A DNA stretch of 64,000 bases, taken from contig JAUNSK010000001.1 in the NCBI GenBank assembly GCA_030539275.1, forward strand, positions 16,788-80,787, read 5' to 3'. Positions 1-64,000 of the stretch are shown piece after piece. Under the pieces are notes generated by a model. The model was not told the DNA's origin, did no database searches, and saw only the letters and a program-made list of their open reading frames with translations. Source of the stretch: Oscillospiraceae bacterium. Lineage in GTDB: Bacteria; Bacillota; Clostridia; Oscillospirales; Ruminococcaceae. Each line of letters begins with the position of its first letter. Within the stretch, counting starts at the first letter, position 1. The position numbers and the translations under genes were made by a program.

Positions 1-180
1 ATCAAAAAATAAAAAATAAAAAATATAGTCCTCGGTATAATGTATCTGCATTGTCTGAAGACAGGGTACTTTGAAATTCGCAAAAAAAAGCTGTTATACT
101 GACAAAAAACATATTGTATGGAACCAGAAAAGTATAAATACAGACACTGATTAGTTGGTTTATCTTAACCTGAAAAAAGG

Positions 181-227
181 AAAAGCAAGCAGTGAGTCTC
201 ACTTCATGAGATTCGCTGCTTGCTTTT
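181..227. terminator. Bidirectional hairpin terminator at the left edge
   Basis: A 21-bp stem (181-201 with 207-227, two G-T pairs) closes a 5-base loop. It is followed by a T-run on the plus strand and by a T-rich stretch on the minus strand. It can end transcription of the minus-strand hydrolase (321-1289) and of any gene entering from the left. No gene is supported in 1-320; short open frames there run through this stem. Confidence 0.8.
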
Positions 228-320
228 TGTCGATACTGGTAATTCTGCAATCATTAATAAAGTACTCTGAAAATTCATGTAAATCACAGCTCAGAAATAT
301 GGTGCGGATAAACCTGTGTA

Positions 321-1289
321 TCAGCCAGCATTTTCATTTACGAATTCTATTGTCTTCTCGATCATCTGTATTCCTTTATCATCTGTAAATCTGTGATCGG
401 CACCCTCAATTGTTACTACAGTCAGTGAAGGGAATAGCTCTGATGCCCTTTTAAAATATTCCGGGAATTGCAGACCTACACACGGAGACACTGTACCCTG
501 AAAAAGAAGTACATTTTTATCATAATCCGGCATCTTTTCAAAAATATCAAACGAAAGAATATCCTCGGCAAACATTTTACTTATAGCACCAAAAGAAGGA
601 TCCTTGACAACATCAGGTATTTCGGATCCTTCAGGGATCAGATCTCTGAATGTGTCCTGTATCTGGTAGCATGGATCAGCCAGGATCAGTCCTTTGATAT
701 CATCAGGTCTTTGTTCGGTAACATATGTGGAAACCAGTCCTCCTAAACTGTGCCCCCACAAAAAGATATTATCGCTTTTGATCTGAGGCAGTGATGAAAC
801 TGCATCATACACAGCATTCACATCAGCAGCTTCAGTTAAAGCCGAGAAGTCCATGTGTGTTCCGTCGCCAGAACTTAAAACACCCGTTCCGGTAAAATCA
901 AATACGATACCTGCGATCCCGTTTTCAGCAGCCTTTTTGGCGTAATCTTCTGTATAAGTGTACATCATTCCCATACCTGCTGAAAAGATAATAGCCGGAA
1001 ACGGTCCTTCTGAGTCGGGCATATATATCTTTGAGAAGATTTTCTTGTCATCTCTGTGAATATACACTCTTGCCCCGTTGTCAGTCTCCTCTATAAACTC
1101 TATATCTTCAGAAGCACCCGATAACATCAAAGAAGATGTTTCCTCTGTTGTTTTCTGAGTTTCACCCGCAGTAGTCTGCACAGCAGCTGAAGTGGTTTTT
1201 TCATAAGTATCAGAGCTTCCCGTATTACTGGTGCAGCCTGTAAGCATACACAGCGACATCAGTATCGCTGCGACAGATCTTATTTTCAT
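321..1289 (-). CDS. Secreted alpha/beta-hydrolase lipoprotein
   Basis: 322-residue exported hydrolase, probably an esterase or acyl-hydrolase of unknown substrate. The N-terminus is a lipoprotein signal peptide with lipobox LTGC near residue 19, followed by a Ser/Thr-rich linker to about residue 55. The rest is an alpha/beta-hydrolase fold: an oxyanion-loop region (FSAGMG), the nucleophile elbow GHSLGG near residue 180, a catalytic Asp candidate in the C-terminal third, and a late His in GADHRF near residue 298. The fold resembles dienelactone-hydrolase or BAAT-like families. A good ribosome binding site (AGGAG) precedes the ATG. It is a single-gene unit on the minus strand ending at the 181-227 hairpin. 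Family is well supported; substrate is not. Confidence 0.85.
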   Translation of the reverse strand: MKIRSVAAILMSLCMLTGCTSNTGSSDTYEKTTSAAVQTTAGETQKTTEETSSLMLSGASEDIEFIEETDNGARVYIHRDDKKIFSKIYMPDSEGPFPAIIFSAGMGMMYTYTEDYAKKAAENGIAGIVFDFTGTGVLSSGDGTHMDFSALTEAADVNAVYDAVSSLPQIKSDNIFLWGHSLGGLVSTYVTEQRPDDIKGLILADPCYQIQDTFRDLIPEGSEIPDVVKDPSFGAISKMFAEDILSFDIFEKMPDYDKNVLLFQGTVSPCVGLQFPEYFKRASELFPSLTVVTIEGADHRFTDDKGIQMIEKTIEFVNENAG

Positions 1290-1829
1290 AATTTTCTCCT
1301 GTCATAATTTCAGTTCAGAATTCTGCTTGTCATCTGTCAGAAAAATTCTGAAGTGTTGATTAATTATTTATAGTTATATATTGCTTATAATATAATACCA
1401 TTTTATTAAATTAATGTAAATGCACTTAAGTAAAAACCAGCTGTATGTGAGAGAATTATAAACATATTTTATCAATTCAGGAACATCACAGGTAATCATG
1501 CAATGCAGGTTTTTAACTTCAGAGCTTTTGATGAGTGTGTTATAACAGGTAATATTGTGCTGTAAAATAAATTTTATCAAATACCAACAAATATATTGAT
1601 TTTTCAGGAATATTGATTTAAAATAATATTAGAAAAAAATCTTACTTAAATGAACATCGTCGTCCATTTATCAATTAATAATAAATATTTATGTTAATTA
1701 TTTGTCATAGACGGACTGCTGTAAATCAGATAACTGATCTGTTCAGTCATAGCAGTCTATATTTTTTTACTGAATCATCATATAATTCAATCAACAATAT
1801 ACAAAACGAGAGCGATAGGTGTTAATAAT
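1290..1829. other. Intergenic region between hydrolase and HD-GYP gene
   Basis: 540 bases of very AT-rich DNA separate two divergent genes. The only clear structure is a hairpin near 1714-1757 followed by a T-run (separate entry). No open frame here has a ribosome binding site or a recognisable product. Confidence 0.6.
1714..1767 (+). terminator. Hairpin plus T-run in the leader of the HD-GYP gene
   Basis: GACTGCT (1714-1720) pairs with AGCAGTC (1751-1757). A smaller stem (CAGAT/ATCTG, 1727-1741) sits inside, and TATATTTTTTT follows. It has the form of an intrinsic terminator and lies about 65 bases before the start of the gene at 1830, with no plus-strand gene upstream that needs it. It could be an attenuator, or it could end an unseen small RNA. 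Confidence 0.45.
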
Positions 1830-2435
1830 ATGAACAAATGCGAATGTGAGAAAAATTATGAATATCATGAAATAGTAGACTGTATTACTTCTGCACTTGA
1901 TGCCAGAGATCCGTATACGGGGAACCATTCAAGACGGGTGAGCGATATGGCGTGTATACTTTGCGGTTATCTGGGATTCAACGCAGAGAAAACGCAGGAA
2001 ATTCACATTTCAGCTCATTTACACGATATAGGCAAAATTGGTGTGCGTGACAGCATTCTATTAAAAGCCGATGCACTTACTGATGAAGAATGGGTACTTA
2101 TGAAGGAGCATTCTCAGATCGGTGCTGATATTCTGTCTAAGTCTCCGCACTTTTCCAGAATTGCCGCTGTTATTCTTCATCACCATGAGAGATATGACGG
2201 AAAAGGTTATCCGTTTGGAGCAAAGGGCAATGAAATACCGGAGGGCTCAAGAATTATTGCAGTCTGTGATTCAATAGATGCGATGGCGTCAGCAAGGGCA
2301 TACAGAGATGCTCTGCCGCTTGATGTATGTTATAATGAAATAGACATCAATATCGGCAAAATGTACGATCCTGAGTTTGCTAAGGTAATGCTCGCTCACT
2401 GGGATGCGGTTGAAAAGATATACATAGGCAGCTAA
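1830..2435 (+). CDS. HD-GYP domain phosphohydrolase
   Basis: 201-residue stand-alone HD-GYP protein. This family hydrolyses cyclic di-GMP (or related cyclic dinucleotides) at a metal centre. Visible motifs are TGNHSRRV (residues ~30-37), the HD pair in HLHDIGKIGV (~68-77), HHHERYDGKGYP (~118-129) and a DSIDAM...RAYRDAL stretch where the GYP-associated helix normally lies. It has no receiver or sensory domain, so it is shorter than most HD-GYP proteins, and no partner cyclase is visible in the window. It is followed directly by a strong terminator. A second possibility is a non-cyclic-dinucleotide HD phosphohydrolase. Confidence 0.88.
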   Translation: MNKCECEKNYEYHEIVDCITSALDARDPYTGNHSRRVSDMACILCGYLGFNAEKTQEIHISAHLHDIGKIGVRDSILLKADALTDEEWVLMKEHSQIGADILSKSPHFSRIAAVILHHHERYDGKGYPFGAKGNEIPEGSRIIAVCDSIDAMASARAYRDALPLDVCYNEIDINIGKMYDPEFAKVMLAHWDAVEKIYIGS

Positions 2436-2439
2436 TTAA

Positions 2440-2484
2440 AAAAGCATAAACCATGATAGATACATTATCCTGGTTTATGCTTTT
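2440..2484. terminator. Bidirectional terminator between convergent genes
   Basis: A perfect 14-bp stem (2440-2453 with 2471-2484) with a T-rich tail lies between the HD-GYP gene (plus) and the alarmone synthetase gene (minus). It can serve both. Confidence 0.9.
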
Positions 2485-2513
2485 AGTTTTTCTCATTGGG
2501 TATATAACCCTTC

Positions 2514-3134
2514 TTACAGCTGACTGATCCTGTTTCTCAGCTTCATCATTTTTTTATCTATTGATGATATTTCATCGGCATATGATTTTAATTTTTTTCC
2601 TATCTGTGTGCTGCTTTCATTTTCCTTTTTATATCTGAGCTGGTTGTCCAGTTCTGCCCAGTAATCCATTGCATTTGTACGAAGCTGAATTTCAACTGTA
2701 GTGTGCAGCATCTGACCTGCAAAAGGCATATCAAGTCTGCAGATGAGATGAAGACTCCGGTATCCGCTTTTTTTCGGTTTCTTAATATAGTCCTTGACTT
2801 TCAGTATTGTAATATCACTGTGATATGTGAGCTGCTCATGAAATTTGTACAGGTCATCAACAAAAAAACAAACTGCTCGTACTCCTGCAATATCTTTTAT
2901 TACGTCATGAACATTTTTTCCTGTTATTTTCCGGTTCTTGCGTCTGAGTTTATTTTTAATGCTCTCTATACTCTTTACCCTGCCGGAAATATTGCTGGCA
3001 GCCTTTCTTCCAAGCTCATCTGACAGTCCGGTATTAATAAGATCAAGCTTTGCAAGCATATATCTCATTGCAGCTTCATATTTCAAAGCATCTTCATCAG
3101 TTATCAGAATTTCATTCTTATTGTTGTCCTGCAT
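2514..3134 (-). CDS. Small alarmone synthetase (RelA/SpoT synthetase domain only)
   Basis: 206-residue protein with only the (p)ppGpp synthetase domain, as in RelQ/RelP-type small alarmone synthetases that transfer pyrophosphate from ATP to GDP or GTP. Motifs seen: a Lys/Arg-rich helix (KNKLRRKNRK, ~60-70), DIAGVRAVCFF (~84-94), DYIKKPKKSGYRSLHL (~116-131) and the catalytic stretch EIQLRTNAMDYWAELDNQLRYK around residues 152-173. It lacks the hydrolase HD, TGS and ACT domains of full-length Rel. Length and motif order fit RelQ best. It stands alone in a minus-strand unit and probably adjusts growth in response to cell-wall or nutrient stress, as in related Firmicutes (family knowledge). Confidence 0.9.
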   Translation of the reverse strand: MQDNNKNEILITDEDALKYEAAMRYMLAKLDLINTGLSDELGRKAASNISGRVKSIESIKNKLRRKNRKITGKNVHDVIKDIAGVRAVCFFVDDLYKFHEQLTYHSDITILKVKDYIKKPKKSGYRSLHLICRLDMPFAGQMLHTTVEIQLRTNAMDYWAELDNQLRYKKENESSTQIGKKLKSYADEISSIDKKMMKLRNRISQL

Positions 3135-3268
3135 GTAAATTAAATCTCCCCATAGTAATAAAAATCTATACTTATTATGTACATCCTGTTTTATTGTAAT
3201 TATACAGGGAGTTTGTAAAATCAGATACCGCAGTGTGATAAAGTTCAGGTTAAAACATTTATAATTTT

Positions 3269-3733
3269 TCAGATTTTCCTGACCGGGAAGAACATATAAT
3301 TCTTACCGGTCTGCGGGCAGGTAAAATCATGTACAGCTCCTTTAAGCGGAATATTATTATCATTCATATATTTTATCATTTCAGGGAAAGTATCAGGACT
3401 GTCACATTCGGTGTACAGATATTCATAGCCTGGTATTATCCATTTTGTCCATCCTTCCGGAGGCTGTGCATCAAGGGGACATTCAAGTCCTGCAAGATAA
3501 AGGCCTTTTGTAAAATTGTTCTCCCATGGCATAAAAGAGCGTGTCATATCAGACATGGCACCCCATACTCCGCCTATATTCCCGTTTTCATCTTTCTTGG
3601 CAAGGTGTGCTATTTCACTGACATGTGAATTGGCATCATCCCATAACCTTGAGATAAAGCCTTCACCGTCATATGTAGAGCCTTCCTTACCGATAACAGC
3701 AAAGCTTTCCTTAATACATTTTTCAATTTTCAT
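3269..3733 (-). CDS. GyrI-like / effector-binding domain protein
   Basis: 154-residue stand-alone protein of the GyrI-like small-molecule-binding superfamily (the effector domain of AraC/BmrR-type regulators, without a DNA-binding domain). Supporting features: an N-terminal beta strand (KCIKESFAVIGKEG), an aromatic-rich core (GGVWGAMSDM, YLAGLEC) and the typical C-terminal strand pattern in which a conserved acidic/aromatic stretch (WTKWIIPGYEYLYTEC) precedes a helix and a final FPVRKI strand. Such proteins bind or hydrolyse small hydrophobic compounds. It is a single-gene unit, divergent from a LysR regulator about 300 bases away. The natural ligand is unknown. Confidence 0.7.
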   Translation of the reverse strand: MKIEKCIKESFAVIGKEGSTYDGEGFISRLWDDANSHVSEIAHLAKKDENGNIGGVWGAMSDMTRSFMPWENNFTKGLYLAGLECPLDAQPPEGWTKWIIPGYEYLYTECDSPDTFPEMIKYMNDNNIPLKGAVHDFTCPQTGKNYMFFPVRKI

Positions 3734-4034
3734 GTTGATAACCTCTTTATTTATATATTTTTATGTGCATAATATATCTGAGAAAGAAAAATAACTTTAT
3801 TTTATTCGTATCAGTAAAGTAATTATAACAGCCATATTTTCTTGAGTCAATAAGAAAAAGACTTATAAATATATTATGTACATAAAAAGTGCAGTAAGAA
3901 CGATCAGTAAAATATCAATTATTTTATAAGGAAATAATACACATTATAAATAAATATTAACAAAAATAATAAATACTCTGGAATCTGTAACATCAATGTG
4001 TTATAATAACAAAAACACTCATCGGAGGCTCAGT
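3734..4034. other. Divergent intergenic region before the LysR gene
   Basis: 301 AT-rich bases. A TATAAT at 4002-4007 lies just before the LysR start, but its -35 region is poor. LysR regulators often bind their own upstream region. No palindrome of the T-N11-A type stands out clearly by eye. Confidence 0.4.
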
Positions 4035-4958
4035 ATGAATTTATTACACATGAAATATGCCGTAGAAATAGCAAAAACTAATTCCATTAATAAAGCAGCT
4101 GAGAAACTGTATGTAGGTCAGCCGACTCTGAGCCGTGCTATCAAGGAACTTGAAGCAAGTCTGGGAGTAGCGATATTTGACAGAAGCGCTAAAGGAATGT
4201 TTCTTACCCCGGACGGTGAGATATTCGTACGCTATGCGAAAAATGTCCTTAAACAGGTTGATGTGATCGAGGAAATGTTCAGCAAGGGAACAGTGTGCAA
4301 AAAAAGGTTTTCTATATCAGTACCGAGAGCAAGCTATGTTGCCCGTGCTTTTTCAAGATTTACAATGATGATCGATAAGAGTACGGAAGTAGAGATGTTT
4401 TACAAGGAAACAAACTCTATGCGTGCTATAAAAAATATCCTTCAGGAAGACTATAAGCTCGGTATCATAAGGTATGCTGAAAATTATGATAAGTACTATA
4501 AATCTATGATGGAAGAAAAGGGACTTGACTATGAGATGATTGCAGAATTTAAGTATATTCTGCTTATGAATGCCGAAAGTCCGCTTGCCTGTAAAGAAAA
4601 GATATGTTTTGATGACCTGAAAGATTATATGGAAATAGCACATGATGATGCATATGTTCCGTCACTTCCATTTTCACAGGTAAAAAAAGAAGAACTTCCG
4701 GATAACGCTCCGAGACGCATATATGTTTTTGAACGGGGAAGTCAGTTTGAACTTCTTTCACATAATCCTGAAACATTTATGTGGGTTTCACCGGTTCCGG
4801 ATAGTCAGCTTAAGCGCTATGGCCTTGTACAGCGTCATGTTGATGAAAACAAGCGTATATATAAGGATGTACTGATTCACAGAAAGGATTATGTACTGTC
4901 TGATCTTGATAAAATGTTTATAGATCAGCTGGTCAGGGCTAAACGTGAAATAATATAA
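4035..4958 (+). CDS. LysR family transcriptional regulator
   Basis: 307-residue LysR-type regulator. The N-terminal winged helix-turn-helix is typical (MNLLHMKYAVEIAKTNSINK, then AAEKLYVGQPTLSRAIKELE and GVAIFDRS), followed by a substrate-binding-like effector domain to the end. The frame is open from 3996, but the ATG at 4035 has an upstream CGGAGG at good spacing and matches the usual LysR N-terminus, so it is preferred. The inducer cannot be read from sequence. The downstream iron alcohol dehydrogenase (5166) is the nearest candidate target. Confidence 0.9.
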   Translation: MNLLHMKYAVEIAKTNSINKAAEKLYVGQPTLSRAIKELEASLGVAIFDRSAKGMFLTPDGEIFVRYAKNVLKQVDVIEEMFSKGTVCKKRFSISVPRASYVARAFSRFTMMIDKSTEVEMFYKETNSMRAIKNILQEDYKLGIIRYAENYDKYYKSMMEEKGLDYEMIAEFKYILLMNAESPLACKEKICFDDLKDYMEIAHDDAYVPSLPFSQVKKEELPDNAPRRIYVFERGSQFELLSHNPETFMWVSPVPDSQLKRYGLVQRHVDENKRIYKDVLIHRKDYVLSDLDKMFIDQLVRAKREII

Positions 4959-5165
4959 TTGCTGTTTTTTGATGATTATTTGTATAAAAACAATGAATTT
5001 GTCATTATAACTAAAAAAGTTGTCGATTTTTCATCTGAAAAGCATTATATTGATATTGCATTACTCATATGAAAAAGAGGCAATTCTCAAATCTCTATGA
5101 AGCTGTTATAATATTATCAAAGACATTTATAAAAATTTTATATAAATATTATGGAGGAATTAATT

Positions 5166-6383
5166 ATGGCACGTTTTACATTACCACGTGATCTGTATCA
5201 TGGAAAGGGTTCTCTTGAAGCACTTAAGACTTTTGAAGGCAAGCGCGCAATGATCTGCGTTGGCGGCGGTTCAATGAAGCGCTTCGGATTTCTCGACAAG
5301 GCAGTTGAATATCTTAAGGAAGCAGGTATGGAAGTTGAACTGTTTGAAGGCATCGAACCGGATCCTTCTGTTGAAACAGTTATGCGCGGAGCTGACGCAA
5401 TGCTCAGGTTTGAACCAGACTGGATCATAGCTATGGGCGGCGGTTCACCTATCGATGCTGCTAAAGCAATGTGGATCAAGTACGAATATCCTGAAGTTAC
5501 TTTTGAGGATATGTGCAAGGTATTCGGACTTCCTAAGCTTCGCAAAAAGGCTCATTTCTGTGCTATCTCATCTACTTCAGGTACTGCAACAGAGGTTACA
5601 GCTTTCTCAATCATTACTGATTATTCAAAGGGCATCAAGTATCCTATAGCTGACTTTGAAATAACTCCTGATGTTGCTATCGTTGATCCTGATCTTGCTG
5701 AGACAATGCCTAAGAAGCTTGTTGCTCATACAGGTATGGATGCTATTACTCATTCAATTGAGGCATATGTTTCAACAGCTAACTGTGACTTTACTGATCC
5801 TCTTGCTCTTCACTCAATAAAGATGATCCAGAACGATCTTGTTGATTCGTATAACGGGGATATGGACAAGCGCGACAGCATGCACAATGCTCAGTGTCTT
5901 GCAGGTATGGCATTCTCAAATGCTCTGCTTGGTATAGTTCATTCAATGGCACACAAGACAGGTGCTGCATTTGCAGACTTTGGTGCTCATATTATTCACG
6001 GTGCAGCAAATGCTATTTATCTTCCTAAGGTTATTGCATTCAATGCAAAGGACGAAACAGCAGCTAAGCGTTATGCCCAAATCGCTGACTTCATGGGACT
6101 TGGCGGAAACACTGTTGAAGAAAAGGTACAGCTCCTTATTGAAGCTCTCCGCAAGATGAATGACGATCTCAATATACCTCACTGCATCAGGAACTATGGA
6201 ACTGACAGTTATCCTGCAGAAAACGGATTTGTACCTGAGGATGCATTCCTTGAACGTGTTCATGATATCGCAGTAAATGCTCTTGCTGATGCATGTACAG
6301 GTTCCAACCCACGTCAGCCAAGCGTAGAGGAAATGGAAAAGCTTCTTAAATGCTGCTACTATGATACAGAAGTAGATTTCTAA
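5166..6383 (+). CDS. Iron-containing alcohol dehydrogenase
   Basis: 405-residue group III alcohol dehydrogenase that reduces aldehydes to alcohols with NAD(P)H. Motifs: the dinucleotide-binding GGGSPIDAAKAMW (~98-110), STSGTATEVTAFS (~136-148), and the metal ligands in HTGMDAITHSIEAYVS (~190-205), GIVHSMAHKTGA (~258-269) and FGAHIIHGAANA (~273-284). The sequence resembles the C-terminal half of AdhE and clostridial butanol/ethanol dehydrogenases, so an ethanol-forming role in fermentation is likely. The frame opens at 5151, but the ATG at 5166 has GGAGG at the right distance. A TATAAT lies at 5107-5112. The gene ends at a strong hairpin. Confidence 0.93.
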   Translation: MARFTLPRDLYHGKGSLEALKTFEGKRAMICVGGGSMKRFGFLDKAVEYLKEAGMEVELFEGIEPDPSVETVMRGADAMLRFEPDWIIAMGGGSPIDAAKAMWIKYEYPEVTFEDMCKVFGLPKLRKKAHFCAISSTSGTATEVTAFSIITDYSKGIKYPIADFEITPDVAIVDPDLAETMPKKLVAHTGMDAITHSIEAYVSTANCDFTDPLALHSIKMIQNDLVDSYNGDMDKRDSMHNAQCLAGMAFSNALLGIVHSMAHKTGAAFADFGAHIIHGAANAIYLPKVIAFNAKDETAAKRYAQIADFMGLGGNTVEEKVQLLIEALRKMNDDLNIPHCIRNYGTDSYPAENGFVPEDAFLERVHDIAVNALADACTGSNPRQPSVEEMEKLLKCCYYDTEVDF

Positions 6384-6425
6384 GAAATATTTATTAATAA
6401 AAATAACTTAATACTTTCAATACAT

Positions 6426-6454
6426 AACGGCTGCCGGATATTCCGGCAGCCGTT
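6426..6454. terminator. Terminator after the alcohol dehydrogenase gene
   Basis: 13-bp GC-rich stem (6426-6438 with 6442-6454) with a 3-base loop, followed by TAATTTT. It lies between convergent genes and may act on both strands. Confidence 0.85.
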
Positions 6455-6471
6455 AATTTTGTAAGTGGAAG

Positions 6472-7101
6472 TTATTTTAGTCTGTCAACACAGCCATTCA
6501 TTATATTCTGCAGGTTTTCAGATATCTTTTCATCGCTCCAGTTCCACCAGGAGATATCAAGAAGCGCTGATATAACCTCCGGTGAATATCTCTTTCTGAT
6601 CTCTCCTGCAGGGACTCCGCCGACGATCGTGTAAGGTTCAACATCCTTTGTGACAACGGCACGTGTGCCTATTATTGCCCCGTCTCCTATGGTGACTCCC
6701 GACATGACAACAGCTTCATATCCTATCCAGACATCATTGCCTATTACAATATCACCCTTATTGTCCCATGAACTGCTGACATCTTCAGGGTCAAGTCCCC
6801 ATCTTTCAAAAAACAGAGGGAAAGGATATGTAGACAGGGAAGACAGTGTGTGATTTGCACTGTTAAATATAAACTTTGCTCCGCATGCAATTGAGCAGAA
6901 CTTTCCGATTATCAGCTTATCATGATTTATCGGGTAATGATACAGAACATTATTTTTTTCAAAATCCTCAGGGTTATTGACAAAATCATTGTACATTGTA
7001 TACTCACCGACAGTGACCGATGGATCTTTGATCACATTTTTAAGGTAGACAGTCTGTCTGTCACCGCTGCGCGGATAAATTATTTTTTCTGAAACAGCCA
7101 T
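6472..7101 (-). CDS. CatB/Vat-like hexapeptide-repeat O-acetyltransferase
   Basis: 209-residue left-handed beta-helix acetyltransferase, the normal length of the xenobiotic acetyltransferase group (Vat streptogramin A and CatB chloramphenicol acetyltransferases). The catalytic His candidate is in NSANHTLSSL near residue 83. Hexapeptide repeats follow (IVIGNDVWIGYEAVVMSGVT, then IGDGAIIGTRAVVTKDV) and the typical YTIVGGVPAGEIRKRY. A strong AGGAGG precedes the ATG. The enzyme acetylates a hydroxyl using acetyl-CoA. Many chromosomal members act on unknown substrates, so resistance to an antibiotic cannot be assumed. It lies upstream of nothing in the same direction except the cupin gene at 7198. 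Confidence 0.85.
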   Translation of the reverse strand: MAVSEKIIYPRSGDRQTVYLKNVIKDPSVTVGEYTMYNDFVNNPEDFEKNNVLYHYPINHDKLIIGKFCSIACGAKFIFNSANHTLSSLSTYPFPLFFERWGLDPEDVSSSWDNKGDIVIGNDVWIGYEAVVMSGVTIGDGAIIGTRAVVTKDVEPYTIVGGVPAGEIRKRYSPEVISALLDISWWNWSDEKISENLQNIMNGCVDRLK

Positions 7102-7197
7102 TAATTAAACCTCCTGAATTTTTATTGTGCTTATGACTATTTCAGTTAAAGCAATGCATCGTTTCACTTAAATCACCTCAGGTTTTTATAAGATTAT

Positions 7198-7545
7198 CTA
7201 ATCTTCGTATTTATCGCCGCTGTTTTCCTTATTAAGTGTACCTTCAAACTCCACCATCAGAAATTTTGCAAGTTCTTTTACAACCGGTCTGTGCATTGTT
7301 CCTTTCGGAACTATGATAAATTCTCCGGCTTTGAGCGGGATCAGACCTTCACTGGTTTCAAGTTCAAAAGAACCTTCAAGGACACAGAACATTTCATCTG
7401 AGTTTTCATGTACATGAAAATCAAGTGTTCTGTCAGCAACCTGTACTACACTGAGTACATTGCCGTTCATTCTGGCTATTTTTTTGTAGACATACAGTTC
7501 ATCAACACTGTTCACTTCATTGAGTAAATTTTTAACTTCAAGCAT
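7198..7545 (-). CDS. Small cupin-domain protein
   Basis: 115-residue single-domain cupin. The two cupin motifs are visible: DFHVHENSDEMFCVLEGSFEL (about residues 44-64) and PLKAGEFIIVPKGTMHRPV. The metal-ligand pattern H-x-H...E...H is present. The frame is open back to 7683, but the ATG at 7545 has AAAGGAA seven bases before it and removes an unlikely N-terminal extension. Function may be isomerase, sensor or sugar binding and cannot be assigned. Confidence 0.8.
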   Translation of the reverse strand: MLEVKNLLNEVNSVDELYVYKKIARMNGNVLSVVQVADRTLDFHVHENSDEMFCVLEGSFELETSEGLIPLKAGEFIIVPKGTMHRPVVKELAKFLMVEFEGTLNKENSGDKYED

Positions 7546-8054
7546 AATTTCAGTTCCTTTCTTTTTTCTTATTAATTGCGTTATCATGCAGTTTCCAAAG
7601 CACCCTGAGCGTGGTATATATCCTGTACAGGAAAATAAATGAATAAAACCCTTATAATCAAGTATAGCATACAGGAATGTCAATTACAAACTTTTTATTC
7701 ATTGTAATTATTCATAAAAAATTCAGTTTATGAGTTATAAAATTTTATAAAGAAACAGACATCAGACAATTGACAAAAACTAGAAAATAAATTAAAATAT
7801 AAGAATAAATAAGTAAATAAGTTATTTTATAACATATATTTATTTTCAGATTTTGCATTTTGATCGATAATGTATATACACTCCTTGATATAATATCCGG
7901 TAAGATCATTCTGAAGAATTCTTCCTGGTATAAGTTGTTCCAGCATATAAAACTCCTTTTAGATATATCGTTTCGATATATACACAGTAAATATATAATT
8001 AGTTTAATGTCGTGCATCATAGCTAAAAAAATATATATAAACAGGAGGACAAAA
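7546..8054. other. Divergent intergenic region before the LytTR gene
   Basis: 509 AT-rich bases between cupin (minus) and response regulator (plus). The notable element is a perfect inverted repeat, ATATATCG-TTT-CGATATAT at 7963-7981, about 75 bases before the response regulator start. Nothing else is evident. Confidence 0.4.
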
Positions 8055-8765
8055 GTGACGAGAATAGCAATAGCAGATAATGATAATGTAATTATTGGAC
8101 TTATGAAACAATATATTATGAATTATCAGAGAGAAAAGAACATTCAGTTTAAGCTGTATACTTTTAATGATTGTACTGAATTAATTAACAGCGAAGTAAA
8201 AACTGATCTGATTTTTATTGACGTTGAAATGCCTGGAGAAGATGCAATAAAGGCTGCAAAGCAGATACGGAAAAAAGATAAGCTGGTGAAAATAGTCTGT
8301 ATGATGAGCCGTACAGAGTTTTCAATCAGTCTGTTTGCAGTACATCCGTTTGATGTGCTGAAAAAACCGGTCAAACAGGAAAAGCTTGTTTCTGTTCTAG
8401 ATGAATATTCTGAATATTCACAACAGCAGAATAGATCACCGATGGTGAGTTTCAGAAGCGATACCGGAATAATTGTAATCAATACTCTGGACGTTATCGC
8501 TTTTGAATACATACATAACCGTGGTGTCATGATCTATATGAAAAATAAAAATATTGAAATCAGAGCTTCAATCAAAGAAGTAATGAAAAGTATCAATTCG
8601 GATATTTTCACCTGTCCGCATAAAAGCTTTATTGTCAATATCAAAGAAATACGTAAAATTTCAGATTTCACGATCGTTATGAGCAACGGCCTTATCATTC
8701 CGGCGGCTCAGAAAAGATACAAGGAGATAAAAAATCTTTTGCTGACATCCATGAGTCAGAGCTGA
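8055..8765 (+). CDS. LytTR-family response regulator
   Basis: 236-residue response regulator. The receiver domain spans residues 1-~120, with acidic pocket ADND near the N-terminus, phospho-acceptor Asp56 in LIFIDVEMPG, and the conserved Lys in VLKKPV. A LytTR DNA-binding domain (residues ~135-232) follows (FEYIHNRGVMIYMKNK, CPHKSFIVNIKEIRKI). The start is a GTG at 8055 with AGGAGG six bases upstream; the frame is open from 7860 but that part has no domain similarity. LytTR regulators usually control surface, competence or bacteriocin functions. No histidine kinase is adjacent. The gene precedes a large secreted cellulose-binding protein, a possible target. Confidence 0.88.
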   Translation: MTRIAIADNDNVIIGLMKQYIMNYQREKNIQFKLYTFNDCTELINSEVKTDLIFIDVEMPGEDAIKAAKQIRKKDKLVKIVCMMSRTEFSISLFAVHPFDVLKKPVKQEKLVSVLDEYSEYSQQQNRSPMVSFRSDTGIIVINTLDVIAFEYIHNRGVMIYMKNKNIEIRASIKEVMKSINSDIFTCPHKSFIVNIKEIRKISDFTIVMSNGLIIPAAQKRYKEIKNLLLTSMSQS

Positions 8766-9151
8766 TAAGTCAGTATTGCTTCATTATTTTCCTCATAATA
8801 AAAAAAAATTTATGGCATTGGGTGCAGTATATCGGCATAGAGTGCAAAGCTGTTGACTTAATCAGTTTTCAGGTATAATATGGCATTATGTGGACGTCCA
8901 TTATCTGAATTAACAAGGGAGATATCAGTTATAACAGAAAATATGAGATAACCATCATATATAATTCATGTCCTCAGGAACGTATGGTTATGAACAGATT
9001 GCAGAAGAAATCTTTATGCACACCAGACGAAAACTTCGGGTCATGATTCCATGGAATATATCCTGGACATCTCATAAATAAACAGAGATTACTGTGGTAA
9101 TGCTGTTTATCAGTTTATATGTATTACAAACTAATGAAATGGAGAAAAAAG
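8766..9151. other. Leader region of the cellulose-binding peptidase gene
   Basis: 386 bases. A promoter (8853-8881) implies a leader of about 260 bases. A 37-codon open frame (8968-9081) lies inside, but it has no ribosome binding site and is not called as a gene. No known riboswitch was recognised. Confidence 0.45.
8853..8881 (+). promoter_or_regulatory. Predicted sigma-A promoter
   Basis: TTGACT, a 17-base spacer, then TAATAT (an overlapping TATAAT lies two bases earlier). It is correctly placed to transcribe the gene starting at 9152, with a long leader. Confidence 0.6.
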
Positions 9152-11902
9152 ATGAAAAGTAAAATTAACACAAATTTAAGACGTATTCTTTCCGGATGTG
9201 CTGCTTTTGCGATGGCATCAACATTAATGCCGTCAATATCAGTATTTGCTCAGACCGGAAAGACAGTTTACTCATTTGACGGATACGATGTTGAATACAA
9301 TGTCGTAAATGAATGGGAAGAAGGACAGAGTGTTGAAGTAAAGATCACAAACACTTCAGACGAGTCCCTGTATAACTGGGCAATCAAGTATGATGCTGAA
9401 GGAACAATCAGCAGACTCTGGAATGCTTCGGTCGTTGACAGCGATGAAACAGATTATGTAATCAGGAACAAGAGTTACAACTATGAGATCAAACCTGATC
9501 AGAGTGTAAAATTCGGTTATACACTTTCAGATGATGATTACATAACTCCTGATGACTTTGAACTGTGTTCAGTACGCAAAGATCTGACGGATGGATATAC
9601 AGTTGATATTCAGAAGGATGAGGTATGGGAAGACGGTATACGTGGTCATATCGTAATCAATAATACATCAGACAGTCCTATTGAAGCATGGAAACTTTGT
9701 TTCGATTCAAATATTACGATTGAAGATATCTGGAACGCAGATATTATTTCACATGAAGATAATCATTACACAATAGACTGTCAGGAGTGGAGTAATCCGA
9801 TTCCTGCCGGAGAATCAGTTTCAATAGGTTTCAGAGGATCATTTGAGCCTGAAACAGAGCCGGATATTAATGCATTTTCACTCTCAAGCGTTGTAATTGA
9901 TTATGATTTTAACCCGAATGTTGAGGGAAGCATAGCACTGAGTGCTGATAAGACAGAAATACTTGCAGCAGACGGCTCAGAGACAGTTTATATCTATGCA
10001 TCAACCGATGCACAGGTACCATCCATTTCACTGGTTGATTCACAGAGCGGTGAGGTTATAGGACAGCTGGTGGACGATGGAAACTATAGTGTCAGCGGTG
10101 ATGATATGCAGGGTGATGGTGTTTATTCATACAAAGCTCTGTTAGACAAATCAGAAGCAAAAGACTATTATTTTACAGCTGAGTATTCAGATGAAACTAC
10201 TGTTCTTTCTTCTGATACATTAAATATCCATGTATATAGTGAGCTCACTGATATAGATAACAGCGAAATTGCTGAAGTAAGCAATAAACTGCAGGAATTG
10301 AGAACAAGTCCGGAATTTGATGAAATGACATTAGCACAGAGAGCACAGGCTGCAACTGCGCTGCTTACTGACCTTGCTGTCAATGGAACAGAAGATTTTG
10401 AATACGGTCTGGTTGATGAAGACAGCATCTGCTATATAGATCAGATGGGTGTAGTAACATTTTCACATTCATGCGGAGTACTTGCATGTGTAATTCTGGT
10501 AGATGATGATGAACTGTTCAATGGCGCAGGAGACGTAACCGGCGATGAAGGTACAAATTCATACGTTCTGGATTCCAGTTTGTCCTCTGATGTTCCTGAT
10601 GAAGTCGGATCAGCTCTGGTACTGTATGCGTTTGACGATACAATCGGTTCATCCAGATATCCGCACTATCTTGATTATGAAGAAGAGTGGGAAAGCAAAG
10701 GTCTTGATACTGTAATAGATACAGATGTTACAGTAACTGACTTTAAAGAATCTATGGCAGGCAATTCTGTAGTAGTTTTTGCAATGCACGGCGGTTATTT
10801 ACCTTATAAAACCGTAACAGGGACTATAGAATATGCTCCTATGTTAGGAACACTTGAAACAGCGACATCTGCTAAAAACATTGAATATCAGGCTGATCTT
10901 ATGAATAAAAGAATAATTGTAGGAACAAGCACCAGCGGCAGTCACTATCTGGTTTTGCCTGATCTTTTCTCCGACACATATCAGCATGATGAACTTGATA
11001 ACTCAACAGTATTTATGGAAAATTGCTGTGGATACGGGGAGGACGGCACTGTAGATTATTCTATGGCAGAAGCTCTTGAAGATGCCGGAGTAGAGGTTAC
11101 AGTCGGATTTCATAATTCAGTATTTGCTATATACTCAAGAGACATGATGAGTACATACGTAGACAATCTTCTTGACTCCATGACAGCATATGATGCACTT
11201 GAAGACTGCAAAGCTCAGTTCGGTGATGACCATGAGGAATGGTATTTTAGTATGACAGGTGTTCATTCAGGTTATCCGGTTGCATATCCGATCCTTTATG
11301 GTGATGAGAATTTTGTTTTATATAACAGTGAACTTAAAAATGGAAGCTTTGAATCAGCATCAGCAACAGGAAGCTATAATACAGTAGTCAGCTGGAAGGA
11401 CCAGGGCGATGCAAGAGTTTTACCAATGCTCGGAGACTTATATCCGGTAGACGGATCTCATATGGCAATTATAACAACAGGTGTCGGCTCTGCAGAAAGT
11501 GATTATCTGGCTGGTACAGAAGGCAGTAGTATATCACAGCAGTTCAAAATTCCGGATGGAGCAACGACTCTCTCTTTCACATACAATGTAGTTTCTGAAG
11601 AACCTACGGAATGGGTAGGAACACAGTACGATGACGAATTCTCTGCAAAGATTTTTGATGTACACAGCAGTGAGGTAATGCAGATAGCTCATGAAACTGT
11701 TAATACTTCTCAGTGGTATGCTGTTTCCGGTATCGACTTCGACGGCGGTGACCATACATGTTATCAGACAGGTTGGAAAACAGTAACTGTTGATGTAAGT
11801 GCATGCGGCGGACGTTACATAACATTAAAATTCGGCGTTGTAGATAAAGGCGATTCTATATACGATACAGCTGCCCTGATAGATAATGTTGTAATATCCT
11901 AA
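9152..11902 (+). CDS. Secreted cellulose-binding protein with probable caspase-fold peptidase domain
   Basis: 916-residue exported protein. Order of parts: signal peptide (1-~33, ending SVFAQ); two tandem beta-sandwich domains (~38-140 and ~145-250), each with NTS, W, IxxxWNA and PI-x-G-x-SV motifs typical of CBM2-like cellulose-binding domains; an Ig-like domain (~255-370); a linker helix; a probable clan-CD cysteine peptidase domain (~430-720) in which a hydrophobic strand precedes His546-Gly (VVFAMHGGY) and another precedes Cys625/626 (FMENCCGYG); and a C-terminal beta-sandwich (~725-916). No dockerin is visible. Start 9152 is chosen for its GGAG site; the frame opens at 9119. The likely role is a plant-fibre-attached protease or processing enzyme. 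The peptidase assignment is inference from two motifs. Confidence 0.75.
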   Translation: MKSKINTNLRRILSGCAAFAMASTLMPSISVFAQTGKTVYSFDGYDVEYNVVNEWEEGQSVEVKITNTSDESLYNWAIKYDAEGTISRLWNASVVDSDETDYVIRNKSYNYEIKPDQSVKFGYTLSDDDYITPDDFELCSVRKDLTDGYTVDIQKDEVWEDGIRGHIVINNTSDSPIEAWKLCFDSNITIEDIWNADIISHEDNHYTIDCQEWSNPIPAGESVSIGFRGSFEPETEPDINAFSLSSVVIDYDFNPNVEGSIALSADKTEILAADGSETVYIYASTDAQVPSISLVDSQSGEVIGQLVDDGNYSVSGDDMQGDGVYSYKALLDKSEAKDYYFTAEYSDETTVLSSDTLNIHVYSELTDIDNSEIAEVSNKLQELRTSPEFDEMTLAQRAQAATALLTDLAVNGTEDFEYGLVDEDSICYIDQMGVVTFSHSCGVLACVILVDDDELFNGAGDVTGDEGTNSYVLDSSLSSDVPDEVGSALVLYAFDDTIGSSRYPHYLDYEEEWESKGLDTVIDTDVTVTDFKESMAGNSVVVFAMHGGYLPYKTVTGTIEYAPMLGTLETATSAKNIEYQADLMNKRIIVGTSTSGSHYLVLPDLFSDTYQHDELDNSTVFMENCCGYGEDGTVDYSMAEALEDAGVEVTVGFHNSVFAIYSRDMMSTYVDNLLDSMTAYDALEDCKAQFGDDHEEWYFSMTGVHSGYPVAYPILYGDENFVLYNSELKNGSFESASATGSYNTVVSWKDQGDARVLPMLGDLYPVDGSHMAIITTGVGSAESDYLAGTEGSSISQQFKIPDGATTLSFTYNVVSEEPTEWVGTQYDDEFSAKIFDVHSSEVMQIAHETVNTSQWYAVSGIDFDGGDHTCYQTGWKTVTVDVSACGGRYITLKFGVVDKGDSIYDTAALIDNVVIS

Positions 11903-11915
11903 TATCACACATCAG

Positions 11916-12446
11916 TTGAAAAGAATAGCTGCTGCATTGCTGATGACAGTAATGTCTCTGGCATCATGCAGTACACCCGATGAAAAGTTCCCTGCAGATA
12001 ATACTGCAGGGAACACTATAACAGATGATGCCCCGGTAAGCCAGGCATCATCTGAATATATAAAAACGGAGAATCAGAGTATGACTACAAAAGCAGACTG
12101 CAGTGTACAGATCATAAAAAACGGTGAAACAGTCTGTCTTGAGGATGATGAATTAACCGGACTGATTCAGGCTGCTGAAAAATCTTTTGAAAATAATATC
12201 ATGATGATCAATATAATGATTTCACAGCAGGATATTGAAGCATTCGGTGAGAACGGACTTTCAGTACTTATTGATTATCCGGATGGGAAAAAAATAAAAG
12301 TTTCAGATATTCAGATAACCGTTGAAAAGATACAGATCCTAATTGACGGTGAAAAATCCTATGTAAGATACTTGTCGGGTTCAAACTCAGAAGTATTTGT
12401 ACTTTCCGGCAATGCATTTTATACGGTAATGTCTTACTTTGAATAA
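11916..12446 (+). CDS. Hypothetical lipoprotein
   Basis: 176 residues starting at a TTG only 13 bases after the stop of the peptidase gene, so probably co-transcribed. A signal peptide with lipobox LASC (near residue 18) is followed by a Ser/Thr-rich linker and a small alpha/beta domain (~60-176; IIKNGETVCL, VLIDYPDGKKIKVSDI, NAFYTVMSYFE). No family was recognised. It has no strong ribosome binding site, so translation may depend on coupling. Position suggests a partner or inhibitor of the secreted protein upstream, but nothing in the sequence proves this. Confidence 0.65.
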   Translation: MKRIAAALLMTVMSLASCSTPDEKFPADNTAGNTITDDAPVSQASSEYIKTENQSMTTKADCSVQIIKNGETVCLEDDELTGLIQAAEKSFENNIMMINIMISQQDIEAFGENGLSVLIDYPDGKKIKVSDIQITVEKIQILIDGEKSYVRYLSGSNSEVFVLSGNAFYTVMSYFE

Positions 12447-12456
12447 GAAATATCAG

Positions 12457-12487
12457 TGCCCCGTATTTTTATCGGGGCATTTTTTTT
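12457..12487 (+). terminator. Terminator after the lipoprotein gene
   Basis: TGCCCCG (12457-12463) pairs with CGGGGCA (12473-12479), followed by eight T residues. It ends the 9152-12446 transcript. Confidence 0.9.
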
Positions 12488-12626
12488 AGCTGAAAACCGG
12501 CAAAAGCCATATTAGTTACATTCATTTGCTTATAAAAAGTTATACAGTTGTTTTTTTATGTGTATTATATTATGTGGCAGATCTGCGGTGCAAATGCTGT
12601 AAATAAATAAAAGAAAGGTGATAAGT

Positions 12627-13145
12627 ATGGATGCAGTTGTATACACAACAAATACAGGATATACCCGACAATATGCTGTTCTTGCAGGTAAAATAACAGG
12701 GATTCCCGTTTACTCAGTAAAAGAAGCTGAAAATAAGCTGAAGAAATCATCAGAGATCATTTACTTCGGGTGGATAATGGCGGATAAGGTAAAAGGGTAT
12801 AAAAAAGCCTCAAAAAAATATAAAATACGTGCTGTCTGTGCAGTGGGCATGAGTGCTACAGGTTCGAGGACTGAGGCGATAGGAAAAGCAAACAATATAG
12901 ATCATAAATTTCCATTGTTTACTCTCCAGGGCGGCTTTGATATCAAGAAACTGAATGGAATATATAAGATCATGATAAATATGTTTATAAAAACGGCTGG
13001 TAAAAAATTATCAGAGAAAAAAGACAGAACTGCTGATGAAGAACTTATGCTTGATCTGATGAACAAGGGCGGCAGCAGAGTGAGTGTAAACAATATGTCA
13101 GAATTTTTCAGCTGGTATGATAAACAAAGTAAAATAAAAAAATAA
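12627..13145 (+). CDS. Flavodoxin-like domain protein
   Basis: 172-residue protein with a flavodoxin-like fold. The phosphate-loop-like TTNTGYTRQYA (residues 6-16) after a first beta strand (DAVVY), the strand EIIYFGWIM (~45-53) and the AVCAVGMSATGS segment fit a flavodoxin/protoporphyrinogen-oxidase-like (HemG-type) layout. FMN binding and electron transfer are likely but unproven. The ATG at 12627 has GAAAGGTG six bases upstream; an in-frame GTG at 12618 lies inside that site. The C-terminal 40 residues are charged. It is a single-gene unit ending at a strong hairpin. Confidence 0.72.
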   Translation: MDAVVYTTNTGYTRQYAVLAGKITGIPVYSVKEAENKLKKSSEIIYFGWIMADKVKGYKKASKKYKIRAVCAVGMSATGSRTEAIGKANNIDHKFPLFTLQGGFDIKKLNGIYKIMINMFIKTAGKKLSEKKDRTADEELMLDLMNKGGSRVSVNNMSEFFSWYDKQSKIKK

Positions 13146-13147
13146 TA

Positions 13148-13190
13148 AAATAAACATGTATGTGAAATGAAAACATACATGTTTATTTTT
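13148..13190 (+). terminator. Terminator after the flavodoxin-like gene
   Basis: 16-bp perfect stem (13148-13163 with 13173-13188), 9-base loop, T-rich tail. Confidence 0.88.
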
Positions 13191-13369
13191 ATCTAGATAT
13201 GGCTGAATAATACAATATTACTGCTTGTAATATATGTAATATTACGTTTATTGTAGACTTTTTGAAAACAATATAGTACACTTAATAAATATGAATAAAT
13301 TTTTGCTACAAGATACAACATAATATATCATTTATTCAATCCACACTATTCTTATCAGGAGATTTAATA

Positions 13370-15499
13370 ATGAAGAAATCAAAATCCGGATCAAAGTCCG
13401 GTAATGCGAAAAATGGCAGTCCATTTAAATATCAGCAAAATGTAAGTGAAAAAACCGGGAGCAACAAAATAACAGCCACAATTATCAGCAGAGCTGGCAG
13501 TAAAGATCATTTGCAGACCAAAAGCAGTATCAATGCAGAGAATCCTCAGTCTGTAAAAGAGGAGACTATTACAGATGAAACAGCTATGAATGAAGAAAAC
13601 AAATTTAGAGCGGTACAGAAAATCAGGAAGTATGCATCGCAGACAGGGACCATTCTTAAAAATACAGGACTTCCTGATCTGCTTCTTATAAGATTTATGG
13701 CTGTGTATCTGATATTCTCAGGGTTTTTTTTGTTGAGGTCAGTTATAGACAAGACAGATCCTGTCGGCGGCTGGAAGGATTACATTGCAGGCAGTTCTCT
13801 GCCTCTGATGACCGGTCTGACAGCAGGAGGTTTTATTGTATTGTCAGTGCTGTATTATCTGCTTCGGAAAACGCGGTACAATGCAGCAGATCATATTGCC
13901 TTATTCTGCGGGTTTATGCTATTTTCATGCTGTGGTGTAATAAAGAACAATAGTTTCTATCTGGCAACAGGTCTGATAATTCTGTCACTGATCCTTATGT
14001 ATCAGATCTTTCTGAAGACTGATCCGGAGCGGCTTGATCATCTTCCGAACTTCACAGCAATGATAATCGTGCTGGTATGTGCGGTATGCGTAGCTGCAGT
14101 TCTTATTATCACAAGTATAAATAAATACAGAATATTCTGGTCAGCAACATTTGACTTCGGAATTTTTGTTCAGATGTTTCATTCCATGTCCCGGAAGCTG
14201 CTCCCTTTAACGACGTGTGAACGAGGGATGGTGCTGTCTCATTTTAATGTACATGCATCATTTATTCTGTATCTTCTGGTACCGGTATATAAACTGTTTC
14301 CTGAACCTGAAACGCTGCTGTTCATACAGCCGGTTTTAGTAATGAGCGGAGTAATTCCACTGTATCTGACAGCTGTTAATCATAAGTTCAAAGGACTTTC
14401 ACTTGCAGGTGTGTGTCTGATATATGTATTCAGCAGTTCGCTGATCATGCCGTGCATGTATGATTTTCATGAAAACTGTCTTCTTCCGCCTTTGCTTATG
14501 TGGGCTATTTATGCAGCCGATAAAAGAAAGTTTCCTTTGCTTTATATCATGTCTGCTTTAGTATGTATTGTTAAAGAAGATGCACCGCTTTATATTATCT
14601 GTCTCAGTATTTACCTTTTCTTTGATGAAAAATCGGTAAGAAGAGTACATGCAGTAATACTGGCAGTACTGTCCGGAATATATTTTGCAGGTATCACCGG
14701 CTGGCTCAATGAACACGGAGACGGACAGTTCATGGCAGCAATGAGATTTTCAAATCTGACTATTGATCAGGCAGAAGGATTTACAGGAATAATTAAAAAT
14801 GTTCTTGAGGATCCGCTGTACTTCTTCAGTCTTCTGATAACAGAAAAATCCCTGTTGTTTTTTATACAGGTATTTCTCCCTCTTCTTTTTATTCCGTTTA
14901 TATCAAAAAAAGCATATCGCCTGATACTGATATTTCCTTTTGTAATAATGAATCTTGCAGTCGGATCATCATACGGTTATGCAAGTAATATTAATTTTCA
15001 GTATATTTTCGGACCTGCATGTTTTCTGATATATCTCACAGTCCTTAACTGCTCGGATATGAATCTGAAGACCAGAAATACTCTTGTTGCTCTTGCTGCA
15101 GCTGCATCCGTCATATCGTCTGTGAGCTGCCTGACACCAAGTTTAAAATTAAACGAGGTATATAACAATAATTCTCAGCAATATGAAAGAATGCATGAGT
15201 GTCTCAACAGTATACCGGAGGACGCCAGTGTTATTGGTTTTGGATATTACATGCCTCATATAGCAAACCGTGATGAGGTCTATCTTTTTGATCAGGCAAA
15301 TCTGGAAAGTCCGCTTGAAGAGGGTAAAGAGGTTGTAATAAAGGATGTTATGAATTATGATTTCTTCATATTGAAAAATTCTGATGAAATAACAGAGCCA
15401 TCACGTAAATATCTTGAGAAGTCAGGCTTTACAATCTATAAAGAATTTGAAGATGTATTTGTCATATATATAAATCCTCAGTACCAGAGTGTAAAATAA
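13370..15499 (+). CDS. DUF2079 polytopic membrane protein
   Basis: 709-residue integral membrane protein of the DUF2079 family, whose members look like GT-C-type glycosyltransferases but have no established activity. Residues 1-~110 are a polar, low-complexity cytoplasmic extension rich in Ser, Lys and Asn (KKSKSGSKSG...). The membrane core (~115-590) contains about twelve hydrophobic segments and the family signature FDFGIFVQMFHSM near residue 262, SHFNVHASFILYLLVPVYKL and IPLYLTAV. A C-terminal soluble domain (~610-709) follows. AGGAG precedes the ATG. It is a monocistronic unit ending at a hairpin. A role in surface polysaccharide assembly is plausible but speculative. Confidence 0.82.
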   Translation: MKKSKSGSKSGNAKNGSPFKYQQNVSEKTGSNKITATIISRAGSKDHLQTKSSINAENPQSVKEETITDETAMNEENKFRAVQKIRKYASQTGTILKNTGLPDLLLIRFMAVYLIFSGFFLLRSVIDKTDPVGGWKDYIAGSSLPLMTGLTAGGFIVLSVLYYLLRKTRYNAADHIALFCGFMLFSCCGVIKNNSFYLATGLIILSLILMYQIFLKTDPERLDHLPNFTAMIIVLVCAVCVAAVLIITSINKYRIFWSATFDFGIFVQMFHSMSRKLLPLTTCERGMVLSHFNVHASFILYLLVPVYKLFPEPETLLFIQPVLVMSGVIPLYLTAVNHKFKGLSLAGVCLIYVFSSSLIMPCMYDFHENCLLPPLLMWAIYAADKRKFPLLYIMSALVCIVKEDAPLYIICLSIYLFFDEKSVRRVHAVILAVLSGIYFAGITGWLNEHGDGQFMAAMRFSNLTIDQAEGFTGIIKNVLEDPLYFFSLLITEKSLLFFIQVFLPLLFIPFISKKAYRLILIFPFVIMNLAVGSSYGYASNINFQYIFGPACFLIYLTVLNCSDMNLKTRNTLVALAAAASVISSVSCLTPSLKLNEVYNNNSQQYERMHECLNSIPEDASVIGFGYYMPHIANRDEVYLFDQANLESPLEEGKEVVIKDVMNYDFFILKNSDEITEPSRKYLEKSGFTIYKEFEDVFVIYINPQYQSVK

Positions 15500-15501
15500 C
15501 T

Positions 15502-15548
15502 AAACGGCTTCCGGATACAGATATTTCTCTTGTATCCGGAAGCCGTTT
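15502..15548 (+). terminator. Terminator after the DUF2079 gene
   Basis: An 18-bp stem (15502-15519 with 15531-15548) with an 11-base loop and a short T-run. Confidence 0.9.
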
Positions 15549-15565
15549 TTCACAGGTGTATTCTA

Positions 15566-15586
15566 ATCTTAACGCCATCTTAACGC
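15566..15586 (+). promoter_or_regulatory. Direct repeat, probable response-regulator binding site
   Basis: ATCTTAACGC occurs twice exactly (15566-15575 and 15577-15586), repeating every 11 bases. This geometry is that of OmpR/PhoB-type binding boxes. It lies about 80 bases before the histidine kinase gene, whose operon encodes an OmpR-type regulator, so autoregulation is likely. Confidence 0.6.
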
Positions 15587-15665
15587 TTCTGAGAGGTATT
15601 ATAAGTTTAATTATTTTTCAGGATATGATATACTAAGAAAAAGATCTATAAAGGAGCAGTGAATT

Positions 15666-16724
15666 TTGAAAAATGTCAGGAAGTATTTCAGTTTTAGTAT
15701 CAGGGATCTGCTGGCTGCACTTCTGATACTGGTTATAGCTTCTGCAGTTTGCTTTGTTCTGCGTATGATAGATGAAAATGCTTCTTACGCACCTATGATA
15801 TTTATACTGGCTGTATTTTTGATTTCTGAAAAGACCAGCGGGTATCTTTTCGGAATAGTTTCTTCTTTTGCAGGAGTTCTTCTTGTAAATTTTATTTTTA
15901 CATACCCTTATTTAAAATTTAATTTTACATTGTCGGGCTATCCCGTAACTATCATCTGTATGCTTGCAGTGTCATTCGCGACAAGTACACTTACTACAAA
16001 GCTTAAGCTGCAGGAAAATATCAAGCTTGAGGCACAGAGAGAAAAAACCAGAAGCAATCTTCTGCGCGCTGTCTCTCATGACCTGCGTACTCCTCTGACA
16101 TCGATCCTCGGAGCAAGCTCAGCTATGATCGAGAATGATGAGTATATTACCAAAGAAGAGAGGATATCGCTTCTTAAGAGTATGAAGGAAGATTCACAGT
16201 GGCTCATCAGTATGGTTGAAAATCTGCTGAGTGTAACAAGAATAGACAGTGAAACAGCTGCTAAGATAACAAAACAGCCTGAGCTTGCTGAAGAAATTGC
16301 TTCGGATTCTGTTGCAAAGTTTAAAAAAAGATTTCCTGATGCGAATGTCAGTGTAAGTGTTCCGGATGAAATGCTTCTTATACCTATGGATGCTATTCTT
16401 ATTGAACAGGTAATAGTGAATCTTCTGGAAAATGCCGCTATCCATGCCATAGGAGCTACGATGATAAAATTTACCGTAACTGCCGGTGATAAATGTGCTG
16501 TATTTACAGTCAGTGATAACGGCGCGGGGATCGCAGATGACGTACTTCCTAAAATACTGGACGGATATTTCTGTTCCCGGAGCGAAAACAGAAGTGATGC
16601 AAAAAGAAATATGGGCATAGGTCTTTCAGTCTGCAGGACGATAGTCAGTGCCCATAACGGAGAAATGAGTGCAGAGAATTTATCTGGAGGAGGAGCCTGC
16701 TTCAGATTTACTCTGCCTTTCTGA
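15666..16724 (+). CDS. Sensor histidine kinase, KdpD-like C-terminal part
   Basis: 352-residue membrane kinase. Three to four transmembrane helices (residues ~13-115) match the DUF4118 module of KdpD. Then come a dimerisation domain with His138 in AVSHDLRTPLTS, and an ATPase domain with N-box VNLLENAAIHA, G1 DNGAGI and G2 MGIGLSVC. The large cytoplasmic N-terminal KdpD/USP region of classic KdpD is absent, as in short KdpD-like kinases. The start is TTG at 15666, nine bases after AGGAG. It phosphorylates the regulator encoded 13 bases downstream. No kdpFABC genes are in the window, so a potassium signal is only one option. Confidence 0.88.
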   Translation: MKNVRKYFSFSIRDLLAALLILVIASAVCFVLRMIDENASYAPMIFILAVFLISEKTSGYLFGIVSSFAGVLLVNFIFTYPYLKFNFTLSGYPVTIICMLAVSFATSTLTTKLKLQENIKLEAQREKTRSNLLRAVSHDLRTPLTSILGASSAMIENDEYITKEERISLLKSMKEDSQWLISMVENLLSVTRIDSETAAKITKQPELAEEIASDSVAKFKKRFPDANVSVSVPDEMLLIPMDAILIEQVIVNLLENAAIHAIGATMIKFTVTAGDKCAVFTVSDNGAGIADDVLPKILDGYFCSRSENRSDAKRNMGIGLSVCRTIVSAHNGEMSAENLSGGGACFRFTLPF

Positions 16725-16737
16725 AAGGATCATAAAG

Positions 16738-17469
16738 ATGGGAAACAAATATACAATACTTATAGCTGAGGATGAAAACAGCATAAGTTCAATAATGCAG
16801 ATGGTTTTTAAAGCAAATAACTACAATGTCCAGATAGCTTCGAGCGGATCGCAGGCAATGATGATGATCTCTTCTTATTGTCCTGATCTGGTAATTCTGG
16901 ACCTGGGTCTGCCGGATATGGACGGCGTTGAAATAATCCGGTCAGTGCGTGAGTGGACATCGATACCGATAATCGTAGTATCTGCGAGAACGCATGAACG
17001 TGACAAGGTCGAGGCACTTGATCTTGGTGCTGACGATTATATAACAAAACCGTTCGGAACTGCAGAGCTTCTTGCACGTGTGCGTACGGAACTGCGTCAC
17101 AAGAACTCATTTTCGTCAAACAGTCCACAGATGCAGCATGGTGTGCTGTCTATTGGTAAAATGGTCATTGACTATGACAAAAGGCATGTGTATGTAGATG
17201 GCAGGGATGCGAATCTTACTCAAAATGAATACAAGATCGTATCACTTCTTGCAAAATATGCAGGTAAGGTGCTTACGTATGATTTTATAATAAAAAATAT
17301 ATGGGGACCAAATATGAAATGCGACAATCAGATCCTGAGGGTAAATATGGCTAACATCCGCCGTAAACTTGAGGACAATCCGGGTGAACCGGTTTACATA
17401 TTTACTGAAATAGGTGTCGGATACAGAATGGCTGAATTTACAGGTGTAAATAATGAAAAATCCCTATAA
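16738..17469 (+). CDS. OmpR-family response regulator (KdpE-like)
   Basis: 243-residue regulator. Receiver domain 1-~120: acidic pair in AEDENS, phospho-acceptor Asp55 in VILDLGLPDMDG, Lys in ITKPFG. A winged-helix DNA-binding domain follows (~135-235; LTQNEYKIVSLLAKYAGKVL, LRVNMANIRRKLE, IFTEIGVGYRM). These match KdpE/OmpR proteins. The ATG at 16738 has AAAGGA upstream; the open frame reaches back to 16669 inside the kinase gene, but that part is not conserved. It forms an operon with the kinase. Probable binding site: the 11-base direct repeat at 15566-15586. Confidence 0.9.
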   Translation: MGNKYTILIAEDENSISSIMQMVFKANNYNVQIASSGSQAMMMISSYCPDLVILDLGLPDMDGVEIIRSVREWTSIPIIVVSARTHERDKVEALDLGADDYITKPFGTAELLARVRTELRHKNSFSSNSPQMQHGVLSIGKMVIDYDKRHVYVDGRDANLTQNEYKIVSLLAKYAGKVLTYDFIIKNIWGPNMKCDNQILRVNMANIRRKLEDNPGEPVYIFTEIGVGYRMAEFTGVNNEKSL

Positions 17470-17583
17470 TGTATTTATACATTCTGTCGGATGTGTTATA
17501 ATAATCTGACAAGGGCATTTAAGACGAGAGTAATATGAATGCCTGAGAATAATCCGTACCGGAGAAATAAATGAGGTATATAT

Positions 17584-17781
17584 ATGGATCCAAAAAAAAG
17601 AAATGATATTAAAATAGGTGCAGGGGTACGGATAGTACTCAAGGCAGACCAGAGAACAGGAAAGCTCACAGACGGGGTAGTTGCACGGATACTGACAAAC
17701 AGCAGTACTCATCCTCACGGTATAAAAGTTATGCTTGAAGATGGTCAGGTAGGCAGAGTTCAGGAAATTGTAGAAGAGTAA
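17584..17781 (+). CDS. ywbE: YwbE family protein
   Basis: 65-residue protein matching the small YwbE family (a KOW-like beta-barrel fold of unknown function found in many Firmicutes). Family-typical stretches are GAGVRIVLKADQRTGKLT, VARILTNSSTHPHGIKV and GQVGRVQEI. It lies 114 bases after the response regulator and just before the galactanase promoter. Identification is firm; function is unknown. Confidence 0.88.
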   Translation: MDPKKRNDIKIGAGVRIVLKADQRTGKLTDGVVARILTNSSTHPHGIKVMLEDGQVGRVQEIVEE

Positions 17782-17813
17782 AATATTAATATTCCATTTT
17801 TATGATATCCATG

Positions 17814-17842
17814 TTGACTGGAAAATTCAGCAGTGATATAAT
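17814..17842 (+). promoter_or_regulatory. Predicted sigma-A promoter of the galactanase gene
   Basis: TTGACT, 17-base spacer, TATAAT. It lies downstream of the first in-frame ATG (17802) and upstream of the GTG at 17877, which supports the later start. Confidence 0.72.
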
Positions 17843-17876
17843 TGATATAAAAACAGCTGTATGGAGGAATAAAAAT

Positions 17877-19382
17877 GTGAAAGCTGCGAAAAAAATAATT
17901 TTATTTGCTATGCTTACCTGTGCAGTATTATCGGATATCGTACCTTGCTCAGAATCAGGCCTAAGTCAGGTTGTCAGCGGTGCTGAGTCGGACATTGTAG
18001 AGTTTGAGAACTTCCCTGAATGGGTAAACGGCGGTGAACCTGTAAAAGGAGTCGATATCTCATCCGTACTTGCAGCAGAGAATGCAGGAGTAGAGTTTTT
18101 TGATGATAAGGGAAACAGTGAAGACATATTCAGGATACTTGCCGGACACGGCGTAAACTATGTTCGTGTAAGAGTCTGGAACTCACCGTTCGATGCTTCG
18201 GGAAGAAGTTATGGCGGAGGAAACTGTGATATGTATACAGCGGCTGAGATAGGCAGGAGAGCTGCAAAGTACGGAATGAAGCTGCTTGTAGACCTTCAGT
18301 ATTCTGATTTCTGGTGTGACCCGGGAAAGCAGACTGTTCCTAAGGCATGGAGCGGATACAGTCAGGAGCAGAAAAAAAAGGCTATATATGAATACACAAA
18401 AAAAGCCCTGAGTGTAATTAAAGAAAAAGGCGCCGATATAGGAATGGTCCAGATCGGGAATGAAACAAACTGTTTTTTCTGCGGAGAAAAGGATATGTAT
18501 AAGATCTGTGAAATGTTCTCCGAAGGCAGCAGGGCAGTGCGTGAATCTGATAAAAATATCTTAGTAGTGCTGCATTTTGCAAATCCGGCTACAGGATATT
18601 TTGACTGGTATGCAAAGGTGCTGGACGAGTGCAGAGTGGATTATGATGTATTTGCTGCTTCTTATTATTCATACTGGCACGGCAGTACACAAAATCTTAC
18701 TGACGTACTGCAAAATATTGCATATAAATACAACAAGTTTGTTATGGTTGCTGAAACAGCATATCCGTACACAAATGAAGACGGGGACAAGTTTTCAAAT
18801 GCAGTCAGTTCAGGAACAGACAATGTTGAGCTGAAATATGATATATCACCTGTTGGTCAGAAACAATGCATCTGCGATGTATTCAGGGCAGTTGCCAATG
18901 TAGGGGACAAGGGAATAGGTGCTTTTTACTGGGAACCTGCATGGCTCGGCAGACATGATAACACATGGGAAGAACAAAACAGGTGCTGGGAGGAGTCAGG
19001 CAGCGGATGGGCAACGTCATATGCAGGTGAATATGACTCTCAGGTTATAGGGGCAGGTGGATCATCATACGATAATCAGGCGCTGTTTGATTTTTACGGA
19101 CATCCGCTCAGCTCTCTTGATGTGTTTGAAGACATATATCCTGACAAGCCAAACGGTGTTCTCGGGAAAATTATTGAGAATGAAAAGAAGACAAATGATT
19201 TCAATGAAAACGGACGAATCGATATTTATGATTATGTAATGCTTCGAAGCTATGCATTAAATGGCGTAGCTGAGCCGGGAGCAGACGTGAACAAGGATGG
19301 AAAAGTAAATGCTTCAGATGTTAATTCTGTTTTAAGATTTATGCTCGGCATTCAGACAGATAATCAGTATAATAAAAAATAA
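17877..19382 (+). CDS. GH53 endo-beta-1,4-galactanase with dockerin
   Basis: 501-residue secreted enzyme that cleaves beta-1,4-galactan side chains of pectin (arabinogalactan I). Signal peptide at 1-~40; GH53 barrel from VKGVDISS to about residue 410. The acid/base Glu196 is in QIGNETN and the nucleophile Glu293 in VAETAYPY. The C-terminal dockerin (~440-495) has two calcium repeats, DFNENGRIDIYDYVML and DVNKDGKVNASDVNSVL, which anchors the enzyme to a cellulosome scaffoldin. This dockerin differs from the DMTDLT-type dockerins of the other three proteins here. GTG start chosen because GGAGG is nine bases upstream and the promoter overlaps the longer frame. Confidence 0.93.
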   Translation: MKAAKKIILFAMLTCAVLSDIVPCSESGLSQVVSGAESDIVEFENFPEWVNGGEPVKGVDISSVLAAENAGVEFFDDKGNSEDIFRILAGHGVNYVRVRVWNSPFDASGRSYGGGNCDMYTAAEIGRRAAKYGMKLLVDLQYSDFWCDPGKQTVPKAWSGYSQEQKKKAIYEYTKKALSVIKEKGADIGMVQIGNETNCFFCGEKDMYKICEMFSEGSRAVRESDKNILVVLHFANPATGYFDWYAKVLDECRVDYDVFAASYYSYWHGSTQNLTDVLQNIAYKYNKFVMVAETAYPYTNEDGDKFSNAVSSGTDNVELKYDISPVGQKQCICDVFRAVANVGDKGIGAFYWEPAWLGRHDNTWEEQNRCWEESGSGWATSYAGEYDSQVIGAGGSSYDNQALFDFYGHPLSSLDVFEDIYPDKPNGVLGKIIENEKKTNDFNENGRIDIYDYVMLRSYALNGVAEPGADVNKDGKVNASDVNSVLRFMLGIQTDNQYNKK

Positions 19383-19387
19383 AAAAT

Positions 19388-19432
19388 ACAGACCTTATTA
19401 TTAGTTTGACTAATTACAAGGTCTGTTTTTTT
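19388..19432 (+). terminator. Terminator after the galactanase gene
   Basis: ACAGACCTT (19388-19396) pairs with AAGGTCTGT (19418-19426), with a further ATTAG/CTAAT stem inside, then a T-run. Confidence 0.85.
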
Positions 19433-19870
19433 AAGCCTTTTTTGTGTTGTATAGAATTACTAATATGAATATAAAGATAAAAAAATGAATACAAAGAGGA
19501 CACAAAATCAATCTTGTGAACCCCAGGGATTTATAGCTGAATGTTATTAAGAATGCGGTGATTGGGGTATTTCCGGGCTTTTCACAAAAGGTAACAAAAA
19601 TTGAAAAATAAAGTCAACTTTATTTTTTAATTTTTGTTGAAATCAAATTTTATTCAATATATAATATAGTTGCAGAAGGAAAAAATGTAAAAAACAAAAT
19701 ATATAATAAGTATTTATTTACGCATAAATAAAGTATGATCATGCACATTTAAAAAACAAATAATTCACACTCTGCAGAAGATGATAAGAAATCAGGGGGG
19801 GTTCAACAGCGCAAAAAAACACTTTAAAAAGATTTATTAAAACTTAAAAAAAGATCGGAGGATGATTTTT
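19433..19870. other. Intergenic and long leader before the LRR-dockerin gene
   Basis: About 440 AT-rich bases. A promoter lies at 19637-19665, leaving a leader of about 200 bases that includes a G-run (19795-19801). No known riboswitch was recognised. Confidence 0.4.
19637..19665 (+). promoter_or_regulatory. Predicted sigma-A promoter of the LRR-dockerin gene
   Basis: TTGAAA, 17-base spacer, TATAAT, about 200 bases before the start codon. Confidence 0.65.
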
Positions 19871-22633
19871 ATGAAAAAAAGAAAGAGAATAATTACTTTA
19901 TTGCTGGTGTCTGCTATGCTTGCCGGAGCAATGCCTGTACAGATGATGAATGTGTGTGTCAGTGCAGCTGAGACTGAAAGTGCTGAGACAGAGAATTATA
20001 AATGCGGTGATATAGCATGCTGGAGATTTGATGATGAAACGGGGACGCTTTTTGTAAACGGATCAGGTTTTATGTACGATTATTTTGATGAAAACACTCC
20101 GTGGAAAGAGTATGTCAACGAAATTCAGACTGTAAATATATCAGAAGGCATAGTGAATATAGGTGCATCGGCATTCAGAGACTGTATAAATCTGACGACA
20201 GTAAATCTTCCCGAAGGGCTTGATACTATAGGTTACAATGTTTTTCAGGGCTGCACAAGTCTAAGGAAGATCACACTTCCTAAGAGTGTCAGTAACATTT
20301 ATTCAGGAGCATTTTGTGACTGTATAGGTCTTGAATCAATATCTGTCCCTGATTGCGTTGAGTGTGTATATGATTATTCCTTTAAAGGATGTACTTCTCT
20401 TTTAACAGCAGAAATTCCGGACAGTGTGACCCAAATCAGTTATAATGCTTTTGACGGACACAATGATTCTCTGAAGATATTCGGAGTAAAAGGTTCAGCG
20501 GCTCAGAATTTTGCAGATGAAAACAGTATTGAGTTTGTCGCTCTCAAACCTGTCAGCGGAAAATGCGGTTACGGTGCCACATGGGCGTTTGACTATGAGA
20601 CAGGGGTCCTGACCATTTCAGGGGATTCGGATATAGAGAGCTATTTTAATAAAAGGTGTCCCTGGGAATCATTCAGAGAAGAAATAAAAGAGGTAAGGAT
20701 AAAAAGCGGAATTACCCGTATAGGATATGGGGCATTCAAGGACTGTATCAACCTTACTTCCGTAAAGTATGCGGACAGTGTATTTGATATAGGTGATTGT
20801 GCATTCTGCGGCTGCAAAAAACTAAAAGAATTTACGATATCAGATAATGTAATATATGTTGGTGAAAATGTATTCGGAGACTGCAGCCTTATATCAGAGT
20901 ATGAAAATTCAGTACAGTATGTTGATTACTGGGCAGTAAGATGTGATGACATGACAATGGATCACATTACTCTCAGAGAAAATACAAAAGGCATAGCAGA
21001 TTACATATTCAAAGAGCGTGCTCAGCTTACAGATGTCACACTGCCGGAAGGTATGAAGTATATCGGCTCATATGCTTTTATAAATTGTGAAAATCTAAGT
21101 GACATTCAGTTTCCGGACAGTATCTGCAGTATAGGTGACTGTGCTTTTATATACTGTACGAAACTTAAAACAGTCAGCCTTCAGAATACTCAGGCATATT
21201 TAGGTACTTCAGTATTTTATGGCTGCAGCAGTCTTGAAGAGGCTGCTCTTCCTGAAGATCTCAGTATAATAAACAGCGAAACATTTTCTGATTGTTCCAG
21301 TCTGACTAAGGTGACTGTTCCTTATACACTTATATATATAAATGATAATGCATTTACTAATTGCAGCAGTCTGAATGACATAACTCTTCCTAACGTTACT
21401 GAATGCATAGCAGATAATGCTTTTGACGGACACAGTGAAGCTCTGAAGATGCACGGCGTAAAAGATTCACCTTTGTGTCAGTATGCACAGGATCATAATA
21501 TAGAATTTGTCGAAGAGGAAGTATACAGCGGAAGGTGCGGAAAGGATGCTTTCTGGACATTTGACAAACAGTCAGGTATGCTTGAAATAAGCGGATCAGG
21601 ATACGTAAATGATCTTGTGCCATGGTCATATCTTAAAGATGATATTGAAACAGTAAGAATTGAAGACGGCATATTAAATGTCGGCAGGTCAAGCTTCGAA
21701 AACTGTCAGAATCTCAGACATGCAGATATTCCTGAAAGCGTTGAAAAAATAGACTTCAGAGCATTTTATGGCTGCAGCATGCTGAGCGGTTTAAGTTTAT
21801 CTGACAATATCTCACAAATCGGATGTGATGCATTTTACGGCTGTTCACAGCTGCTCACAACAGATAAGGGGATACAGTATTTAGGAGACTGGGCAGTTGG
21901 TACACAGGATAAATCAATAACGGATGTTAAACTGAATTCATCAGTAAAAGCAATAGCAGACGAAACATTTGCCGGATGCAGTAATCTTGTCAGCGTTGTA
22001 ATACCTGACGGAGTAAAAATTATAGGGAACCGCGTGTTTGAAGAATGTACTGGACTTATAAGTGTCAGTATAGGAAAAGACGTTATAAAGATCGGAGATC
22101 AGGCATTCAGCAAATGTAAAAATCTCACAGAGATAACACTTCCTCAGAATCTTGAAACCATCGGCAGAGGTGCTTTCAATGTCTGTAGAAATCTTACATC
22201 TATTTCAGTTCCTGATGGCGTAAAAGAAATAGAAGAATACACTTTTTACGGCTGCTCAAGAATGGTAACTGCTACGATTCCTGAAACCGTTTCAGAAATA
22301 TCAGAGTATGCTTTTCAATCAACCGGCATACTGCTGAAGATAAAGGGAGTCAAGGGATCTGAAGCTGAAAAATACGCACTGAGCAATGATATTGCGTTTA
22401 TTGAAACTCAGCAGAAGCCGTCCGGAATTAAATACGGAGACATTGACCAGAGCGGCGATGTTGATATGACAGATCTTACGATACTCAGCCTTTACATGCT
22501 TCGTGATTACAGCCTTTCCGAAGATAAATTAAAAGCTGCGGATGTAACAGGAAACGGCAAAACTGATATAGCTGATCTTGCAATGCTCAAGCAGTATCTG
22601 ATGAAGGATGATGTTCAACTCGGACCACAATAA
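19871..22633 (+). CDS. BspA-like leucine-rich-repeat protein with dockerin
   Basis: 920-residue secreted surface protein. A signal peptide (1-~33) is followed by three cassettes of LRR_5 (BspA/TpLRR) repeats with the pattern IGxxAFxxCxxLxxVxIPxxV. Each cassette opens with a header (CG..A.W.FD..TG.L, at ~20000, ~20560 and ~21530) and closes with a AF...LK..GVK.S...A stretch. The C-terminal dockerin (~850-915) has repeats DQSGDVDMTDLTIL and DVTGNGKTDIADLAML. LRR_5 proteins mediate adhesion or protein binding; here the dockerin would place it in the cellulosome. No catalytic site is visible. Start 19871 is ten bases after GGAGG; the ATG at 19862 is too close. Confidence 0.88.
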   Translation: MKKRKRIITLLLVSAMLAGAMPVQMMNVCVSAAETESAETENYKCGDIACWRFDDETGTLFVNGSGFMYDYFDENTPWKEYVNEIQTVNISEGIVNIGASAFRDCINLTTVNLPEGLDTIGYNVFQGCTSLRKITLPKSVSNIYSGAFCDCIGLESISVPDCVECVYDYSFKGCTSLLTAEIPDSVTQISYNAFDGHNDSLKIFGVKGSAAQNFADENSIEFVALKPVSGKCGYGATWAFDYETGVLTISGDSDIESYFNKRCPWESFREEIKEVRIKSGITRIGYGAFKDCINLTSVKYADSVFDIGDCAFCGCKKLKEFTISDNVIYVGENVFGDCSLISEYENSVQYVDYWAVRCDDMTMDHITLRENTKGIADYIFKERAQLTDVTLPEGMKYIGSYAFINCENLSDIQFPDSICSIGDCAFIYCTKLKTVSLQNTQAYLGTSVFYGCSSLEEAALPEDLSIINSETFSDCSSLTKVTVPYTLIYINDNAFTNCSSLNDITLPNVTECIADNAFDGHSEALKMHGVKDSPLCQYAQDHNIEFVEEEVYSGRCGKDAFWTFDKQSGMLEISGSGYVNDLVPWSYLKDDIETVRIEDGILNVGRSSFENCQNLRHADIPESVEKIDFRAFYGCSMLSGLSLSDNISQIGCDAFYGCSQLLTTDKGIQYLGDWAVGTQDKSITDVKLNSSVKAIADETFAGCSNLVSVVIPDGVKIIGNRVFEECTGLISVSIGKDVIKIGDQAFSKCKNLTEITLPQNLETIGRGAFNVCRNLTSISVPDGVKEIEEYTFYGCSRMVTATIPETVSEISEYAFQSTGILLKIKGVKGSEAEKYALSNDIAFIETQQKPSGIKYGDIDQSGDVDMTDLTILSLYMLRDYSLSEDKLKAADVTGNGKTDIADLAMLKQYLMKDDVQLGPQ

Positions 22634-22937
22634 AGATGTTAAAAAATATTTTTATTGTAATATAATAAAAAAATAGAAATTATGTTGAAATTTTTATTCT
22701 TATGGTGTATAATGTAAATGTTTGATATAAAGACAATTTGTATGTCAAAAATGTGCACACCTGAATCCTTCATGCACATATTTATTTCACTTACATAACA
22801 GTCTTATACCTGACATAAATAATTATCATTTAGCCGGACTACAATATTTTTTTAATCTTAACATAATAACAAAATCAAGCTGAGACAGAACAAGAATTAC
22901 AGCAGTACAACCGGTCAAAGAGAATGGAGTATAGTAA
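22634..22937. other. Intergenic and leader before a small membrane protein gene
   Basis: 304 AT-rich bases with a promoter at 22685-22713 and a leader of about 220 bases. A short TGTGCA/TGCACA inverted repeat lies near 22750-22780. Nothing else is recognised. Confidence 0.4.
22685..22713 (+). promoter_or_regulatory. Predicted sigma-A promoter
   Basis: TTGAAA, 17-base spacer, TATAAT, upstream of the small membrane protein gene. Confidence 0.62.
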
Positions 22938-23129
22938 ATGAATAAAAGGGCTGTAAATCTTATAATGAGCATAATATGCTATTTTGTTATTGTTCTGATC
23001 ATATTTTCGATTGCAAGGCTTTTTAAAATAATAGTTACAACTAATCTTTTCGGCTGTGCATTTGCGGCAACTCTCGGCTGGATAATCTTCAGGATCTGGA
23101 GAGACAGCGTAGAGTGCAGAAGAAGATAA
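22938..23129 (+). CDS. Small membrane protein of unknown function
   Basis: 63 residues with two hydrophobic segments (about 7-27 and 33-51) and basic ends (NKRA, RRR). GGAG precedes the ATG and the gene has its own promoter and terminator, which argue for a real gene. No family was recognised. It lies convergent to nagB. Confidence 0.6.
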   Translation: MNKRAVNLIMSIICYFVIVLIIFSIARLFKIIVTTNLFGCAFAATLGWIIFRIWRDSVECRRR

Positions 23130-23162
23130 ATAAAACTGCCGTCTGCGGCACAACAGCAATAA

Positions 23163-23200
23163 AAAATGCTGCATCATTAAAAAAAATGGTGCAGCATTTT
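23163..23200. terminator. Bidirectional terminator ending the sialic acid operon
   Basis: 16-bp stem (23163-23178 with 23185-23200, one G-T pair) with T-runs on both strands. It ends the minus-strand nan/nag operon after nagB and the plus-strand small membrane protein gene. Confidence 0.9.
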
Positions 23201-23204
23201 ATTT

Positions 23205-23966
23205 TTAGTTCATAAATGTTATAAGTTCAGGAGACTTTTCCTTAAGAACACTGAGAGCTTCTTTATCACCGACAACAGTAACGTCATTGTGCAGCTGAAG
23301 AATACTTGCTGGTACAGCAGGAGTGATAGGTCCTGTGATCATTTCATACATTATCTCTGCTTTGTCAGCGCCGCTTGCTATAAGCAGTATTTTCTTTGCT
23401 GACATTATGCTCTTTATTCCCATTGTATAGGCTTTAACAGGGACCTGAGCTTCGCTGCTGAAAAACCTTGTATTGGCTTTGATAGTACTTTCCTTGAGCT
23501 GAACGCAGTGTGTTTCCTTGCCGAAAGCCTCACCGGGTTCGTTGAAGCCGATATGCCCGTTATGACCTATACCGAGCAGCTGGATGTCGATTCCTCCCAG
23601 ACTTCTGATCACACTGTTGTATCTTGCACATTCATTATCTGCGTCCATATTCTGACCGTCAGGGATGTTTGTATTTCTCATATCAATATCGATATGGTCA
23701 AAGAAATTGGTGCGCATGAAGTATGCATAGCTCTGTTCATTTTCCTTTGTAAGACCAACATATTCGTCAAGATTTACGGCTTTGCAGTTTCTGAAGCTTA
23801 TGTCTCCTTTTTCATGCCAGTTTATAAGCTGCTTGTAGGTTCCGACAGGACTGCTTCCTGTAGCAAGTCCGAGTACGGAATTTTCCTTGAGGATAACCTG
23901 TGCGCTTATGATATTTGCCGCTACACGGCTCATGTGATAATAATCTTCTGTAAAATATATTTTCAT
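23205..23966 (-). CDS. nagB: Glucosamine-6-phosphate deaminase
   Basis: 253-residue cytoplasmic enzyme converting glucosamine-6-phosphate to fructose-6-phosphate and ammonia, the last step of amino-sugar breakdown. Motifs: LGLATGSSPVGTY (phosphate loop, ~33-45), VNLDEYVGL with the catalytic Asp (~64-72), and GIGHNGHIGFNEPG containing the catalytic His (~132-145). It is shorter than the E. coli enzyme (about 266 residues), as in other Firmicutes, which lack the allosteric C-terminus. It is the last gene of the minus-strand operon. Confidence 0.96.
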   Translation of the reverse strand: MKIYFTEDYYHMSRVAANIISAQVILKENSVLGLATGSSPVGTYKQLINWHEKGDISFRNCKAVNLDEYVGLTKENEQSYAYFMRTNFFDHIDIDMRNTNIPDGQNMDADNECARYNSVIRSLGGIDIQLLGIGHNGHIGFNEPGEAFGKETHCVQLKESTIKANTRFFSSEAQVPVKAYTMGIKSIMSAKKILLIASGADKAEIMYEMITGPITPAVPASILQLHNDVTVVGDKEALSVLKEKSPELITFMN

Positions 23967-24048
23967 AGATATTTACCCTTTTACTAAATCATCATATTAA
24001 TTATTTATTCAGCCGCCACACACTGCAGCGGCTGCCTGTTTTATAAAA

Positions 24049-25191
24049 TTACTGACAGTTTAATGGCTTGCCGCATACAAATACCTTTTCAGGCATAAGG
24101 TTTTTGTCAAGTATCTGAAGATCAGCACATTTTCCGGTTTCAATTGAGCCTGTTACTGAGTCAATATCTGCCGCACGCGCAGGAGTCAGTGTTGCCGCCA
24201 TTATTGCATCTTCCGGTCTTATTCCGAAGCTTACTGCGTTTCTTACACATTTGGCAAGTGATGTGACACTTCCTGCGATCGTATTGTCATCAAGTACTGC
24301 TTTTGCACCGGTTACAGTAACCTTCTGACCGCCGAGTGTATAGGAGCCGTCATTCAGCCCGCATGCACGCATGCTGTCACTGATAAGGCAGATCCTGTTT
24401 GCAGTGAACATTTTAAATACTGCTCTGATAACGGACGGATGAATGTGAATACCATCACAGATAAGCTCTGCGTGGCTTGCATTATCAAGTGCAGCTCCGA
24501 CTACAGAAGGATCTCTGTGGTTAAAGCCAGGCATTGCGTTGAACAGATGGGTAACATGCGTTGCACCGCTTGCGAAAGCAGCTGAGGCCTGTTCGTAGTC
24601 AGCGTTTGTATGTGCAAGGGAAACACAGCATGACTGAGATGCTTCCTTTATAAACTCACTGCTTCCCTTCAGCTCAGGAGCAATGTCAACAATTTTTATA
24701 TTGCCGGCGCACGCATTGTTAAGCCTTTTGAAAAGCTCAATATCAGGTGCAGTGATGTATTTTTCGTTCTGTGCACCTTTTTTAAGTTTATTGAAAAAAG
24801 GACCTTCAAGATTTATTCCACGGAGAACTGCACCGCTGCCTGGTTTGTTGATGTAGTCCACACAGCCGGACAATATATCTGTAAGAGTCTTTTCATCGTA
24901 TGACATCGTTGTGCCCAGATAAGAAGTTACACCCTGAGAACCTAAGTATCTGCTGAGTTTTTCGATCTTCTCAGGACTGTTGTCGCAGAAATCCTGACCG
25001 TCGCAGCCGTGTGTATGGATATCTATATATCCGGGAACAAGATATTTTCCGTTGAGATCTATTACCTCAGTTTCATGATTAAGATCAGCCGGGGTATATG
25101 ATACGGATGTTATTTTGCCGTTCCTGATTATTACATTGCCTCTTCTGAAGCAGCCGTCAGGACAGAATATTTCAGCATTTTTCAGCAGCAT
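24049..25191 (-). CDS. nagA: N-acetylglucosamine-6-phosphate deacetylase
   Basis: 380-residue metal-dependent amidohydrolase that removes acetate from N-acetylglucosamine-6-phosphate. Motifs: GYIDIHTHGCDGQDF (~54-68), LEGPF (metal Glu), SLAHTNADYEQA, THLFNAMPGFNHRDP (~210-225), CDGIHIHP and ISDSMRACG with the catalytic Asp. The ATG directly follows the stop of the epimerase gene, so the two are translationally linked. It feeds NagB in the same operon. Confidence 0.95.
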   Translation of the reverse strand: MLLKNAEIFCPDGCFRRGNVIIRNGKITSVSYTPADLNHETEVIDLNGKYLVPGYIDIHTHGCDGQDFCDNSPEKIEKLSRYLGSQGVTSYLGTTMSYDEKTLTDILSGCVDYINKPGSGAVLRGINLEGPFFNKLKKGAQNEKYITAPDIELFKRLNNACAGNIKIVDIAPELKGSSEFIKEASQSCCVSLAHTNADYEQASAAFASGATHVTHLFNAMPGFNHRDPSVVGAALDNASHAELICDGIHIHPSVIRAVFKMFTANRICLISDSMRACGLNDGSYTLGGQKVTVTGAKAVLDDNTIAGSVTSLAKCVRNAVSFGIRPEDAIMAATLTPARAADIDSVTGSIETGKCADLQILDKNLMPEKVFVCGKPLNCQ

Positions 25192-26412
25192 TTATTTTAC
25201 TTCCTTTTCAAGTATTTCGTCGATAAGCTTATCAACCATTATGAGTGCACGCGGAACATGGAAAGGACCCTTGAATGTTGAGCCTTTTGCGGCAGGCATT
25301 GTAGGCATTCCGTCACGTCTGAGATAACCGTACCATTCGCCGTACTCATCATCTGCAAAGTATGTGCGGCAGTAATCGAGTGTTTTGTCAAACCATTCAA
25401 GATAGGAGATATCTGATGTATCCCTGTAAGCCATCATAGAAGCGATCATTATCTCGTTGTGAGGCCACCAGAGCTTCATATCATGTTCATATGATTCAGG
25501 AGGATTTCCAAGACAGTCTATAAAGTAGAGCAGACCGCCGTATTCCTTGTCCCATCCTGCATTTATAGCATAGCTGAACATCTTCAGAGCATTTTCATGG
25601 ATCTGTTTTCCTTCTTCGCCTATGCTATTGGCATATTCCATGAGAAACCAGCTGCACTCAATGTCATGACCAGGATTAACAACTCTGCCTGCAGTGATAT
25701 CACTCCAGAACTCACCGTTTAAACCTGTTGTTTCAAGAGTACACTTAAGATCTTCTTTGAAATGATAATTGAATATAGCATCAGCACATTCCTTTGAATA
25801 TTTATTATACTCATTTATGTTTTCAGGGTCAACACGCTTGAGAACGCTTGTAATATTGAGAAATATCATCGGATCAGCAAGTGCACGTCCGGTTCTGGTC
25901 TCAGGGTTTACCTTAGGGCCTGAACCGTTAGGATCCCTGATAAGGCCGTTGTTGAGCTCATAAATAAGCTTGTATGCACGTCTGGCACGTTCAAGATATT
26001 CCTTTTCACCGGTCACACCGAAGTATTCGGCATTTGCAATGGCATAAAATCCTTCGCTGAAGCAGTATCTTCTTTCACGAAGCGGTCTGCCGTCGGCAGT
26101 TACCTGAAAGTACATTCTGTCAGCTGCATCTCTGTTTATGCAGTGCTTTTCCATAAATTCAAGACAGCTTTTGCTTGCAGCAAGCCATTCATCCTTAACA
26201 CCGTAAACGCTGCAGAGGTAAGCAAATGTCCATGCACAGCGTCCCTGCATCCATACACTCTTATCAGTAGAGTAGACGCTTCCGTCACGGCGCAGGCATG
26301 TGTATACACCGCCGTTTTCTTTATCGATTCCGTTTTTCAGCCAGAAGTTTACGCTCGCTTCAAGCTGTTTTTTTACCCAGCTCTGTGTATCCTTTAAATA
26401 TTGTGTATTCAT
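25192..26412 (-). CDS. N-acylglucosamine 2-epimerase (AGE family)
   Basis: 406-residue (alpha/alpha)6-barrel epimerase. In this context it most likely converts N-acetylmannosamine, released by NanA, to N-acetylglucosamine. Family features: WMQGRCAWTFAYL (~54-66), RYCFSEGFYAIANAEY, GHDIECSWFLMEYA (~246-260), LWWPHNEIMIASM (~325-337) and KGSTFKGPFHVPRAL near the C-terminus; the conserved His residues of the barrel are present. Cellobiose 2-epimerases share this fold, but the neighbours (nanA, nagA) argue for the amino-sugar reaction. This route needs an N-acetylglucosamine kinase, which is not in the window; nanE and nanK are absent. Confidence 0.85.
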   Translation of the reverse strand: MNTQYLKDTQSWVKKQLEASVNFWLKNGIDKENGGVYTCLRRDGSVYSTDKSVWMQGRCAWTFAYLCSVYGVKDEWLAASKSCLEFMEKHCINRDAADRMYFQVTADGRPLRERRYCFSEGFYAIANAEYFGVTGEKEYLERARRAYKLIYELNNGLIRDPNGSGPKVNPETRTGRALADPMIFLNITSVLKRVDPENINEYNKYSKECADAIFNYHFKEDLKCTLETTGLNGEFWSDITAGRVVNPGHDIECSWFLMEYANSIGEEGKQIHENALKMFSYAINAGWDKEYGGLLYFIDCLGNPPESYEHDMKLWWPHNEIMIASMMAYRDTSDISYLEWFDKTLDYCRTYFADDEYGEWYGYLRRDGMPTMPAAKGSTFKGPFHVPRALIMVDKLIDEILEKEVK

Positions 26413-26450
26413 GAATATTACTCCTTGAGACTTTTCAATAGGGTTTGGTA

Positions 26451-27368
26451 TTAATGGACAGCTGCTTTTACAGCTTCATTTATCATTGTGATGCATTTGC
26501 TTATTACCGGCATGTCAGCCTCAGTAATTGCTGCAAGAGGCTTTCTTACTCCGCCGCAGTCAATGCCGTCACGCTGTCTGATGATCTCTTTCATAACAGC
26601 ATAAAGATTGCCGGTGCATGAGCACATAGCAAATATTATTTCGGTTGCAAGTGTCTGGATGTGCGCAGCTTTTTCGATATTACCGGAACCTATAAGATCA
26701 AATATTGCAGTGTAGAGCTCAGGCATTACAGCATAAGTGCCGCCGATACCTCCGTTTGCACCTGCGATAAGTCCGCTTGCAAGCTGTTCATCCGGTCCGT
26801 TGAAAACGACACGGTCATTTCCTCCGATGCTCCTGAAGTTTGCTATATCAAGAACAGGCATGGATGAATTTTTAACACCTATTACACGTGGATTCTCAAG
26901 CATTGTCTTGTAAAGTGACGGAGTCAGTGCGATGCCGGCAAGCTGTGGAATATTATATATGATGAAGTCAGTGTCAGGAGCAGCTGAGGATATATCATTC
27001 CAGTACTGAGCAACAGCATGATCAGGAAGATGAAAATAAATAGGGGGGATAGCTGCAATTGCATCTGCACCCACGCTCTGAGCATGTGCTGCAAGTTCCA
27101 TACTGTCTTTTGTATTGTTGCATGCAACATGAGCGATAACAGTTATCTTTCCCTCGCAGGCTTCAATTACATTTTCAAGTGTAGTTTTTCTTTCGCTGAC
27201 ACTCTGGTAAATGCATTCACCGGAAGAACCGCCGACATAAAGACCCTTGATGCCTTTAGAAACCAGGTGCTTTGTAAGGTCTCTTACTGCCTCCGGGTTT
27301 ACCTCTGAGTTATTATCGTAGCAGGCATAGAATGCCGGGATTATTCCGCTGTACTTTTCAATATTCAT
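26451..27368 (-). CDS. nanA: N-acetylneuraminate lyase
   Basis: 305-residue class I aldolase of the NanA/DapA family that splits N-acetylneuraminate into N-acetylmannosamine and pyruvate. Motifs: the carboxylate-binding GGSSGE (~46-51), the catalytic Tyr in IIYNIPQLAG (~137-146), the Schiff-base Lys in VIGVKNSS (~165-172), and FNGPDEQLASGLIAGANGGIGG. The frame opens at 27386, but the ATG at 27368 has AAGGT at good spacing. Placement between YhcH and the epimerase supports the sialic acid lyase function over dihydrodipicolinate synthase. Confidence 0.92.
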   Translation of the reverse strand: MNIEKYSGIIPAFYACYDNNSEVNPEAVRDLTKHLVSKGIKGLYVGGSSGECIYQSVSERKTTLENVIEACEGKITVIAHVACNNTKDSMELAAHAQSVGADAIAAIPPIYFHLPDHAVAQYWNDISSAAPDTDFIIYNIPQLAGIALTPSLYKTMLENPRVIGVKNSSMPVLDIANFRSIGGNDRVVFNGPDEQLASGLIAGANGGIGGTYAVMPELYTAIFDLIGSGNIEKAAHIQTLATEIIFAMCSCTGNLYAVMKEIIRQRDGIDCGGVRKPLAAITEADMPVISKCITMINEAVKAAVH

Positions 27369-27403
27369 TTTATTTACCTTCTTCATATAATAATTATTTT
27401 AAA

Positions 27404-27856
27404 TTAATTGATTTTAACCTTGATTACTGCCTTGTCTACTGTGCGTTTTTCGTCTGTCATGATCTTGACCATATGTGCATCGCGCGGGAAAACAATAAGT
27501 ATTTTACCTGGTCTGAGTGTGATATACTGTTCAGGTGTTCCGGAAAATACATATGAATCTGTTTCTTCGTCATATTCTTTGTGTCTGTAATGAGCTGCAT
27601 CAGCAATACCGATCTTTTCTTCGCCTTCAAGGATCACATGTACGTCAATATAGTGTTTATGTGATTCAAAGCAGGCTTCACTCTCCGGGACGGTATCATA
27701 ACTGAAACGGTTGATATAGAGCTTATCACCGTCTTCTTCATGTCTTCCTTCTTCAAGAGCAGTAAAATCCTTTTCCTGGAGGAGCTCAATAGCGTCATCA
27801 AGATGTGAGGAAATTCCGTAGTATTCAAATAACCCGTTTATATCTGTATATATCAT
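27404..27856 (-). CDS. YhcH/YjgK/YiaL family protein (NanQ-like)
   Basis: 150-residue cupin-like protein of the YhcH/YiaL/EbgC family. Members in sialic acid operons (YhcH/NanQ) are reported to act as sialic acid anomerases, speeding supply of the open-chain or alpha form to the lyase. Motifs: HKHYIDVHVILEGEEKIG (metal His and Glu ligands, ~65-82) and FPRDAHMVKI (~124-133). It lies between nanA and the FAD oxidoreductase gene, which strengthens the nan assignment. Confidence 0.88.
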   Translation of the reverse strand: MIYTDINGLFEYYGISSHLDDAIELLQEKDFTALEEGRHEEDGDKLYINRFSYDTVPESEACFESHKHYIDVHVILEGEEKIGIADAAHYRHKEYDEETDSYVFSGTPEQYITLRPGKILIVFPRDAHMVKIMTDEKRTVDKAVIKVKIN

Positions 27857-27875
27857 ATTATTTTCCCTTTTTAAT

Positions 27876-29489
27876 TTATTTATTTTCGAACTGTGCAGCG
27901 TACTTATTATCAGTCTGACTTATAATTATGCGTCGGCTGAGGCTTTCATTTCTGACCGGAAAATCTTCTCTGTAATGAGAACCGCGGCTTTCTTCTCTGA
28001 GAAGCGCAGCTTTGAGTATTACAAGTGAGAGCTCAAGTCTTGACTGTAATATCATTGACTGGCTTAACTCTGAATGGTCATATGTATGATGACGCGGTGC
28101 TTTTTCTATGATCTCTTCAAGTCTTGAAACAGCGTTTTCAAGGCGTTTTCCGGACCTGATAACCATGCAGTTTTCACTCATTATCCCAGCCAGGATTTTT
28201 TCATATCTGCTTGTATCGCAAATGCAGAAATTGCTGAGTGTATAGCTGACCTGGGTGTCTGCGTTATGAGTGAGTGAATAACGTGCTGCATTTTCTCCGG
28301 CTTTAAGTCCGAATACAAGACCGTTTGCAGTTGAAAGTCCGCCGATCCTGTCAGCACCGTGCATGCCGCCTGTGATTTCACCACATGCATAAAGACCCTC
28401 AGGGCCGCATGAAGCATTTGAGTCTATTTTTATTCCGCCGTTTGATGCATGTGCGAAAAGCCCGATGTTTATTGTGTCATCTACCGTCAGATGCTTCTTT
28501 TCTTTAAGCCATTCGAAATATGTCTGAGCAAATTCTGACATGCTGTTTTTTAGTTCGTCACTGTAAGTTGTTGTTACTCCGTTATCATCATCACAGTGTG
28601 CTATCATAAGATCAACAGCACAGGATATTTTCGACGAAGTAAAAGGACCGTGTGTTGAACGTACTGCAAGGACTTCCTCACTGATCCGGGCTTCTTTTAT
28701 CAGATCTTTTCCCGAATGATCAGTCATGTCAACATACCTGAATACTTTTTCATTGAAAATAGTCCCGCGGCACGGTGATCTGTAAGCCGGCATTATCTGC
28801 ATAAATTCCATATTAACAAGCTCACAGCCGGTCTTAAGAGCAGGAATATGTGCACATGAGGACACATCATTTGTCGTAACATGGTCTTTGAAAAGAGTTG
28901 TAAAACCACCGGCCGCAAGGATCAGTGCGCTGCATGAAAACAGTGATATTTTTTTGATATCCTTTCTGTAAATGACTGCGCCTTTTACCCGGCCGTTCTC
29001 TGAGAGTATGTCTGTCAGGGTACAGTCTGTGATGATCTCTATACCAAGCTCTTTTATTTTATCTGAAAATATTTTTCTTACATTTTCACTCAGCAGACCG
29101 TTCCATGTTCTGTGTTTGTGGTCAAAGCAGGGGATAAAGTCATCCTGCTTACTGTTGTGTGCTGTTTTAAGTTTTACACCGCAGCCTTCGAGCCAGCTTA
29201 TTGCACCGGGGATCGAGCTTACAAATTCCTTCACAAGTTCTTTATCTGTCATATTACAGCCGATTGCATTGATCGTATCACAGAGATCCTGTTCATCGTC
29301 GCAGTCAGCAGCAGATATAAGTCCCAGGCCCCATGTGCCGGGGAAGAAGCTTGAACCTGAGAAGAGAGGACCTGTACTTAAGAGAATAACACCGGCACCT
29401 TTTTCAGCAGCCCTGCAGGCTGCTGTGATGCCAGCCAGTCCGCTGCCGACAACAATTACATCAGTGCTCTTTTGCGCATGTATTTTCAT
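27876..29489 (-). CDS. FAD-dependent oxidoreductase (fumarate reductase / NadB-like flavoprotein)
   Basis: 537-residue flavoprotein of the succinate dehydrogenase/fumarate reductase/aspartate oxidase family. The N-terminal Rossmann motif is DVIVVGSGLAGITAACRAAE (~10-29). Later motifs: ALILAAGGF (~185-193), a second FAD stretch GPEGLYACGEITGGMHGADR followed by IGGLSTANGLVFG (~360-393), and the C-terminal helical ALLREESRGSHYREDFP (~500-516). It lacks a heme-binding or membrane anchor. It is embedded in the operon between YhcH and the transporter. No such flavoprotein is a standard part of sialic acid breakdown, so it may act on a sialic acid variant (for example an anhydro or dehydro form) or on a co-imported compound. 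Substrate unknown. Confidence 0.8.
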   Translation of the reverse strand: MKIHAQKSTDVIVVGSGLAGITAACRAAEKGAGVILLSTGPLFSGSSFFPGTWGLGLISAADCDDEQDLCDTINAIGCNMTDKELVKEFVSSIPGAISWLEGCGVKLKTAHNSKQDDFIPCFDHKHRTWNGLLSENVRKIFSDKIKELGIEIITDCTLTDILSENGRVKGAVIYRKDIKKISLFSCSALILAAGGFTTLFKDHVTTNDVSSCAHIPALKTGCELVNMEFMQIMPAYRSPCRGTIFNEKVFRYVDMTDHSGKDLIKEARISEEVLAVRSTHGPFTSSKISCAVDLMIAHCDDDNGVTTTYSDELKNSMSEFAQTYFEWLKEKKHLTVDDTINIGLFAHASNGGIKIDSNASCGPEGLYACGEITGGMHGADRIGGLSTANGLVFGLKAGENAARYSLTHNADTQVSYTLSNFCICDTSRYEKILAGIMSENCMVIRSGKRLENAVSRLEEIIEKAPRHHTYDHSELSQSMILQSRLELSLVILKAALLREESRGSHYREDFPVRNESLSRRIIISQTDNKYAAQFENK

Positions 29490-29494
29490 GTTTT

Positions 29495-30484
29495 TTACCT
29501 GTATAGATGACAGGCAACCTTATGTCCGTTTTCTGCCTTGTCTGAGAGAATAGGATCTTCTTTTTTGCATATTTCCATGCAGTGCGGACATCTGTTGTGG
29601 AATGCACAGCCGGAAGGCTTGTTTATAGGACTCGGAACTTCGCCTTCAAGTATCTGTCTCTTTTTCTTGGTATGGATATCAGGAACAGGAACAGCTGAAA
29701 GGAGTGCTTTTGTATACGGATGCATCGGATTGCTGTACAGTCCGTATTTGTCGGCTACCTCAACTATCTTTCCTAAGTACATAACAACTATTCTGTCTGA
29801 CATGTACTGAACTACTGAAAGATCATGAGCAATGAAGAGATATGTAAGATTCATTTCCTTCTGGATATCCTTCATAAGGTTAAGTACCTGTGCCTGGATC
29901 GAAACGTCGAGCGCTGAAACGGGTTCATCACAGATAAGAACATCAGGCATAACCTCAAGTGCTCTTGCAATACAAAGTCTCTGACGCTGTCCGCCTGAAA
30001 ATTCGTGAGGATATCTCATGAGATAATCAGGCTGGATATTTACCATGTTGAGAACCCTGAGCATTACCTTTTCACGTTCTTCCTGAGTATTTATTCCGTG
30101 GATCTTCAGCGGTTCCTCAAATGAAGTGTATATTTTTTTCTGAGGATTGAGTGCAGAATAAGGATCCTGAAATACCATCTGCACCTTTTTTCTGAAATCA
30201 AACATTTCATCTTTGCTGAACCTGGTTACATCCTTGAATGTTCCGTTATAATTGTAAAGAACTTCACCGTCTGTAGGGTTTTCAAGCATCATCACAGTTT
30301 TGCCGAGTGTTGACTTTCCGCACCCGCTCTCACCGACGATGCCGAGTGTTTCTCCTCTGTAAACTTCAAGACTTACATTATCCACTGCCTTTACATGTCC
30401 GACAACTTTCTTAAATGCTCCCTTTGTTATAGGAAACCATGTTTTAAGATTATTGATTTTAAAGATAACTTCTTTTTCGCTCAT
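29495..30484 (-). CDS. ABC importer ATPase (OppF/DppF type)
   Basis: 329-residue ATPase of the peptide/nickel/opine transporter family. Walker A GESGCGKSTLGK (~52-63), Q-loop MVFQDPYSALNP (~103-114), signature FSGGQRQRLCIARAL (~162-176), Walker B VLICDEPVSALD (~180-191), and the OppF-type C-terminal cysteine cluster (CAFHNRCPHCMEIC) that binds an iron-sulfur centre in this family. Its start overlaps the stop of the partner ATPase gene by one base. In this operon it would energise uptake of sialic acid or an oligosaccharide rather than peptides. Confidence 0.92.
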   Translation of the reverse strand: MSEKEVIFKINNLKTWFPITKGAFKKVVGHVKAVDNVSLEVYRGETLGIVGESGCGKSTLGKTVMMLENPTDGEVLYNYNGTFKDVTRFSKDEMFDFRKKVQMVFQDPYSALNPQKKIYTSFEEPLKIHGINTQEEREKVMLRVLNMVNIQPDYLMRYPHEFSGGQRQRLCIARALEVMPDVLICDEPVSALDVSIQAQVLNLMKDIQKEMNLTYLFIAHDLSVVQYMSDRIVVMYLGKIVEVADKYGLYSNPMHPYTKALLSAVPVPDIHTKKKRQILEGEVPSPINKPSGCAFHNRCPHCMEICKKEDPILSDKAENGHKVACHLYR

Positions 30485-31509
30485 TACTTTACCTCCGGAA
30501 AAGTATTATACTCAAGGCATCTTACCTTGTGTCCTGCAGAAATTTCAAACATCGGAATAGTACCTTTTCTGCACTGCTCCTTGCAGTCCGGACATCTGTC
30601 AGCAAATTCACAGCCTTCTTTCAGCTGCGCCGGATTCGGTGTTATACCCGGAATAGTTGCAAGTCTTTCTCCATCCTTCATGTCAAGGACAGGAACGCTC
30701 TTAAGAAGTGCTCTGGTATACGGATGAGAAGTATGATCAAAAATATCCTCACGGCTGCCGAATTCAACGACACGTCCCATATACATTACACATACCTCAT
30801 CAGCCTGTTCTGCTACAAGGCCCATGTTATGTGTAATAAGGATAATTGACTTGCCTTCGTTTATCTGGAGTGATTTGAGCAGTTCCATTATCTGTGCCTG
30901 GATCGTAACGTCAAGTGCTGTTGTTGGTTCATCACATATAATCAGCTCAGGATTGCAGATCATTGCAATGGAGATCACAACTCTCTGTTTCATACCGCCT
31001 GAGAACTGGTGAGGATAACAGTCGATTCTCTTTTCAGGATCAGGAATACCAAGCTTTCTGAACATTTCTAGAACCTTTTCACGGGCTTCCTTTTTGCTCA
31101 TTCCGGTATGCTCGATAAGACCTTCAGCAACCTGGTCGCCAACCTTATAAACAGGGTTGAGACTGGACATAGGATCCTGGAATACCATTGACATTTCAGG
31201 ACCTCTGAGTGCTCTCATTTCCCTGCAGTTCGGATTTTTAATGTTTTCAAGTCTGTATTCGTTTATACTGTCGTTTTTTCTGGCATTGTACTTGATGTAG
31301 TCAGCAGTTACTCTTGAGGTCTTGCCTGTGAAGCGCATGATTGAATTCATTGTAACGCTCTTTCCGCATCCGCTTTCACCTACTACTGCAAGAGTTGTTG
31401 CTCGTTTTACATTGAAGCTTACATCTTTGACGATCCTTATTTCTTTCTTGTCTGAAACAAAGCTTGTGCATAGATTTTTTACTTCAAGGATATAATCATT
31501 ATTTTTCAT
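30484..31509 (-). CDS. ABC importer ATPase (OppD/DppD type)
   Basis: 341-residue ATPase, partner of the OppF-type protein. Walker A GESGCGKSVTMN (~40-51), Q-loop MVFQDPMSSLNP (~109-120), signature FSGGMKQRVVISIAM (~168-182), Walker B LIICDEPTTALD (~186-197), D-loop and H-loop (LITHNMG). The C-terminus has the Opp-type Cys motif (CEFADRCPDCKEQC). It is the third-from-last transporter gene in an order typical for dipeptide-type importers. Confidence 0.92.
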   Translation of the reverse strand: MKNNDYILEVKNLCTSFVSDKKEIRIVKDVSFNVKRATTLAVVGESGCGKSVTMNSIMRFTGKTSRVTADYIKYNARKNDSINEYRLENIKNPNCREMRALRGPEMSMVFQDPMSSLNPVYKVGDQVAEGLIEHTGMSKKEAREKVLEMFRKLGIPDPEKRIDCYPHQFSGGMKQRVVISIAMICNPELIICDEPTTALDVTIQAQIMELLKSLQINEGKSIILITHNMGLVAEQADEVCVMYMGRVVEFGSREDIFDHTSHPYTRALLKSVPVLDMKDGERLATIPGITPNPAQLKEGCEFADRCPDCKEQCRKGTIPMFEISAGHKVRCLEYNTFPEVK

Positions 31510-31526
31510 CGTTAATATTTCCTCCG

Positions 31527-32417
31527 TTACTGCTGCTTTGGATCGAGAACGTCTCTCAGGCCGTCACCAAAGAAGTTTATAGCCAGAACAAACAGTGATA
31601 TTGCAAGACCAGGGAATACCCATATCCACCACTGGTTTGTTACTACAGAGATAGACTTGGCTGCATTGAGGATATTTCCCCATGTAGGTGTACTGTCTGA
31701 AACACCGAGACCGATAAATGAAAGAGCTGCTTCCTGAAGGATAAAGAATGCTACGTTTGTAGTGGTTGATACAATGATAGGACTCATAACGTTAGGAAGG
31801 ATCTGTCTGAACATTATTTTTGTACGGCTCATGCCGAAGGCTTCACATACCTTAACATATGTTTCACCTTTAAGACTCATAAATTCATTTCTTACCATAC
31901 GGAATGTTGTCATCCAGCCTGTGATAATGAAAATGATAATAAGATTTGAAAGACCTCTTTTGTTGACAATTGCAACCATCATCATTACAAGTACAAGCTG
32001 AGGAAATGCCTGAAAAAGTTCAGATATTCTCACAAGGATCATATCAGCTTTCTTACCCATATATCCGGCAATTGAACCGAGTACAGCGCCTATGAGTGAA
32101 CTCATGACTGCGCAGAATACACCGATAAAGATCGAGTAGCATCCTCCGTAGAGAACACGTGCAAACAGGTCACGTCCGATAGTGTCTGTTCCGAAAAGAT
32201 TTCCGTTTCCCGGAGCTGCTTTTATATTTTTCAGGTCAGGTGTTGTATAATCAACTCCTGAAATTGCGCCTATGATACAGGCAAGAGTCATAACAACGAT
32301 TATCACGAGACCTATGACTGCAAGCTTGTTATTCATGAATTTTCTTACATTCTTTTTGAAAAGAGAAGAGGCAGCGCTTTTGTTTTGTGCTTTAAGGTTT
32401 GTAGTACTGTTACTCAT
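31527..32417 (-). CDS. ABC importer permease (OppC/DppC type)
   Basis: 296-residue inner-membrane permease. A cytoplasmic N-terminus (~1-28) is followed by six predicted transmembrane helices. The permease EAA loop is seen around EAFGMSRTKIMFRQILPNVMSPI (~188-210), and the family's GTDTIGRDLFARVLYGG (~76-92) is present. It pairs with the OppB-type permease encoded 12 bases upstream. Confidence 0.92.
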   Translation of the reverse strand: MSNSTTNLKAQNKSAASSLFKKNVRKFMNNKLAVIGLVIIVVMTLACIIGAISGVDYTTPDLKNIKAAPGNGNLFGTDTIGRDLFARVLYGGCYSIFIGVFCAVMSSLIGAVLGSIAGYMGKKADMILVRISELFQAFPQLVLVMMMVAIVNKRGLSNLIIIFIITGWMTTFRMVRNEFMSLKGETYVKVCEAFGMSRTKIMFRQILPNVMSPIIVSTTTNVAFFILQEAALSFIGLGVSDSTPTWGNILNAAKSISVVTNQWWIWVFPGLAISLFVLAINFFGDGLRDVLDPKQQ

Positions 32418-32429
32418 TTATTCTCCTCC

Positions 32430-33389
32430 TTATTCGCCAAGACGTACTCTTGGATCGAGCAGTGCATTTATTACATCGACCATGAATGAGCAGATAAGCA
32501 TGGTTGCGGCAATAATAAGTGTAGTTATAAGTACGACAGGATAGTCGCCTGATGTGATGGCATTTGTCATTGTCATTCCGATTCCCGGATATGAAAATAC
32601 ACTTTCAATTACTACTGAACCGCCTACAAGCATCGGGATTCTGAACATAAGAATAACGAGAACAGGTTTCATGGCATTTCTGAATCCATGCTTTATGTAA
32701 ACCTTCCACTCAGGGATTCCTTTGCTTCTTGCAGTTTTAATATAATCACTGTTAAGAACATCGAGCATTGTATTTCTGGCATATCTCATAAGTACAGCTA
32801 CCATTCCTATGGTGAGTGTAAGTACCGGAAGGAACATGTGCATAAATCCATCCACAAAAGCATTTTTTGCATCCGGACTTACACGGTTGGCACTTGGGAA
32901 TATTCCGAGCTTGATCGAAAAGATCTGAATAAGTACTATTCCTACGAGGAACTGCGGTACAGCCTGTCCGAGAACTGCAAGAACTCTTCCTGTATAGTCA
33001 ACTATTCCGTTTTGTCTGATAGCTGAAATAATACCGATACCGATTCCGATAACAGCAGATAAAATAAGAGAATAACCTGCGAGTTCAAATGTATACGGAA
33101 GTCTTACTGAGATTATATCAGAAATCGAACTGCCGTCAAATGAATAGCCAAGGTCTCCCTGCAGACAGTTTCCAAGCCATCTGAAATACTGAACTATCAA
33201 TGGATCATTCAGTCCGAGTGACTCTCTTAATACGTCAATGTTATCAGCATTAGCTGACAGTGTTTCAGGGCTTACCATAAAGTTGATAGGATCTATTCCG
33301 GTCATCTGTAAGCCGTAGTAGACTACAAAACTGATGATCAGCAACATAGGTATAATCATTAATAGCTTTTTAAGTATAAATTTTATCAT
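32430..33389 (-). CDS. ABC importer permease (OppB/DppB type)
   Basis: 319-residue permease with the OppB N-terminal pattern (MIKFILKKLLMIIPMLLIIS), the SLGLNDPLIVQYFRWLG stretch, six transmembrane helices and the EAA loop around ARSKGIPEWKVYIKHGFRNA. The ATG at 33389 has AAGGCGG upstream and is preferred to 33410. A hairpin (33419-33440) separates it from the binding-protein gene. Confidence 0.9.
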   Translation of the reverse strand: MIKFILKKLLMIIPMLLIISFVVYYGLQMTGIDPINFMVSPETLSANADNIDVLRESLGLNDPLIVQYFRWLGNCLQGDLGYSFDGSSISDIISVRLPYTFELAGYSLILSAVIGIGIGIISAIRQNGIVDYTGRVLAVLGQAVPQFLVGIVLIQIFSIKLGIFPSANRVSPDAKNAFVDGFMHMFLPVLTLTIGMVAVLMRYARNTMLDVLNSDYIKTARSKGIPEWKVYIKHGFRNAMKPVLVILMFRIPMLVGGSVVIESVFSYPGIGMTMTNAITSGDYPVVLITTLIIAATMLICSFMVDVINALLDPRVRLGE

Positions 33390-33418
33390 ATATATTTCCG
33401 CCTTAATCAAAAATATAA

Positions 33419-33440
33419 AGAGGGCGGGGAAGCGCCCTCT
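33419..33440 (-). promoter_or_regulatory. Intercistronic hairpin after the binding-protein gene
   Basis: AGAGGGCG/CGCCCTCT, an 8-bp stem with a 6-base loop, followed on the minus strand by TTTATATTTTTG. It can act as a leaky terminator or RNA-protecting stem, giving more binding protein than permease, as is common in importer operons. Confidence 0.65.
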
Positions 33441-33455
33441 GCAGATTTGTTATTT

Positions 33456-35066
33456 CTATTTGATTTCCCACTTTTCGTAATCAACATCACAGTTGTAAAG
33501 TGGATTACAGAATTCAACACTTTCAGGGATAGAAAGCTTGTTGTTTGTAAATACATAAGTACCTACTGTAAATACAGGGACCTTATATGCGTTTTCCTGT
33601 TCAATGCCCTGGAGTTCTCCGAGTATCCTGTTTGTATCAGCCTTGTCTGTTGAAGCTGAAAGGTCAGCTATAAGTGAGTCAAATGCTGTATCTCCGCCGA
33701 AGATATTTGCAAACAGTGCATCAGTGCTCATGTATTCCGTATACCATTCGTTTATAGAGAATGAAGACTTGCCCTTGAAGCCGATATCATAGTTGCGTGT
33801 TGTAAAGAGATCTGTTGTACCGTCGTTTGAAAGCGTAGCTTCAACCTTGAGACCAGCCTGTTCGAGATAGTATACAACAGTATTTATAAGGTCGATAGAA
33901 GTCTGATCGTTGTTGTAGTAGCAGATTCTGAGAGGCCTGCTCAGATCATAGCCGGAAGCTGCGATATCCGCTTTAGCCTTGTCTGCATCAAATTTATAGT
34001 CAAATCCGTTGTATGCTTCGTTATCATTCGGAACACCTGAGTTGAGAACCTTTGCGTTAGGATAGAGATCAGCGAGTGATGCTCTGTCTATTGCTTCAAT
34101 GATCGACTTTCTTACTTCAACATTCTGCATTGCTTCATTTTCAGTTCCGTCAACGCCCTTCATATTGAATATAAAGTATTTGTAGAAGAGAACGTCAACT
34201 TCATGAGCTGTAAAGTTTGAGTCAGATGAGAGCTGTTCAACGAGGTCGGATGCATTTCCGTAAAGGAAGTCTGTATTGCCTGCCATTGCAGCTGTAAGGA
34301 AGTCAGTTACAAAGTATGTAGTAACACTTTCGATCTTTGGTTTTTCACCTTCATAGTTTTCATTAATCCTGAGTGTGAAGTAGTTTCCTGTGTTGAATGT
34401 ATCAACTGTGTACATACCGGATGTTACAGGATTTACCCAGAACGGATCTGAATCAAGCTTGAGCGGATCTACACTTGAAAGCTTGTGTTCAGGAAGAACT
34501 GCAAACTGTGCAAGTACCTGAGGCATTGTAGAGTATGGTGTGGAAAGCGTTAAAGTAAGTACATTGCCTTCTGCCTTCATTTCTGAGATGTTTGCAAAAG
34601 CAGCAGTGTAGATGGAGTTTATTCTTGCAGCCTTCTGAGCTGTCTGAATTGAGTAGACAACGTCATCAAGGTCAAGGGCTTCTCCGTCACTCCACTTAAG
34701 GTTTTCTTTAAGTGTAATAGTATAAACAAGACCGTCTTCGCTTACTGTATAACCGCTTGCAAGATCTTCTGAAACTTCAGTAAGGGAACTGTCTGATGTA
34801 AAAAGGCTTCTGAACATAAGGTTTGTTGCCATTGTTCTGTTGTACCATGGTGTTGGTACCTTGTCATCTGTTGATGAACCGTCACCTGTTGAAATAGCGA
34901 GGTTAAGAGTTTTGGAAGTATTGTCATTCTTGCTGTCACTCTGAGAGTTTGTCTGAGAATCTGATCCGGAACTCTGGGTACCTGATGATGAGTTGCCTGT
35001 ACTGCATCCTACAGCCATTGTTAAAAACAGTGCTGCAGAGAGTAAAGTTGTGAAAAGTTTTTTCAT
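33456..35066 (-). CDS. Substrate-binding lipoprotein of the peptide-type importer (family 5)
   Basis: 536-residue solute-binding protein of the DppA/OppA family (SBP_bac_5). Lipoprotein signal with lipobox AVGC near residue 20, a Ser/Asn/Gln-rich linker (~22-50), then the family's core, with TVSEDGLVYTITLKENLKWSDG (~105-126) and VRKSIIEAIDRASLA (~295-310). The ATG at 35066 follows AAAGGAG; the frame opens at 35108 without support. It is the first gene of the nan/nag operon. Peptide-type importers for sialic acid are known (the Haemophilus ducreyi Sat system), so sialic acid or a sialylated sugar is the likely cargo; this is inference from context. Confidence 0.88.
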   Translation of the reverse strand: MKKLFTTLLSAALFLTMAVGCSTGNSSSGTQSSGSDSQTNSQSDSKNDNTSKTLNLAISTGDGSSTDDKVPTPWYNRTMATNLMFRSLFTSDSSLTEVSEDLASGYTVSEDGLVYTITLKENLKWSDGEALDLDDVVYSIQTAQKAARINSIYTAAFANISEMKAEGNVLTLTLSTPYSTMPQVLAQFAVLPEHKLSSVDPLKLDSDPFWVNPVTSGMYTVDTFNTGNYFTLRINENYEGEKPKIESVTTYFVTDFLTAAMAGNTDFLYGNASDLVEQLSSDSNFTAHEVDVLFYKYFIFNMKGVDGTENEAMQNVEVRKSIIEAIDRASLADLYPNAKVLNSGVPNDNEAYNGFDYKFDADKAKADIAASGYDLSRPLRICYYNNDQTSIDLINTVVYYLEQAGLKVEATLSNDGTTDLFTTRNYDIGFKGKSSFSINEWYTEYMSTDALFANIFGGDTAFDSLIADLSASTDKADTNRILGELQGIEQENAYKVPVFTVGTYVFTNNKLSIPESVEFCNPLYNCDVDYEKWEIK

Positions 35067-35146
35067 AATTTTCTCCTTTAATAATAAATACATAAAAACC
35101 CAAGCCAAGCAAGTTCGTCGTTTGCAAGTCTGTTTCTACTGACATC

Positions 35147-35175
35147 ATTATATCAACAATTAAAATTATTTTCAA
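35147..35175 (-). promoter_or_regulatory. Predicted promoter of the sialic acid operon
   Basis: On the minus strand: TTGAAA (35170-35175), 17-base spacer, TATAAT (35147-35152). The start codon is 80 bases downstream. It would drive the eleven-gene operon down to nagB. Confidence 0.75.
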
Positions 35176-35301
35176 CGTTAAAAAATAATGAAAATAATTT
35201 GCGAAATTGTGCAATATACACATATTGTCGCAAAAAGAACGTCATATCAGCATCAAACTGAAAAATAAGTTAAAAATAAAATCACAAAAATGAAAAAAGT
35301 T

Positions 35302-35330
35302 TTGAAAAATGTAATAAAATATGGTATAGT
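35302..35330 (+). promoter_or_regulatory. Predicted promoter of the RpiR regulator gene
   Basis: TTGAAA, 17-base spacer, TATAGT, 33 bases before the start codon. It diverges from the operon promoter, leaving about 125 bases between the two -35 boxes for operator sites. Confidence 0.7.
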
Positions 35331-35363
35331 ATATATATATTAATTTTATTGGGAGGGGAAAAA

Positions 35364-36188
35364 ATGATTTTTGAGACGATTACTGAAATATATATGACGC
35401 TGACAAAGGCAGAAAAGAAAATAGCTGACTACATATATGAAAACAAAGAGAGTGCACAGTATATGTCGATTACTTCTCTTGCAGATGAATGCCAGGTTGC
35501 TGAGGCAACAATAACAAGATTCTGCAAAAAGCTCGGGGTATCAGGTTATAATGCACTCAAACTAGCCATAGCAAGGGGAGATACATCAGAAGAAAACGGG
35601 GGTTCCAGGGAACCAAAGGATAATATGGATCTGAAAAAGGTCTATTTGTCGGAGGTGAAAGCCCTGAAAGAAACTTACGAGCAGCTTTCAGATGTTGATA
35701 TAGACAGGGCGGCTCATTATCTTCACAGCGCACAGCGGGTTTACTGCATGGGTGTCGGAGGAAGCAGTGTTATTGCAATGGAAGCATGGGCACGTTTTGT
35801 AACTGTTTCCACACAGTTCCAGTGGATACAGGACTGTCATTTTCAGGCTGTTACAGCATCTCTGTGCAATATAAATGATGTAATACTCTATTTTTCTTAT
35901 TCCGGTTCGACCCGGGACATAATCGATATTCTGAAGCTTGCAAGGGAAAAGAATGCTAAGGTAATACTTGTTACGAAGTTTCCTGATTCACCGGCTGCAC
36001 AGTATGCAGACATAACACTTATATGTGCACCAAATGAAAGTCCTCTTCAGAGCGGAAGCATTGCTGCAAAAATAAGTCAGCTTTACATAATCGATATTCT
36101 GTTCAATACCTACTGCAAGATCAATCCGCAGTATACAAATGCCAACAGGGATATAACTGCCAGAGTCATAGCAGACAGACTGATGTAG
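35364..36188 (+). CDS. RpiR-family regulator (HTH plus SIS domain)
   Basis: 274-residue regulator. N-terminal RpiR helix-turn-helix (~1-77; TKAEKKIADYIYENKE, SLADECQVAEATITRFCKKLG) and a C-terminal SIS phosphosugar-binding domain (~105-255; RVYCMGVGGSSVIA, VILYFSYSGSTRDIID). Such regulators often sense amino-sugar phosphates, for example N-acetylmannosamine-6-phosphate in NanR-type Firmicutes proteins. Divergent from the sialic acid operon, it is almost certainly its regulator. The ATG at 35364 follows GGGAGGGG; an upstream TTG at 35349 is less likely. Confidence 0.9.
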   Translation: MIFETITEIYMTLTKAEKKIADYIYENKESAQYMSITSLADECQVAEATITRFCKKLGVSGYNALKLAIARGDTSEENGGSREPKDNMDLKKVYLSEVKALKETYEQLSDVDIDRAAHYLHSAQRVYCMGVGGSSVIAMEAWARFVTVSTQFQWIQDCHFQAVTASLCNINDVILYFSYSGSTRDIIDILKLAREKNAKVILVTKFPDSPAAQYADITLICAPNESPLQSGSIAAKISQLYIIDILFNTYCKINPQYTNANRDITARVIADRLM

Positions 36189-36210
36189 ATAAACCATAAG
36201 GAGGTGAATA

Positions 36211-36249
36211 ATGGGGTTGTCAGGCCTGAATACGATCAGGCAAATATAA
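36211..36249 (+). CDS. Possible 12-residue leader peptide
   Basis: A 12-codon frame (MGLSGLNTIRQI, then TAA) begins eight bases after a near-perfect AAGGAGGTG. It lies between the RpiR gene and the SDR gene, and contains a small stem (GCCTGA/TCAGGC). The strong ribosome binding site makes translation likely; function and conservation are unknown. Confidence 0.35.
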   Translation: MGLSGLNTIRQI

Positions 36250-36292
36250 TATGACAAAAATTTATCAGTAAAATTTTGTATGGAGGTTAGTA

Positions 36293-37081
36293 ATGATAAC
36301 AAAAAAGACAGCTGTGGTAACAGGGGCTTCTTCAGGTATGGGCAGAATATTTGCCAGAAAGCTCGACGCAACAAAAAAATATGATGAAATATGGCTCATA
36401 GCAAGAAATCGTGAAAAGCTTGAGAAAACAGCTGATGAACTCAGTTCAAAAGTAAGAATAATTCAGGCGGATCTGACAAAGGAAGAGGGAATAAAAAAAT
36501 ATAAAGAAATGCTCATAAGTCAGAGTCCGTCAGTGACTGCTCTTGTCAATGCGGCAGGCTTCGGCTTTTTCGGCGATTCACTGAAAATGGATCCGGATAA
36601 ACTGGCTTTGATGGTTGAACTCAACTGCAAGGCACTGATGAACATGACATATGCAACTCTTCCCTATATGAAAGCAGGTGCTGAGATCTATCAGTTTGCT
36701 TCAAGAGCAGCATTTCAGCCGGTTCCGTTTATAAGTGTTTATTCTGCAACCAAGGCTTTCGTTCTGAGTTTTTCAAGATCTCTTAATGTTGAGCTTGCAT
36801 CAAGAAAAATCAAAGTTATGGCTTTATGTCCGGCCTGGGTACAGACAGAATTTTTCGATACAGCAGTGCTTGACAAATCTATAAGCTATTATGACAAGAT
36901 CTATGACCCTGAGAAGATCGTATCAAAAGCGATGAAGGATATGAGCCGTAGCCGGGACATTTCTATTTATGGGTTTACAAACCTTTCTACAATAGTAATA
37001 TCCAAGATCCTTCCGCACAGACTCTTTATGAAAATGTGGTGCGGTCAGCAGAAAATTGATCCCGGAAAGGAACGTCCATGA
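36293..37081 (+). CDS. Short-chain dehydrogenase/reductase
   Basis: 262-residue SDR. Cofactor motif TAVVTGASSGMGRIFARKL (~6-24), NAAGFGFFG (~83-91), active-site Ser followed by YSATKAF (Tyr and Lys of the YxxxK motif, ~147-153). NADP preference is possible. The GGAGG ribosome binding site is five to seven bases before the ATG. Its stop overlaps the start of the HAD phosphatase gene (ATGA), so the two are coupled. Together with the downstream acyl-ligase/acyltransferase gene it suggests a lipid-modifying route. Confidence 0.88.
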   Translation: MITKKTAVVTGASSGMGRIFARKLDATKKYDEIWLIARNREKLEKTADELSSKVRIIQADLTKEEGIKKYKEMLISQSPSVTALVNAAGFGFFGDSLKMDPDKLALMVELNCKALMNMTYATLPYMKAGAEIYQFASRAAFQPVPFISVYSATKAFVLSFSRSLNVELASRKIKVMALCPAWVQTEFFDTAVLDKSISYYDKIYDPEKIVSKAMKDMSRSRDISIYGFTNLSTIVISKILPHRLFMKMWCGQQKIDPGKERP

Positions 37082-37794
37082 ATTTAGATACACTTCTCAG
37101 CGAAAAGAAAATCAAAACGGCAGTATTTGATATTGATGATACAGTTTCTTTTACAAACTTTGTGATGCTTTACTGTTTTCTTAAAAGCAGAAAAATGAAA
37201 GAAGAAACACGTATAAAAAAAGCTTTATGGCTTGCAGGATTTATTTCTTTCAAGGTTCCGGAGTACCTGCTGCTTGACTGTATTGACAGAAAGTATTTTC
37301 TGGGCAGCTATGTAAATTCTTTCAGCGAATTCACTGTTGAAGAAATAGATAAATGGTCTGAAGTATATTTTAACAGCAAGATAAAAAAGCTTATAATACC
37401 GGAAACCGAAAGACTGATAAGAAAGCTTAAGTCAAACGGGGTAAAGGTTGAACTTCTTTCCATGACACTCGACATTCTGGCTTCAAAGTATGCAAAGTAT
37501 TTTGACTGTCCGTACCATGCTCTGAAAACAACTCAGAAAAATGGTCATGCATATGTAGATAAAAGCCAGATAAGGGATTTCAAACTAAGGGAAGTCAGAA
37601 AGTTTGACTCCGGAGGGCTGCTTGCCGCTGCAGATTCAAGGCATGACCTGCCTGTTCTCAGATATGCACAGTATGCAGTAATAGTCGGAAAAGACAAAAA
37701 GAAATGGATGGATGAGGCAGGAAGATATCTTTTTTTACATATACGATCATCCGGACAGAATATGACTCAGAAATTAAGATTTGTACTTAGCTAA
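37078..37794 (+). CDS. HAD-IB family phosphatase
   Basis: 238-residue haloacid-dehalogenase phosphatase of the IB (SerB-like) group. Motif I FDIDDTVS (~18-25), motif II Ser/Thr in ELLSMT (~122-127), motif III Lys around KSQIRDFKLREV and motif IV DSRHDLPVL (~187-195). Motif I reads DIDDT rather than DFDGT, as in membrane-lipid HAD-IB proteins. These are often next to or fused to PlsC acyltransferases. It overlaps the SDR stop codon by four bases. Substrate could be a lipid phosphate such as lysophosphatidate or phosphatidylglycerol phosphate, not proven. Confidence 0.82.
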   Translation: MNLDTLLSEKKIKTAVFDIDDTVSFTNFVMLYCFLKSRKMKEETRIKKALWLAGFISFKVPEYLLLDCIDRKYFLGSYVNSFSEFTVEEIDKWSEVYFNSKIKKLIIPETERLIRKLKSNGVKVELLSMTLDILASKYAKYFDCPYHALKTTQKNGHAYVDKSQIRDFKLREVRKFDSGGLLAAADSRHDLPVLRYAQYAVIVGKDKKKWMDEAGRYLFLHIRSSGQNMTQKLRFVLS

Positions 37795-37872
37795 AATATT
37801 TATTTTATATTTTATTAATAAACAAATTCTTTAATATATTTTCTATACTACTGACAAAGAGGTTTTGACATA

Positions 37873-40491
37873 ATGAATAGTAAAAGTGAAATACTAAGTG
37901 ATTATATAACAGAAGAACTTGAAAAGTGCAGTCCTGATAAGATTATTTTCAGATATATCAGAGAAAGCGGCTCTCAGATCGATATATCCTGCGGCGAAAT
38001 AATTAAAATGATGGACTCTGCAGCAGACTGTCTTGTATCATGCGGCTTAAAACGCGGTGACAGGGTAGTTATGACATCACCTACACAGCCGTACTATATG
38101 ATCGCAATACTTGCTGCAATAAAGGCAGGAATCGTACCGGTACTGCTTGATACTTCAATGGAACAAACCACCTTCAATCAGGTTCTGGACCTTGTTGAGG
38201 CAAAGGGTGTTATGACGATACCGGCTCTGATAAACAAAATACCGGATAGTTTTATTAAAACTGTGCCGGTATTTGATATTTCTGAGGGAATATCCTTTGC
38301 ACATGGATCAATACACTCTGTGGATGATTCGCTTGAGCCGACAACAGCAGTAGATCCCGATGATGAAATAATTATTTTTTCATCCGGAACAACAAGCAAT
38401 ATAAAGGGAGTCGGAATATCACACAAGGCAAATTACCTGTTTACCCATGATGTGCCTCACCTTTATGACTGCCATGACTATGATTCATCTTTTCTGGCTA
38501 TACTTCCTCTCTCACATGTGGCAGGATTTATCAGCGCATTTTCTTTTCTGTTTCAGAAAAATGAGATATTCATGATAGAAAACTGTACAGCTTCTAAAAT
38601 GCCGGCTGCAATACATCACTTTAATCCGGATGTAATTCTTGGTGTTCCCAAGATCCTTGAAGCCTTTATGAATAAAATAGAACAGGAACTTAGTAAAAAA
38701 CCGCTGATAATATCTGCAACAATACATAAGCTTATGCGGTTGTCACTGTCTGTAAGAAAAGAACATGATATCAATATAGGTGCAAAGATATTCCGTCCGC
38801 TGCTCAATAAGGCATTTGGTAAAAATGCGAGAGTTATTGCATCAGGAGGTGCAGCTCTTAAGCAGGAAGTAATTGAATACTTTGCGGCCCTTGGTCTTAC
38901 AGTAGTCAATGTATATGCCGCTACTGAAACATCTCCTAATTTTGTAATAACAAATATTCATGACTACAAAACAAAATGTACCGGAATGATCGCACAGGAT
39001 TATATTGATGTACAGATCCTCAATCCTGACAGTGAAGGAATAGGCGAGATCGCGGTAAAATCACCAGGTGTTATGAAGGGATACTTCAAGGATCCTGAAA
39101 CTACACGTGCAGCGTTTAATGAAAAGGGATACTTTCTTACAGGTGACTACGGCCGCATGGAAGGCCGGTATATTACGGTAACAGGCCGTAAAAAAGAAGC
39201 TATAGCGCTTTCAAACGGTGAAAAGGTATCTCCTGATATGGTAGAGAGTTCATACCTTTCAGTTATGGGACCTGTACCATACGCAGTATGCGGAGTTCAG
39301 TTTCCTGAAAATGAATCTTTTGATACGATCTGCCTGTTTGCTGAGGGAAGCTTTACACAGGATGACCGCAAAAAAATTACGGATGACGTTCTTGCAAAGG
39401 CTTCACAGCTTCACGATAATTATAAGGTGAAAAAAGTATTCTTTATAGAAAAAATTCCGAGAACTTCTATTGGCAAGTGTAAACGGTTTGAACTCAAGGA
39501 TATTGCACTTAATATGTCTGTACCTGACAGCAGTCAGTCAAGGTCAGAAAAGATGAAGACCAGAAAGACCGGTAAAAACGAAACTGTTTATTCATGGCTC
39601 TGCGGTCAGCTGACCAGTATATGTGACAATAAATGTGAGATCACGCAGGATTCAACTCTGAATTCTGACCTTGCACTCAGCTCTCTTGATATGCTTGACC
39701 TGTGTGTTGCTGCTGAAACCAGGTATCATGTAAATATGCAGCAGACACTTGACAATGATATAACTGTCGGAAAACTTGCAGCATTTATTGAAGAAAACAA
39801 ATCTGAGGGCCGCAGAAAAAATCTTTCGGCAACTGACAAAACATATCCGAAAAAGAAAACCAGACTTTCCATGATGGGACTTTCTGTTATACAGTTTCTG
39901 AGCAGATGCCTGTGGAAGTTTAATGTAGATGGTCTTGAAAACATACCTGAGAACGGCAGCGTACTTATCTGTCCGAATCACCAGACCTATCTTGATGCAA
40001 TGTGGGTCTCATCTTTTCTGAGCCATCAGCAGAAGAAAAGCCTCAAATGCATGGCGGCTCACGAATTCCTTGATAAATGGTACACCAGAGGTGTATTCAG
40101 CATGCTCGGAGGAATTCCGGTAGACCGTTCCGGAAATGCATCATCTGCCATGCACCGCTGCATCGAATGTCTTGAAAATGAGGACAGTGTTGTGATCATT
40201 CATCCTGAAGGAACAAGAACAAGAACAACGAAAATAGGTGAATTCAAGCAGGGTGCAGCTGCGATAGCAATGAAATCAAATACAGTTATAGTTCCGGCAC
40301 TTATAGAAGGAGGCTGCGAGGTGTATCCTGTGGGCAGAAAACTTCCGAGGATACTGAATCCGGGTCATTTTTCAAGGAGAAAAATCAACATCCATTTCGG
40401 AAAACCGATATCACCGGATGAGGAAACTCCTGAGGTGCTGACGCAGAGACTTAAAAAAGAAGTTATAAATCTTAAGAACCAGGCTTCGTAA
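37873..40491 (+). CDS. Acyl-AMP ligase / acyl carrier protein / PlsC acyltransferase fusion
   Basis: 872-residue three-domain protein. Residues 1-~545 form an AMP-dependent ligase: P-loop SSGTTSNIKG (170-179), VYAATETSP (~350), LTGDYGRMEGRYITVTGRKK (~416-436), and the catalytic Lys in RTSIGKCKR (~532). Residues ~565-640 form an acyl carrier domain with phosphopantetheine Ser604 in LALSSLDML (the usual DSL is SSL). Residues ~680-872 form a PlsC acyltransferase with NHQTYLD (His703, H-x4-D) and HPEGTRTRT. The ligase would activate a fatty acid, load it onto the carrier domain and pass it to a lysolipid. E. coli Aas carries the same activities in the order PlsC-ligase. Own start at an AGAGG site 78 bases after the phosphatase. 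Confidence 0.88.
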   Translation: MNSKSEILSDYITEELEKCSPDKIIFRYIRESGSQIDISCGEIIKMMDSAADCLVSCGLKRGDRVVMTSPTQPYYMIAILAAIKAGIVPVLLDTSMEQTTFNQVLDLVEAKGVMTIPALINKIPDSFIKTVPVFDISEGISFAHGSIHSVDDSLEPTTAVDPDDEIIIFSSGTTSNIKGVGISHKANYLFTHDVPHLYDCHDYDSSFLAILPLSHVAGFISAFSFLFQKNEIFMIENCTASKMPAAIHHFNPDVILGVPKILEAFMNKIEQELSKKPLIISATIHKLMRLSLSVRKEHDINIGAKIFRPLLNKAFGKNARVIASGGAALKQEVIEYFAALGLTVVNVYAATETSPNFVITNIHDYKTKCTGMIAQDYIDVQILNPDSEGIGEIAVKSPGVMKGYFKDPETTRAAFNEKGYFLTGDYGRMEGRYITVTGRKKEAIALSNGEKVSPDMVESSYLSVMGPVPYAVCGVQFPENESFDTICLFAEGSFTQDDRKKITDDVLAKASQLHDNYKVKKVFFIEKIPRTSIGKCKRFELKDIALNMSVPDSSQSRSEKMKTRKTGKNETVYSWLCGQLTSICDNKCEITQDSTLNSDLALSSLDMLDLCVAAETRYHVNMQQTLDNDITVGKLAAFIEENKSEGRRKNLSATDKTYPKKKTRLSMMGLSVIQFLSRCLWKFNVDGLENIPENGSVLICPNHQTYLDAMWVSSFLSHQQKKSLKCMAAHEFLDKWYTRGVFSMLGGIPVDRSGNASSAMHRCIECLENEDSVVIIHPEGTRTRTTKIGEFKQGAAAIAMKSNTVIVPALIEGGCEVYPVGRKLPRILNPGHFSRRKINIHFGKPISPDEETPEVLTQRLKKEVINLKNQAS

Positions 40492-40530
40492 TAAACATAA
40501 TATTTAAAGACAAATAAAAAGGATGATAAC

Positions 40531-41424
40531 ATGCAGGTAAACCGATTATTTGAAATAATATATATACTCCTTGAACGAAAGACTGTGACAGCAGCTCAGC
40601 TTGCTTCAAAGTTTGAGGTATCAACAAGGACGATCTACAGGGATATAGAGACTCTTTCTCAGGCCGGGATACCTGTATATATGAGCAAGGGCAGCAAGGG
40701 AGGAATATCTCTGCTGCCTGAGTTCATATTGAATAAGGCTGTTCTTACAAGTCAGGAAAAAGCTGATATTCTGTCAGCAATGAAGGCTGTCAGCGCAGTG
40801 AACTTTACAAAGAATGATTCAGCTCTTGGCAAACTTGACAGCATGCTCGGAAGCAGCGCATCAGACTGGATCGAAGTTGATTTTTCAGCATGGGGAAATA
40901 CTGAAAATGAAGCTGAGAACTTCAGAAATCTTAAGTCTGCTATTCTTGAAAAGCTCGAAGTACAGTTTACATATGCCAGCGGTAAAATGCAGAAGACGAG
41001 CAGACGGGTAATGCCTCTGAAACTTGTTTTCAAGGGGGCAGCATGGTACCTTTACGCTTTCTGCAAAAAGCGCAGTGATTACAGATTTTTCAAACTCAGA
41101 AGAATAGATTCACTGTGTGTGTGTGAGGAACACTTTGAAATGAATGCACCTGTTACGACACTCCTCAGGATGCCTGATAAAAAGCCGATGGTTAAGGCAG
41201 TCCTTCAGATATCCGGACGTATGGCTTTCAGAGTCTGCGATGAGATAAGTGACTATTCAGAAGACGAAAACGGAAATTTTCTCTGTCAGGTATTTTTACC
41301 TGACATAAAGACAGTATGCGATTACGCAGCGTCATATGGTGAAAACTGTCTGATCATCGAACCGAAAGCTGCTTATGATGAGCTTAGACGCAGAATAAGA
41401 AAAATGTCAGAAATATATAAATGA
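40531..41424 (+). CDS. WYL-domain transcriptional regulator (YafY/DeoR-like)
   Basis: 297-residue regulator with an N-terminal HTH_11 domain (LFEIIYILLERKTVTAAQLA, KFEVSTRTIYRDIETLSQAG), a WYL ligand-binding domain (~130-215; FTYASGKMQKTSRRVMPL, WYLYAFCKKRSDYRFFKLRRI) and a C-terminal WCX-type extension. The YxxAxC...RxFRxxRI pattern is intact. It follows the ligase/ACP/PlsC gene by 39 bases and may control the lipid genes. Start at ATG with AAAGGATG. Confidence 0.88.
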   Translation: MQVNRLFEIIYILLERKTVTAAQLASKFEVSTRTIYRDIETLSQAGIPVYMSKGSKGGISLLPEFILNKAVLTSQEKADILSAMKAVSAVNFTKNDSALGKLDSMLGSSASDWIEVDFSAWGNTENEAENFRNLKSAILEKLEVQFTYASGKMQKTSRRVMPLKLVFKGAAWYLYAFCKKRSDYRFFKLRRIDSLCVCEEHFEMNAPVTTLLRMPDKKPMVKAVLQISGRMAFRVCDEISDYSEDENGNFLCQVFLPDIKTVCDYAASYGENCLIIEPKAAYDELRRRIRKMSEIYK

Positions 41425-41449
41425 ATTTATAAAAATATACAAATATCAT

Positions 41450-41478
41450 TTGATTTTTTGAAGTTAATATGCTATAAT
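41450..41478 (+). promoter_or_regulatory. Predicted sigma-A promoter of the phasin-like/UbiB genes
   Basis: TTGATT, 17-base spacer, TATAAT, about 43 bases before the start at 41521. Confidence 0.72.
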
Positions 41479-41520
41479 AATGAAAACAAAGCATAATAAT
41501 AATCAAAAGGAGGAGTTAAT

Positions 41521-41886
41521 ATGTCTATCGATTTCAGTGAAAATATAAAAAAGGTGATGCTTCTGGGGATAGGAGCAATGGCTGCAACAGCTGAAAAGTC
41601 AAAGGATCTTATAGATGAGTTTGTGAAGAAGGGTGAACTCACTGTTGAACAGGGCAAGACCCTCAATGAAGAGCTTAAGCATAATATAAAGGAAAAGGTG
41701 GACAATGTATCAGAAACAATATTCTCATGCAAATGTGATAAAGCAGCTGATACAAGAGTATCAGCTGATGAGATCATAAGCAGTATCGATTCTATGAATG
41801 AAGAAGAAATTGCTGCAATAAAAGCCAAGCTCGATGCAATGAATCAGAAGACTGATGAAGTGGCAGAAGATGAAAAATCAGTCTGA
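41521..41886 (+). CDS. Phasin-like helical protein
   Basis: 121 residues, predicted to be almost all helix. The N-terminal part (GIGAMAATAEKSKDLIDEFVKKGELTVEQGKTLNEEL) has the pattern of the phasin/PhaF-like and YwaF-type proteins that commonly precede UbiB kinases in Firmicutes. A Cys-x-Cys (SCKCDK, ~62-67) interrupts the helices. The AGGAGG site is seven bases before the ATG. It overlaps the next gene. A role as partner of the kinase is inferred from context. Confidence 0.75.
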   Translation: MSIDFSENIKKVMLLGIGAMAATAEKSKDLIDEFVKKGELTVEQGKTLNEELKHNIKEKVDNVSETIFSCKCDKAADTRVSADEIISSIDSMNEEEIAAIKAKLDAMNQKTDEVAEDEKSV

Positions 41887-43450
41887 AAACAGCAAAAGGC
41901 TTCAGGAGATATTGTCCATTCTTAAAAAGCATGAGATAGTTAAGGGCTTATCGCCTGAAAAACTCCGGCTTATTCTTGAAGATTTCGGTCCGACATTTGT
42001 AAAGCTCGGACAGATAATGTCAATGAGAAGTGACGTCCTTCCTGTTGCATACTGTCATGAGCTTGAAAAACTGAGGGCAGATGTAAATCCTCTCACCTTT
42101 GAAAAAATAGTCGGTGTTCTTGAGGATGAATACGGAATGAATACTGATGAGATATTTTCGTCAATTGAAGCGGAGCCTCTTGGTTCCGCTTCAATAGCTC
42201 AGGTACATGCAGCAGTACTGAAAGACGGTACAAAAATAGTTGTCAAGGTTCAGCGTCCTGATATCAGGGAGGTAATGGCTGTTGATTTTTCACTGATGAG
42301 AAAGGCGGTCAAAGCACTGAAACTGATTCCTGTCGGTGAAATGATAGATTTCAACATGGTGCTTGATGAACTGTGGACAGTATCTCAGCAGGAGCTTGAT
42401 TTTCTGGTCGAGGCAAAGCATGCACAGGAATTTTATGAACTCAATAAAGACATCGAGTATGTCACATGTCCTGTTATCAATACAAGGCTCACGACATCAA
42501 AAGTACTGGTTATGGAGTATATTGACGGCTTCGCTGTCGATAACATGGAAAAGATCCGGGAAAACGGGTATGATCCTGATGAAATAGGAACGAAGCTTGC
42601 TGAAAATTATGTAAAACAGGTTGTTGACGACGGTTTTTTTCATGCTGATCCGCACCCGGGCAATATCCGCATACGTGACGGCAAGATAGTCTGGATCGAT
42701 ATGGGAATGATGGGGCGGCTGTCAAACAAGGATAAGTCGCTTATCAAATCGGCAGTAAGGGCTGTTGCTGAAAATGATGTAAACGGACTTAAGTCCGTGA
42801 TCCTTCAGATGGGTTTCTGCAACGCACCGGTCAATCATATCAGGCTTTATGCAGACATAGATAATCTTCTGGAGAAATATGCTTCATGTGATCTCGGTTC
42901 AATGAATATGGGAAAAATACTTGAAGAGGTCTCAACTGTAGCAGCTGCTCATAAAATAACGCTTCCCAAAGGGGTTCTTATTCTTGTAAGAGGAATGATT
43001 ACTATCGAGGGAGTACTGAGTGAGATAAGTCCTGACCTTAATGTCGTTATGATCACAAAAAATCATGTCGTTGCTGATTTTCTTGATGACTTTGATATAA
43101 AGAAGGGTGTAGAGAGCGGTGCAAGAAGGATCTATGCATCCACATCAAAGTCTCTTGATATTCCGTCACTTTGCGCTGATCTTCTGAGAACCGCAATAAA
43201 GGGACAGGCAAAGTTAAATATGGATATTACAGGTTCGAAGGAGCCGCTTGACAAGATCGATGCAATGGTTACAAAGCTTATTGTAGGAATTCTTGCAGCT
43301 TCACTTCTTCTTGGGTCGAGCATCATATGTACAACGGATATGACTCCGAGAACTCTTGGTATTCCTTCTCTTGGATTTCTGGGATACATTACGGCATTTA
43401 TCCTGACTATATGGATAATCATCACATCAAAAAGAAGAAGAAAAAAATAA
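41870..43450 (+). CDS. ABC1/UbiB-family atypical kinase
   Basis: 526-residue ABC1/UbiB kinase-like protein. Family signatures: KLGQIMSMRSDVLP (the KxGQ motif, ~46-59), LGSASIAQVHAAVL (Ala-rich P-loop replacement, ~110-123), VVKVQRP (Lys), FFHADPHPGNI (catalytic loop, ~258-268) and IDMGMMGRL. Two C-terminal transmembrane helices (~470-520) end in a basic tail. In other bacteria UbiB supports lipid-quinone formation; in quinone-free anaerobes the role is unknown. The ATG at 41870 is inside the end of the phasin-like gene (17-base overlap), indicating coupling; 41855 is an alternative. Confidence 0.88.
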   Translation: MKNQSENSKRLQEILSILKKHEIVKGLSPEKLRLILEDFGPTFVKLGQIMSMRSDVLPVAYCHELEKLRADVNPLTFEKIVGVLEDEYGMNTDEIFSSIEAEPLGSASIAQVHAAVLKDGTKIVVKVQRPDIREVMAVDFSLMRKAVKALKLIPVGEMIDFNMVLDELWTVSQQELDFLVEAKHAQEFYELNKDIEYVTCPVINTRLTTSKVLVMEYIDGFAVDNMEKIRENGYDPDEIGTKLAENYVKQVVDDGFFHADPHPGNIRIRDGKIVWIDMGMMGRLSNKDKSLIKSAVRAVAENDVNGLKSVILQMGFCNAPVNHIRLYADIDNLLEKYASCDLGSMNMGKILEEVSTVAAAHKITLPKGVLILVRGMITIEGVLSEISPDLNVVMITKNHVVADFLDDFDIKKGVESGARRIYASTSKSLDIPSLCADLLRTAIKGQAKLNMDITGSKEPLDKIDAMVTKLIVGILAASLLLGSSIICTTDMTPRTLGIPSLGFLGYITAFILTIWIIITSKRRRKK

Positions 43451-43465
43451 GTTTATTTATCAATA

Positions 43466-43512
43466 ATATAAAGCCGCTTATAAATGTCGGGCATTTATAA
43501 GCGGCTTTATAT
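43466..43512 (+). terminator. Long hairpin terminator after UbiB
   Basis: A perfect 21-bp stem (43466-43486 with 43492-43512), 5-base loop, followed by TTTT. Confidence 0.9.
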
Positions 43513-43584
43513 TTTATAAGATATACAGGTGAAATAATTATAATTCTATGTCATACTATGAATATGTAAATATAACAAAAAATA

Positions 43585-43613
43585 TTGACATTAATATATT
43601 ATAACTATATAAT
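43585..43613 (+). promoter_or_regulatory. Consensus sigma-A promoter of the pectin operon
   Basis: TTGACA, 17-base spacer, TATAAT: a perfect consensus, 68 bases before the PL11 start codon. Strong unregulated transcription, or control by a repressor or transcript-level signal, would be expected. Confidence 0.85.
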
Positions 43614-43681
43614 TAGTTTATAGGTGTATAAAAATCATAGTATCATTTGTTAGAGCTAACAAGAAATGAGGAGTGGATAAT

Positions 43682-46219
43682 TTGAAAAAGCATAAGCTGA
43701 TAATGGCTTCTTTGCTGAGCATCTCGCTGTGTCTTAACTTTGCATCCGGTCTGGCTTCGGCGGATACAGGAACTGTTCTGTACGGCGATATAGACTTGAA
43801 CGGGGTAGTTGACATGACCGATCTTACCGCGTATTCACAGTATCTTATCGGTGATAAAGAGCTTGGCGAGGATATTCTTGAAAGACTGGACTTCAATGGA
43901 GATAATGACAGCAATCTTTCGGATATGATGATTTTAAAACAGTACGTTATGATGGACAGTGTTCCTCTGGTCGGAACAGAATTTAAGAAGACAGAGGTAT
44001 CACAGCCTGTGGAGCTGAAGTATTTTGCATGTGATGCTCAGATCTATAACGGAATTACTGAAACAGTAAATGCAGGATATACCGGAGAGTCTTATGTAAA
44101 CTTTAATAATGAGACAGGCAGCAGTATAACATTTAACGTAGATGTTCCCGAGGAATCAAATTATAAACTTACACTGAGATATGCAAACGGAGGAACAGCT
44201 GCAAGACCGCTTAACTTCTTTGTTGATGCATCAAGTCAGTATTACACTGTAAACTTTGATGTAACAGGTGCATGGACACAGTGGAGTGAAAACAGCGTTG
44301 TACTTCATCTGACAAAAGGACAGCATACTATAAAGACGGAATCGATTACATCAGACGGCGGACCAAATGCAGATTACCTGACTCTTGAAAAAACAAGTGA
44401 TACAGCTGCATCAGTTTCGGGCAGTTCGATCATTGACAAGGGCAACGGAACCCGTCAGGCAGAGTACCTTGACAGAGGCCTTGTCAGTGTAAAATCAGGT
44501 GACGGAATGCTCGTTAGCTGGCGTACACTGGGTACTGATATAGACGCAACAACATTTAAACTCTACAGGGACGGCACACTTGTTTATACAAGCAATCCAT
44601 CAGAACCTACAACATACTGGGATGCCCAGGGAAATGCAGGATCCGTTTATACCGTTGAAACAATAGCTGACGGTGAAACAAAGCAGACATCTGCAATGAC
44701 AGCTGCACTGGCAGACGGATATCTTGATATTCCTCTTAAAAAGCCGGCTGATATGACAATGCCGGACGGAACAACATGTACATACTCTGCAAGTGACTGC
44801 AGCACAGGTGATGCAGACGGAGACGGACAGTATGAGATCTATGTAAAATGGGATCCTTCAAATTCACAGGATAATTCAAAGAGCGGATATACAGGAAATG
44901 TTTATCTTGACTGTTATACTCTTGAGGGCAAGCAGCTGTTCAGGATAGATCTCGGCAAAAATATCAGAGCCGGTGCTCACTATACTCAGTACATGGTATA
45001 TGACTTCGACGGAAACGGAAAGTGCGAGCTCATATGCAAGACAGCTGACGGAACAGTTGACGGCAGAGGAACAGTAATCGGTGACGGCTCAAAGGATTAC
45101 AGATCGTCAGCCGGATATATTCTTTCAGGCAATGAATACCTGACTGTATTTGACGGACTTACAGGTGCCGCACTGAAAACTATAAACTATACGCCGGCAA
45201 GAGGAACCGTTTCATCATGGGGTGATAATTACGGAAACAGAGTAGACAGATTCCTTGCAGGCGTTGCATATCTTGACGGCAAAAAACCAAGTGTTGTAAT
45301 GTGCCGCGGATATTATACAAGAGCTGTTCTTGTCGCTTACGACTGGGACGGAAAGGATCTCAAACAGAGATGGATATTTGACTCAACAGACGGCGGATAT
45401 GACAAGAAGGGCAAGCCTAATTCAGACTACAGCGGCCAGGGAACACATTCTGTGAGTGTAGCTGACGTTGACAACGACGGATTTGATGAGATAATTTATG
45501 GATCATGCTGTATTGATCATGACGGAAAAGGACTCTACTCAACAGGCCTTGGACATGGTGATGCACTTCACGTAAGTGATTTTCTGCCTGAAAGACCTGG
45601 TCTTGAGGTATGGCAGTGTCATGAAGGTGCTCCGTACGGCTGCACACTCAGAGATGCTGCTACAGGTCAGATACTGTTCAGATACACTGCAGACAAGGAT
45701 ACAGGCAGATGTGCTGCAGGCAACATTCTTCCCGGCAACAACGGTGCAGAATTCTGGGGATCAAGAGGTGCAGGCATTTATGACGGCTCAGGAACTGTAA
45801 TAGGATCATCAGCTAACTGTCCTGTAAACTTCATGATCTTCTGGGATTCAGATCTTGAAAGAGAAATGCTTGACGGCGGTGTAGTAACAGACTATACCAG
45901 CAATGGTGCAAGCGTGATATTCAATCCATCCGGTGTTGCATCATGCAACGGAACAAAGAATACTCCTAACCTTACAGCAGATCTGTTTGGTGACTGGAGA
46001 GAAGAAATCATCATGCATACAACTGATTCCAGTGCTCTGAGGATCTTCTCAACACCATATTCAACAGATACCAGACTGTTTACACTTATGCACGATACCC
46101 AGTACAGATGTGCAGTAGCATGGCAGAATACAGCATATGATCAGCCTCCTCATCAGAGTTTCTTTATGGGTACAGGTTACAAGCTTCCTGCTGCAGATAT
46201 ATATGTAGCAGGCAAATAG
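43682..46219 (+). CDS. PL11 rhamnogalacturonan lyase with dockerin and CBM35
   Basis: 845-residue secreted lyase that cleaves the rhamnogalacturonan I backbone of pectin. Signal peptide (~1-28, ending ASA); dockerin at ~33-95 with DIDLNGVVDMTDLT and DFNGDNDSNLSDMMIL; CBM35-like domain (~105-235; GESYVNFNNETGSS); then the PL11 eight-bladed propeller (~255-845) with YLDRGLVSVKSGDGMLVSWR, DGDGQYEIYVKWDPSN and Asp-rich calcium loops (DFDGNGKCEL, DVDNDGFDEI). The start is a TTG at 43682, eight bases after GAGGAG; the in-frame GTG at 43673 overlaps that site. First gene of a two-gene operon with the esterase, 11 bases apart. Confidence 0.93.
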   Translation: MKKHKLIMASLLSISLCLNFASGLASADTGTVLYGDIDLNGVVDMTDLTAYSQYLIGDKELGEDILERLDFNGDNDSNLSDMMILKQYVMMDSVPLVGTEFKKTEVSQPVELKYFACDAQIYNGITETVNAGYTGESYVNFNNETGSSITFNVDVPEESNYKLTLRYANGGTAARPLNFFVDASSQYYTVNFDVTGAWTQWSENSVVLHLTKGQHTIKTESITSDGGPNADYLTLEKTSDTAASVSGSSIIDKGNGTRQAEYLDRGLVSVKSGDGMLVSWRTLGTDIDATTFKLYRDGTLVYTSNPSEPTTYWDAQGNAGSVYTVETIADGETKQTSAMTAALADGYLDIPLKKPADMTMPDGTTCTYSASDCSTGDADGDGQYEIYVKWDPSNSQDNSKSGYTGNVYLDCYTLEGKQLFRIDLGKNIRAGAHYTQYMVYDFDGNGKCELICKTADGTVDGRGTVIGDGSKDYRSSAGYILSGNEYLTVFDGLTGAALKTINYTPARGTVSSWGDNYGNRVDRFLAGVAYLDGKKPSVVMCRGYYTRAVLVAYDWDGKDLKQRWIFDSTDGGYDKKGKPNSDYSGQGTHSVSVADVDNDGFDEIIYGSCCIDHDGKGLYSTGLGHGDALHVSDFLPERPGLEVWQCHEGAPYGCTLRDAATGQILFRYTADKDTGRCAAGNILPGNNGAEFWGSRGAGIYDGSGTVIGSSANCPVNFMIFWDSDLEREMLDGGVVTDYTSNGASVIFNPSGVASCNGTKNTPNLTADLFGDWREEIIMHTTDSSALRIFSTPYSTDTRLFTLMHDTQYRCAVAWQNTAYDQPPHQSFFMGTGYKLPAADIYVAGK

Positions 46220-46230
46220 GAGGATAAGGT

Positions 46231-48738
46231 TTGAAAAACTTTTTTAAAAAAACAGCTGCAGCATTGTCTGCAGCTGCAATGATAGTAACCGCTGCAGGAC
46301 TGATGCCGCTTAAAGATGCTTCAGTCAGGGCACAGTCTTCATCGTATTATAAATTTGATTTCGGTAACGGAGGTACTCAGGGGGGATATACAGGTGTATC
46401 TGCATCTATGGGATATGATGCTTCAAGAGGTTACGGATTCAGCAATACTTCATGGGTTGCAGACAAGGCAGCATCCGGAAGCGGAGCACTAAGCGATGCA
46501 GTCCAGTTCAATAATCTTGACCGATCCAATACATTTAAAGCCGATGTACCAAACGGTCTGTACAAGATAACTGTATGGCTGGGCAACACGACAAGAGCAA
46601 GTGTTGTTGCAGAGGATGTACTGCAGCTTATCAATCTTACAGGAAACAATGCAGTTGACTCATTTACTATCCCTATAACAGACGGACAGCTCAATCTTAT
46701 GGTTACAGAAGGAAAAACAGGTACGGCATTTACACTGAGTGCCCTTGAAATTTCAAAGATCTCAGATGATGTAACAACTCCGCCTACGATCTGGCTGTGC
46801 GGTGACTCAACAGTCTGCAATTATTATCCGAAGGATACAGCAGTCAGGGTAGGCTGGGGACAGATGTTTGATCAGTATGTTCCTGACAGCTACATGGTGC
46901 GAAATCTTGCAGCCAGCGGACAGTGGGCAGCAGGATTTCTGAACGCCGGTCAGTTTGAACCTGTCAGGAAGTACGGAAAAAAGGGAGATTATTATTTTAT
47001 TTCAATAGGCATAAATGATACAAACTATTCAAATGAAACAGAGTACTATAACAGTGTTACCACAATGGTTAAGGAAGCAAAGGAAAGAGGTATCACAGTT
47101 ATACTTGTAAAACAGCAGGGCAGAAACGGTGATATTACAAGAGATCCTCTGCTGACAGGAAGATGGTTCGGCAGTCAGCTTGATAAAATAGGCAGTGAGC
47201 AGAACGTACAGGTAATTGATCTGTTTAATCTTGCACAGAACTATTTTCTGTCCATCGGTGCAGATAAAACAGCAGCTCTTTATGATGACGGACTGCACTT
47301 CAACAGAGAGGGCGCTAAAGTTCTTGCAAATCTGGTTGCAAAAGATGTAAAGTTCGGTGAACAGAGTGGTCAGCCTGAGGTTACGACAACACCGCAGACA
47401 ACTGAACCTCCTCAGACCAGTACAACACCTCCTGCACCGGATGAATATTACGGGGATGCGGACGGGAATCAGATCGTAAATATGACAGACCTTACGATGC
47501 TGTCTCAGTACCTGATAGGAGACAGAAGTTTAAGTGAGGACGTTCTCATAAGACTGGATCTCAACTCAGACGGCAAATGTCAGCTTGCTGATATGTCGAT
47601 ACTCAAACAGTACATCTGTATGGAAAAGGTTGAGCTGGTCGGAACAAAAATAATGACTTATCCTGATAAGTATTTCGGAACTGATGCAGTAAGCTATGAT
47701 GCATTTATTGAAAGTGACAATTCCGGATTTACGGGCAGTGCTTATCTGAACTTTTATAATGAAACAGGAAGCTCGGCTGAGTGGTCGGTAAATGTTGCAA
47801 AGGCAGGAAACTATCTGATAACTTTCAGATATGCTAACGGTTCAGCAGATTCAAGACCTCTTAATATATTTGTAAATGACAGTACGGAATATGCAGCAGT
47901 TGATTTTCCTTCTACCTCTGTCTGGACAACATGGAATGAGAGCAGCACAGTTATAAAACTTGAAGCCGGAACAAACAAAGTCAAGGCAGTAAGTGTTACC
48001 GCAAACGGCGGACCGAATGTAGACTATTTTACTCTTGAAAAGACAGATAAGGAACCTGTAACAGTTGTTGATCCTGTCGGACAGCATACTGTATATATTG
48101 CAGGTGATTCAACAGTTCAGTCGTACAATGCAAGTTATGCTCCGCAGCAGGGATGGGGATTTTATCTCGGAAAATATTTAAGCGACTCTGTAACAGTGTC
48201 AAACCAGGCAATAGCAGGACGCAGTTCAAAGAGCTTTTTTGACAACGGAAGACTTGATACAATTCTTTCATCGATAAAACAGGGAGATTATCTGCTCGTT
48301 CAGTTCGCCATCAATGATGCAGATTATTCAAAGGAAGAAAGATATGCTCCTGTCTGCAATGATGTCAATAATCCGGCTGCAGGTTCATATGAATACTATA
48401 TAGAAAAATACGTTGAAGGCTGTCTTGCAAAACAGGCAACTCCTGTACTTGTTACAACAGTTATCGGTCTTAAGGCATACAGCGGCGGAAAATTTGTTCC
48501 TTCATATACCAACTACTGCAATGCTATGAAACAGATCGCAGCAAAGTACAATATTCCTTGTATAGATCTTAATACTATGATGGTTGATAATTATAACTCC
48601 ATTGGCTATGATGCAGCGAAGCTCTACCATATGTACGGAGTCGTTGCGGGATCAACCGATATGACACATTTTTCAGAGGCAGGCGCTGAAAACGCTGCAA
48701 AGCTTGTAGCTCAGGGATTAAAAGGAATATTAAAATAA
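46231..48738 (+). CDS. Two-catalytic-domain CE12 rhamnogalacturonan acetylesterase with dockerin
   Basis: 835-residue secreted esterase. Signal peptide (~1-34); galactose-binding-like N-terminal domain (~38-180); first CE12 SGNH hydrolase (~188-375) with nucleophile Ser193 in CGDSTV, GIND and DGLHF; Thr/Pro linker (~380-405); dockerin (~408-470; DGNQIVNMTDLTML, DLNSDGKCQLADMSIL); CBM35-like domain (~475-610); second SGNH domain (~615-835) with Ser627 in AGDSTV, FAINDADY and DMTHF. Both catalytic sites look intact. It removes acetyl groups from galacturonate in rhamnogalacturonan, allowing the PL11 lyase to work. TTG start; AGGAGG overlaps the preceding stop codon. Confidence 0.93.
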   Translation: MKNFFKKTAAALSAAAMIVTAAGLMPLKDASVRAQSSSYYKFDFGNGGTQGGYTGVSASMGYDASRGYGFSNTSWVADKAASGSGALSDAVQFNNLDRSNTFKADVPNGLYKITVWLGNTTRASVVAEDVLQLINLTGNNAVDSFTIPITDGQLNLMVTEGKTGTAFTLSALEISKISDDVTTPPTIWLCGDSTVCNYYPKDTAVRVGWGQMFDQYVPDSYMVRNLAASGQWAAGFLNAGQFEPVRKYGKKGDYYFISIGINDTNYSNETEYYNSVTTMVKEAKERGITVILVKQQGRNGDITRDPLLTGRWFGSQLDKIGSEQNVQVIDLFNLAQNYFLSIGADKTAALYDDGLHFNREGAKVLANLVAKDVKFGEQSGQPEVTTTPQTTEPPQTSTTPPAPDEYYGDADGNQIVNMTDLTMLSQYLIGDRSLSEDVLIRLDLNSDGKCQLADMSILKQYICMEKVELVGTKIMTYPDKYFGTDAVSYDAFIESDNSGFTGSAYLNFYNETGSSAEWSVNVAKAGNYLITFRYANGSADSRPLNIFVNDSTEYAAVDFPSTSVWTTWNESSTVIKLEAGTNKVKAVSVTANGGPNVDYFTLEKTDKEPVTVVDPVGQHTVYIAGDSTVQSYNASYAPQQGWGFYLGKYLSDSVTVSNQAIAGRSSKSFFDNGRLDTILSSIKQGDYLLVQFAINDADYSKEERYAPVCNDVNNPAAGSYEYYIEKYVEGCLAKQATPVLVTTVIGLKAYSGGKFVPSYTNYCNAMKQIAAKYNIPCIDLNTMMVDNYNSIGYDAAKLYHMYGVVAGSTDMTHFSEAGAENAAKLVAQGLKGILK

Positions 48739-48836
48739 GATTTTTTTAAAGCCATTAATGTATCATTTTTTTAATAATGATAATAATATTATTGCATCTA
48801 AATGCTCAATTAAACAAACAGGAAGGTGTAATAAAT

Positions 48837-49007
48837 ATGAAAATAACGCCAATTGTAAATGGGGTAGCAGTCGGTGCCGCAGTCGGTACAGTATGCTACG
48901 TTGTAACAAAGGCTTCAAAAAGGCAGAGATCATCGATCAGAAGAAATGCATCTCATGCTGTCAAGTCGGTTGCAGCAGTAATAAACGGGATCTCATCGGT
49001 GATGTAA
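48837..49007 (+). CDS. Small membrane-associated protein of unknown function
   Basis: 56 residues: a Gly/Ala/Val-rich hydrophobic stretch (GVAVGAAVGTVCYVV, ~9-23) followed by a basic segment (KASKRQRSSIRR) and an amphipathic end. The ATG at 48837 has GGAAGGTG at good spacing. It resembles short DUF-type proteins with a single N-terminal membrane segment, but no family was recognised. It has its own terminator. Confidence 0.6.
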   Translation: MKITPIVNGVAVGAAVGTVCYVVTKASKRQRSSIRRNASHAVKSVAAVINGISSVM

Positions 49008-49026
49008 TTAATAAAATGTGATATTA

Positions 49027-49072
49027 AAGCCCTCTTTCCATAAATCATTTACGGAAAGAGGGCTTGTTTTAT
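49027..49072. terminator. Terminator between small protein gene and uvrA
   Basis: 13-bp stem (49027-49039 with 49053-49065) followed by a T-rich tail on the plus strand. Confidence 0.85.
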
Positions 49073-49125
49073 TTTTTTGTTGCTGTTGTGATATATGTAA
49101 TAGCTGTTTTTAAGGTAAAATGTTT

Positions 49126-49163
49126 CGGCTCTGCGGAGCCGACCGGGCTTTGCGGTCGCCCGG
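49126..49163. repeat. GC-rich palindromic repeat, copy A
   Basis: Two adjacent hairpins in an AT-rich spacer: CGGCTC-TGCG-GAGCCG (49126-49141) and CCGGGC-TTTGCGGTC-GCCCGG (49143-49163). Copy B at 59341 has the same two-hairpin layout with an almost identical second loop. Copies look like a dispersed palindromic element rather than a terminator, since no T-run follows. Confidence 0.65.
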
Positions 49164-49188
49164 ACTTCGCGCAGATATTTGATTATTG

Positions 49189-52011
49189 TTATTTCAGATA
49201 TTTTTTCAGATATTGTCCTGTATAGGAGTTTTCACATGCTGCAATTTCTTCAGGGGTTCCTGTTGCAACGATCGTGCCTCCTTTGTTTCCGCCGTCAGGT
49301 CCGATATCTATTATGTGGTCTGCTACTTTGATAAGTCCCATATTGTGCTCGATGATAAGAACTGTATTGCCTGTATCCACGAGTTTCTGAAGAACGTCTA
49401 TAAGCTTATGGACATCTGCGTTATGAAGACCGGTAGTAGGTTCATCCAGAATATAGATCGTCTTTCCCGTAGGACGTTTTGCAAGTTCTGTAGCAAGCTT
49501 GATTCTCTGTGCTTCACCGCCTGAAAGGGTTGTTGCAGGCTGGCCGACCTTAATATATCCGAGACCTACCTCCTGCAGCATTCTGAGCTTTCTTGAGATC
49601 TTGGGCAGATTTGAGAAAAATTCAACGGCTTCATCAACAGTCATTTCCAGAACATCATGGATCGACTTGTCCTTGAACTTGACCTCAAGAGTTTCACGGT
49701 TATATCGTTTGCCCTTGCAGACATCACAAGGAACATATACATCGGGCAGAAAGTGCATCTCGATCTTGATTATACCGTCACCCTCGCAGGCTTCACATCT
49801 GCCGCCTTTGACATTGAATGAAAATCTTCCGGAGGAATAGCCTTTGAGCTTTGCATAGTTTGTCTGGGCAAACAGTTCTCTTATATCAGTAAATACTCCG
49901 GTATATGTTGCGGGATTTGATCTTGGTGTTCGTCCGATAGGAGACTGATCAATATCAATGACCTTGTCAAGGAACTCTGTTCCTGTTATCTCATCGCAGT
50001 GACCCCAAAGTCCTTTGGCACGGTTGAGTTTGTTTGCGAGATACTTGTAGATTATCTCATTTACAAGAGATGATTTACCTGAACCCGAAACGCCTGTTAC
50101 ACATACAAGCTTGCCAAGCGGGATCTCAACGTCTATATGTTTGAGATTGTTCTCACATGCACCCTTTACACATAAGAAGTTTCCGCTGCCTTCTCGTCTG
50201 TGCTCAGGTACAGGTATAGATTTCTTTCCGCTCAGATAGAGTCCGGTCTGTGATTTGTCACAGTTTAATATATCATCAATAGTGCCGGCACAGACAACCT
50301 CACCGCCGTGAACTCCGGCGCCTGGTCCGATATCAACTATATAATCTGCAGCGTACATAGTATCATCATCGTGTTCCACAACTATAAGCGTATTGCCGAG
50401 GTCACGGAGATTTTTAAGAGCGTCTATAAGCTTGTCGTTGTCCTTCTGGTGAAGACCGATACTCGGCTCATCAAGAATATACAGAACACCTGTCAGATAT
50501 GAACCTATCTGTGTTGCGAGTCTGATTCGCTGGCTTTCACCGCCTGAAAGAGTTCCCGCAGGGCGTGAAAGAGTGAGATAGTCAAGTCCTACATTTTCAA
50601 GGAAGCCGAGACGTTCCCTTATCTCCTTGATGATCCTTTCACCTATCATCTTTTCTTTTTCAGTGAGCTTAAGACCATCAAAAAATGCAATAATATCTGT
50701 TATTGATCTGTCTGAAAGTTCGATGATATTAAGACCGCCAACAGTTACCGAAAGACTTTCCTGTTTCAGACGCATACCACCGCATGACGGACATGGTTCT
50801 TCTGACATATATGACTGCAGCTCATCTTTTGAATAGCTGCTTGTTGTTTCGGTATATCTTCTTTCAAGATTAGGAATGATCCCTTCAAATGATGTTTTAT
50901 ATGTTCCGGTTGAGTGTGCAGTGGTACGTCTGAGTGTCAGCTGTTTATCACCGGTACCATACAGAAAAATGCCGGTCTGCTCTTTAGTAAGTTTACTTAC
51001 AGGAACGTCAAGTGAAATATTATACTCTTCAGAGATAGCGTTAAAATACATATTAGCAATAGAGTTCGTGTCAGATGTGTTCCACCCCGGTGCATTTATC
51101 GCACCGCTGCTGATGCTTTTGGTTTTATCCGGAATTATCAGGTCAGGATTTATCTTCTGAAATATTCCCAGTCCTGTACATTTGTCACAGGCACCGAACG
51201 GGTTGTTGAATGAAAACATTCTCGGAGTCAGCTCTTCTATAGAAATGTTATGTTCGGGACATGCGTAGTTGAGTGAGAAGTGCATTTCCTTTGAACCTAT
51301 GACATCAACTGTAATAAGTCCGCCTGAAAGTGAACTGACTGTTTCAAGACTGTCTGTCATTCTTGATTCAATATCCTTTTTTATAACCAGTCTGTCAACG
51401 ACTATTTCAATAGTATGTTTTTTATTCTTTTCAAGAGTTATCTCTTCGGAAAGATCATACATTATACCGTCCGCCCTGACTCTTACATAACCTGAACGTC
51501 TTGCTGATTCAAGCTCCTTGACATGAGCGCCCTTTCTTCCCCTTATAATAGGTGCGAGCAGCTGGATCTTTGTACCCTCCGGCAGATTCATGATCTTGTC
51601 AACGATCTGGTCTATAGTCTGCTGCTTTATTTCCCTGTGACAAACAGGACAGTGCGGGATACCGATCCTTGCATAAAGAAGACGCAGATAATCATGAATT
51701 TCAGTTACAGTGCCGACGGTAGATCGCGGGTTTTTAGAAGTGGTTTTCTGGTCGATAGCTATAGCAGGGGAGAGACCCTCTATACTGTCAACATCAGGCT
51801 TGTTCATCTGTCCTAAGAACATTCTGGCATAGGATGAGAGACTTTCAACATATCTTCTCTGCCCGTCGGCATAGATAGTGTCAAAAGCAAGTGATGATTT
51901 TCCTGAGCCTGAGAGGCCTGTCATGACAATAAGCTTGTTTCTTGGCAGTTCAATATCAATATTTTTAAGATTATGTTCTCTGGCACCTTTAATAATTATT
52001 TTATCAGTCAT
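49189..52011 (-). CDS. uvrA: Excinuclease ABC subunit A
   Basis: 940-residue damage-recognition ATPase of nucleotide excision repair. Two ABC modules: Walker [13 protein letters not shown] (~32-43) and [11 protein letters not shown] (~630-640), signatures [14 protein letters not shown] (~487-500) and [14 protein letters not shown] (~826-839). Zinc fingers: CPVCHRE and the C-terminal CEACEGDG...CDVCKGKRY. Length is normal for the family. The start codon overlaps the uvrB stop (ATGA), so UvrA is made from the uvrBA transcript. Confidence 0.97.
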
Positions 52012-53975
52012 TTAGATTGCATCTCCTCAAGTTCTTTTATCTTATCACGCAGAAATGCTGCATGTTCAAATTCAAGCATCTGTGCTGCAGTTTTCATCTC
52101 ACGTCTGAGAGTATCGATCTCTCTGTCGATCTCAGGCTTCGAAAGTTTTCTGCGTCTTGTGTCCTTGCCGTTTTCCTTTGAGCTTATCTCTATAACAGCC
52201 CTGACATCCTTTTTGATAGTTCTAGGGACGATGCCGTGCTGCTCATTGTATTCCATCTGAATTGTTCTTCTTCTCTCAGTTTCAGTTATCGCACGTTCCA
52301 TGGATCTTGTAACAGAGTCTGCGTACATGATAACCTTGCCTTCTGCGTTTCTGGCGGCACGTCCTATCGTCTGGATGAGTGATGTTTCACTTCGCAGGAA
52401 ACCTTCCTTATCGGCATCAAGAATAGCAACGAGTGATACCTCAGGAATATCAAGACCTTCTCTTAACAGGTTGATTCCAACGAGTACATCAAACTCACCC
52501 ATACGAAGATCTCTGATGATCTTCATTCTCTCTATAGTATCAATATCATGATGCAGATAACGGACTTTTATACCTGTATTTTCAAGATATGCTGTAAGAT
52601 CCTCTGCCATTTTCTTTGTAAGAGTTGTTACAAGTACTCTTTCGGACTTATCTATTCGGATATTGATCTCGGAAATAAGGTCTTCGATCTGACCTGAGAC
52701 CGGCTTTACGATGATCTCAGGATCAACAAGTCCTGTCGGTCTGATTACCTGTTCAACTGTCTGTTCACTGGTGTCCTTTTCTATTTCACCCGGGGTGGCA
52801 CTGACAAAGATGGCCTGATTTATCTTTTTGCTGAATTCATCGTAGTTGAGCGGTCTGTTGTCAAAAGCGCTGGGGAGTCTGAATCCGTACTCAACAAGTG
52901 TGTTTTTTCTGGCATGATCTCCGGCAAACATGCCTCTTACCTGCGGCAGAGTTACATGGCTTTCGTCAACGATCAGAAGGAAGTCATCAGGGAAGAAATC
53001 AAACAGTGTAAACGGAGTGCTTCCCGGGGGTCTTCTTGACATAATTCTTGAATAGTTTTCAATGCCGCTGCAGAAGCCTACTTCTCTTAGCATCTCCATG
53101 TCGTAGTGTGTTCTCTGTGCCAGACGCTGAGCCTCCAGAAGCTTATTGTTTTCTGTAAAGTATTCGAGTCTTTCGGCTAGCTCCTCGTCGATTTCCTTCA
53201 AAGCATCCTCAAGCTTTGCCTTCGAGACAATGTAATGAGATGCCGGGAAAAATGCTGCATGTGACAGATTTGCAGTAATGTTTCCGGTCAGGGCATTTAT
53301 TTCACTTATTCTGTCTATTTCATCTCCAAAGAATTCAACACGTACGGCTGTATCTGTTGAATTTGAAGGAAAAATTTCTACAACGTCTCCTCTGACTCTG
53401 AAACGGTTTCTCTGAAAATCTATATCATTTCTTTCATATTGTATTGTTACAAGCTCATTGAGGAGAGTGTCACGTGATTTCTCCATACCTTTTCGAACTG
53501 AAACGACCATCGAGCGGTATTCATCAGGATCACCCAGTGAATATATGCACGAAACACTTGATACTATAATAACGTCACGTCTTTCAGAAAGAGCGGTTGT
53601 AGCTGAATGTCTCATTTTATCTATTTCCATATTGACCGATGAATCCTTCTCTATATAGGTATCGGTTCCCGGAATATATGCCTCAGGCTGATAGTAATCG
53701 TAGTATGATACAAAATATTCAACAGCATTTTCAGGGAAAAACTCCTTGAACTCAGAGCAGAGCTGTGCTGCAAGTATTTTGTTGTGAGCCAGTACAAGCG
53801 TCGGCTTGTTTACATTTTTAATGACATTTGCCATAGTAAATGTTTTACCGGAGCCTGTAACACCAAGCAGTGTCTGTGCCCTCATTCCTTTGTTTAGTCC
53901 CTGCGTCAGCTCATCTATCGCTTTCGGCTGATCACCGGATGGCTCGTATTCGCTCACAAGTTTAAATCCGTCCAT
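52008..53975 (-). CDS. uvrB: Excinuclease ABC subunit B
   Basis: 655-residue helicase-like repair protein that loads onto damaged DNA with UvrA and recruits UvrC. Walker [13 protein letters not shown] (~39-50), the beta-hairpin region [20 protein letters not shown] (~92-111), DEAD-like IVDESH, helicase motif VI IGRAARN, and a C-terminal UVR motif ([19 protein letters not shown]). The frame opens at 54032, but the ATG at 53975 has AAGGAGG seven bases upstream and gives the usual N-terminus. Confidence 0.96.
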
Positions 53976-54169
53976 TTTGTACCTCCTTATATAATGCATG
54001 AAATTTTTGCAGTTGTTATTATTATAATACAAAATTTAAGAAAATAAAAGGGGGAGAATAAATAAGAAAACACAGCTCGTATATTAATAAACGATTACAA
54101 CGTATTAAATCCATCCCTGTTATACATAATAGTATTATAATCTAAAAACAACAGAAATGGATGTATAGT

Positions 54170-55204
54170 ATGAAAAAGATAGCTTTTTATGATGCAAAGC
54201 CGTATGACAGGGAATCGTTTGATGCAGTAAATGACCATTATGATATAATGTATATAGAATCAAAGCTTACGTCCCAGACAGCAGTAATATCAAAGGGCTG
54301 TGATGCGGTATGTGCTTTTGTAAATGATGACCTTGACAGTGAGGCTATAGATATAATGTATAACAACGGGGTAAAGGTCATTGCAATGAGATGTGCAGGC
54401 TACAGCAATGTTGACTTTAAGGCCGCCTACAAAAAGATCAATGTAGTGCGTGTTCCTGCGTATTCACCTCATGCAGTAGCCGAACATGCAGCGGCGCTTC
54501 TTACCGGACTCAACCGAAAGATCTACAAGGCGTATAACAGGACAAGGGACTTTAACTTCAGTATAAACGGACTTACAGGATTTGATCTTTACGGGAAGAC
54601 AGCCGGAATTATAGGTACAGGAAAGATAGGACAGGCTTTTATAGAGGTATGCAGAGGCTTTGGTATGAAGGTACTGGCGTATGATCCTTATCCTGTAAAG
54701 GATGCCGACTTTGAATATACAGACCTTGATACACTGTTTTCACAGAGTGATGTCATTTCACTTCACTGTCCGCTGACTGATGAAAACAACAGGCTTATAG
54801 ATAAGAAGGCATTTTCCAGAATGAAAAAGGGAGTTCTTCTTATAAATACTTCAAGAGGTGCACTTATTAACAGCACAGATCTTCTCGAAGCGCTCAAGGA
54901 TGGCACTGTCGGAGGCGCAGGACTTGATGTTTACGAGGAGGAGGGTGACTTTTTCTTCAAGGACTGTTCGGATAAAATAATGCAGGACGATAATCTTTCA
55001 CTTCTTCTTTCAAAACCTAATGTACTTCTGACCTCACATCAGGCATTTCTAACAGAAGAGGCACTCGACGGAATAGCAAGGACAACACTTTCTAATCTTG
55101 ATGCTTTCTTTGCAGGAGGAGACCTTCCAAATGAGGTCTGCTATCAGTGTGAAACAGGAAAAATAGAAGAATGCAGGAACAACAGAAAGGGAAGATGTTT
55201 TTAA
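54170..55204 (+). CDS. D-lactate dehydrogenase (2-hydroxyacid dehydrogenase family)
   Basis: 344-residue NAD-dependent D-2-hydroxyacid dehydrogenase; the closest motif match is fermentative D-lactate dehydrogenase. NAD site GIIGTGKIGQAFIEVC (~147-162); catalytic Arg in NTSRGALI (~230-237), Glu in VYEEEGD (~258-264) and His in LTSHQAFLT (~290-298). The N-terminal substrate domain has RCAGYSNVD. It reduces pyruvate to D-lactate to regenerate NAD. The ATG at 54170 is chosen for the usual MKKIAFYD N-terminus. Single-gene unit. Confidence 0.92.
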   Translation: MKKIAFYDAKPYDRESFDAVNDHYDIMYIESKLTSQTAVISKGCDAVCAFVNDDLDSEAIDIMYNNGVKVIAMRCAGYSNVDFKAAYKKINVVRVPAYSPHAVAEHAAALLTGLNRKIYKAYNRTRDFNFSINGLTGFDLYGKTAGIIGTGKIGQAFIEVCRGFGMKVLAYDPYPVKDADFEYTDLDTLFSQSDVISLHCPLTDENNRLIDKKAFSRMKKGVLLINTSRGALINSTDLLEALKDGTVGGAGLDVYEEEGDFFFKDCSDKIMQDDNLSLLLSKPNVLLTSHQAFLTEEALDGIARTTLSNLDAFFAGGDLPNEVCYQCETGKIEECRNNRKGRCF

Positions 55205-55226
55205 CTGTCAGTATTTTAATATAGAA

Positions 55227-55273
55227 GAAAGACACATCGCAGATATGAATTGTCTGTGATGTGTCTTTCTTTT
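55227..55273 (+). terminator. Terminator after the D-lactate dehydrogenase gene
   Basis: GAAAGACACATC (55227-55238) pairs with GATGTGTCTTTC (55258-55269), with an inner CAGA/TCTG stem and a T-rich tail. Confidence 0.88.
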
Positions 55274-55537
55274 ACTCTGTTATAGCTTTCTGAAATTATG
55301 TGAAACTTACAATGTATAATTATGACATGGTACAATATTGCGATTTTAATAACCGCAAATGTTGACTTATGTTGTTTTATGGATACATTTTAAACAAAAA
55401 ATAATAAAAAATATACGTTTTGATTATTAAGCATCAAACAAAATGGCTTAATTTAGCTATAAAATCAGCACAATGAACAAAAACGTACAAAATAAATATA
55501 GAATCACACAAAGATACAAACAAAACAACAAAAAGTA

Positions 55538-55566
55538 TTGATTTTATAAACACAAGATAGTATAAT
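55538..55566 (+). promoter_or_regulatory. Promoter and probable DeoR operator of the importer-mtnKA operon
   Basis: TTGATT, 17-base spacer, TATAAT. The string ACAAAAAGTATTGA spanning the -35 box is identical to that at the aldolase promoter (62851). Flanking CAAACAAAAC and GAACAAACAAAA strings resemble DeoR-family half-sites. Confidence 0.72.
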
Positions 55567-55630
55567 GTAAACACAAACACAGAACAAACAAAATAAAAAT
55601 CTGTTGAAATTCATAAAAGGAGAAATATTT

Positions 55631-56740
55631 ATGAAAAAGTTACTCAAATCAGTTCTTGGTATTGCATTGATCACTTCACTACTGACAGGATGCGGAGCTT
55701 CTGCTTCATCAGGTACATCAGGATCAGGTTCAGCGTCAAACAGCAATGCAACAAAGATCGCTGTTGTAAGAAACCTTGCAAGCGGAGACCACACACAGCA
55801 GTTCCTCGCAGGATGCGTTGAAGAAGGTCAGAAGTTCGGATATCAGGTTGACACATTCGTTACTGACGGTGATGATGCAAAGTGTCAGGAAACAGTTTCA
55901 CAGGTTATCTCACAGAACTATGCAGGAATCATCGTTTCACACGGTCAGCTCTCATATTCCTATGATATGCTCAAGCCTGCTGCAGACAAGGGAATGAAGA
56001 TCGTAACATTTGATACAATGCCTTATGAAGGCGGCGATGCCAACGGCAAGCTTCTTGAAGGTGTTACTTCAACAGCTCAGAACGACCAGGCTCTTGCAGA
56101 TCTTTCATTAGGTTACATGATGGAAGAGTTCGAGGCAAACGGCGGTACATACCCGATCAAGGTTTTAAAGACTTTCATGGGCCCTGGAGTTCCTCCTCTC
56201 GACAGAAGAAATGAAATATATACACAGCTTGAACAGGAAGGCAAGATCCAGACGGTTCAGACAATAGCTCCTTCTGACATGGCTAACGTACGCGGCGATA
56301 TGACTACAAAGACAGAAGCTATTCTTCCTACACTCGGCGAAGGAACAATAGATGCTATCTGGGGCTGCTATGATGAACTTGCCAAGGGTGTTCTTCAGGC
56401 ACTCAACGATGCAGGAAGAAATGACATTCCGATGTACACAATAGATATTTCAAATGATGACATTCAGCAGATGGTTAAGAATCCTGAAGTATGGAAATCA
56501 GCAGCAGCAGTTGATCCTAAGCTTATCGGTACAGTTAATATGAGACTTATCGCTCTTAAACTTGCTGGTGAAGAAACACCTGAATACTTCAATCTTGCAG
56601 CTAACAATATAGTAACAAGCAAACTTAATGCTGATACAACAATGGCTGATCTCGGAACTATAGTAGAGGGCTGGGGAGATGCTACAAGTGTTGAAGGAGC
56701 TCTTTATACAGAAAAGATCAAAAGCCTTTACGTAAAATAA
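55631..56740 (+). CDS. Sugar-binding lipoprotein of a ribose-type ABC importer
   Basis: 369-residue periplasmic-binding-protein-like lipoprotein (RbsB/peripla_BP_4 family). Lipobox LTGC near residue 19, a Ser/Gly-rich linker, then the two-lobed sugar-binding fold, with ITVVRNLASGDHTQQFLAGC-like first lobe start, NYAGIIVSHGQ (~98-108), VTFDTMPYEGG and IWGCYDELAKGVLQAL (~243-258). The ATG at 55631 has GGAG upstream. Because mtnK and mtnA follow in the same direction, the cargo is probably 5-methylthioribose, 5-deoxyribose or a related sugar. Specificity is inferred. Confidence 0.85.
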   Translation: MKKLLKSVLGIALITSLLTGCGASASSGTSGSGSASNSNATKIAVVRNLASGDHTQQFLAGCVEEGQKFGYQVDTFVTDGDDAKCQETVSQVISQNYAGIIVSHGQLSYSYDMLKPAADKGMKIVTFDTMPYEGGDANGKLLEGVTSTAQNDQALADLSLGYMMEEFEANGGTYPIKVLKTFMGPGVPPLDRRNEIYTQLEQEGKIQTVQTIAPSDMANVRGDMTTKTEAILPTLGEGTIDAIWGCYDELAKGVLQALNDAGRNDIPMYTIDISNDDIQQMVKNPEVWKSAAAVDPKLIGTVNMRLIALKLAGEETPEYFNLAANNIVTSKLNADTTMADLGTIVEGWGDATSVEGALYTEKIKSLYVK

Positions 56741-56764
56741 TTAAAAGAAACCCGGGGTGATACC

Positions 56765-58273
56765 ATGAAAAACAGTAAGCTTGAAATGAAAAATATCTCC
56801 ATTGAGTTTCCCGGCGTTAAAGCTCTGGACGGAGTAGATTTCAGTCTCACATGCTCGTCTTCTCATGCACTCATCGGCGCAAACGGTGCCGGCAAGTCGA
56901 CCTTGATGAAGGTCCTCGCCGGTGCGCATGCGCACTATACAGGTGAGATACTAATAGACGGCAAACCAGTAACTATACGTTCTCCAAGGGACGCCAAGAA
57001 TCTTGGTATTGAAATAGTGTACCAGGAGGTCGATACAGCAATCATTCCTTATCTTACAGTAGCTGAAAACGTTATGTTCAATTCTATTGTAAACGGAATG
57101 GGGAAAAAGCAGTTTATAAACTGGTCAAAGATCAAATCATCCGCTAAGGATATACTTAAAAAATTGGGTGTTGACGTTGATATAAATATGCTGGCATCTG
57201 ATCTTACACTTGCTCAGAAGCAGATGGTGCTGATTGCACGCTGCGTAGTTGAAAAGTGCAGATTTTTGATCCTTGACGAGCCTACAGCACCTTTGTCAAA
57301 CTCAGAAACTCAGGAGCTTTTCAGAGTTGTACGTGACCTTCAGAAATCCGGAGTAGGAATAGTATTTATTTCACACAGAATAAATGAGCTCTTCGAAATT
57401 TGTGAAGTTATTACAGTAATGAAGGACGGAAAGCTTGTTACAAGTCTTCCTATAAATGAAGAACTTCAGCAGAATACTATAGTAGAGCTTATGCTCGGCA
57501 AAAAATTCGATGATGTATATGATAAGAAAGTATGTAAGATCGGAGATAACCTTCTGTCTATCGAACATCTTACCGAAAAGGAAAACAAGATCAAGGATAT
57601 CTGCATGCATGTAGCCAAGGGCGAGATCGTCGGTGTAGCAGGACTTGTAGGTGCAGGAAAAACTGAACTCTGCAAGACTATGTTCGGTGCATATTCTCAT
57701 ACAGGATCAATAAAGGTAAACGGAAAACAGGTAAACAACAAGACAAGTGAAAAGGCTGTTAAGAACGGATTTGCTCTTGTACCTGAAGAACGACGCAAGG
57801 AAGGCGTTCTTATTACTGACCCTGTTTACAGCAATATCTCTATTGCATCTATCAATAAGTATACAAATTTCCTTAAAGTAGTTAATAAGAAAAAAGAAAA
57901 GCAGGATGCTATTGCAATGATTAAGGAACTTGGAATCAAGACTCCCAGTGAAAATCAGTCAGTTGCACTGCTGTCAGGCGGAAATCAGCAGAAGGTCGTT
58001 GTTGCCAAGTGGCTGAGTTCTGATGCTGAGATCTATATTCTTGATGAACCTACAAAGGGAATAGATGTAGGAGCTAAGCGCGACATGTACGAGCTTATTG
58101 AAAAGCTTGCAGCACAGGGCAAGGGAATTGTCTATGCAACCTGTGAATTCAATGAGATCCTTAGTATCTGTGACAGAGTATACGTTATGTATGACGGACA
58201 GATAGTTAAGGAACTTACAGTTAAGGATACGGACGAAAAGGAATTATTATATTACTCTACAGGAGGCAAATAA
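56765..58273 (+). CDS. Double-module ATPase of the ribose-type ABC importer
   Basis: 502-residue RbsA/MglA-type ATPase with two nucleotide-binding modules. First: Walker A GANGAGKSTLMK (~39-50), signature region LTLAQKQMVLIARCV, Walker B FLILDEPTAPLS. Second: GLVGAGKTELCK (~293-304), signature LLSGGNQQKVVVAKWL (~400-415), Walker B YILDEPTKGID. It energises import of the sugar caught by the upstream lipoprotein. GGGGTGA site before the ATG; 24 bases from the binding-protein stop. Confidence 0.93.
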   Translation: MKNSKLEMKNISIEFPGVKALDGVDFSLTCSSSHALIGANGAGKSTLMKVLAGAHAHYTGEILIDGKPVTIRSPRDAKNLGIEIVYQEVDTAIIPYLTVAENVMFNSIVNGMGKKQFINWSKIKSSAKDILKKLGVDVDINMLASDLTLAQKQMVLIARCVVEKCRFLILDEPTAPLSNSETQELFRVVRDLQKSGVGIVFISHRINELFEICEVITVMKDGKLVTSLPINEELQQNTIVELMLGKKFDDVYDKKVCKIGDNLLSIEHLTEKENKIKDICMHVAKGEIVGVAGLVGAGKTELCKTMFGAYSHTGSIKVNGKQVNNKTSEKAVKNGFALVPEERRKEGVLITDPVYSNISIASINKYTNFLKVVNKKKEKQDAIAMIKELGIKTPSENQSVALLSGGNQQKVVVAKWLSSDAEIYILDEPTKGIDVGAKRDMYELIEKLAAQGKGIVYATCEFNEILSICDRVYVMYDGQIVKELTVKDTDEKELLYYSTGGK

Positions 58274-58274
58274 A

Positions 58275-59279
58275 ATGGGCACAGCACAGGCTAAAAAGAA
58301 GTTTGTACTGACTGACTTCGTTACAAAATGGGGTACAGTACTTACTATATTCATATTACTTATATTCTTTACTTTTGCAAACTGGAACAATGATACTAAC
58401 TCAAGTATGTTCCTTACTTCATCAAATATCATCGCAGTACTCAGATCAGTTTCTATTACTGCAATCATAGCTATCGGTCTTACATTCTCACTTGCTGTAA
58501 ACGGTATGGACCTTGCAGTTGGTGCATGTGCAAACTTTGCTGATACATTTATCATGACAATGTTTGTATGGTACGGAATGAGCATGGGACTTTCAATTAT
58601 TGCAACAATAGTTGTATGTCTTACAGTAGCACTTATTAACTCAATTCTTATAGTTAAACTTAAGATTCCTGATATGGTTGCCGCTCTTGCAGTTATGTTT
58701 ATGTTCCAGGGTGTATCTCTTACATATTCAAACGGCGGTGCTATCACTGAAAGAATGACTCGTCCTGACGGTTCACCTGCAGAAGGACTTCTCCCTGCAG
58801 CATTCAGAAGTCTTGGTTCACAGCCATGGATCATTATCATCATGCTCGTTGTAGTTGCATTTGCACACTTCTTCTTAAACTACACAAAGCACGGCAGATA
58901 CATGTATTCAGTTGGCGGAAACCCGACAGCAGCTCAGCTTTCAGGTATCTCAGTTGCTAAGTACAAGGTACTTGCATACTTCCTCTCTTCAGCATTTGCA
59001 GCACTCGGCGGTATCTGTCTTGCAGCCAGAGTTGGTACAGCACAGGTTAGTGCCGGTGACGCATATCTTATGCCGGCAGTTGCAGCAGCTTACATAGGCT
59101 TCTCAGTAATGGGTGCAGGTAAGGCAAACGCGATCGGTACACTTATAGGTGCTGTAATGGTAGGTCTTCTTGAAAACGGTCTTATCATGATGGCTGTTCC
59201 TTACTATGCTATGAACATTGTTAAGGGTGCGGTTCTTGCTATAGCTCTTGCTATGACATACTACACAAAGAAGAAGTAA
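58275..59279 (+). CDS. Permease of the ribose-type ABC importer
   Basis: 334-residue RbsC-type permease with eight or more transmembrane helices. Family marks: AIGLTFSLAVNGMDLAVGA (~70-88), a conserved GGNPTAAQLSGI (~213-224) and the C-terminal VMGAGKANAIGTLIGAVMVG. The start lies one base after the ATPase stop. It completes a three-part importer. Confidence 0.93.
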   Translation: MGTAQAKKKFVLTDFVTKWGTVLTIFILLIFFTFANWNNDTNSSMFLTSSNIIAVLRSVSITAIIAIGLTFSLAVNGMDLAVGACANFADTFIMTMFVWYGMSMGLSIIATIVVCLTVALINSILIVKLKIPDMVAALAVMFMFQGVSLTYSNGGAITERMTRPDGSPAEGLLPAAFRSLGSQPWIIIIMLVVVAFAHFFLNYTKHGRYMYSVGGNPTAAQLSGISVAKYKVLAYFLSSAFAALGGICLAARVGTAQVSAGDAYLMPAVAAAYIGFSVMGAGKANAIGTLIGAVMVGLLENGLIMMAVPYYAMNIVKGAVLAIALAMTYYTKKK

Positions 59280-59340
59280 ATAAATTTTTTAAGAGTTTCC
59301 AAAATTATATCCTATTTTCCTAAAATAAAAGAAGGCAGGG

Positions 59341-59403
59341 TCCTCACTCTGCGAAGTGAGGACAGGGCTTTCCGGTCGCCCTGCACCTTCGGATAATGAT
59401 CCG
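59341..59403. repeat. GC-rich palindromic repeat, copy B
   Basis: Three consecutive hairpins between permease and mtnK: TCCTCACT-CTGCGA-AGTGAGGA (59341-59362), CAGGGC-TTTCCGGTC-GCCCTG (59363-59383) and CGGAT-AATG-ATCCG (59390-59403). The second matches copy A in both stem and loop. No T-run follows, so it is more likely an RNA-stabilising or attenuating element than a full terminator. Confidence 0.65.
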
Positions 59404-59454
59404 GAGATATAAGAAAATAACTATACTATTATAATAGATAAAGGAGCATTTAAT

Positions 59455-60678
59455 ATGTCACGTTACGATAATTATTTTTTAATGAAAACGCAGGAAGTTG
59501 CTGATTACGTTCAGGAAAAGTTAAGCTTTTTCCCTGAAGACCATGAACTCGTATGCTCTGAGATCGGCGACGGAAACTTAAACTATGTATTCAGAGTAAA
59601 GGATACACAGACAGGTAAGACTATCATTGTTAAGCAGGCAGGCGAATCGCTTCGTATTTCTGAGGAAATGAAGCTTTCAACTGACCGCGGCAGAATCGAA
59701 GCTGAGATCCTTGGCCTCCAGGGTAAGCTTGCACCTGGTCTTGTTCCTGAAGTTTATCTCTATGACAGCGTTATGTGCTGCATGCTTATGCAGGATATGA
59801 CTGGTCACTACATGATGAGAAGCGCACTTCTTGATCATAAGACTTTCCCTAAGTTTGCAGATCACATCTCAACATTCCTTGTAAACTCACTTCTCAAAAC
59901 TACTGACGTAGTTATGGATCATAAGGACAAGAAGGAAAATGTTAAGAAGTTCATCAATCCTGATCTTTGTGAAATATCTGAAAACCTTGTATTCAGTGAA
60001 CCTTTTATTGACTACAACAACCGCAACAATGTTTTCGCACCAATTGCTGACTTTGTTGAAAAGGAACTTTACAATGACAAGGCACTTCACCTTGAAGCAG
60101 CTAAGTGCAAGTTCAGCTTTATGAACAACGCACAGTCACTCGTTCACGGAGACCTTCATACAGGTTCTATCTTCATTAACGAAGAGCACACATATGTATT
60201 TGATCCTGAGTTCGCATTCTACGGACCAATGGGCTATGATATCGGCAACGTTATAGGCAACATGTTCTTTGCATGGTGCAATGGTGATGCTGTGATCGAA
60301 GATGAGGCTAAGAAGGCTGAATTCTGCAGCTGGGTAATTGAAACAAACAAGAACATAATTGATATGTTCATTGAAAAGTTCAAGGCTTGCTTCAATGAAA
60401 GTGTTACAGACACTATGGCAAAGAGTGAAGGCTTCCTTGACTGGTACCTCGGTACAGTACTTGCTGATACTGCAGCTATTGCAGGTCTTGAAATGATCAG
60501 AAGAACTGTAGGTATGGCAAATGTAAAGGATCTTACAACGATTGCAGACGAAGCAAAGCGTGCAAGAGCTGAAAAGATAGTTATCACATTTGCAAAGAAC
60601 GCTGTTATGAACAGAGAAAGCTTTGTAAACGGCGATGCATTTGTAAATGCATTTATGGATGCAGTTAATAAGTTTTAA
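59455..60678 (+). CDS. mtnK: S-methyl-5-thioribose kinase
   Basis: 407-residue kinase of the choline-kinase-like fold that phosphorylates C1 of 5-methylthioribose (some members also 5-deoxyribose). Motifs: EIGDGNLNYVFRV (glycine-rich loop, ~39-51), TIIVKQAGESLRIS (~58-71), Brenner-type HGDLHTGSIFI (~232-242) and FDPEFAFYGPMGYDIGN (~250-266). Length fits MtnK (about 400). It follows the importer genes, separated by repeat copy B, and precedes mtnA. The order importer-kinase-isomerase supports uptake and activation of a 5-substituted ribose. Confidence 0.93.
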   Translation: MSRYDNYFLMKTQEVADYVQEKLSFFPEDHELVCSEIGDGNLNYVFRVKDTQTGKTIIVKQAGESLRISEEMKLSTDRGRIEAEILGLQGKLAPGLVPEVYLYDSVMCCMLMQDMTGHYMMRSALLDHKTFPKFADHISTFLVNSLLKTTDVVMDHKDKKENVKKFINPDLCEISENLVFSEPFIDYNNRNNVFAPIADFVEKELYNDKALHLEAAKCKFSFMNNAQSLVHGDLHTGSIFINEEHTYVFDPEFAFYGPMGYDIGNVIGNMFFAWCNGDAVIEDEAKKAEFCSWVIETNKNIIDMFIEKFKACFNESVTDTMAKSEGFLDWYLGTVLADTAAIAGLEMIRRTVGMANVKDLTTIADEAKRARAEKIVITFAKNAVMNRESFVNGDAFVNAFMDAVNKF

Positions 60679-60706
60679 TTATCCCGACAAATAGTATTTC
60701 TGCAAA

Positions 60707-60781
60707 GTTCCGGCTCTGCAAAGCCGGAACCCCTGTGAACAGAATAAATTCTGCAAAGCCCGGCCGCCTCCGCAGAGGCGG
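60707..60781. repeat. GC-rich palindromic repeat, copy C
   Basis: Two hairpins between mtnK and mtnA: GTTCCGGCT-CTGCAA-AGCCGGAAC (60707-60730) and CCGCCTC-CGCA-GAGGCGG (60764-60781), with CTGCAAAGCCCGGCC between them. The CTGCRA loop matches copies A and B. Confidence 0.65.
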
Positions 60782-60821
60782 AATCCCCGCTAACAAAAAA
60801 TAATCTTAAGGAGTAATATAC

Positions 60822-61922
60822 ATGTCAGAAACAAAAAAATCAATTCTTGATTATGAGACAGTCGCTCTTGATGATGAAAAAAGCGCCCTTGTTATCATTG
60901 ATCAGACTAAACTTCCATACGATATCGAAATTCTTTCACTTACAAAGCAGAAGGAGATCTGGAATGCAATTTATCTTCTTCAGGTCAGAGGGGCTCCGGC
61001 TATCGGCGTTGCTGCAGCAATAGGAATCTATCTCGCAGCAAAGGAAATCGAAGCTGATACTTCTGAAGAATTCTATGATAAATTCAAGGCTGCAAAGGAA
61101 TATCTTGCATCATCAAGACCAACAGCTGTAAACCTGTTCTGGGCTCTTAACAGAATGGATGACTGCTGCAGGGCAAACCTTGACAAGACACCATCAGAGA
61201 TCAAGAAGATCCTTCATGACGAAGCAGTTGCTATCCATGATGAAGACGTATGGGTATGCAAGCAGATCGGTCAGTACGGCCTTTCACTTGTAAAGCCTGG
61301 CGACGGCCTTCTCACACACTGCAATGCCGGTAAGCTTGCAACAGTTAAGTACGGTACAGCTACAGCTCCGATGTATCTTGGTCAGGAGCAGGGCTATAAC
61401 TTCAGAATATTTGCTGATGAAACAAGACCGCTTCTTCAGGGCGCAAGACTTACAGCATTTGAGCTTCATGAGTCAGGACTTGACGTTACACTTATCTGTG
61501 ACAACATGTCTGCATCTGTTATGAAAAAGGGACTTGTAAACGCAGTATTTGTCGGATGCGACCGCGTTGCAGCAAACGGCGATACAGCTAACAAGGTTGG
61601 AACAAGCCTCGTTGCTACAGTAGCTAAGCGTTATAATGTTCCTGTATATATCTGTGCACCTACATCAACAATAGATCTTAATACTCCTACAGGCGACGAT
61701 ATACATATCGAAGAAAGACCTGCAGAGGAAATAACAGAGATGTGGTATAAGGAACGTATGGCACCGGATGGAGTTAAGGTATTCAATCCATGCTTTGACG
61801 TAACTGACAATGACCTCATTGCAGGTATTATAACTGAATATGGTATTGCACGTCCTCCGTTTGCGCAGTCACTTAAAGAGATATTCGAAAAGAAGAAAGC
61901 ACATAAAGACAGTAATAAGTAA
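60822..61922 (+). CDS. mtnA: S-methyl-5-thioribose-1-phosphate isomerase
   Basis: 366-residue aldose-ketose isomerase that turns 5-methylthioribose-1-phosphate into 5-methylthioribulose-1-phosphate. Motifs: QVRGAPAIGVAAAIGIYLA (~49-67), the catalytic Cys167 in LTHCNAGKLAT and Asp247 in VGCDRVAANGDTANKVGT. The C-terminus has IDLNTPTGDDIHIEERP, typical of MtnA rather than the related eIF2B subunits. It is the last gene of the importer-mtnK-mtnA unit, ending at a hairpin. Confidence 0.95.
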   Translation: MSETKKSILDYETVALDDEKSALVIIDQTKLPYDIEILSLTKQKEIWNAIYLLQVRGAPAIGVAAAIGIYLAAKEIEADTSEEFYDKFKAAKEYLASSRPTAVNLFWALNRMDDCCRANLDKTPSEIKKILHDEAVAIHDEDVWVCKQIGQYGLSLVKPGDGLLTHCNAGKLATVKYGTATAPMYLGQEQGYNFRIFADETRPLLQGARLTAFELHESGLDVTLICDNMSASVMKKGLVNAVFVGCDRVAANGDTANKVGTSLVATVAKRYNVPVYICAPTSTIDLNTPTGDDIHIEERPAEEITEMWYKERMAPDGVKVFNPCFDVTDNDLIAGIITEYGIARPPFAQSLKEIFEKKKAHKDSNK

Positions 61923-61927
61923 ACAAA

Positions 61928-61961
61928 AAACAGGGAACAGCATGTGAGTTGTTCCCTGTTT
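61928..61961. terminator. Bidirectional terminator between mtnA and the DeoR gene
   Basis: 12-bp stem (61928-61939 with 61950-61961) with T-rich stretches on both strands, between convergent genes. Confidence 0.85.
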
Positions 61962-61970
61962 ATTTGATTA

Positions 61971-62729
61971 TCAGCAGTGTATATACTGTGTAGATATGCT
62001 GTCCAGATATTCCTGCCACTGTCTGTCAAGAGTTTTGTCAGTAACGATTCCTTTCATATCACTGATGTCGCATATTTTGATAAATGAAGTTTTATCGAAC
62101 TTTGAGTAATCTGCTACGAAGTATGGTTCATTGCAGCGGTTTATAACTGCTTTTCTGATAACAGCGAGATCTTCACATGAATCGGTTATGCCGTTTTCCA
62201 TTGAGAGTGTACGTGCAGAGATAAACGCTTTGTCTACATAAAGATTTCTGATCTGTTCAAATGTCATATTTCCGAGAAAAGCCTGATGAAGGGAACTGTA
62301 TGTTCCTCCGATGCCTACAAGCTTTATGTTTTCATACTTTACGAGCTGGTTTGCGATAAGTACAGAATTTGTAACTACGGTAAGTTTAAGATTTATTATT
62401 TCTTTTGCGATAAAGCTTGCTGTCGTCGACGGATCCAGAAAAATGGAATCACCGTTATTTATGAGCTTAGCGCAGCATTTTGCAATAATCGCTTTTGAGT
62501 CTGTGTATGAGACCTGGCGCAGTGAAATATCAACATGATTTTCGACTCCTGACTGAATGAATGCACCGCCGTAAGCGCGTGTCAGAAATCCTTCGTCTTC
62601 GAGTGCTTTGAAATCACGTCTGATGGTTTCTTCTGTTACTGAGAACATCTTTGCAATTTCAGATACAGTAATGCTTTTCTTTTCGTTGAGTATTTCTTTG
62701 ATCTGATTTTTTCTGGTGACTGCTAACAT
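61971..62729 (-). CDS. DeoR-family transcriptional regulator
   Basis: 252-residue regulator. N-terminal DeoR helix-turn-helix (NQIKEILNEKKSITVSEIAK, FSVTEETIRRDFKALEDEG) and a DeoRC sugar-phosphate-sensing domain (~75-235; SIFLDPSTTASFIAKEI, KLVGIGGTYSSLHQAFLG, FVADYSKFDKTSFIKI). It lies between the importer-mtnKA unit and the aldolase gene, divergent from the latter, so it most likely represses both and responds to a phosphorylated intermediate. Candidate sites are the repeats at 62816-62829 and 62856-62869. Confidence 0.9.
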   Translation of the reverse strand: MLAVTRKNQIKEILNEKKSITVSEIAKMFSVTEETIRRDFKALEDEGFLTRAYGGAFIQSGVENHVDISLRQVSYTDSKAIIAKCCAKLINNGDSIFLDPSTTASFIAKEIINLKLTVVTNSVLIANQLVKYENIKLVGIGGTYSSLHQAFLGNMTFEQIRNLYVDKAFISARTLSMENGITDSCEDLAVIRKAVINRCNEPYFVADYSKFDKTSFIKICDISDMKGIVTDKTLDRQWQEYLDSISTQYIHC

Positions 62730-62815
62730 ATTTGGACCTCCGTTTTGAATTAATTATATTTATTATACACTATACACCAACAAACGTCAACATTGATATG
62801 TACAAAATGCCGCGA

Positions 62816-62829
62816 AAACAAACAAAAAC
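62816..62829 (+). promoter_or_regulatory. Candidate DeoR operator, copy 1
   Basis: AAACAAACAAAAAC, repeated exactly 40 bases downstream (62856-62869) within the aldolase promoter. A spacing of about four helical turns would place two bound proteins on the same face of DNA. DeoR-family proteins in Firmicutes commonly bind A-rich repeats of this kind (family knowledge). Confidence 0.55.
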
Positions 62830-62850
62830 AAAAAAATATCACAAAAAGTA

Positions 62851-62879
62851 TTGACAAACAAACAAAAACGGTCTAAAAT
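62851..62879 (+). promoter_or_regulatory. Promoter of the aldolase/aldehyde dehydrogenase operon, with operator copy 2
   Basis: TTGACA, 17-base spacer, TAAAAT. The second AAACAAACAAAAAC copy (62856-62869) fills the spacer between -35 and -10, where bound repressor would block RNA polymerase. The string ACAAAAAGTATTGA is shared with the promoter at 55538. Confidence 0.75.
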
Positions 62880-62900
62880 AAACATAAAGAGGTGAGTCTA

Positions 62901-63800
62901 ATGATTACAATTAAAGGTGTTCAGTATATGTCAGACTTTGAAGCAAAAAATGCAATACTGGATATTGGTAAGAGAATGTATGCTAAAGGCTTCGTTGCTG
63001 CAAATGACGGCAATATAAGCTGCAAGGCCGGTCCTGATACGATATGGACCACATGTACAAATGTTTCAAAAGGATTTATGACTCAGGATATGCTCGTTAA
63101 GATGACTCTTGACGGAAAGATCCTTATGGGAAGCCGCAAGCCTTCTTCAGAAGTAAAAATGCATATCAGAGTATATAACGAAAATCCTGATGTAATGGCA
63201 GTAACACACGCTCATCCTCCTGTTGCAACATCATTTGCAATAGCAGGAGTTGATCTTGACAAAGCGATCCTTCCTGAAGCTGTAGTACAGCTCGGAACAG
63301 TACCTGTTGCACAGTATGCAACACCGAGTACACAGGAAGTTCCTGATTCAATAGCTCCTTACTGCAAGGACTATAACGGAGTTCTTCTTGCAAATCACGG
63401 TGCTCTTACCTGGGGCAAGGACGTTTATCAGGCTTATCACAGACTTGAGTCTGTTGAGTATTATGCAACAGTGCTTATGTACACAGGAAACATAATATGC
63501 AAGCAGAATGAACTTTCAAAAGCACAGGTTGATGCACTTATCGATATAAGAAAAAAAATAGGCATTACTACAGGCGGCATGCCGGTGCTCACACAGCAGC
63601 ACAGTAATTACAATACAGCACCAGCAATACAAACAACACAAAACAACATTCCTGATACTTCTTCACTCAATGGTGTTACGTCAATCGTAAGACCGTCAGA
63701 CAACATAAACGGCATGGCTGGCGCTTCAATGACGTCAGGCAAGTCAAAGTCAGATATGATCGAAGAGATCGTTAGAAGAGTTGTAACACAGATTAAGTAA
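62901..63800 (+). CDS. Class II aldolase (fuculose-phosphate aldolase family) with C-terminal encapsulation-type tail
   Basis: 299-residue zinc aldolase of the AraD/FucA class. Core residues ~10-220: NDGNIS (phosphate loop), SSEVKMH (catalytic Glu), THAHPPVAT (HxH metal ligands) and LANHGALTWG (third His). A Ser/Asn/Thr/Gln-rich linker (~225-280) leads to a C-terminal amphipathic helix (SDMIEEIVRRVVTQIK) that looks like a microcompartment encapsulation peptide. With MtnK and MtnA it would split 5-methylthioribulose-1-phosphate or 5-deoxyribulose-1-phosphate into dihydroxyacetone phosphate and an aldehyde. Fuculose or rhamnulose phosphate are alternatives. Start: ATG at 62901 with GAGGTG. Confidence 0.85.
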   Translation: MITIKGVQYMSDFEAKNAILDIGKRMYAKGFVAANDGNISCKAGPDTIWTTCTNVSKGFMTQDMLVKMTLDGKILMGSRKPSSEVKMHIRVYNENPDVMAVTHAHPPVATSFAIAGVDLDKAILPEAVVQLGTVPVAQYATPSTQEVPDSIAPYCKDYNGVLLANHGALTWGKDVYQAYHRLESVEYYATVLMYTGNIICKQNELSKAQVDALIDIRKKIGITTGGMPVLTQQHSNYNTAPAIQTTQNNIPDTSSLNGVTSIVRPSDNINGMAGASMTSGKSKSDMIEEIVRRVVTQIK

Positions 63801-63816
63801 AACTTGAGGTGAAATT

Positions 63817-64000
63817 ATGCTCGATACTGAAGATATAGCAAAGATCGTTCAACAGATAGTATCAACAATGGATTTATCAGCACTTGCCAAGGCACAGGCA
63901 CAGCAGCCTGCAGCAAAACCTGCAGCAGCTGTTACTAGTGACAACGGAGTATTCGACAAGGTCGAGGATGCAATAGATGCGGCATACCAGGCACAGAAAT
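63817..64000 (+). CDS. Start of a microcompartment-type aldehyde dehydrogenase (partial)
   Basis: The first 61 codons of a gene cut by the right edge. It begins with an amphipathic helix (LDTEDIAKIVQQIVSTM), a Gln/Pro/Ala-rich linker (~25-42) and then GVFDKVEDAIDAAYQAQ, the usual start of CoA-acylating aldehyde dehydrogenases such as PduP and its relatives. The N-terminal helix plus linker is the layout of an encapsulation peptide. TTGAGGTG precedes the ATG, 16 bases after the aldolase stop, so the genes are co-transcribed. It would oxidise the aldehyde made by the aldolase to an acyl-CoA. Assignment rests on a short N-terminal part. Confidence 0.75.
   Translation, partial: MLDTEDIAKIVQQIVSTMDLSALAKAQAQQPAAKPAAAVTSDNGVFDKVEDAIDAAYQAQK

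Follow-up and report, generated by a model that had tools for sequence, protein, structure and literature searches.

The genes, protein families, synteny, phylogeny and encapsulation-peptide-like (EP-like) protein ends observed in a stretch of 64,000 nucleotides (hereafter the window) and in the DNA to its right indicate that this locus probably encodes a catabolic microcompartment under DeoR control, which would be built on the dihydroxyacetone phosphate (DHAP) shunt and would have its aldehyde step encapsulated. The original prediction had joined the DHAP shunt to a microcompartment with import of a scavenged sugar; shell genes, synteny and the aldolase tree now support this combination, in which substrate, encapsulation, flux and regulation are what we infer from the sequences. 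The prediction also knew of no well-described microcompartment of this type, and our literature search, with supplementary locus catalogues (which may list Mtn genes in PVM-like loci) lying outside its coverage, likewise found no proposal of such a function.

Genes of the window and the adjoining DNA

Open reading frames and family profiles place the importer, mtnK, mtnA, deoR, the class II aldolase and the start of the CoA-acylating aldehyde dehydrogenase (AldDH) together (table 1), as originally observed, and MtnK, MtnA and a class II aldolase are thus clustered as the DHAP shunt requires. The predicted cluster is amended in one respect, namely the insertion of deoR, in opposite orientation, between mtnA and the aldolase, which leaves two apparent transcription units. 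A profile search found mtnA to be the sole TIGR00512 match in its genome, and the whole AldDH gene (in L005) belongs to family NF011927 (625 bits vs. a cut-off of 403). Neither MtnB, MtnW/X or MtnC, nor MtnD of aerobic methionine salvage is among the family matches within the locus, which also contains no diol dehydratase or glycyl radical enzyme, the longest reading frame from importer to alcohol dehydrogenase being at most 502 amino acids. The nearest PDB sequences to the solute-binding protein (SBP) are 5ulb (E 1.5e-66) and 4ry8 (E 1.7e-25), the latter labelled 'Periplasmic binding protein'; we take 4ry8 to be the 5-methylthioribose-binding protein Tlet_1677.

Table 1. Features of the locus in window positions (position in C3 = window position + 16787; positions above 64000 are extrapolated)
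Feature	Position	Strand	Remarks
Promoter-like site before importer	55538..55566	+	TTGATT-17-TATAAT, 10 of 12
SBP, solute-binding lipoprotein of ribose-type ABC importer	55631..56740	+	ORF from ATG; lipobox-like LLTGC
Importer ATPase	56765..58273	+	PF00005; two ABC stretches
Importer permease	58275..59279	+	PF02653, 133 bits
mtnK, 5-methylthioribose kinase family	59455..60678	+	TIGR01767, 417.8 bits (cut-off 275)
mtnA, 5-methylthioribose-1-phosphate isomerase family	60822..61922	+	TIGR00512, 406.8 bits (cut-off 279)
Terminator-like hairpin between mtnA and deoR	61928..61961	.	14 pairs
DeoR-family regulator	61971..62729	-	best NCBIfam matches GlpR_Halo and AgaR, all below cut-off
Promoter-like site before aldolase	62851..62879	+	TTGACA-17-TAAAAT, 11 of 12
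Class II aldolase	62928..63800	+	PF00596, E 1.4e-46; alternative start GTG 62892; C-terminal EP-like helix SDMIEEIVRRVVTQIK
AldDH, start only	63817..64000	+	N-terminal EP-like helix; continues to extrapolated 65256
BMC1	from 65276		broken by 10 N
BMC2	65596-65871
BMC3	65887-66186
BMC4	66209-66532
PduL	66548-67219
BMC-P (EutN/CcmL-type)	67216-67470
cSBP, leaderless solute-binding protein	67463-68626
Fe-ADH, iron alcohol dehydrogenase	68657-69817

Shell genes had been expected to the right of the window, their absence being named as a refutation. The DNA past the window indeed contains them: BMC-H, BMC-P, phosphotransacylase and alcohol dehydrogenase genes are all present, in the order four BMC, PduL, BMC-P, cSBP and Fe-ADH. 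Four PF00936 matches above cut-off lie at C3:82066-83280, 1.3-2.5 kb past the window end, so that the shell set consists of four single-domain BMC (PF00936) and one BMC-P (PF03319) proteins; no two-domain BMC-T gene was seen in the locus. The metabolosome core is complete, with AldDH and PduL (NF011652) above cut-off and Fe-ADH assigned by family, its best NCBIfam model, lactaldehyde reductase, remaining below cut-off (401.9 of the 523 bits needed). Aldolase, AldDH and PduL bear EP-like ends, recognized as amphipathic terminal helices by sequence (PduL by eye). Such tails occur on the aldolases of all seven shell loci and such ends on their AldDHs (five computed, those of L011 and L013 judged by eye on longer start sequences); the hydrophobic moment by itself is not enough to tell every case apart, since shell-linked L086 has 0.39 and tail-less rows span 0.20-0.42.

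Related loci and phylogeny of the aldolase

Related loci were scanned with the aldolase as query, and MtnK was therefore not selected for. The order importer-mtnK-mtnA-aldolase-shell, which the original prediction proposed to seek in other genomes, is kept in L009 (Proteocatella sphenisci) and L013, both reading SBP-ATPase-permease-MtnK-MtnA-aldolase-AldDH-four BMC-PduL-BMC-P-cSBP-CoADR-CtA-CtB-ADH, and in L011 up to the third BMC, where the contig ends. Three more genomes hold it in pieces, L008, L010 and L014 comprising the aldolase-shell half with importer/MtnK/MtnA parts on other contigs; MtnA and permease of the L014 genome are 46% and 41% identical to those of the window. With respect to L009 and L013, the window locus has deoR inserted and lacks CoADR-CtA-CtB. 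MtnK is found in all six sibling genomes (five above cut-off, one below since a contig end cuts the gene), against 18 of the 391 genomes of the class, the window's own included. None of the 53 other shell-linked aldolase loci of the class sample has MtnA or MtnK in its stretch, and their genomes are not among the 18 that bear MtnK when the lists are compared by eye. A shell-less genome, G718, shows the order DeoR-importer-MtnA-cSBP-MtnK-aldehyde:ferredoxin oxidoreductase-class II aldolase (of note, cSBP accompanies mtnA/mtnK even there).

In the aldolase tree, 15 MtnA/MtnK-linked rows including that of the window split from 71 others, among them GRM5-type shell aldolases, with support of 100/100, the window aldolase thereby grouping with eight uncharacterised Mtn-linked rows. 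Because no characterised DHAP-shunt aldolase is known inside the 15-row clade, its function rests on gene neighbours. DrdA forms a very long branch in a quick tree, and the E. coli and R. rubrum DHAP-shunt aldolases were left out of the tree. Five of the 13 Mtn-linked shell-less aldolases do not figure in the careful tree: in the quick tree, L142, L144 and L146 were placed among the other 74, L148 branched at the base and L069 lay within the clade. The seven shell-bearing aldolases do not form one clade, a topology with a single clade not being rejected (p-AU 0.206).

This phylogeny speaks against an aldolase confined to fuculose- or rhamnulose-1-phosphate, which the original prediction had listed as adverse, and bears on the view that the locus is an ordinary fucose/rhamnose microcompartment of the PVM-like or GRM5-like kind, which mtnK and mtnA adjoin by chance. 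The core order aldolase-AldDH-BMC-PduL-BMC-P does recur in many other loci of the class, and PVM-like loci are assigned fucose/rhamnose-like substrates in the available parts of PMC4207490 and PMC8156839. However, we consider chance adjacency improbable given the position of the aldolase among Mtn-linked ones, the mtnK-mtnA-aldolase order kept in three siblings, the lack of Mtn genes in the 53 other stretches and the absence of PF02286 diol dehydratase from six of the seven shell-locus genomes, that of the seventh (G449) lying on another contig.

It is less probable still that the class II protein is a relative of aldolases rather than an aldolase, whether it dehydrates methylthioribulose-1-phosphate as MtnB does or is an OtnC-like decarboxylase. 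Its best NCBIfam model is indeed 3-oxo-tetronate 4-phosphate decarboxylase (OtnC; 114 of the 250 bits needed), and it reaches 83 of 137 bits with the MtnB model (TIGR03328), but all models remain below cut-off, those of fuculose aldolases score in the same range (97 and 93 bits), identity to aldolases of GRM5-type loci is 41-53%, and the downstream AldDH and PduL need an aldehyde. Residues S73, S74, E75, H94, H96 and H157 are invariant in alignment A1 and matched in the alignment with DrdA (6btd). Counting against the reading favoured here, at positions 43-45, a stretch which presumably touches the phosphate, the window aldolase has C-T-N where its seven aligned relatives have P-T-G.

Transcriptional organization

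Two transcription units look likely in the window genome, because deoR intervenes on the minus strand and a terminator-like hairpin follows mtnA (terminator-like sites in the region number 7 vs. 5.2 in shuffles); mtnA and the aldolase thus look like members of separate units. Both promoter regions share the 14-mer ACAAAAAGTATTGA, found at 55528 (importer) and 62841 (aldolase) and overlapping each promoter-like site; a shared string of at least 14 nt arose in 11 of 1000 simulations. The word AAACAAA, picked after viewing the sequence, occurs five times in 198 bases near the aldolase promoter-like site (0.73 simulated, p 0.0005). The window deoR is 52% identical to the deoR adjoining the aldolase in L014. 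In L009, L011 and L013, the aldolase reading frame as listed begins only 34-46 nt after the stop of mtnA.

Separate control of mtnK/mtnA, which the original prediction regarded as contrary evidence, hence finds support here in the terminator and the own promoter-like site, but is countered by the short junction in the three siblings and by the shared 14-mer beside a single deoR. The same data are relevant to the alternative in which methionine salvage, or else detoxification, is the cytosolic task of MtnK and MtnA and an aldehyde of other origin is processed by the shell. The two units of the window genome, together with the Mtn parts on contigs other than those of the aldolase-shell parts in the L010 and L014 genomes, would fit such a division; nevertheless, the tight mtnA-aldolase junction, the string common to both promoter regions and the lack of any obvious aldehyde source in the locus other than the aldolase, which bears an EP-like tail, render it quite unlikely.

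Predicted pathway and comparison with known systems

In the microcompartment pathway that we favour, the ribose-type importer would take up 5-deoxyribose, 5-methylthioribose or both, which are 5-deoxypentoses left over when S-adenosylmethionine is used. MtnK would phosphorylate the sugar at C1 and MtnA would isomerise the product to a 1-phosphoketose, which the aldolase would split into DHAP and an aldehyde, namely acetaldehyde in the case of 5-deoxyribose and methylthioacetaldehyde in that of 5-methylthioribose. Terminal helices may carry aldolase, AldDH and PduL into the shell, where AldDH and Fe-ADH would dismutate the aldehyde, recycling NAD and CoA, and PduL would make acyl-phosphate for ATP. 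A narrower version, which we regard as rather doubtful, is an organelle primarily for 5-methylthioribose: the shell would hold methylthioacetaldehyde, like 4ry8, SBP would bind methylthioribose, methylthioacyl-CoA would be handled and CoA thiols guarded by the CoA-disulfide-reductase-like enzyme and the CoA-transferase pair of the siblings, and cSBP would act as cytosolic carrier or sensor of a pathway intermediate. We know of no case of such a cytosolic role for a solute-binding protein fold.

Architecturally, the locus represents a variant of the PVM-like microcompartments, those with a class II aldolase. It shares with these (Axen 2014; Sutter 2021; available parts) the PF00596 aldolase, DeoR, AldDH and more BMC-H than BMC-P, but differs in having importer, MtnK, MtnA and cSBP, an aldolase in another clade than loci taken for PVM-like, and Fe-ADH, a core AlcDH being reported for only one of the PVM-like loci of the 2014 study. 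GRM5 fucose/rhamnose microcompartments likewise combine a class II aldolase with EP-like tail, AldDH, PduL and DeoR, yet contain a glycyl radical enzyme, whose RVAGY motif is present in 25 of the fetched class loci. The SPU type also cuts a sugar phosphate to acetaldehyde before AldDH acts, but employs a PF01791 (DeoC-type) aldolase and a PF02502 (RpiB-type) isomerase and yields glyceraldehyde-3-phosphate (PMC8217296, accessible text); the window locus has PF00596 aldolase and MtnA isomerase, the remaining reading frames falling to other families, so that the SPU pair is not encountered. In Acetobacterium woodii cluster 2 (pduU-pduV2), a methylthioribose kinase gene adjoins BMC genes, but this cluster has two BMC genes and its kinase was deemed 'unrelated to BMC function' (PMC7593272, in the part available).

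According to the accessible sections of PMC6079011 and PMC12632272, the DrdK/DrdI/DrdA 5-deoxyribose pathway (DHAP shunt) of Bacillus thuringiensis, E. coli ATCC 25922 and Rhodospirillum rubrum has the same trio of kinase, isomerase and class II aldolase, with sugar transporter genes in some clusters; in E. coli a DeoR-type regulator, MtnR, adjoins the shunt genes (PMC12632272). There are differences, however: DrdA resembles the window aldolase only distantly (E 2.1e-19), and the word 'microcompartment' is absent from the main texts of both papers. E. coli with the DHAP shunt could not ferment 5-deoxyribose (PMC10986504, available part), an energy and redox problem that a shell equipped with AldDH, PduL and ADH might plausibly solve. 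If correct, our reading would provide one branch of the class II aldolase microcompartments, a group otherwise assigned to fucose/rhamnose, with a role of its own, and would connect microcompartments with the way in which cells dispose of waste from S-adenosylmethionine and radical-SAM reactions. The idea is directly testable in a named strain, Proteocatella sphenisci DSM 23131, whose locus (L009) extends from the importer through to the alcohol dehydrogenase.

Locus composition and sibling loci

The view that this locus represents a new functional variant of aldolase microcompartments is well supported; its encapsulation is predicted, and 5-deoxyribose and 5-methylthioribose are the candidate sugars. 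Its two components are already known, namely the DHAP shunt (MtnK, MtnA and a class II aldolase) and class II aldolase shells. A literature search spanning few subscription journals and excluding the supplements of BMC catalogues found no paper joining the DHAP shunt with a microcompartment, those retrieved being, by title or passage, unrelated or confined to one half; within the same coverage, this agrees with the original prediction, whose author knew of no well-described microcompartment of such type. The locus may already be drawn in those supplements, labelled for instance as PVM-like. In the relevant part of a study on A. woodii (PMC7593272), a MTR kinase gene lies next to shell genes, as in our locus, and is called unrelated by the authors.

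Open reading frames and family models show that the earlier gene calls at 55631-64000 were correct: the mtnK and mtnA products score above the curated cut-offs of their families, the regulator on the opposite strand is of the DeoR family, and the aldolase belongs to PF00596, below every curated subfamily cut-off displayed. The shell genes predicted to the right of the window (C3:16788-80787, in an assembly of 49 contigs), along with PduL and alcohol dehydrogenase (ADH), are indeed present, by the same analysis, in the stretch L005, which runs in one direction through AldDH, four BMC-domain proteins, PduL, BMC-P, a leaderless solute-binding protein (hereafter cSBP) and an iron ADH. The strand switches past ADH to minus-strand ORFs, one of them LysR-like by eye.

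Scanning a collection of 84,980 species with six short aldolase peptides, which reaches close relatives only, returned eight loci, six of which are siblings of ours; L015 is remote and L012 has mtnA and the aldolase without shell genes up to its contig end. The full run from importer to ADH is found in L009 (Proteocatella sphenisci) and L013; L011 likewise starts at the importer and is cut off by its contig end at the third BMC gene, and L008, L010 and L014 contain the aldolase-shell half. MtnK searches were positive in all six sibling genomes, the gene always adjoining importer genes or MtnA: the L008 genome has the SBP-ATPase-permease series followed by a contig end within mtnK (L157), the L010 genome a contig starting within mtnK and continuing into mtnA (L158), and the L014 genome the end of the ATPase gene, the permease gene, mtnK and the start of mtnA (L154). 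Since about 4 kb past mtnA in L158 contain no gene of the locus, the Mtn and aldolase-shell parts probably lie apart in the L010 genome. They also lie apart in the L014 genome, in which MtnA (46%) and permease (41%) are more remote. Genes for a CoA-disulfide-reductase-like flavoprotein and two CoA-transferase subunits precede ADH in L008, L009, L013 and L014, and are missing between cSBP and ADH of our locus. A DhaK-type protein (PF02733) is encoded directly past ADH in L008 (10211-11227), at the contig end.

Coordinates of features in the window and in fetched stretches
Feature	Position	Strand	Remark
Promoter-like site before importer	55538-55566		10/12; one of five sites with such score
Promoter-like site before deoR	62790-62762	minus	11/12
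Promoter-like site before aldolase	62851-62879		11/12
Assembly gap, 10 N inside BMC1	L005:11256-11265		gene not readable whole in current assembly
cSBP	L005:13251-14411		PF01547, without signal peptide
CoA-disulfide-reductase-like flavoprotein and CoA-transferase pair	L009:15821-18818		
cSBP relative in genome G718	L166:14600-15739		between mtnA and mtnK; genome without BMC match
Aldehyde:ferredoxin oxidoreductase in the G718 mtnA-mtnK-aldolase cluster	L166:17031-18818		in place of shell module

Pairing of shell and Mtn genes and phylogeny of the aldolase

Among the 391 genomes of the class sample, 84 had an aldolase match at E 1e-60, giving 86 places beyond our own, all of which were fetched: the stretch includes a shell gene at 53 of them, MtnA or MtnK at 11, both at none and neither at 22. 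Because no place has both, and MtnK exceeds its cut-off in just 18 of the 391 genomes (own included), the pairing is not background, even though the seven genomes carrying it are not independent. Fisher's test gives p 2.6e-9 (7/7 vs 0/53), treating related genomes as independent; the seven are scored by MtnK at any place in their genomes, the 53 by Mtn genes within stretches that are often cut by contig ends. At E 1e-40 the aldolase matched in 14 of 61 relatives, own included, and none of the four stretches fetched from the other 13 (L145, L148, L149 and L150, from G025, G016, G036 and G023, respectively) is of our type; at E 1e-95, the 398 sampled phylum genomes yielded our own only. When 13 more MtnK stretches from the class were searched with our queries, none showed a shell gene, whereas eight contain a relative of the class II aldolase (28-37% identity) and four a DeoR relative. 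The shell-less shunt is therefore the common case and its aldolases are diverse.

A quick tree was built from 98 aldolase rows minus L015, L104, L113 and L132, plus two PDB fragments (96 rows, cut to 260 residues). Removing the fragments and eight long rows (L069, L136, L138, L142, L144, L146, L147 and L148, five of them Mtn-linked) left 86 rows for a careful tree, in which seven shell-bearing rows and eight MtnA-adjacent rows with no shell nearby, four also with MtnK, split off at 100/100. The other 71 rows include GRM5-type loci, with the glycyl radical motif in 25 loci, and some are taken as PVM-like or diol-dehydratase types. MtnA-linked L142, L144 and L146 fall outside our group in the quick tree. 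The shell-bearing rows do not form one clade within the 15, and a constrained clade is not rejected (p-AU 0.206).

Twelve searched genomes have a Mtn-linked aldolase with no shell nearby; ten are without BMC domain and two, G205 (L068) and G016 (L148), have one elsewhere. Four of these ten genomes (G193, G298, G257 and G421; L062-L065) keep an encapsulation-peptide-like C-terminal helix on the aldolase, as do G131 (L067) and G205, where BMC genes lie elsewhere. Judging from sequence, these tails on shell-less Mtn-linked aldolases suggest a relic of past encapsulation and hence shell loss; it is also possible that they serve some other use. The window aldolase (62928-63800) has C-T-N (TGT ACA AAT) at residues 43-45 vs P-T-G in seven aligned relatives, each of the two altered codons requiring at least two base changes.

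Predicted sugar uptake, aldehyde handling and cSBP

The solved sequences nearest to the importer SBP are 5ulb and 4ry8, the latter of which we take to be a 5-methylthioribose complex; the structure model of this SBP was too poor (mean pLDDT 50.7) for a fold search. The diol dehydratase family PF02286 is missing from our genome and from five of the six sibling genomes and lies on another contig in the sixth, which makes direct use of the aldehyde probable. A shell-less genome, G718, has in a row DeoR, importer, mtnA, a cSBP relative, mtnK, aldehyde:ferredoxin oxidoreductase and a class II aldolase, the last above the NF006413 cut-off. This is the same upstream pathway with different aldehyde handling; the cluster thus speaks for an aldehyde as product and links cSBP with the sugar pathway. 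For Pseudothermotoga elfii, PMC10057702 describes as sugar transport and metabolism a range of locus tags that takes in mtnK and mtnA (RS08685, RS08690).

Besides our locus, cSBP is present in L008, L009 and L013 and not in L014; L010 and L011 stop short of its position. At E 1e-20 it matched in 7 of the 398 sampled phylum genomes, own included, the sole close match being that of G718 (E 1.3e-109); the five others, at E 4e-29 to 4e-21, lie in open reading frames 433-446 codons long. The close copy in G718, a genome without BMC match, rules out cSBP as a shell-specific part. Its predicted structure (pLDDT 59.9) retrieved many sugar-binding SBPs with Foldseek at TM ~0.4, which supports the SBP fold class and points to no ligand.

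Candidate regulatory elements

The number of promoter-like sites does not exceed that of shuffles (29 vs 23.4, sd 4.7), and thus position alone favours those listed in the table. The upstream regions of importer and aldolase have in common the 14-mer ACAAAAAGTATTGA, and a common word of at least 14 arose in 11 of 1000 simulations. Counts of the words AAACAAA and ACAAAC, picked post hoc, have p 0.0005 and 0.004, respectively, in the region preceding the aldolase, 0.03 and 0.06 in that preceding the importer, and 0.01 and 0.07 in L014. A search between deoR and the aldolase for a palindromic operator with 8-base arms and one mismatch allowed found none. We infer that one DeoR regulator may serve both the importer and the aldolase regions, comparable to MtnR of E. 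coli (PMC12632272). Short hairpins with CTCTGCRAAG cores lie between permease and mtnK (59331-59372) and between mtnK and mtnA (60714-60788); their pattern was derived from both copies themselves, so that its chance figure is no test, and they are perhaps REP-like elements.
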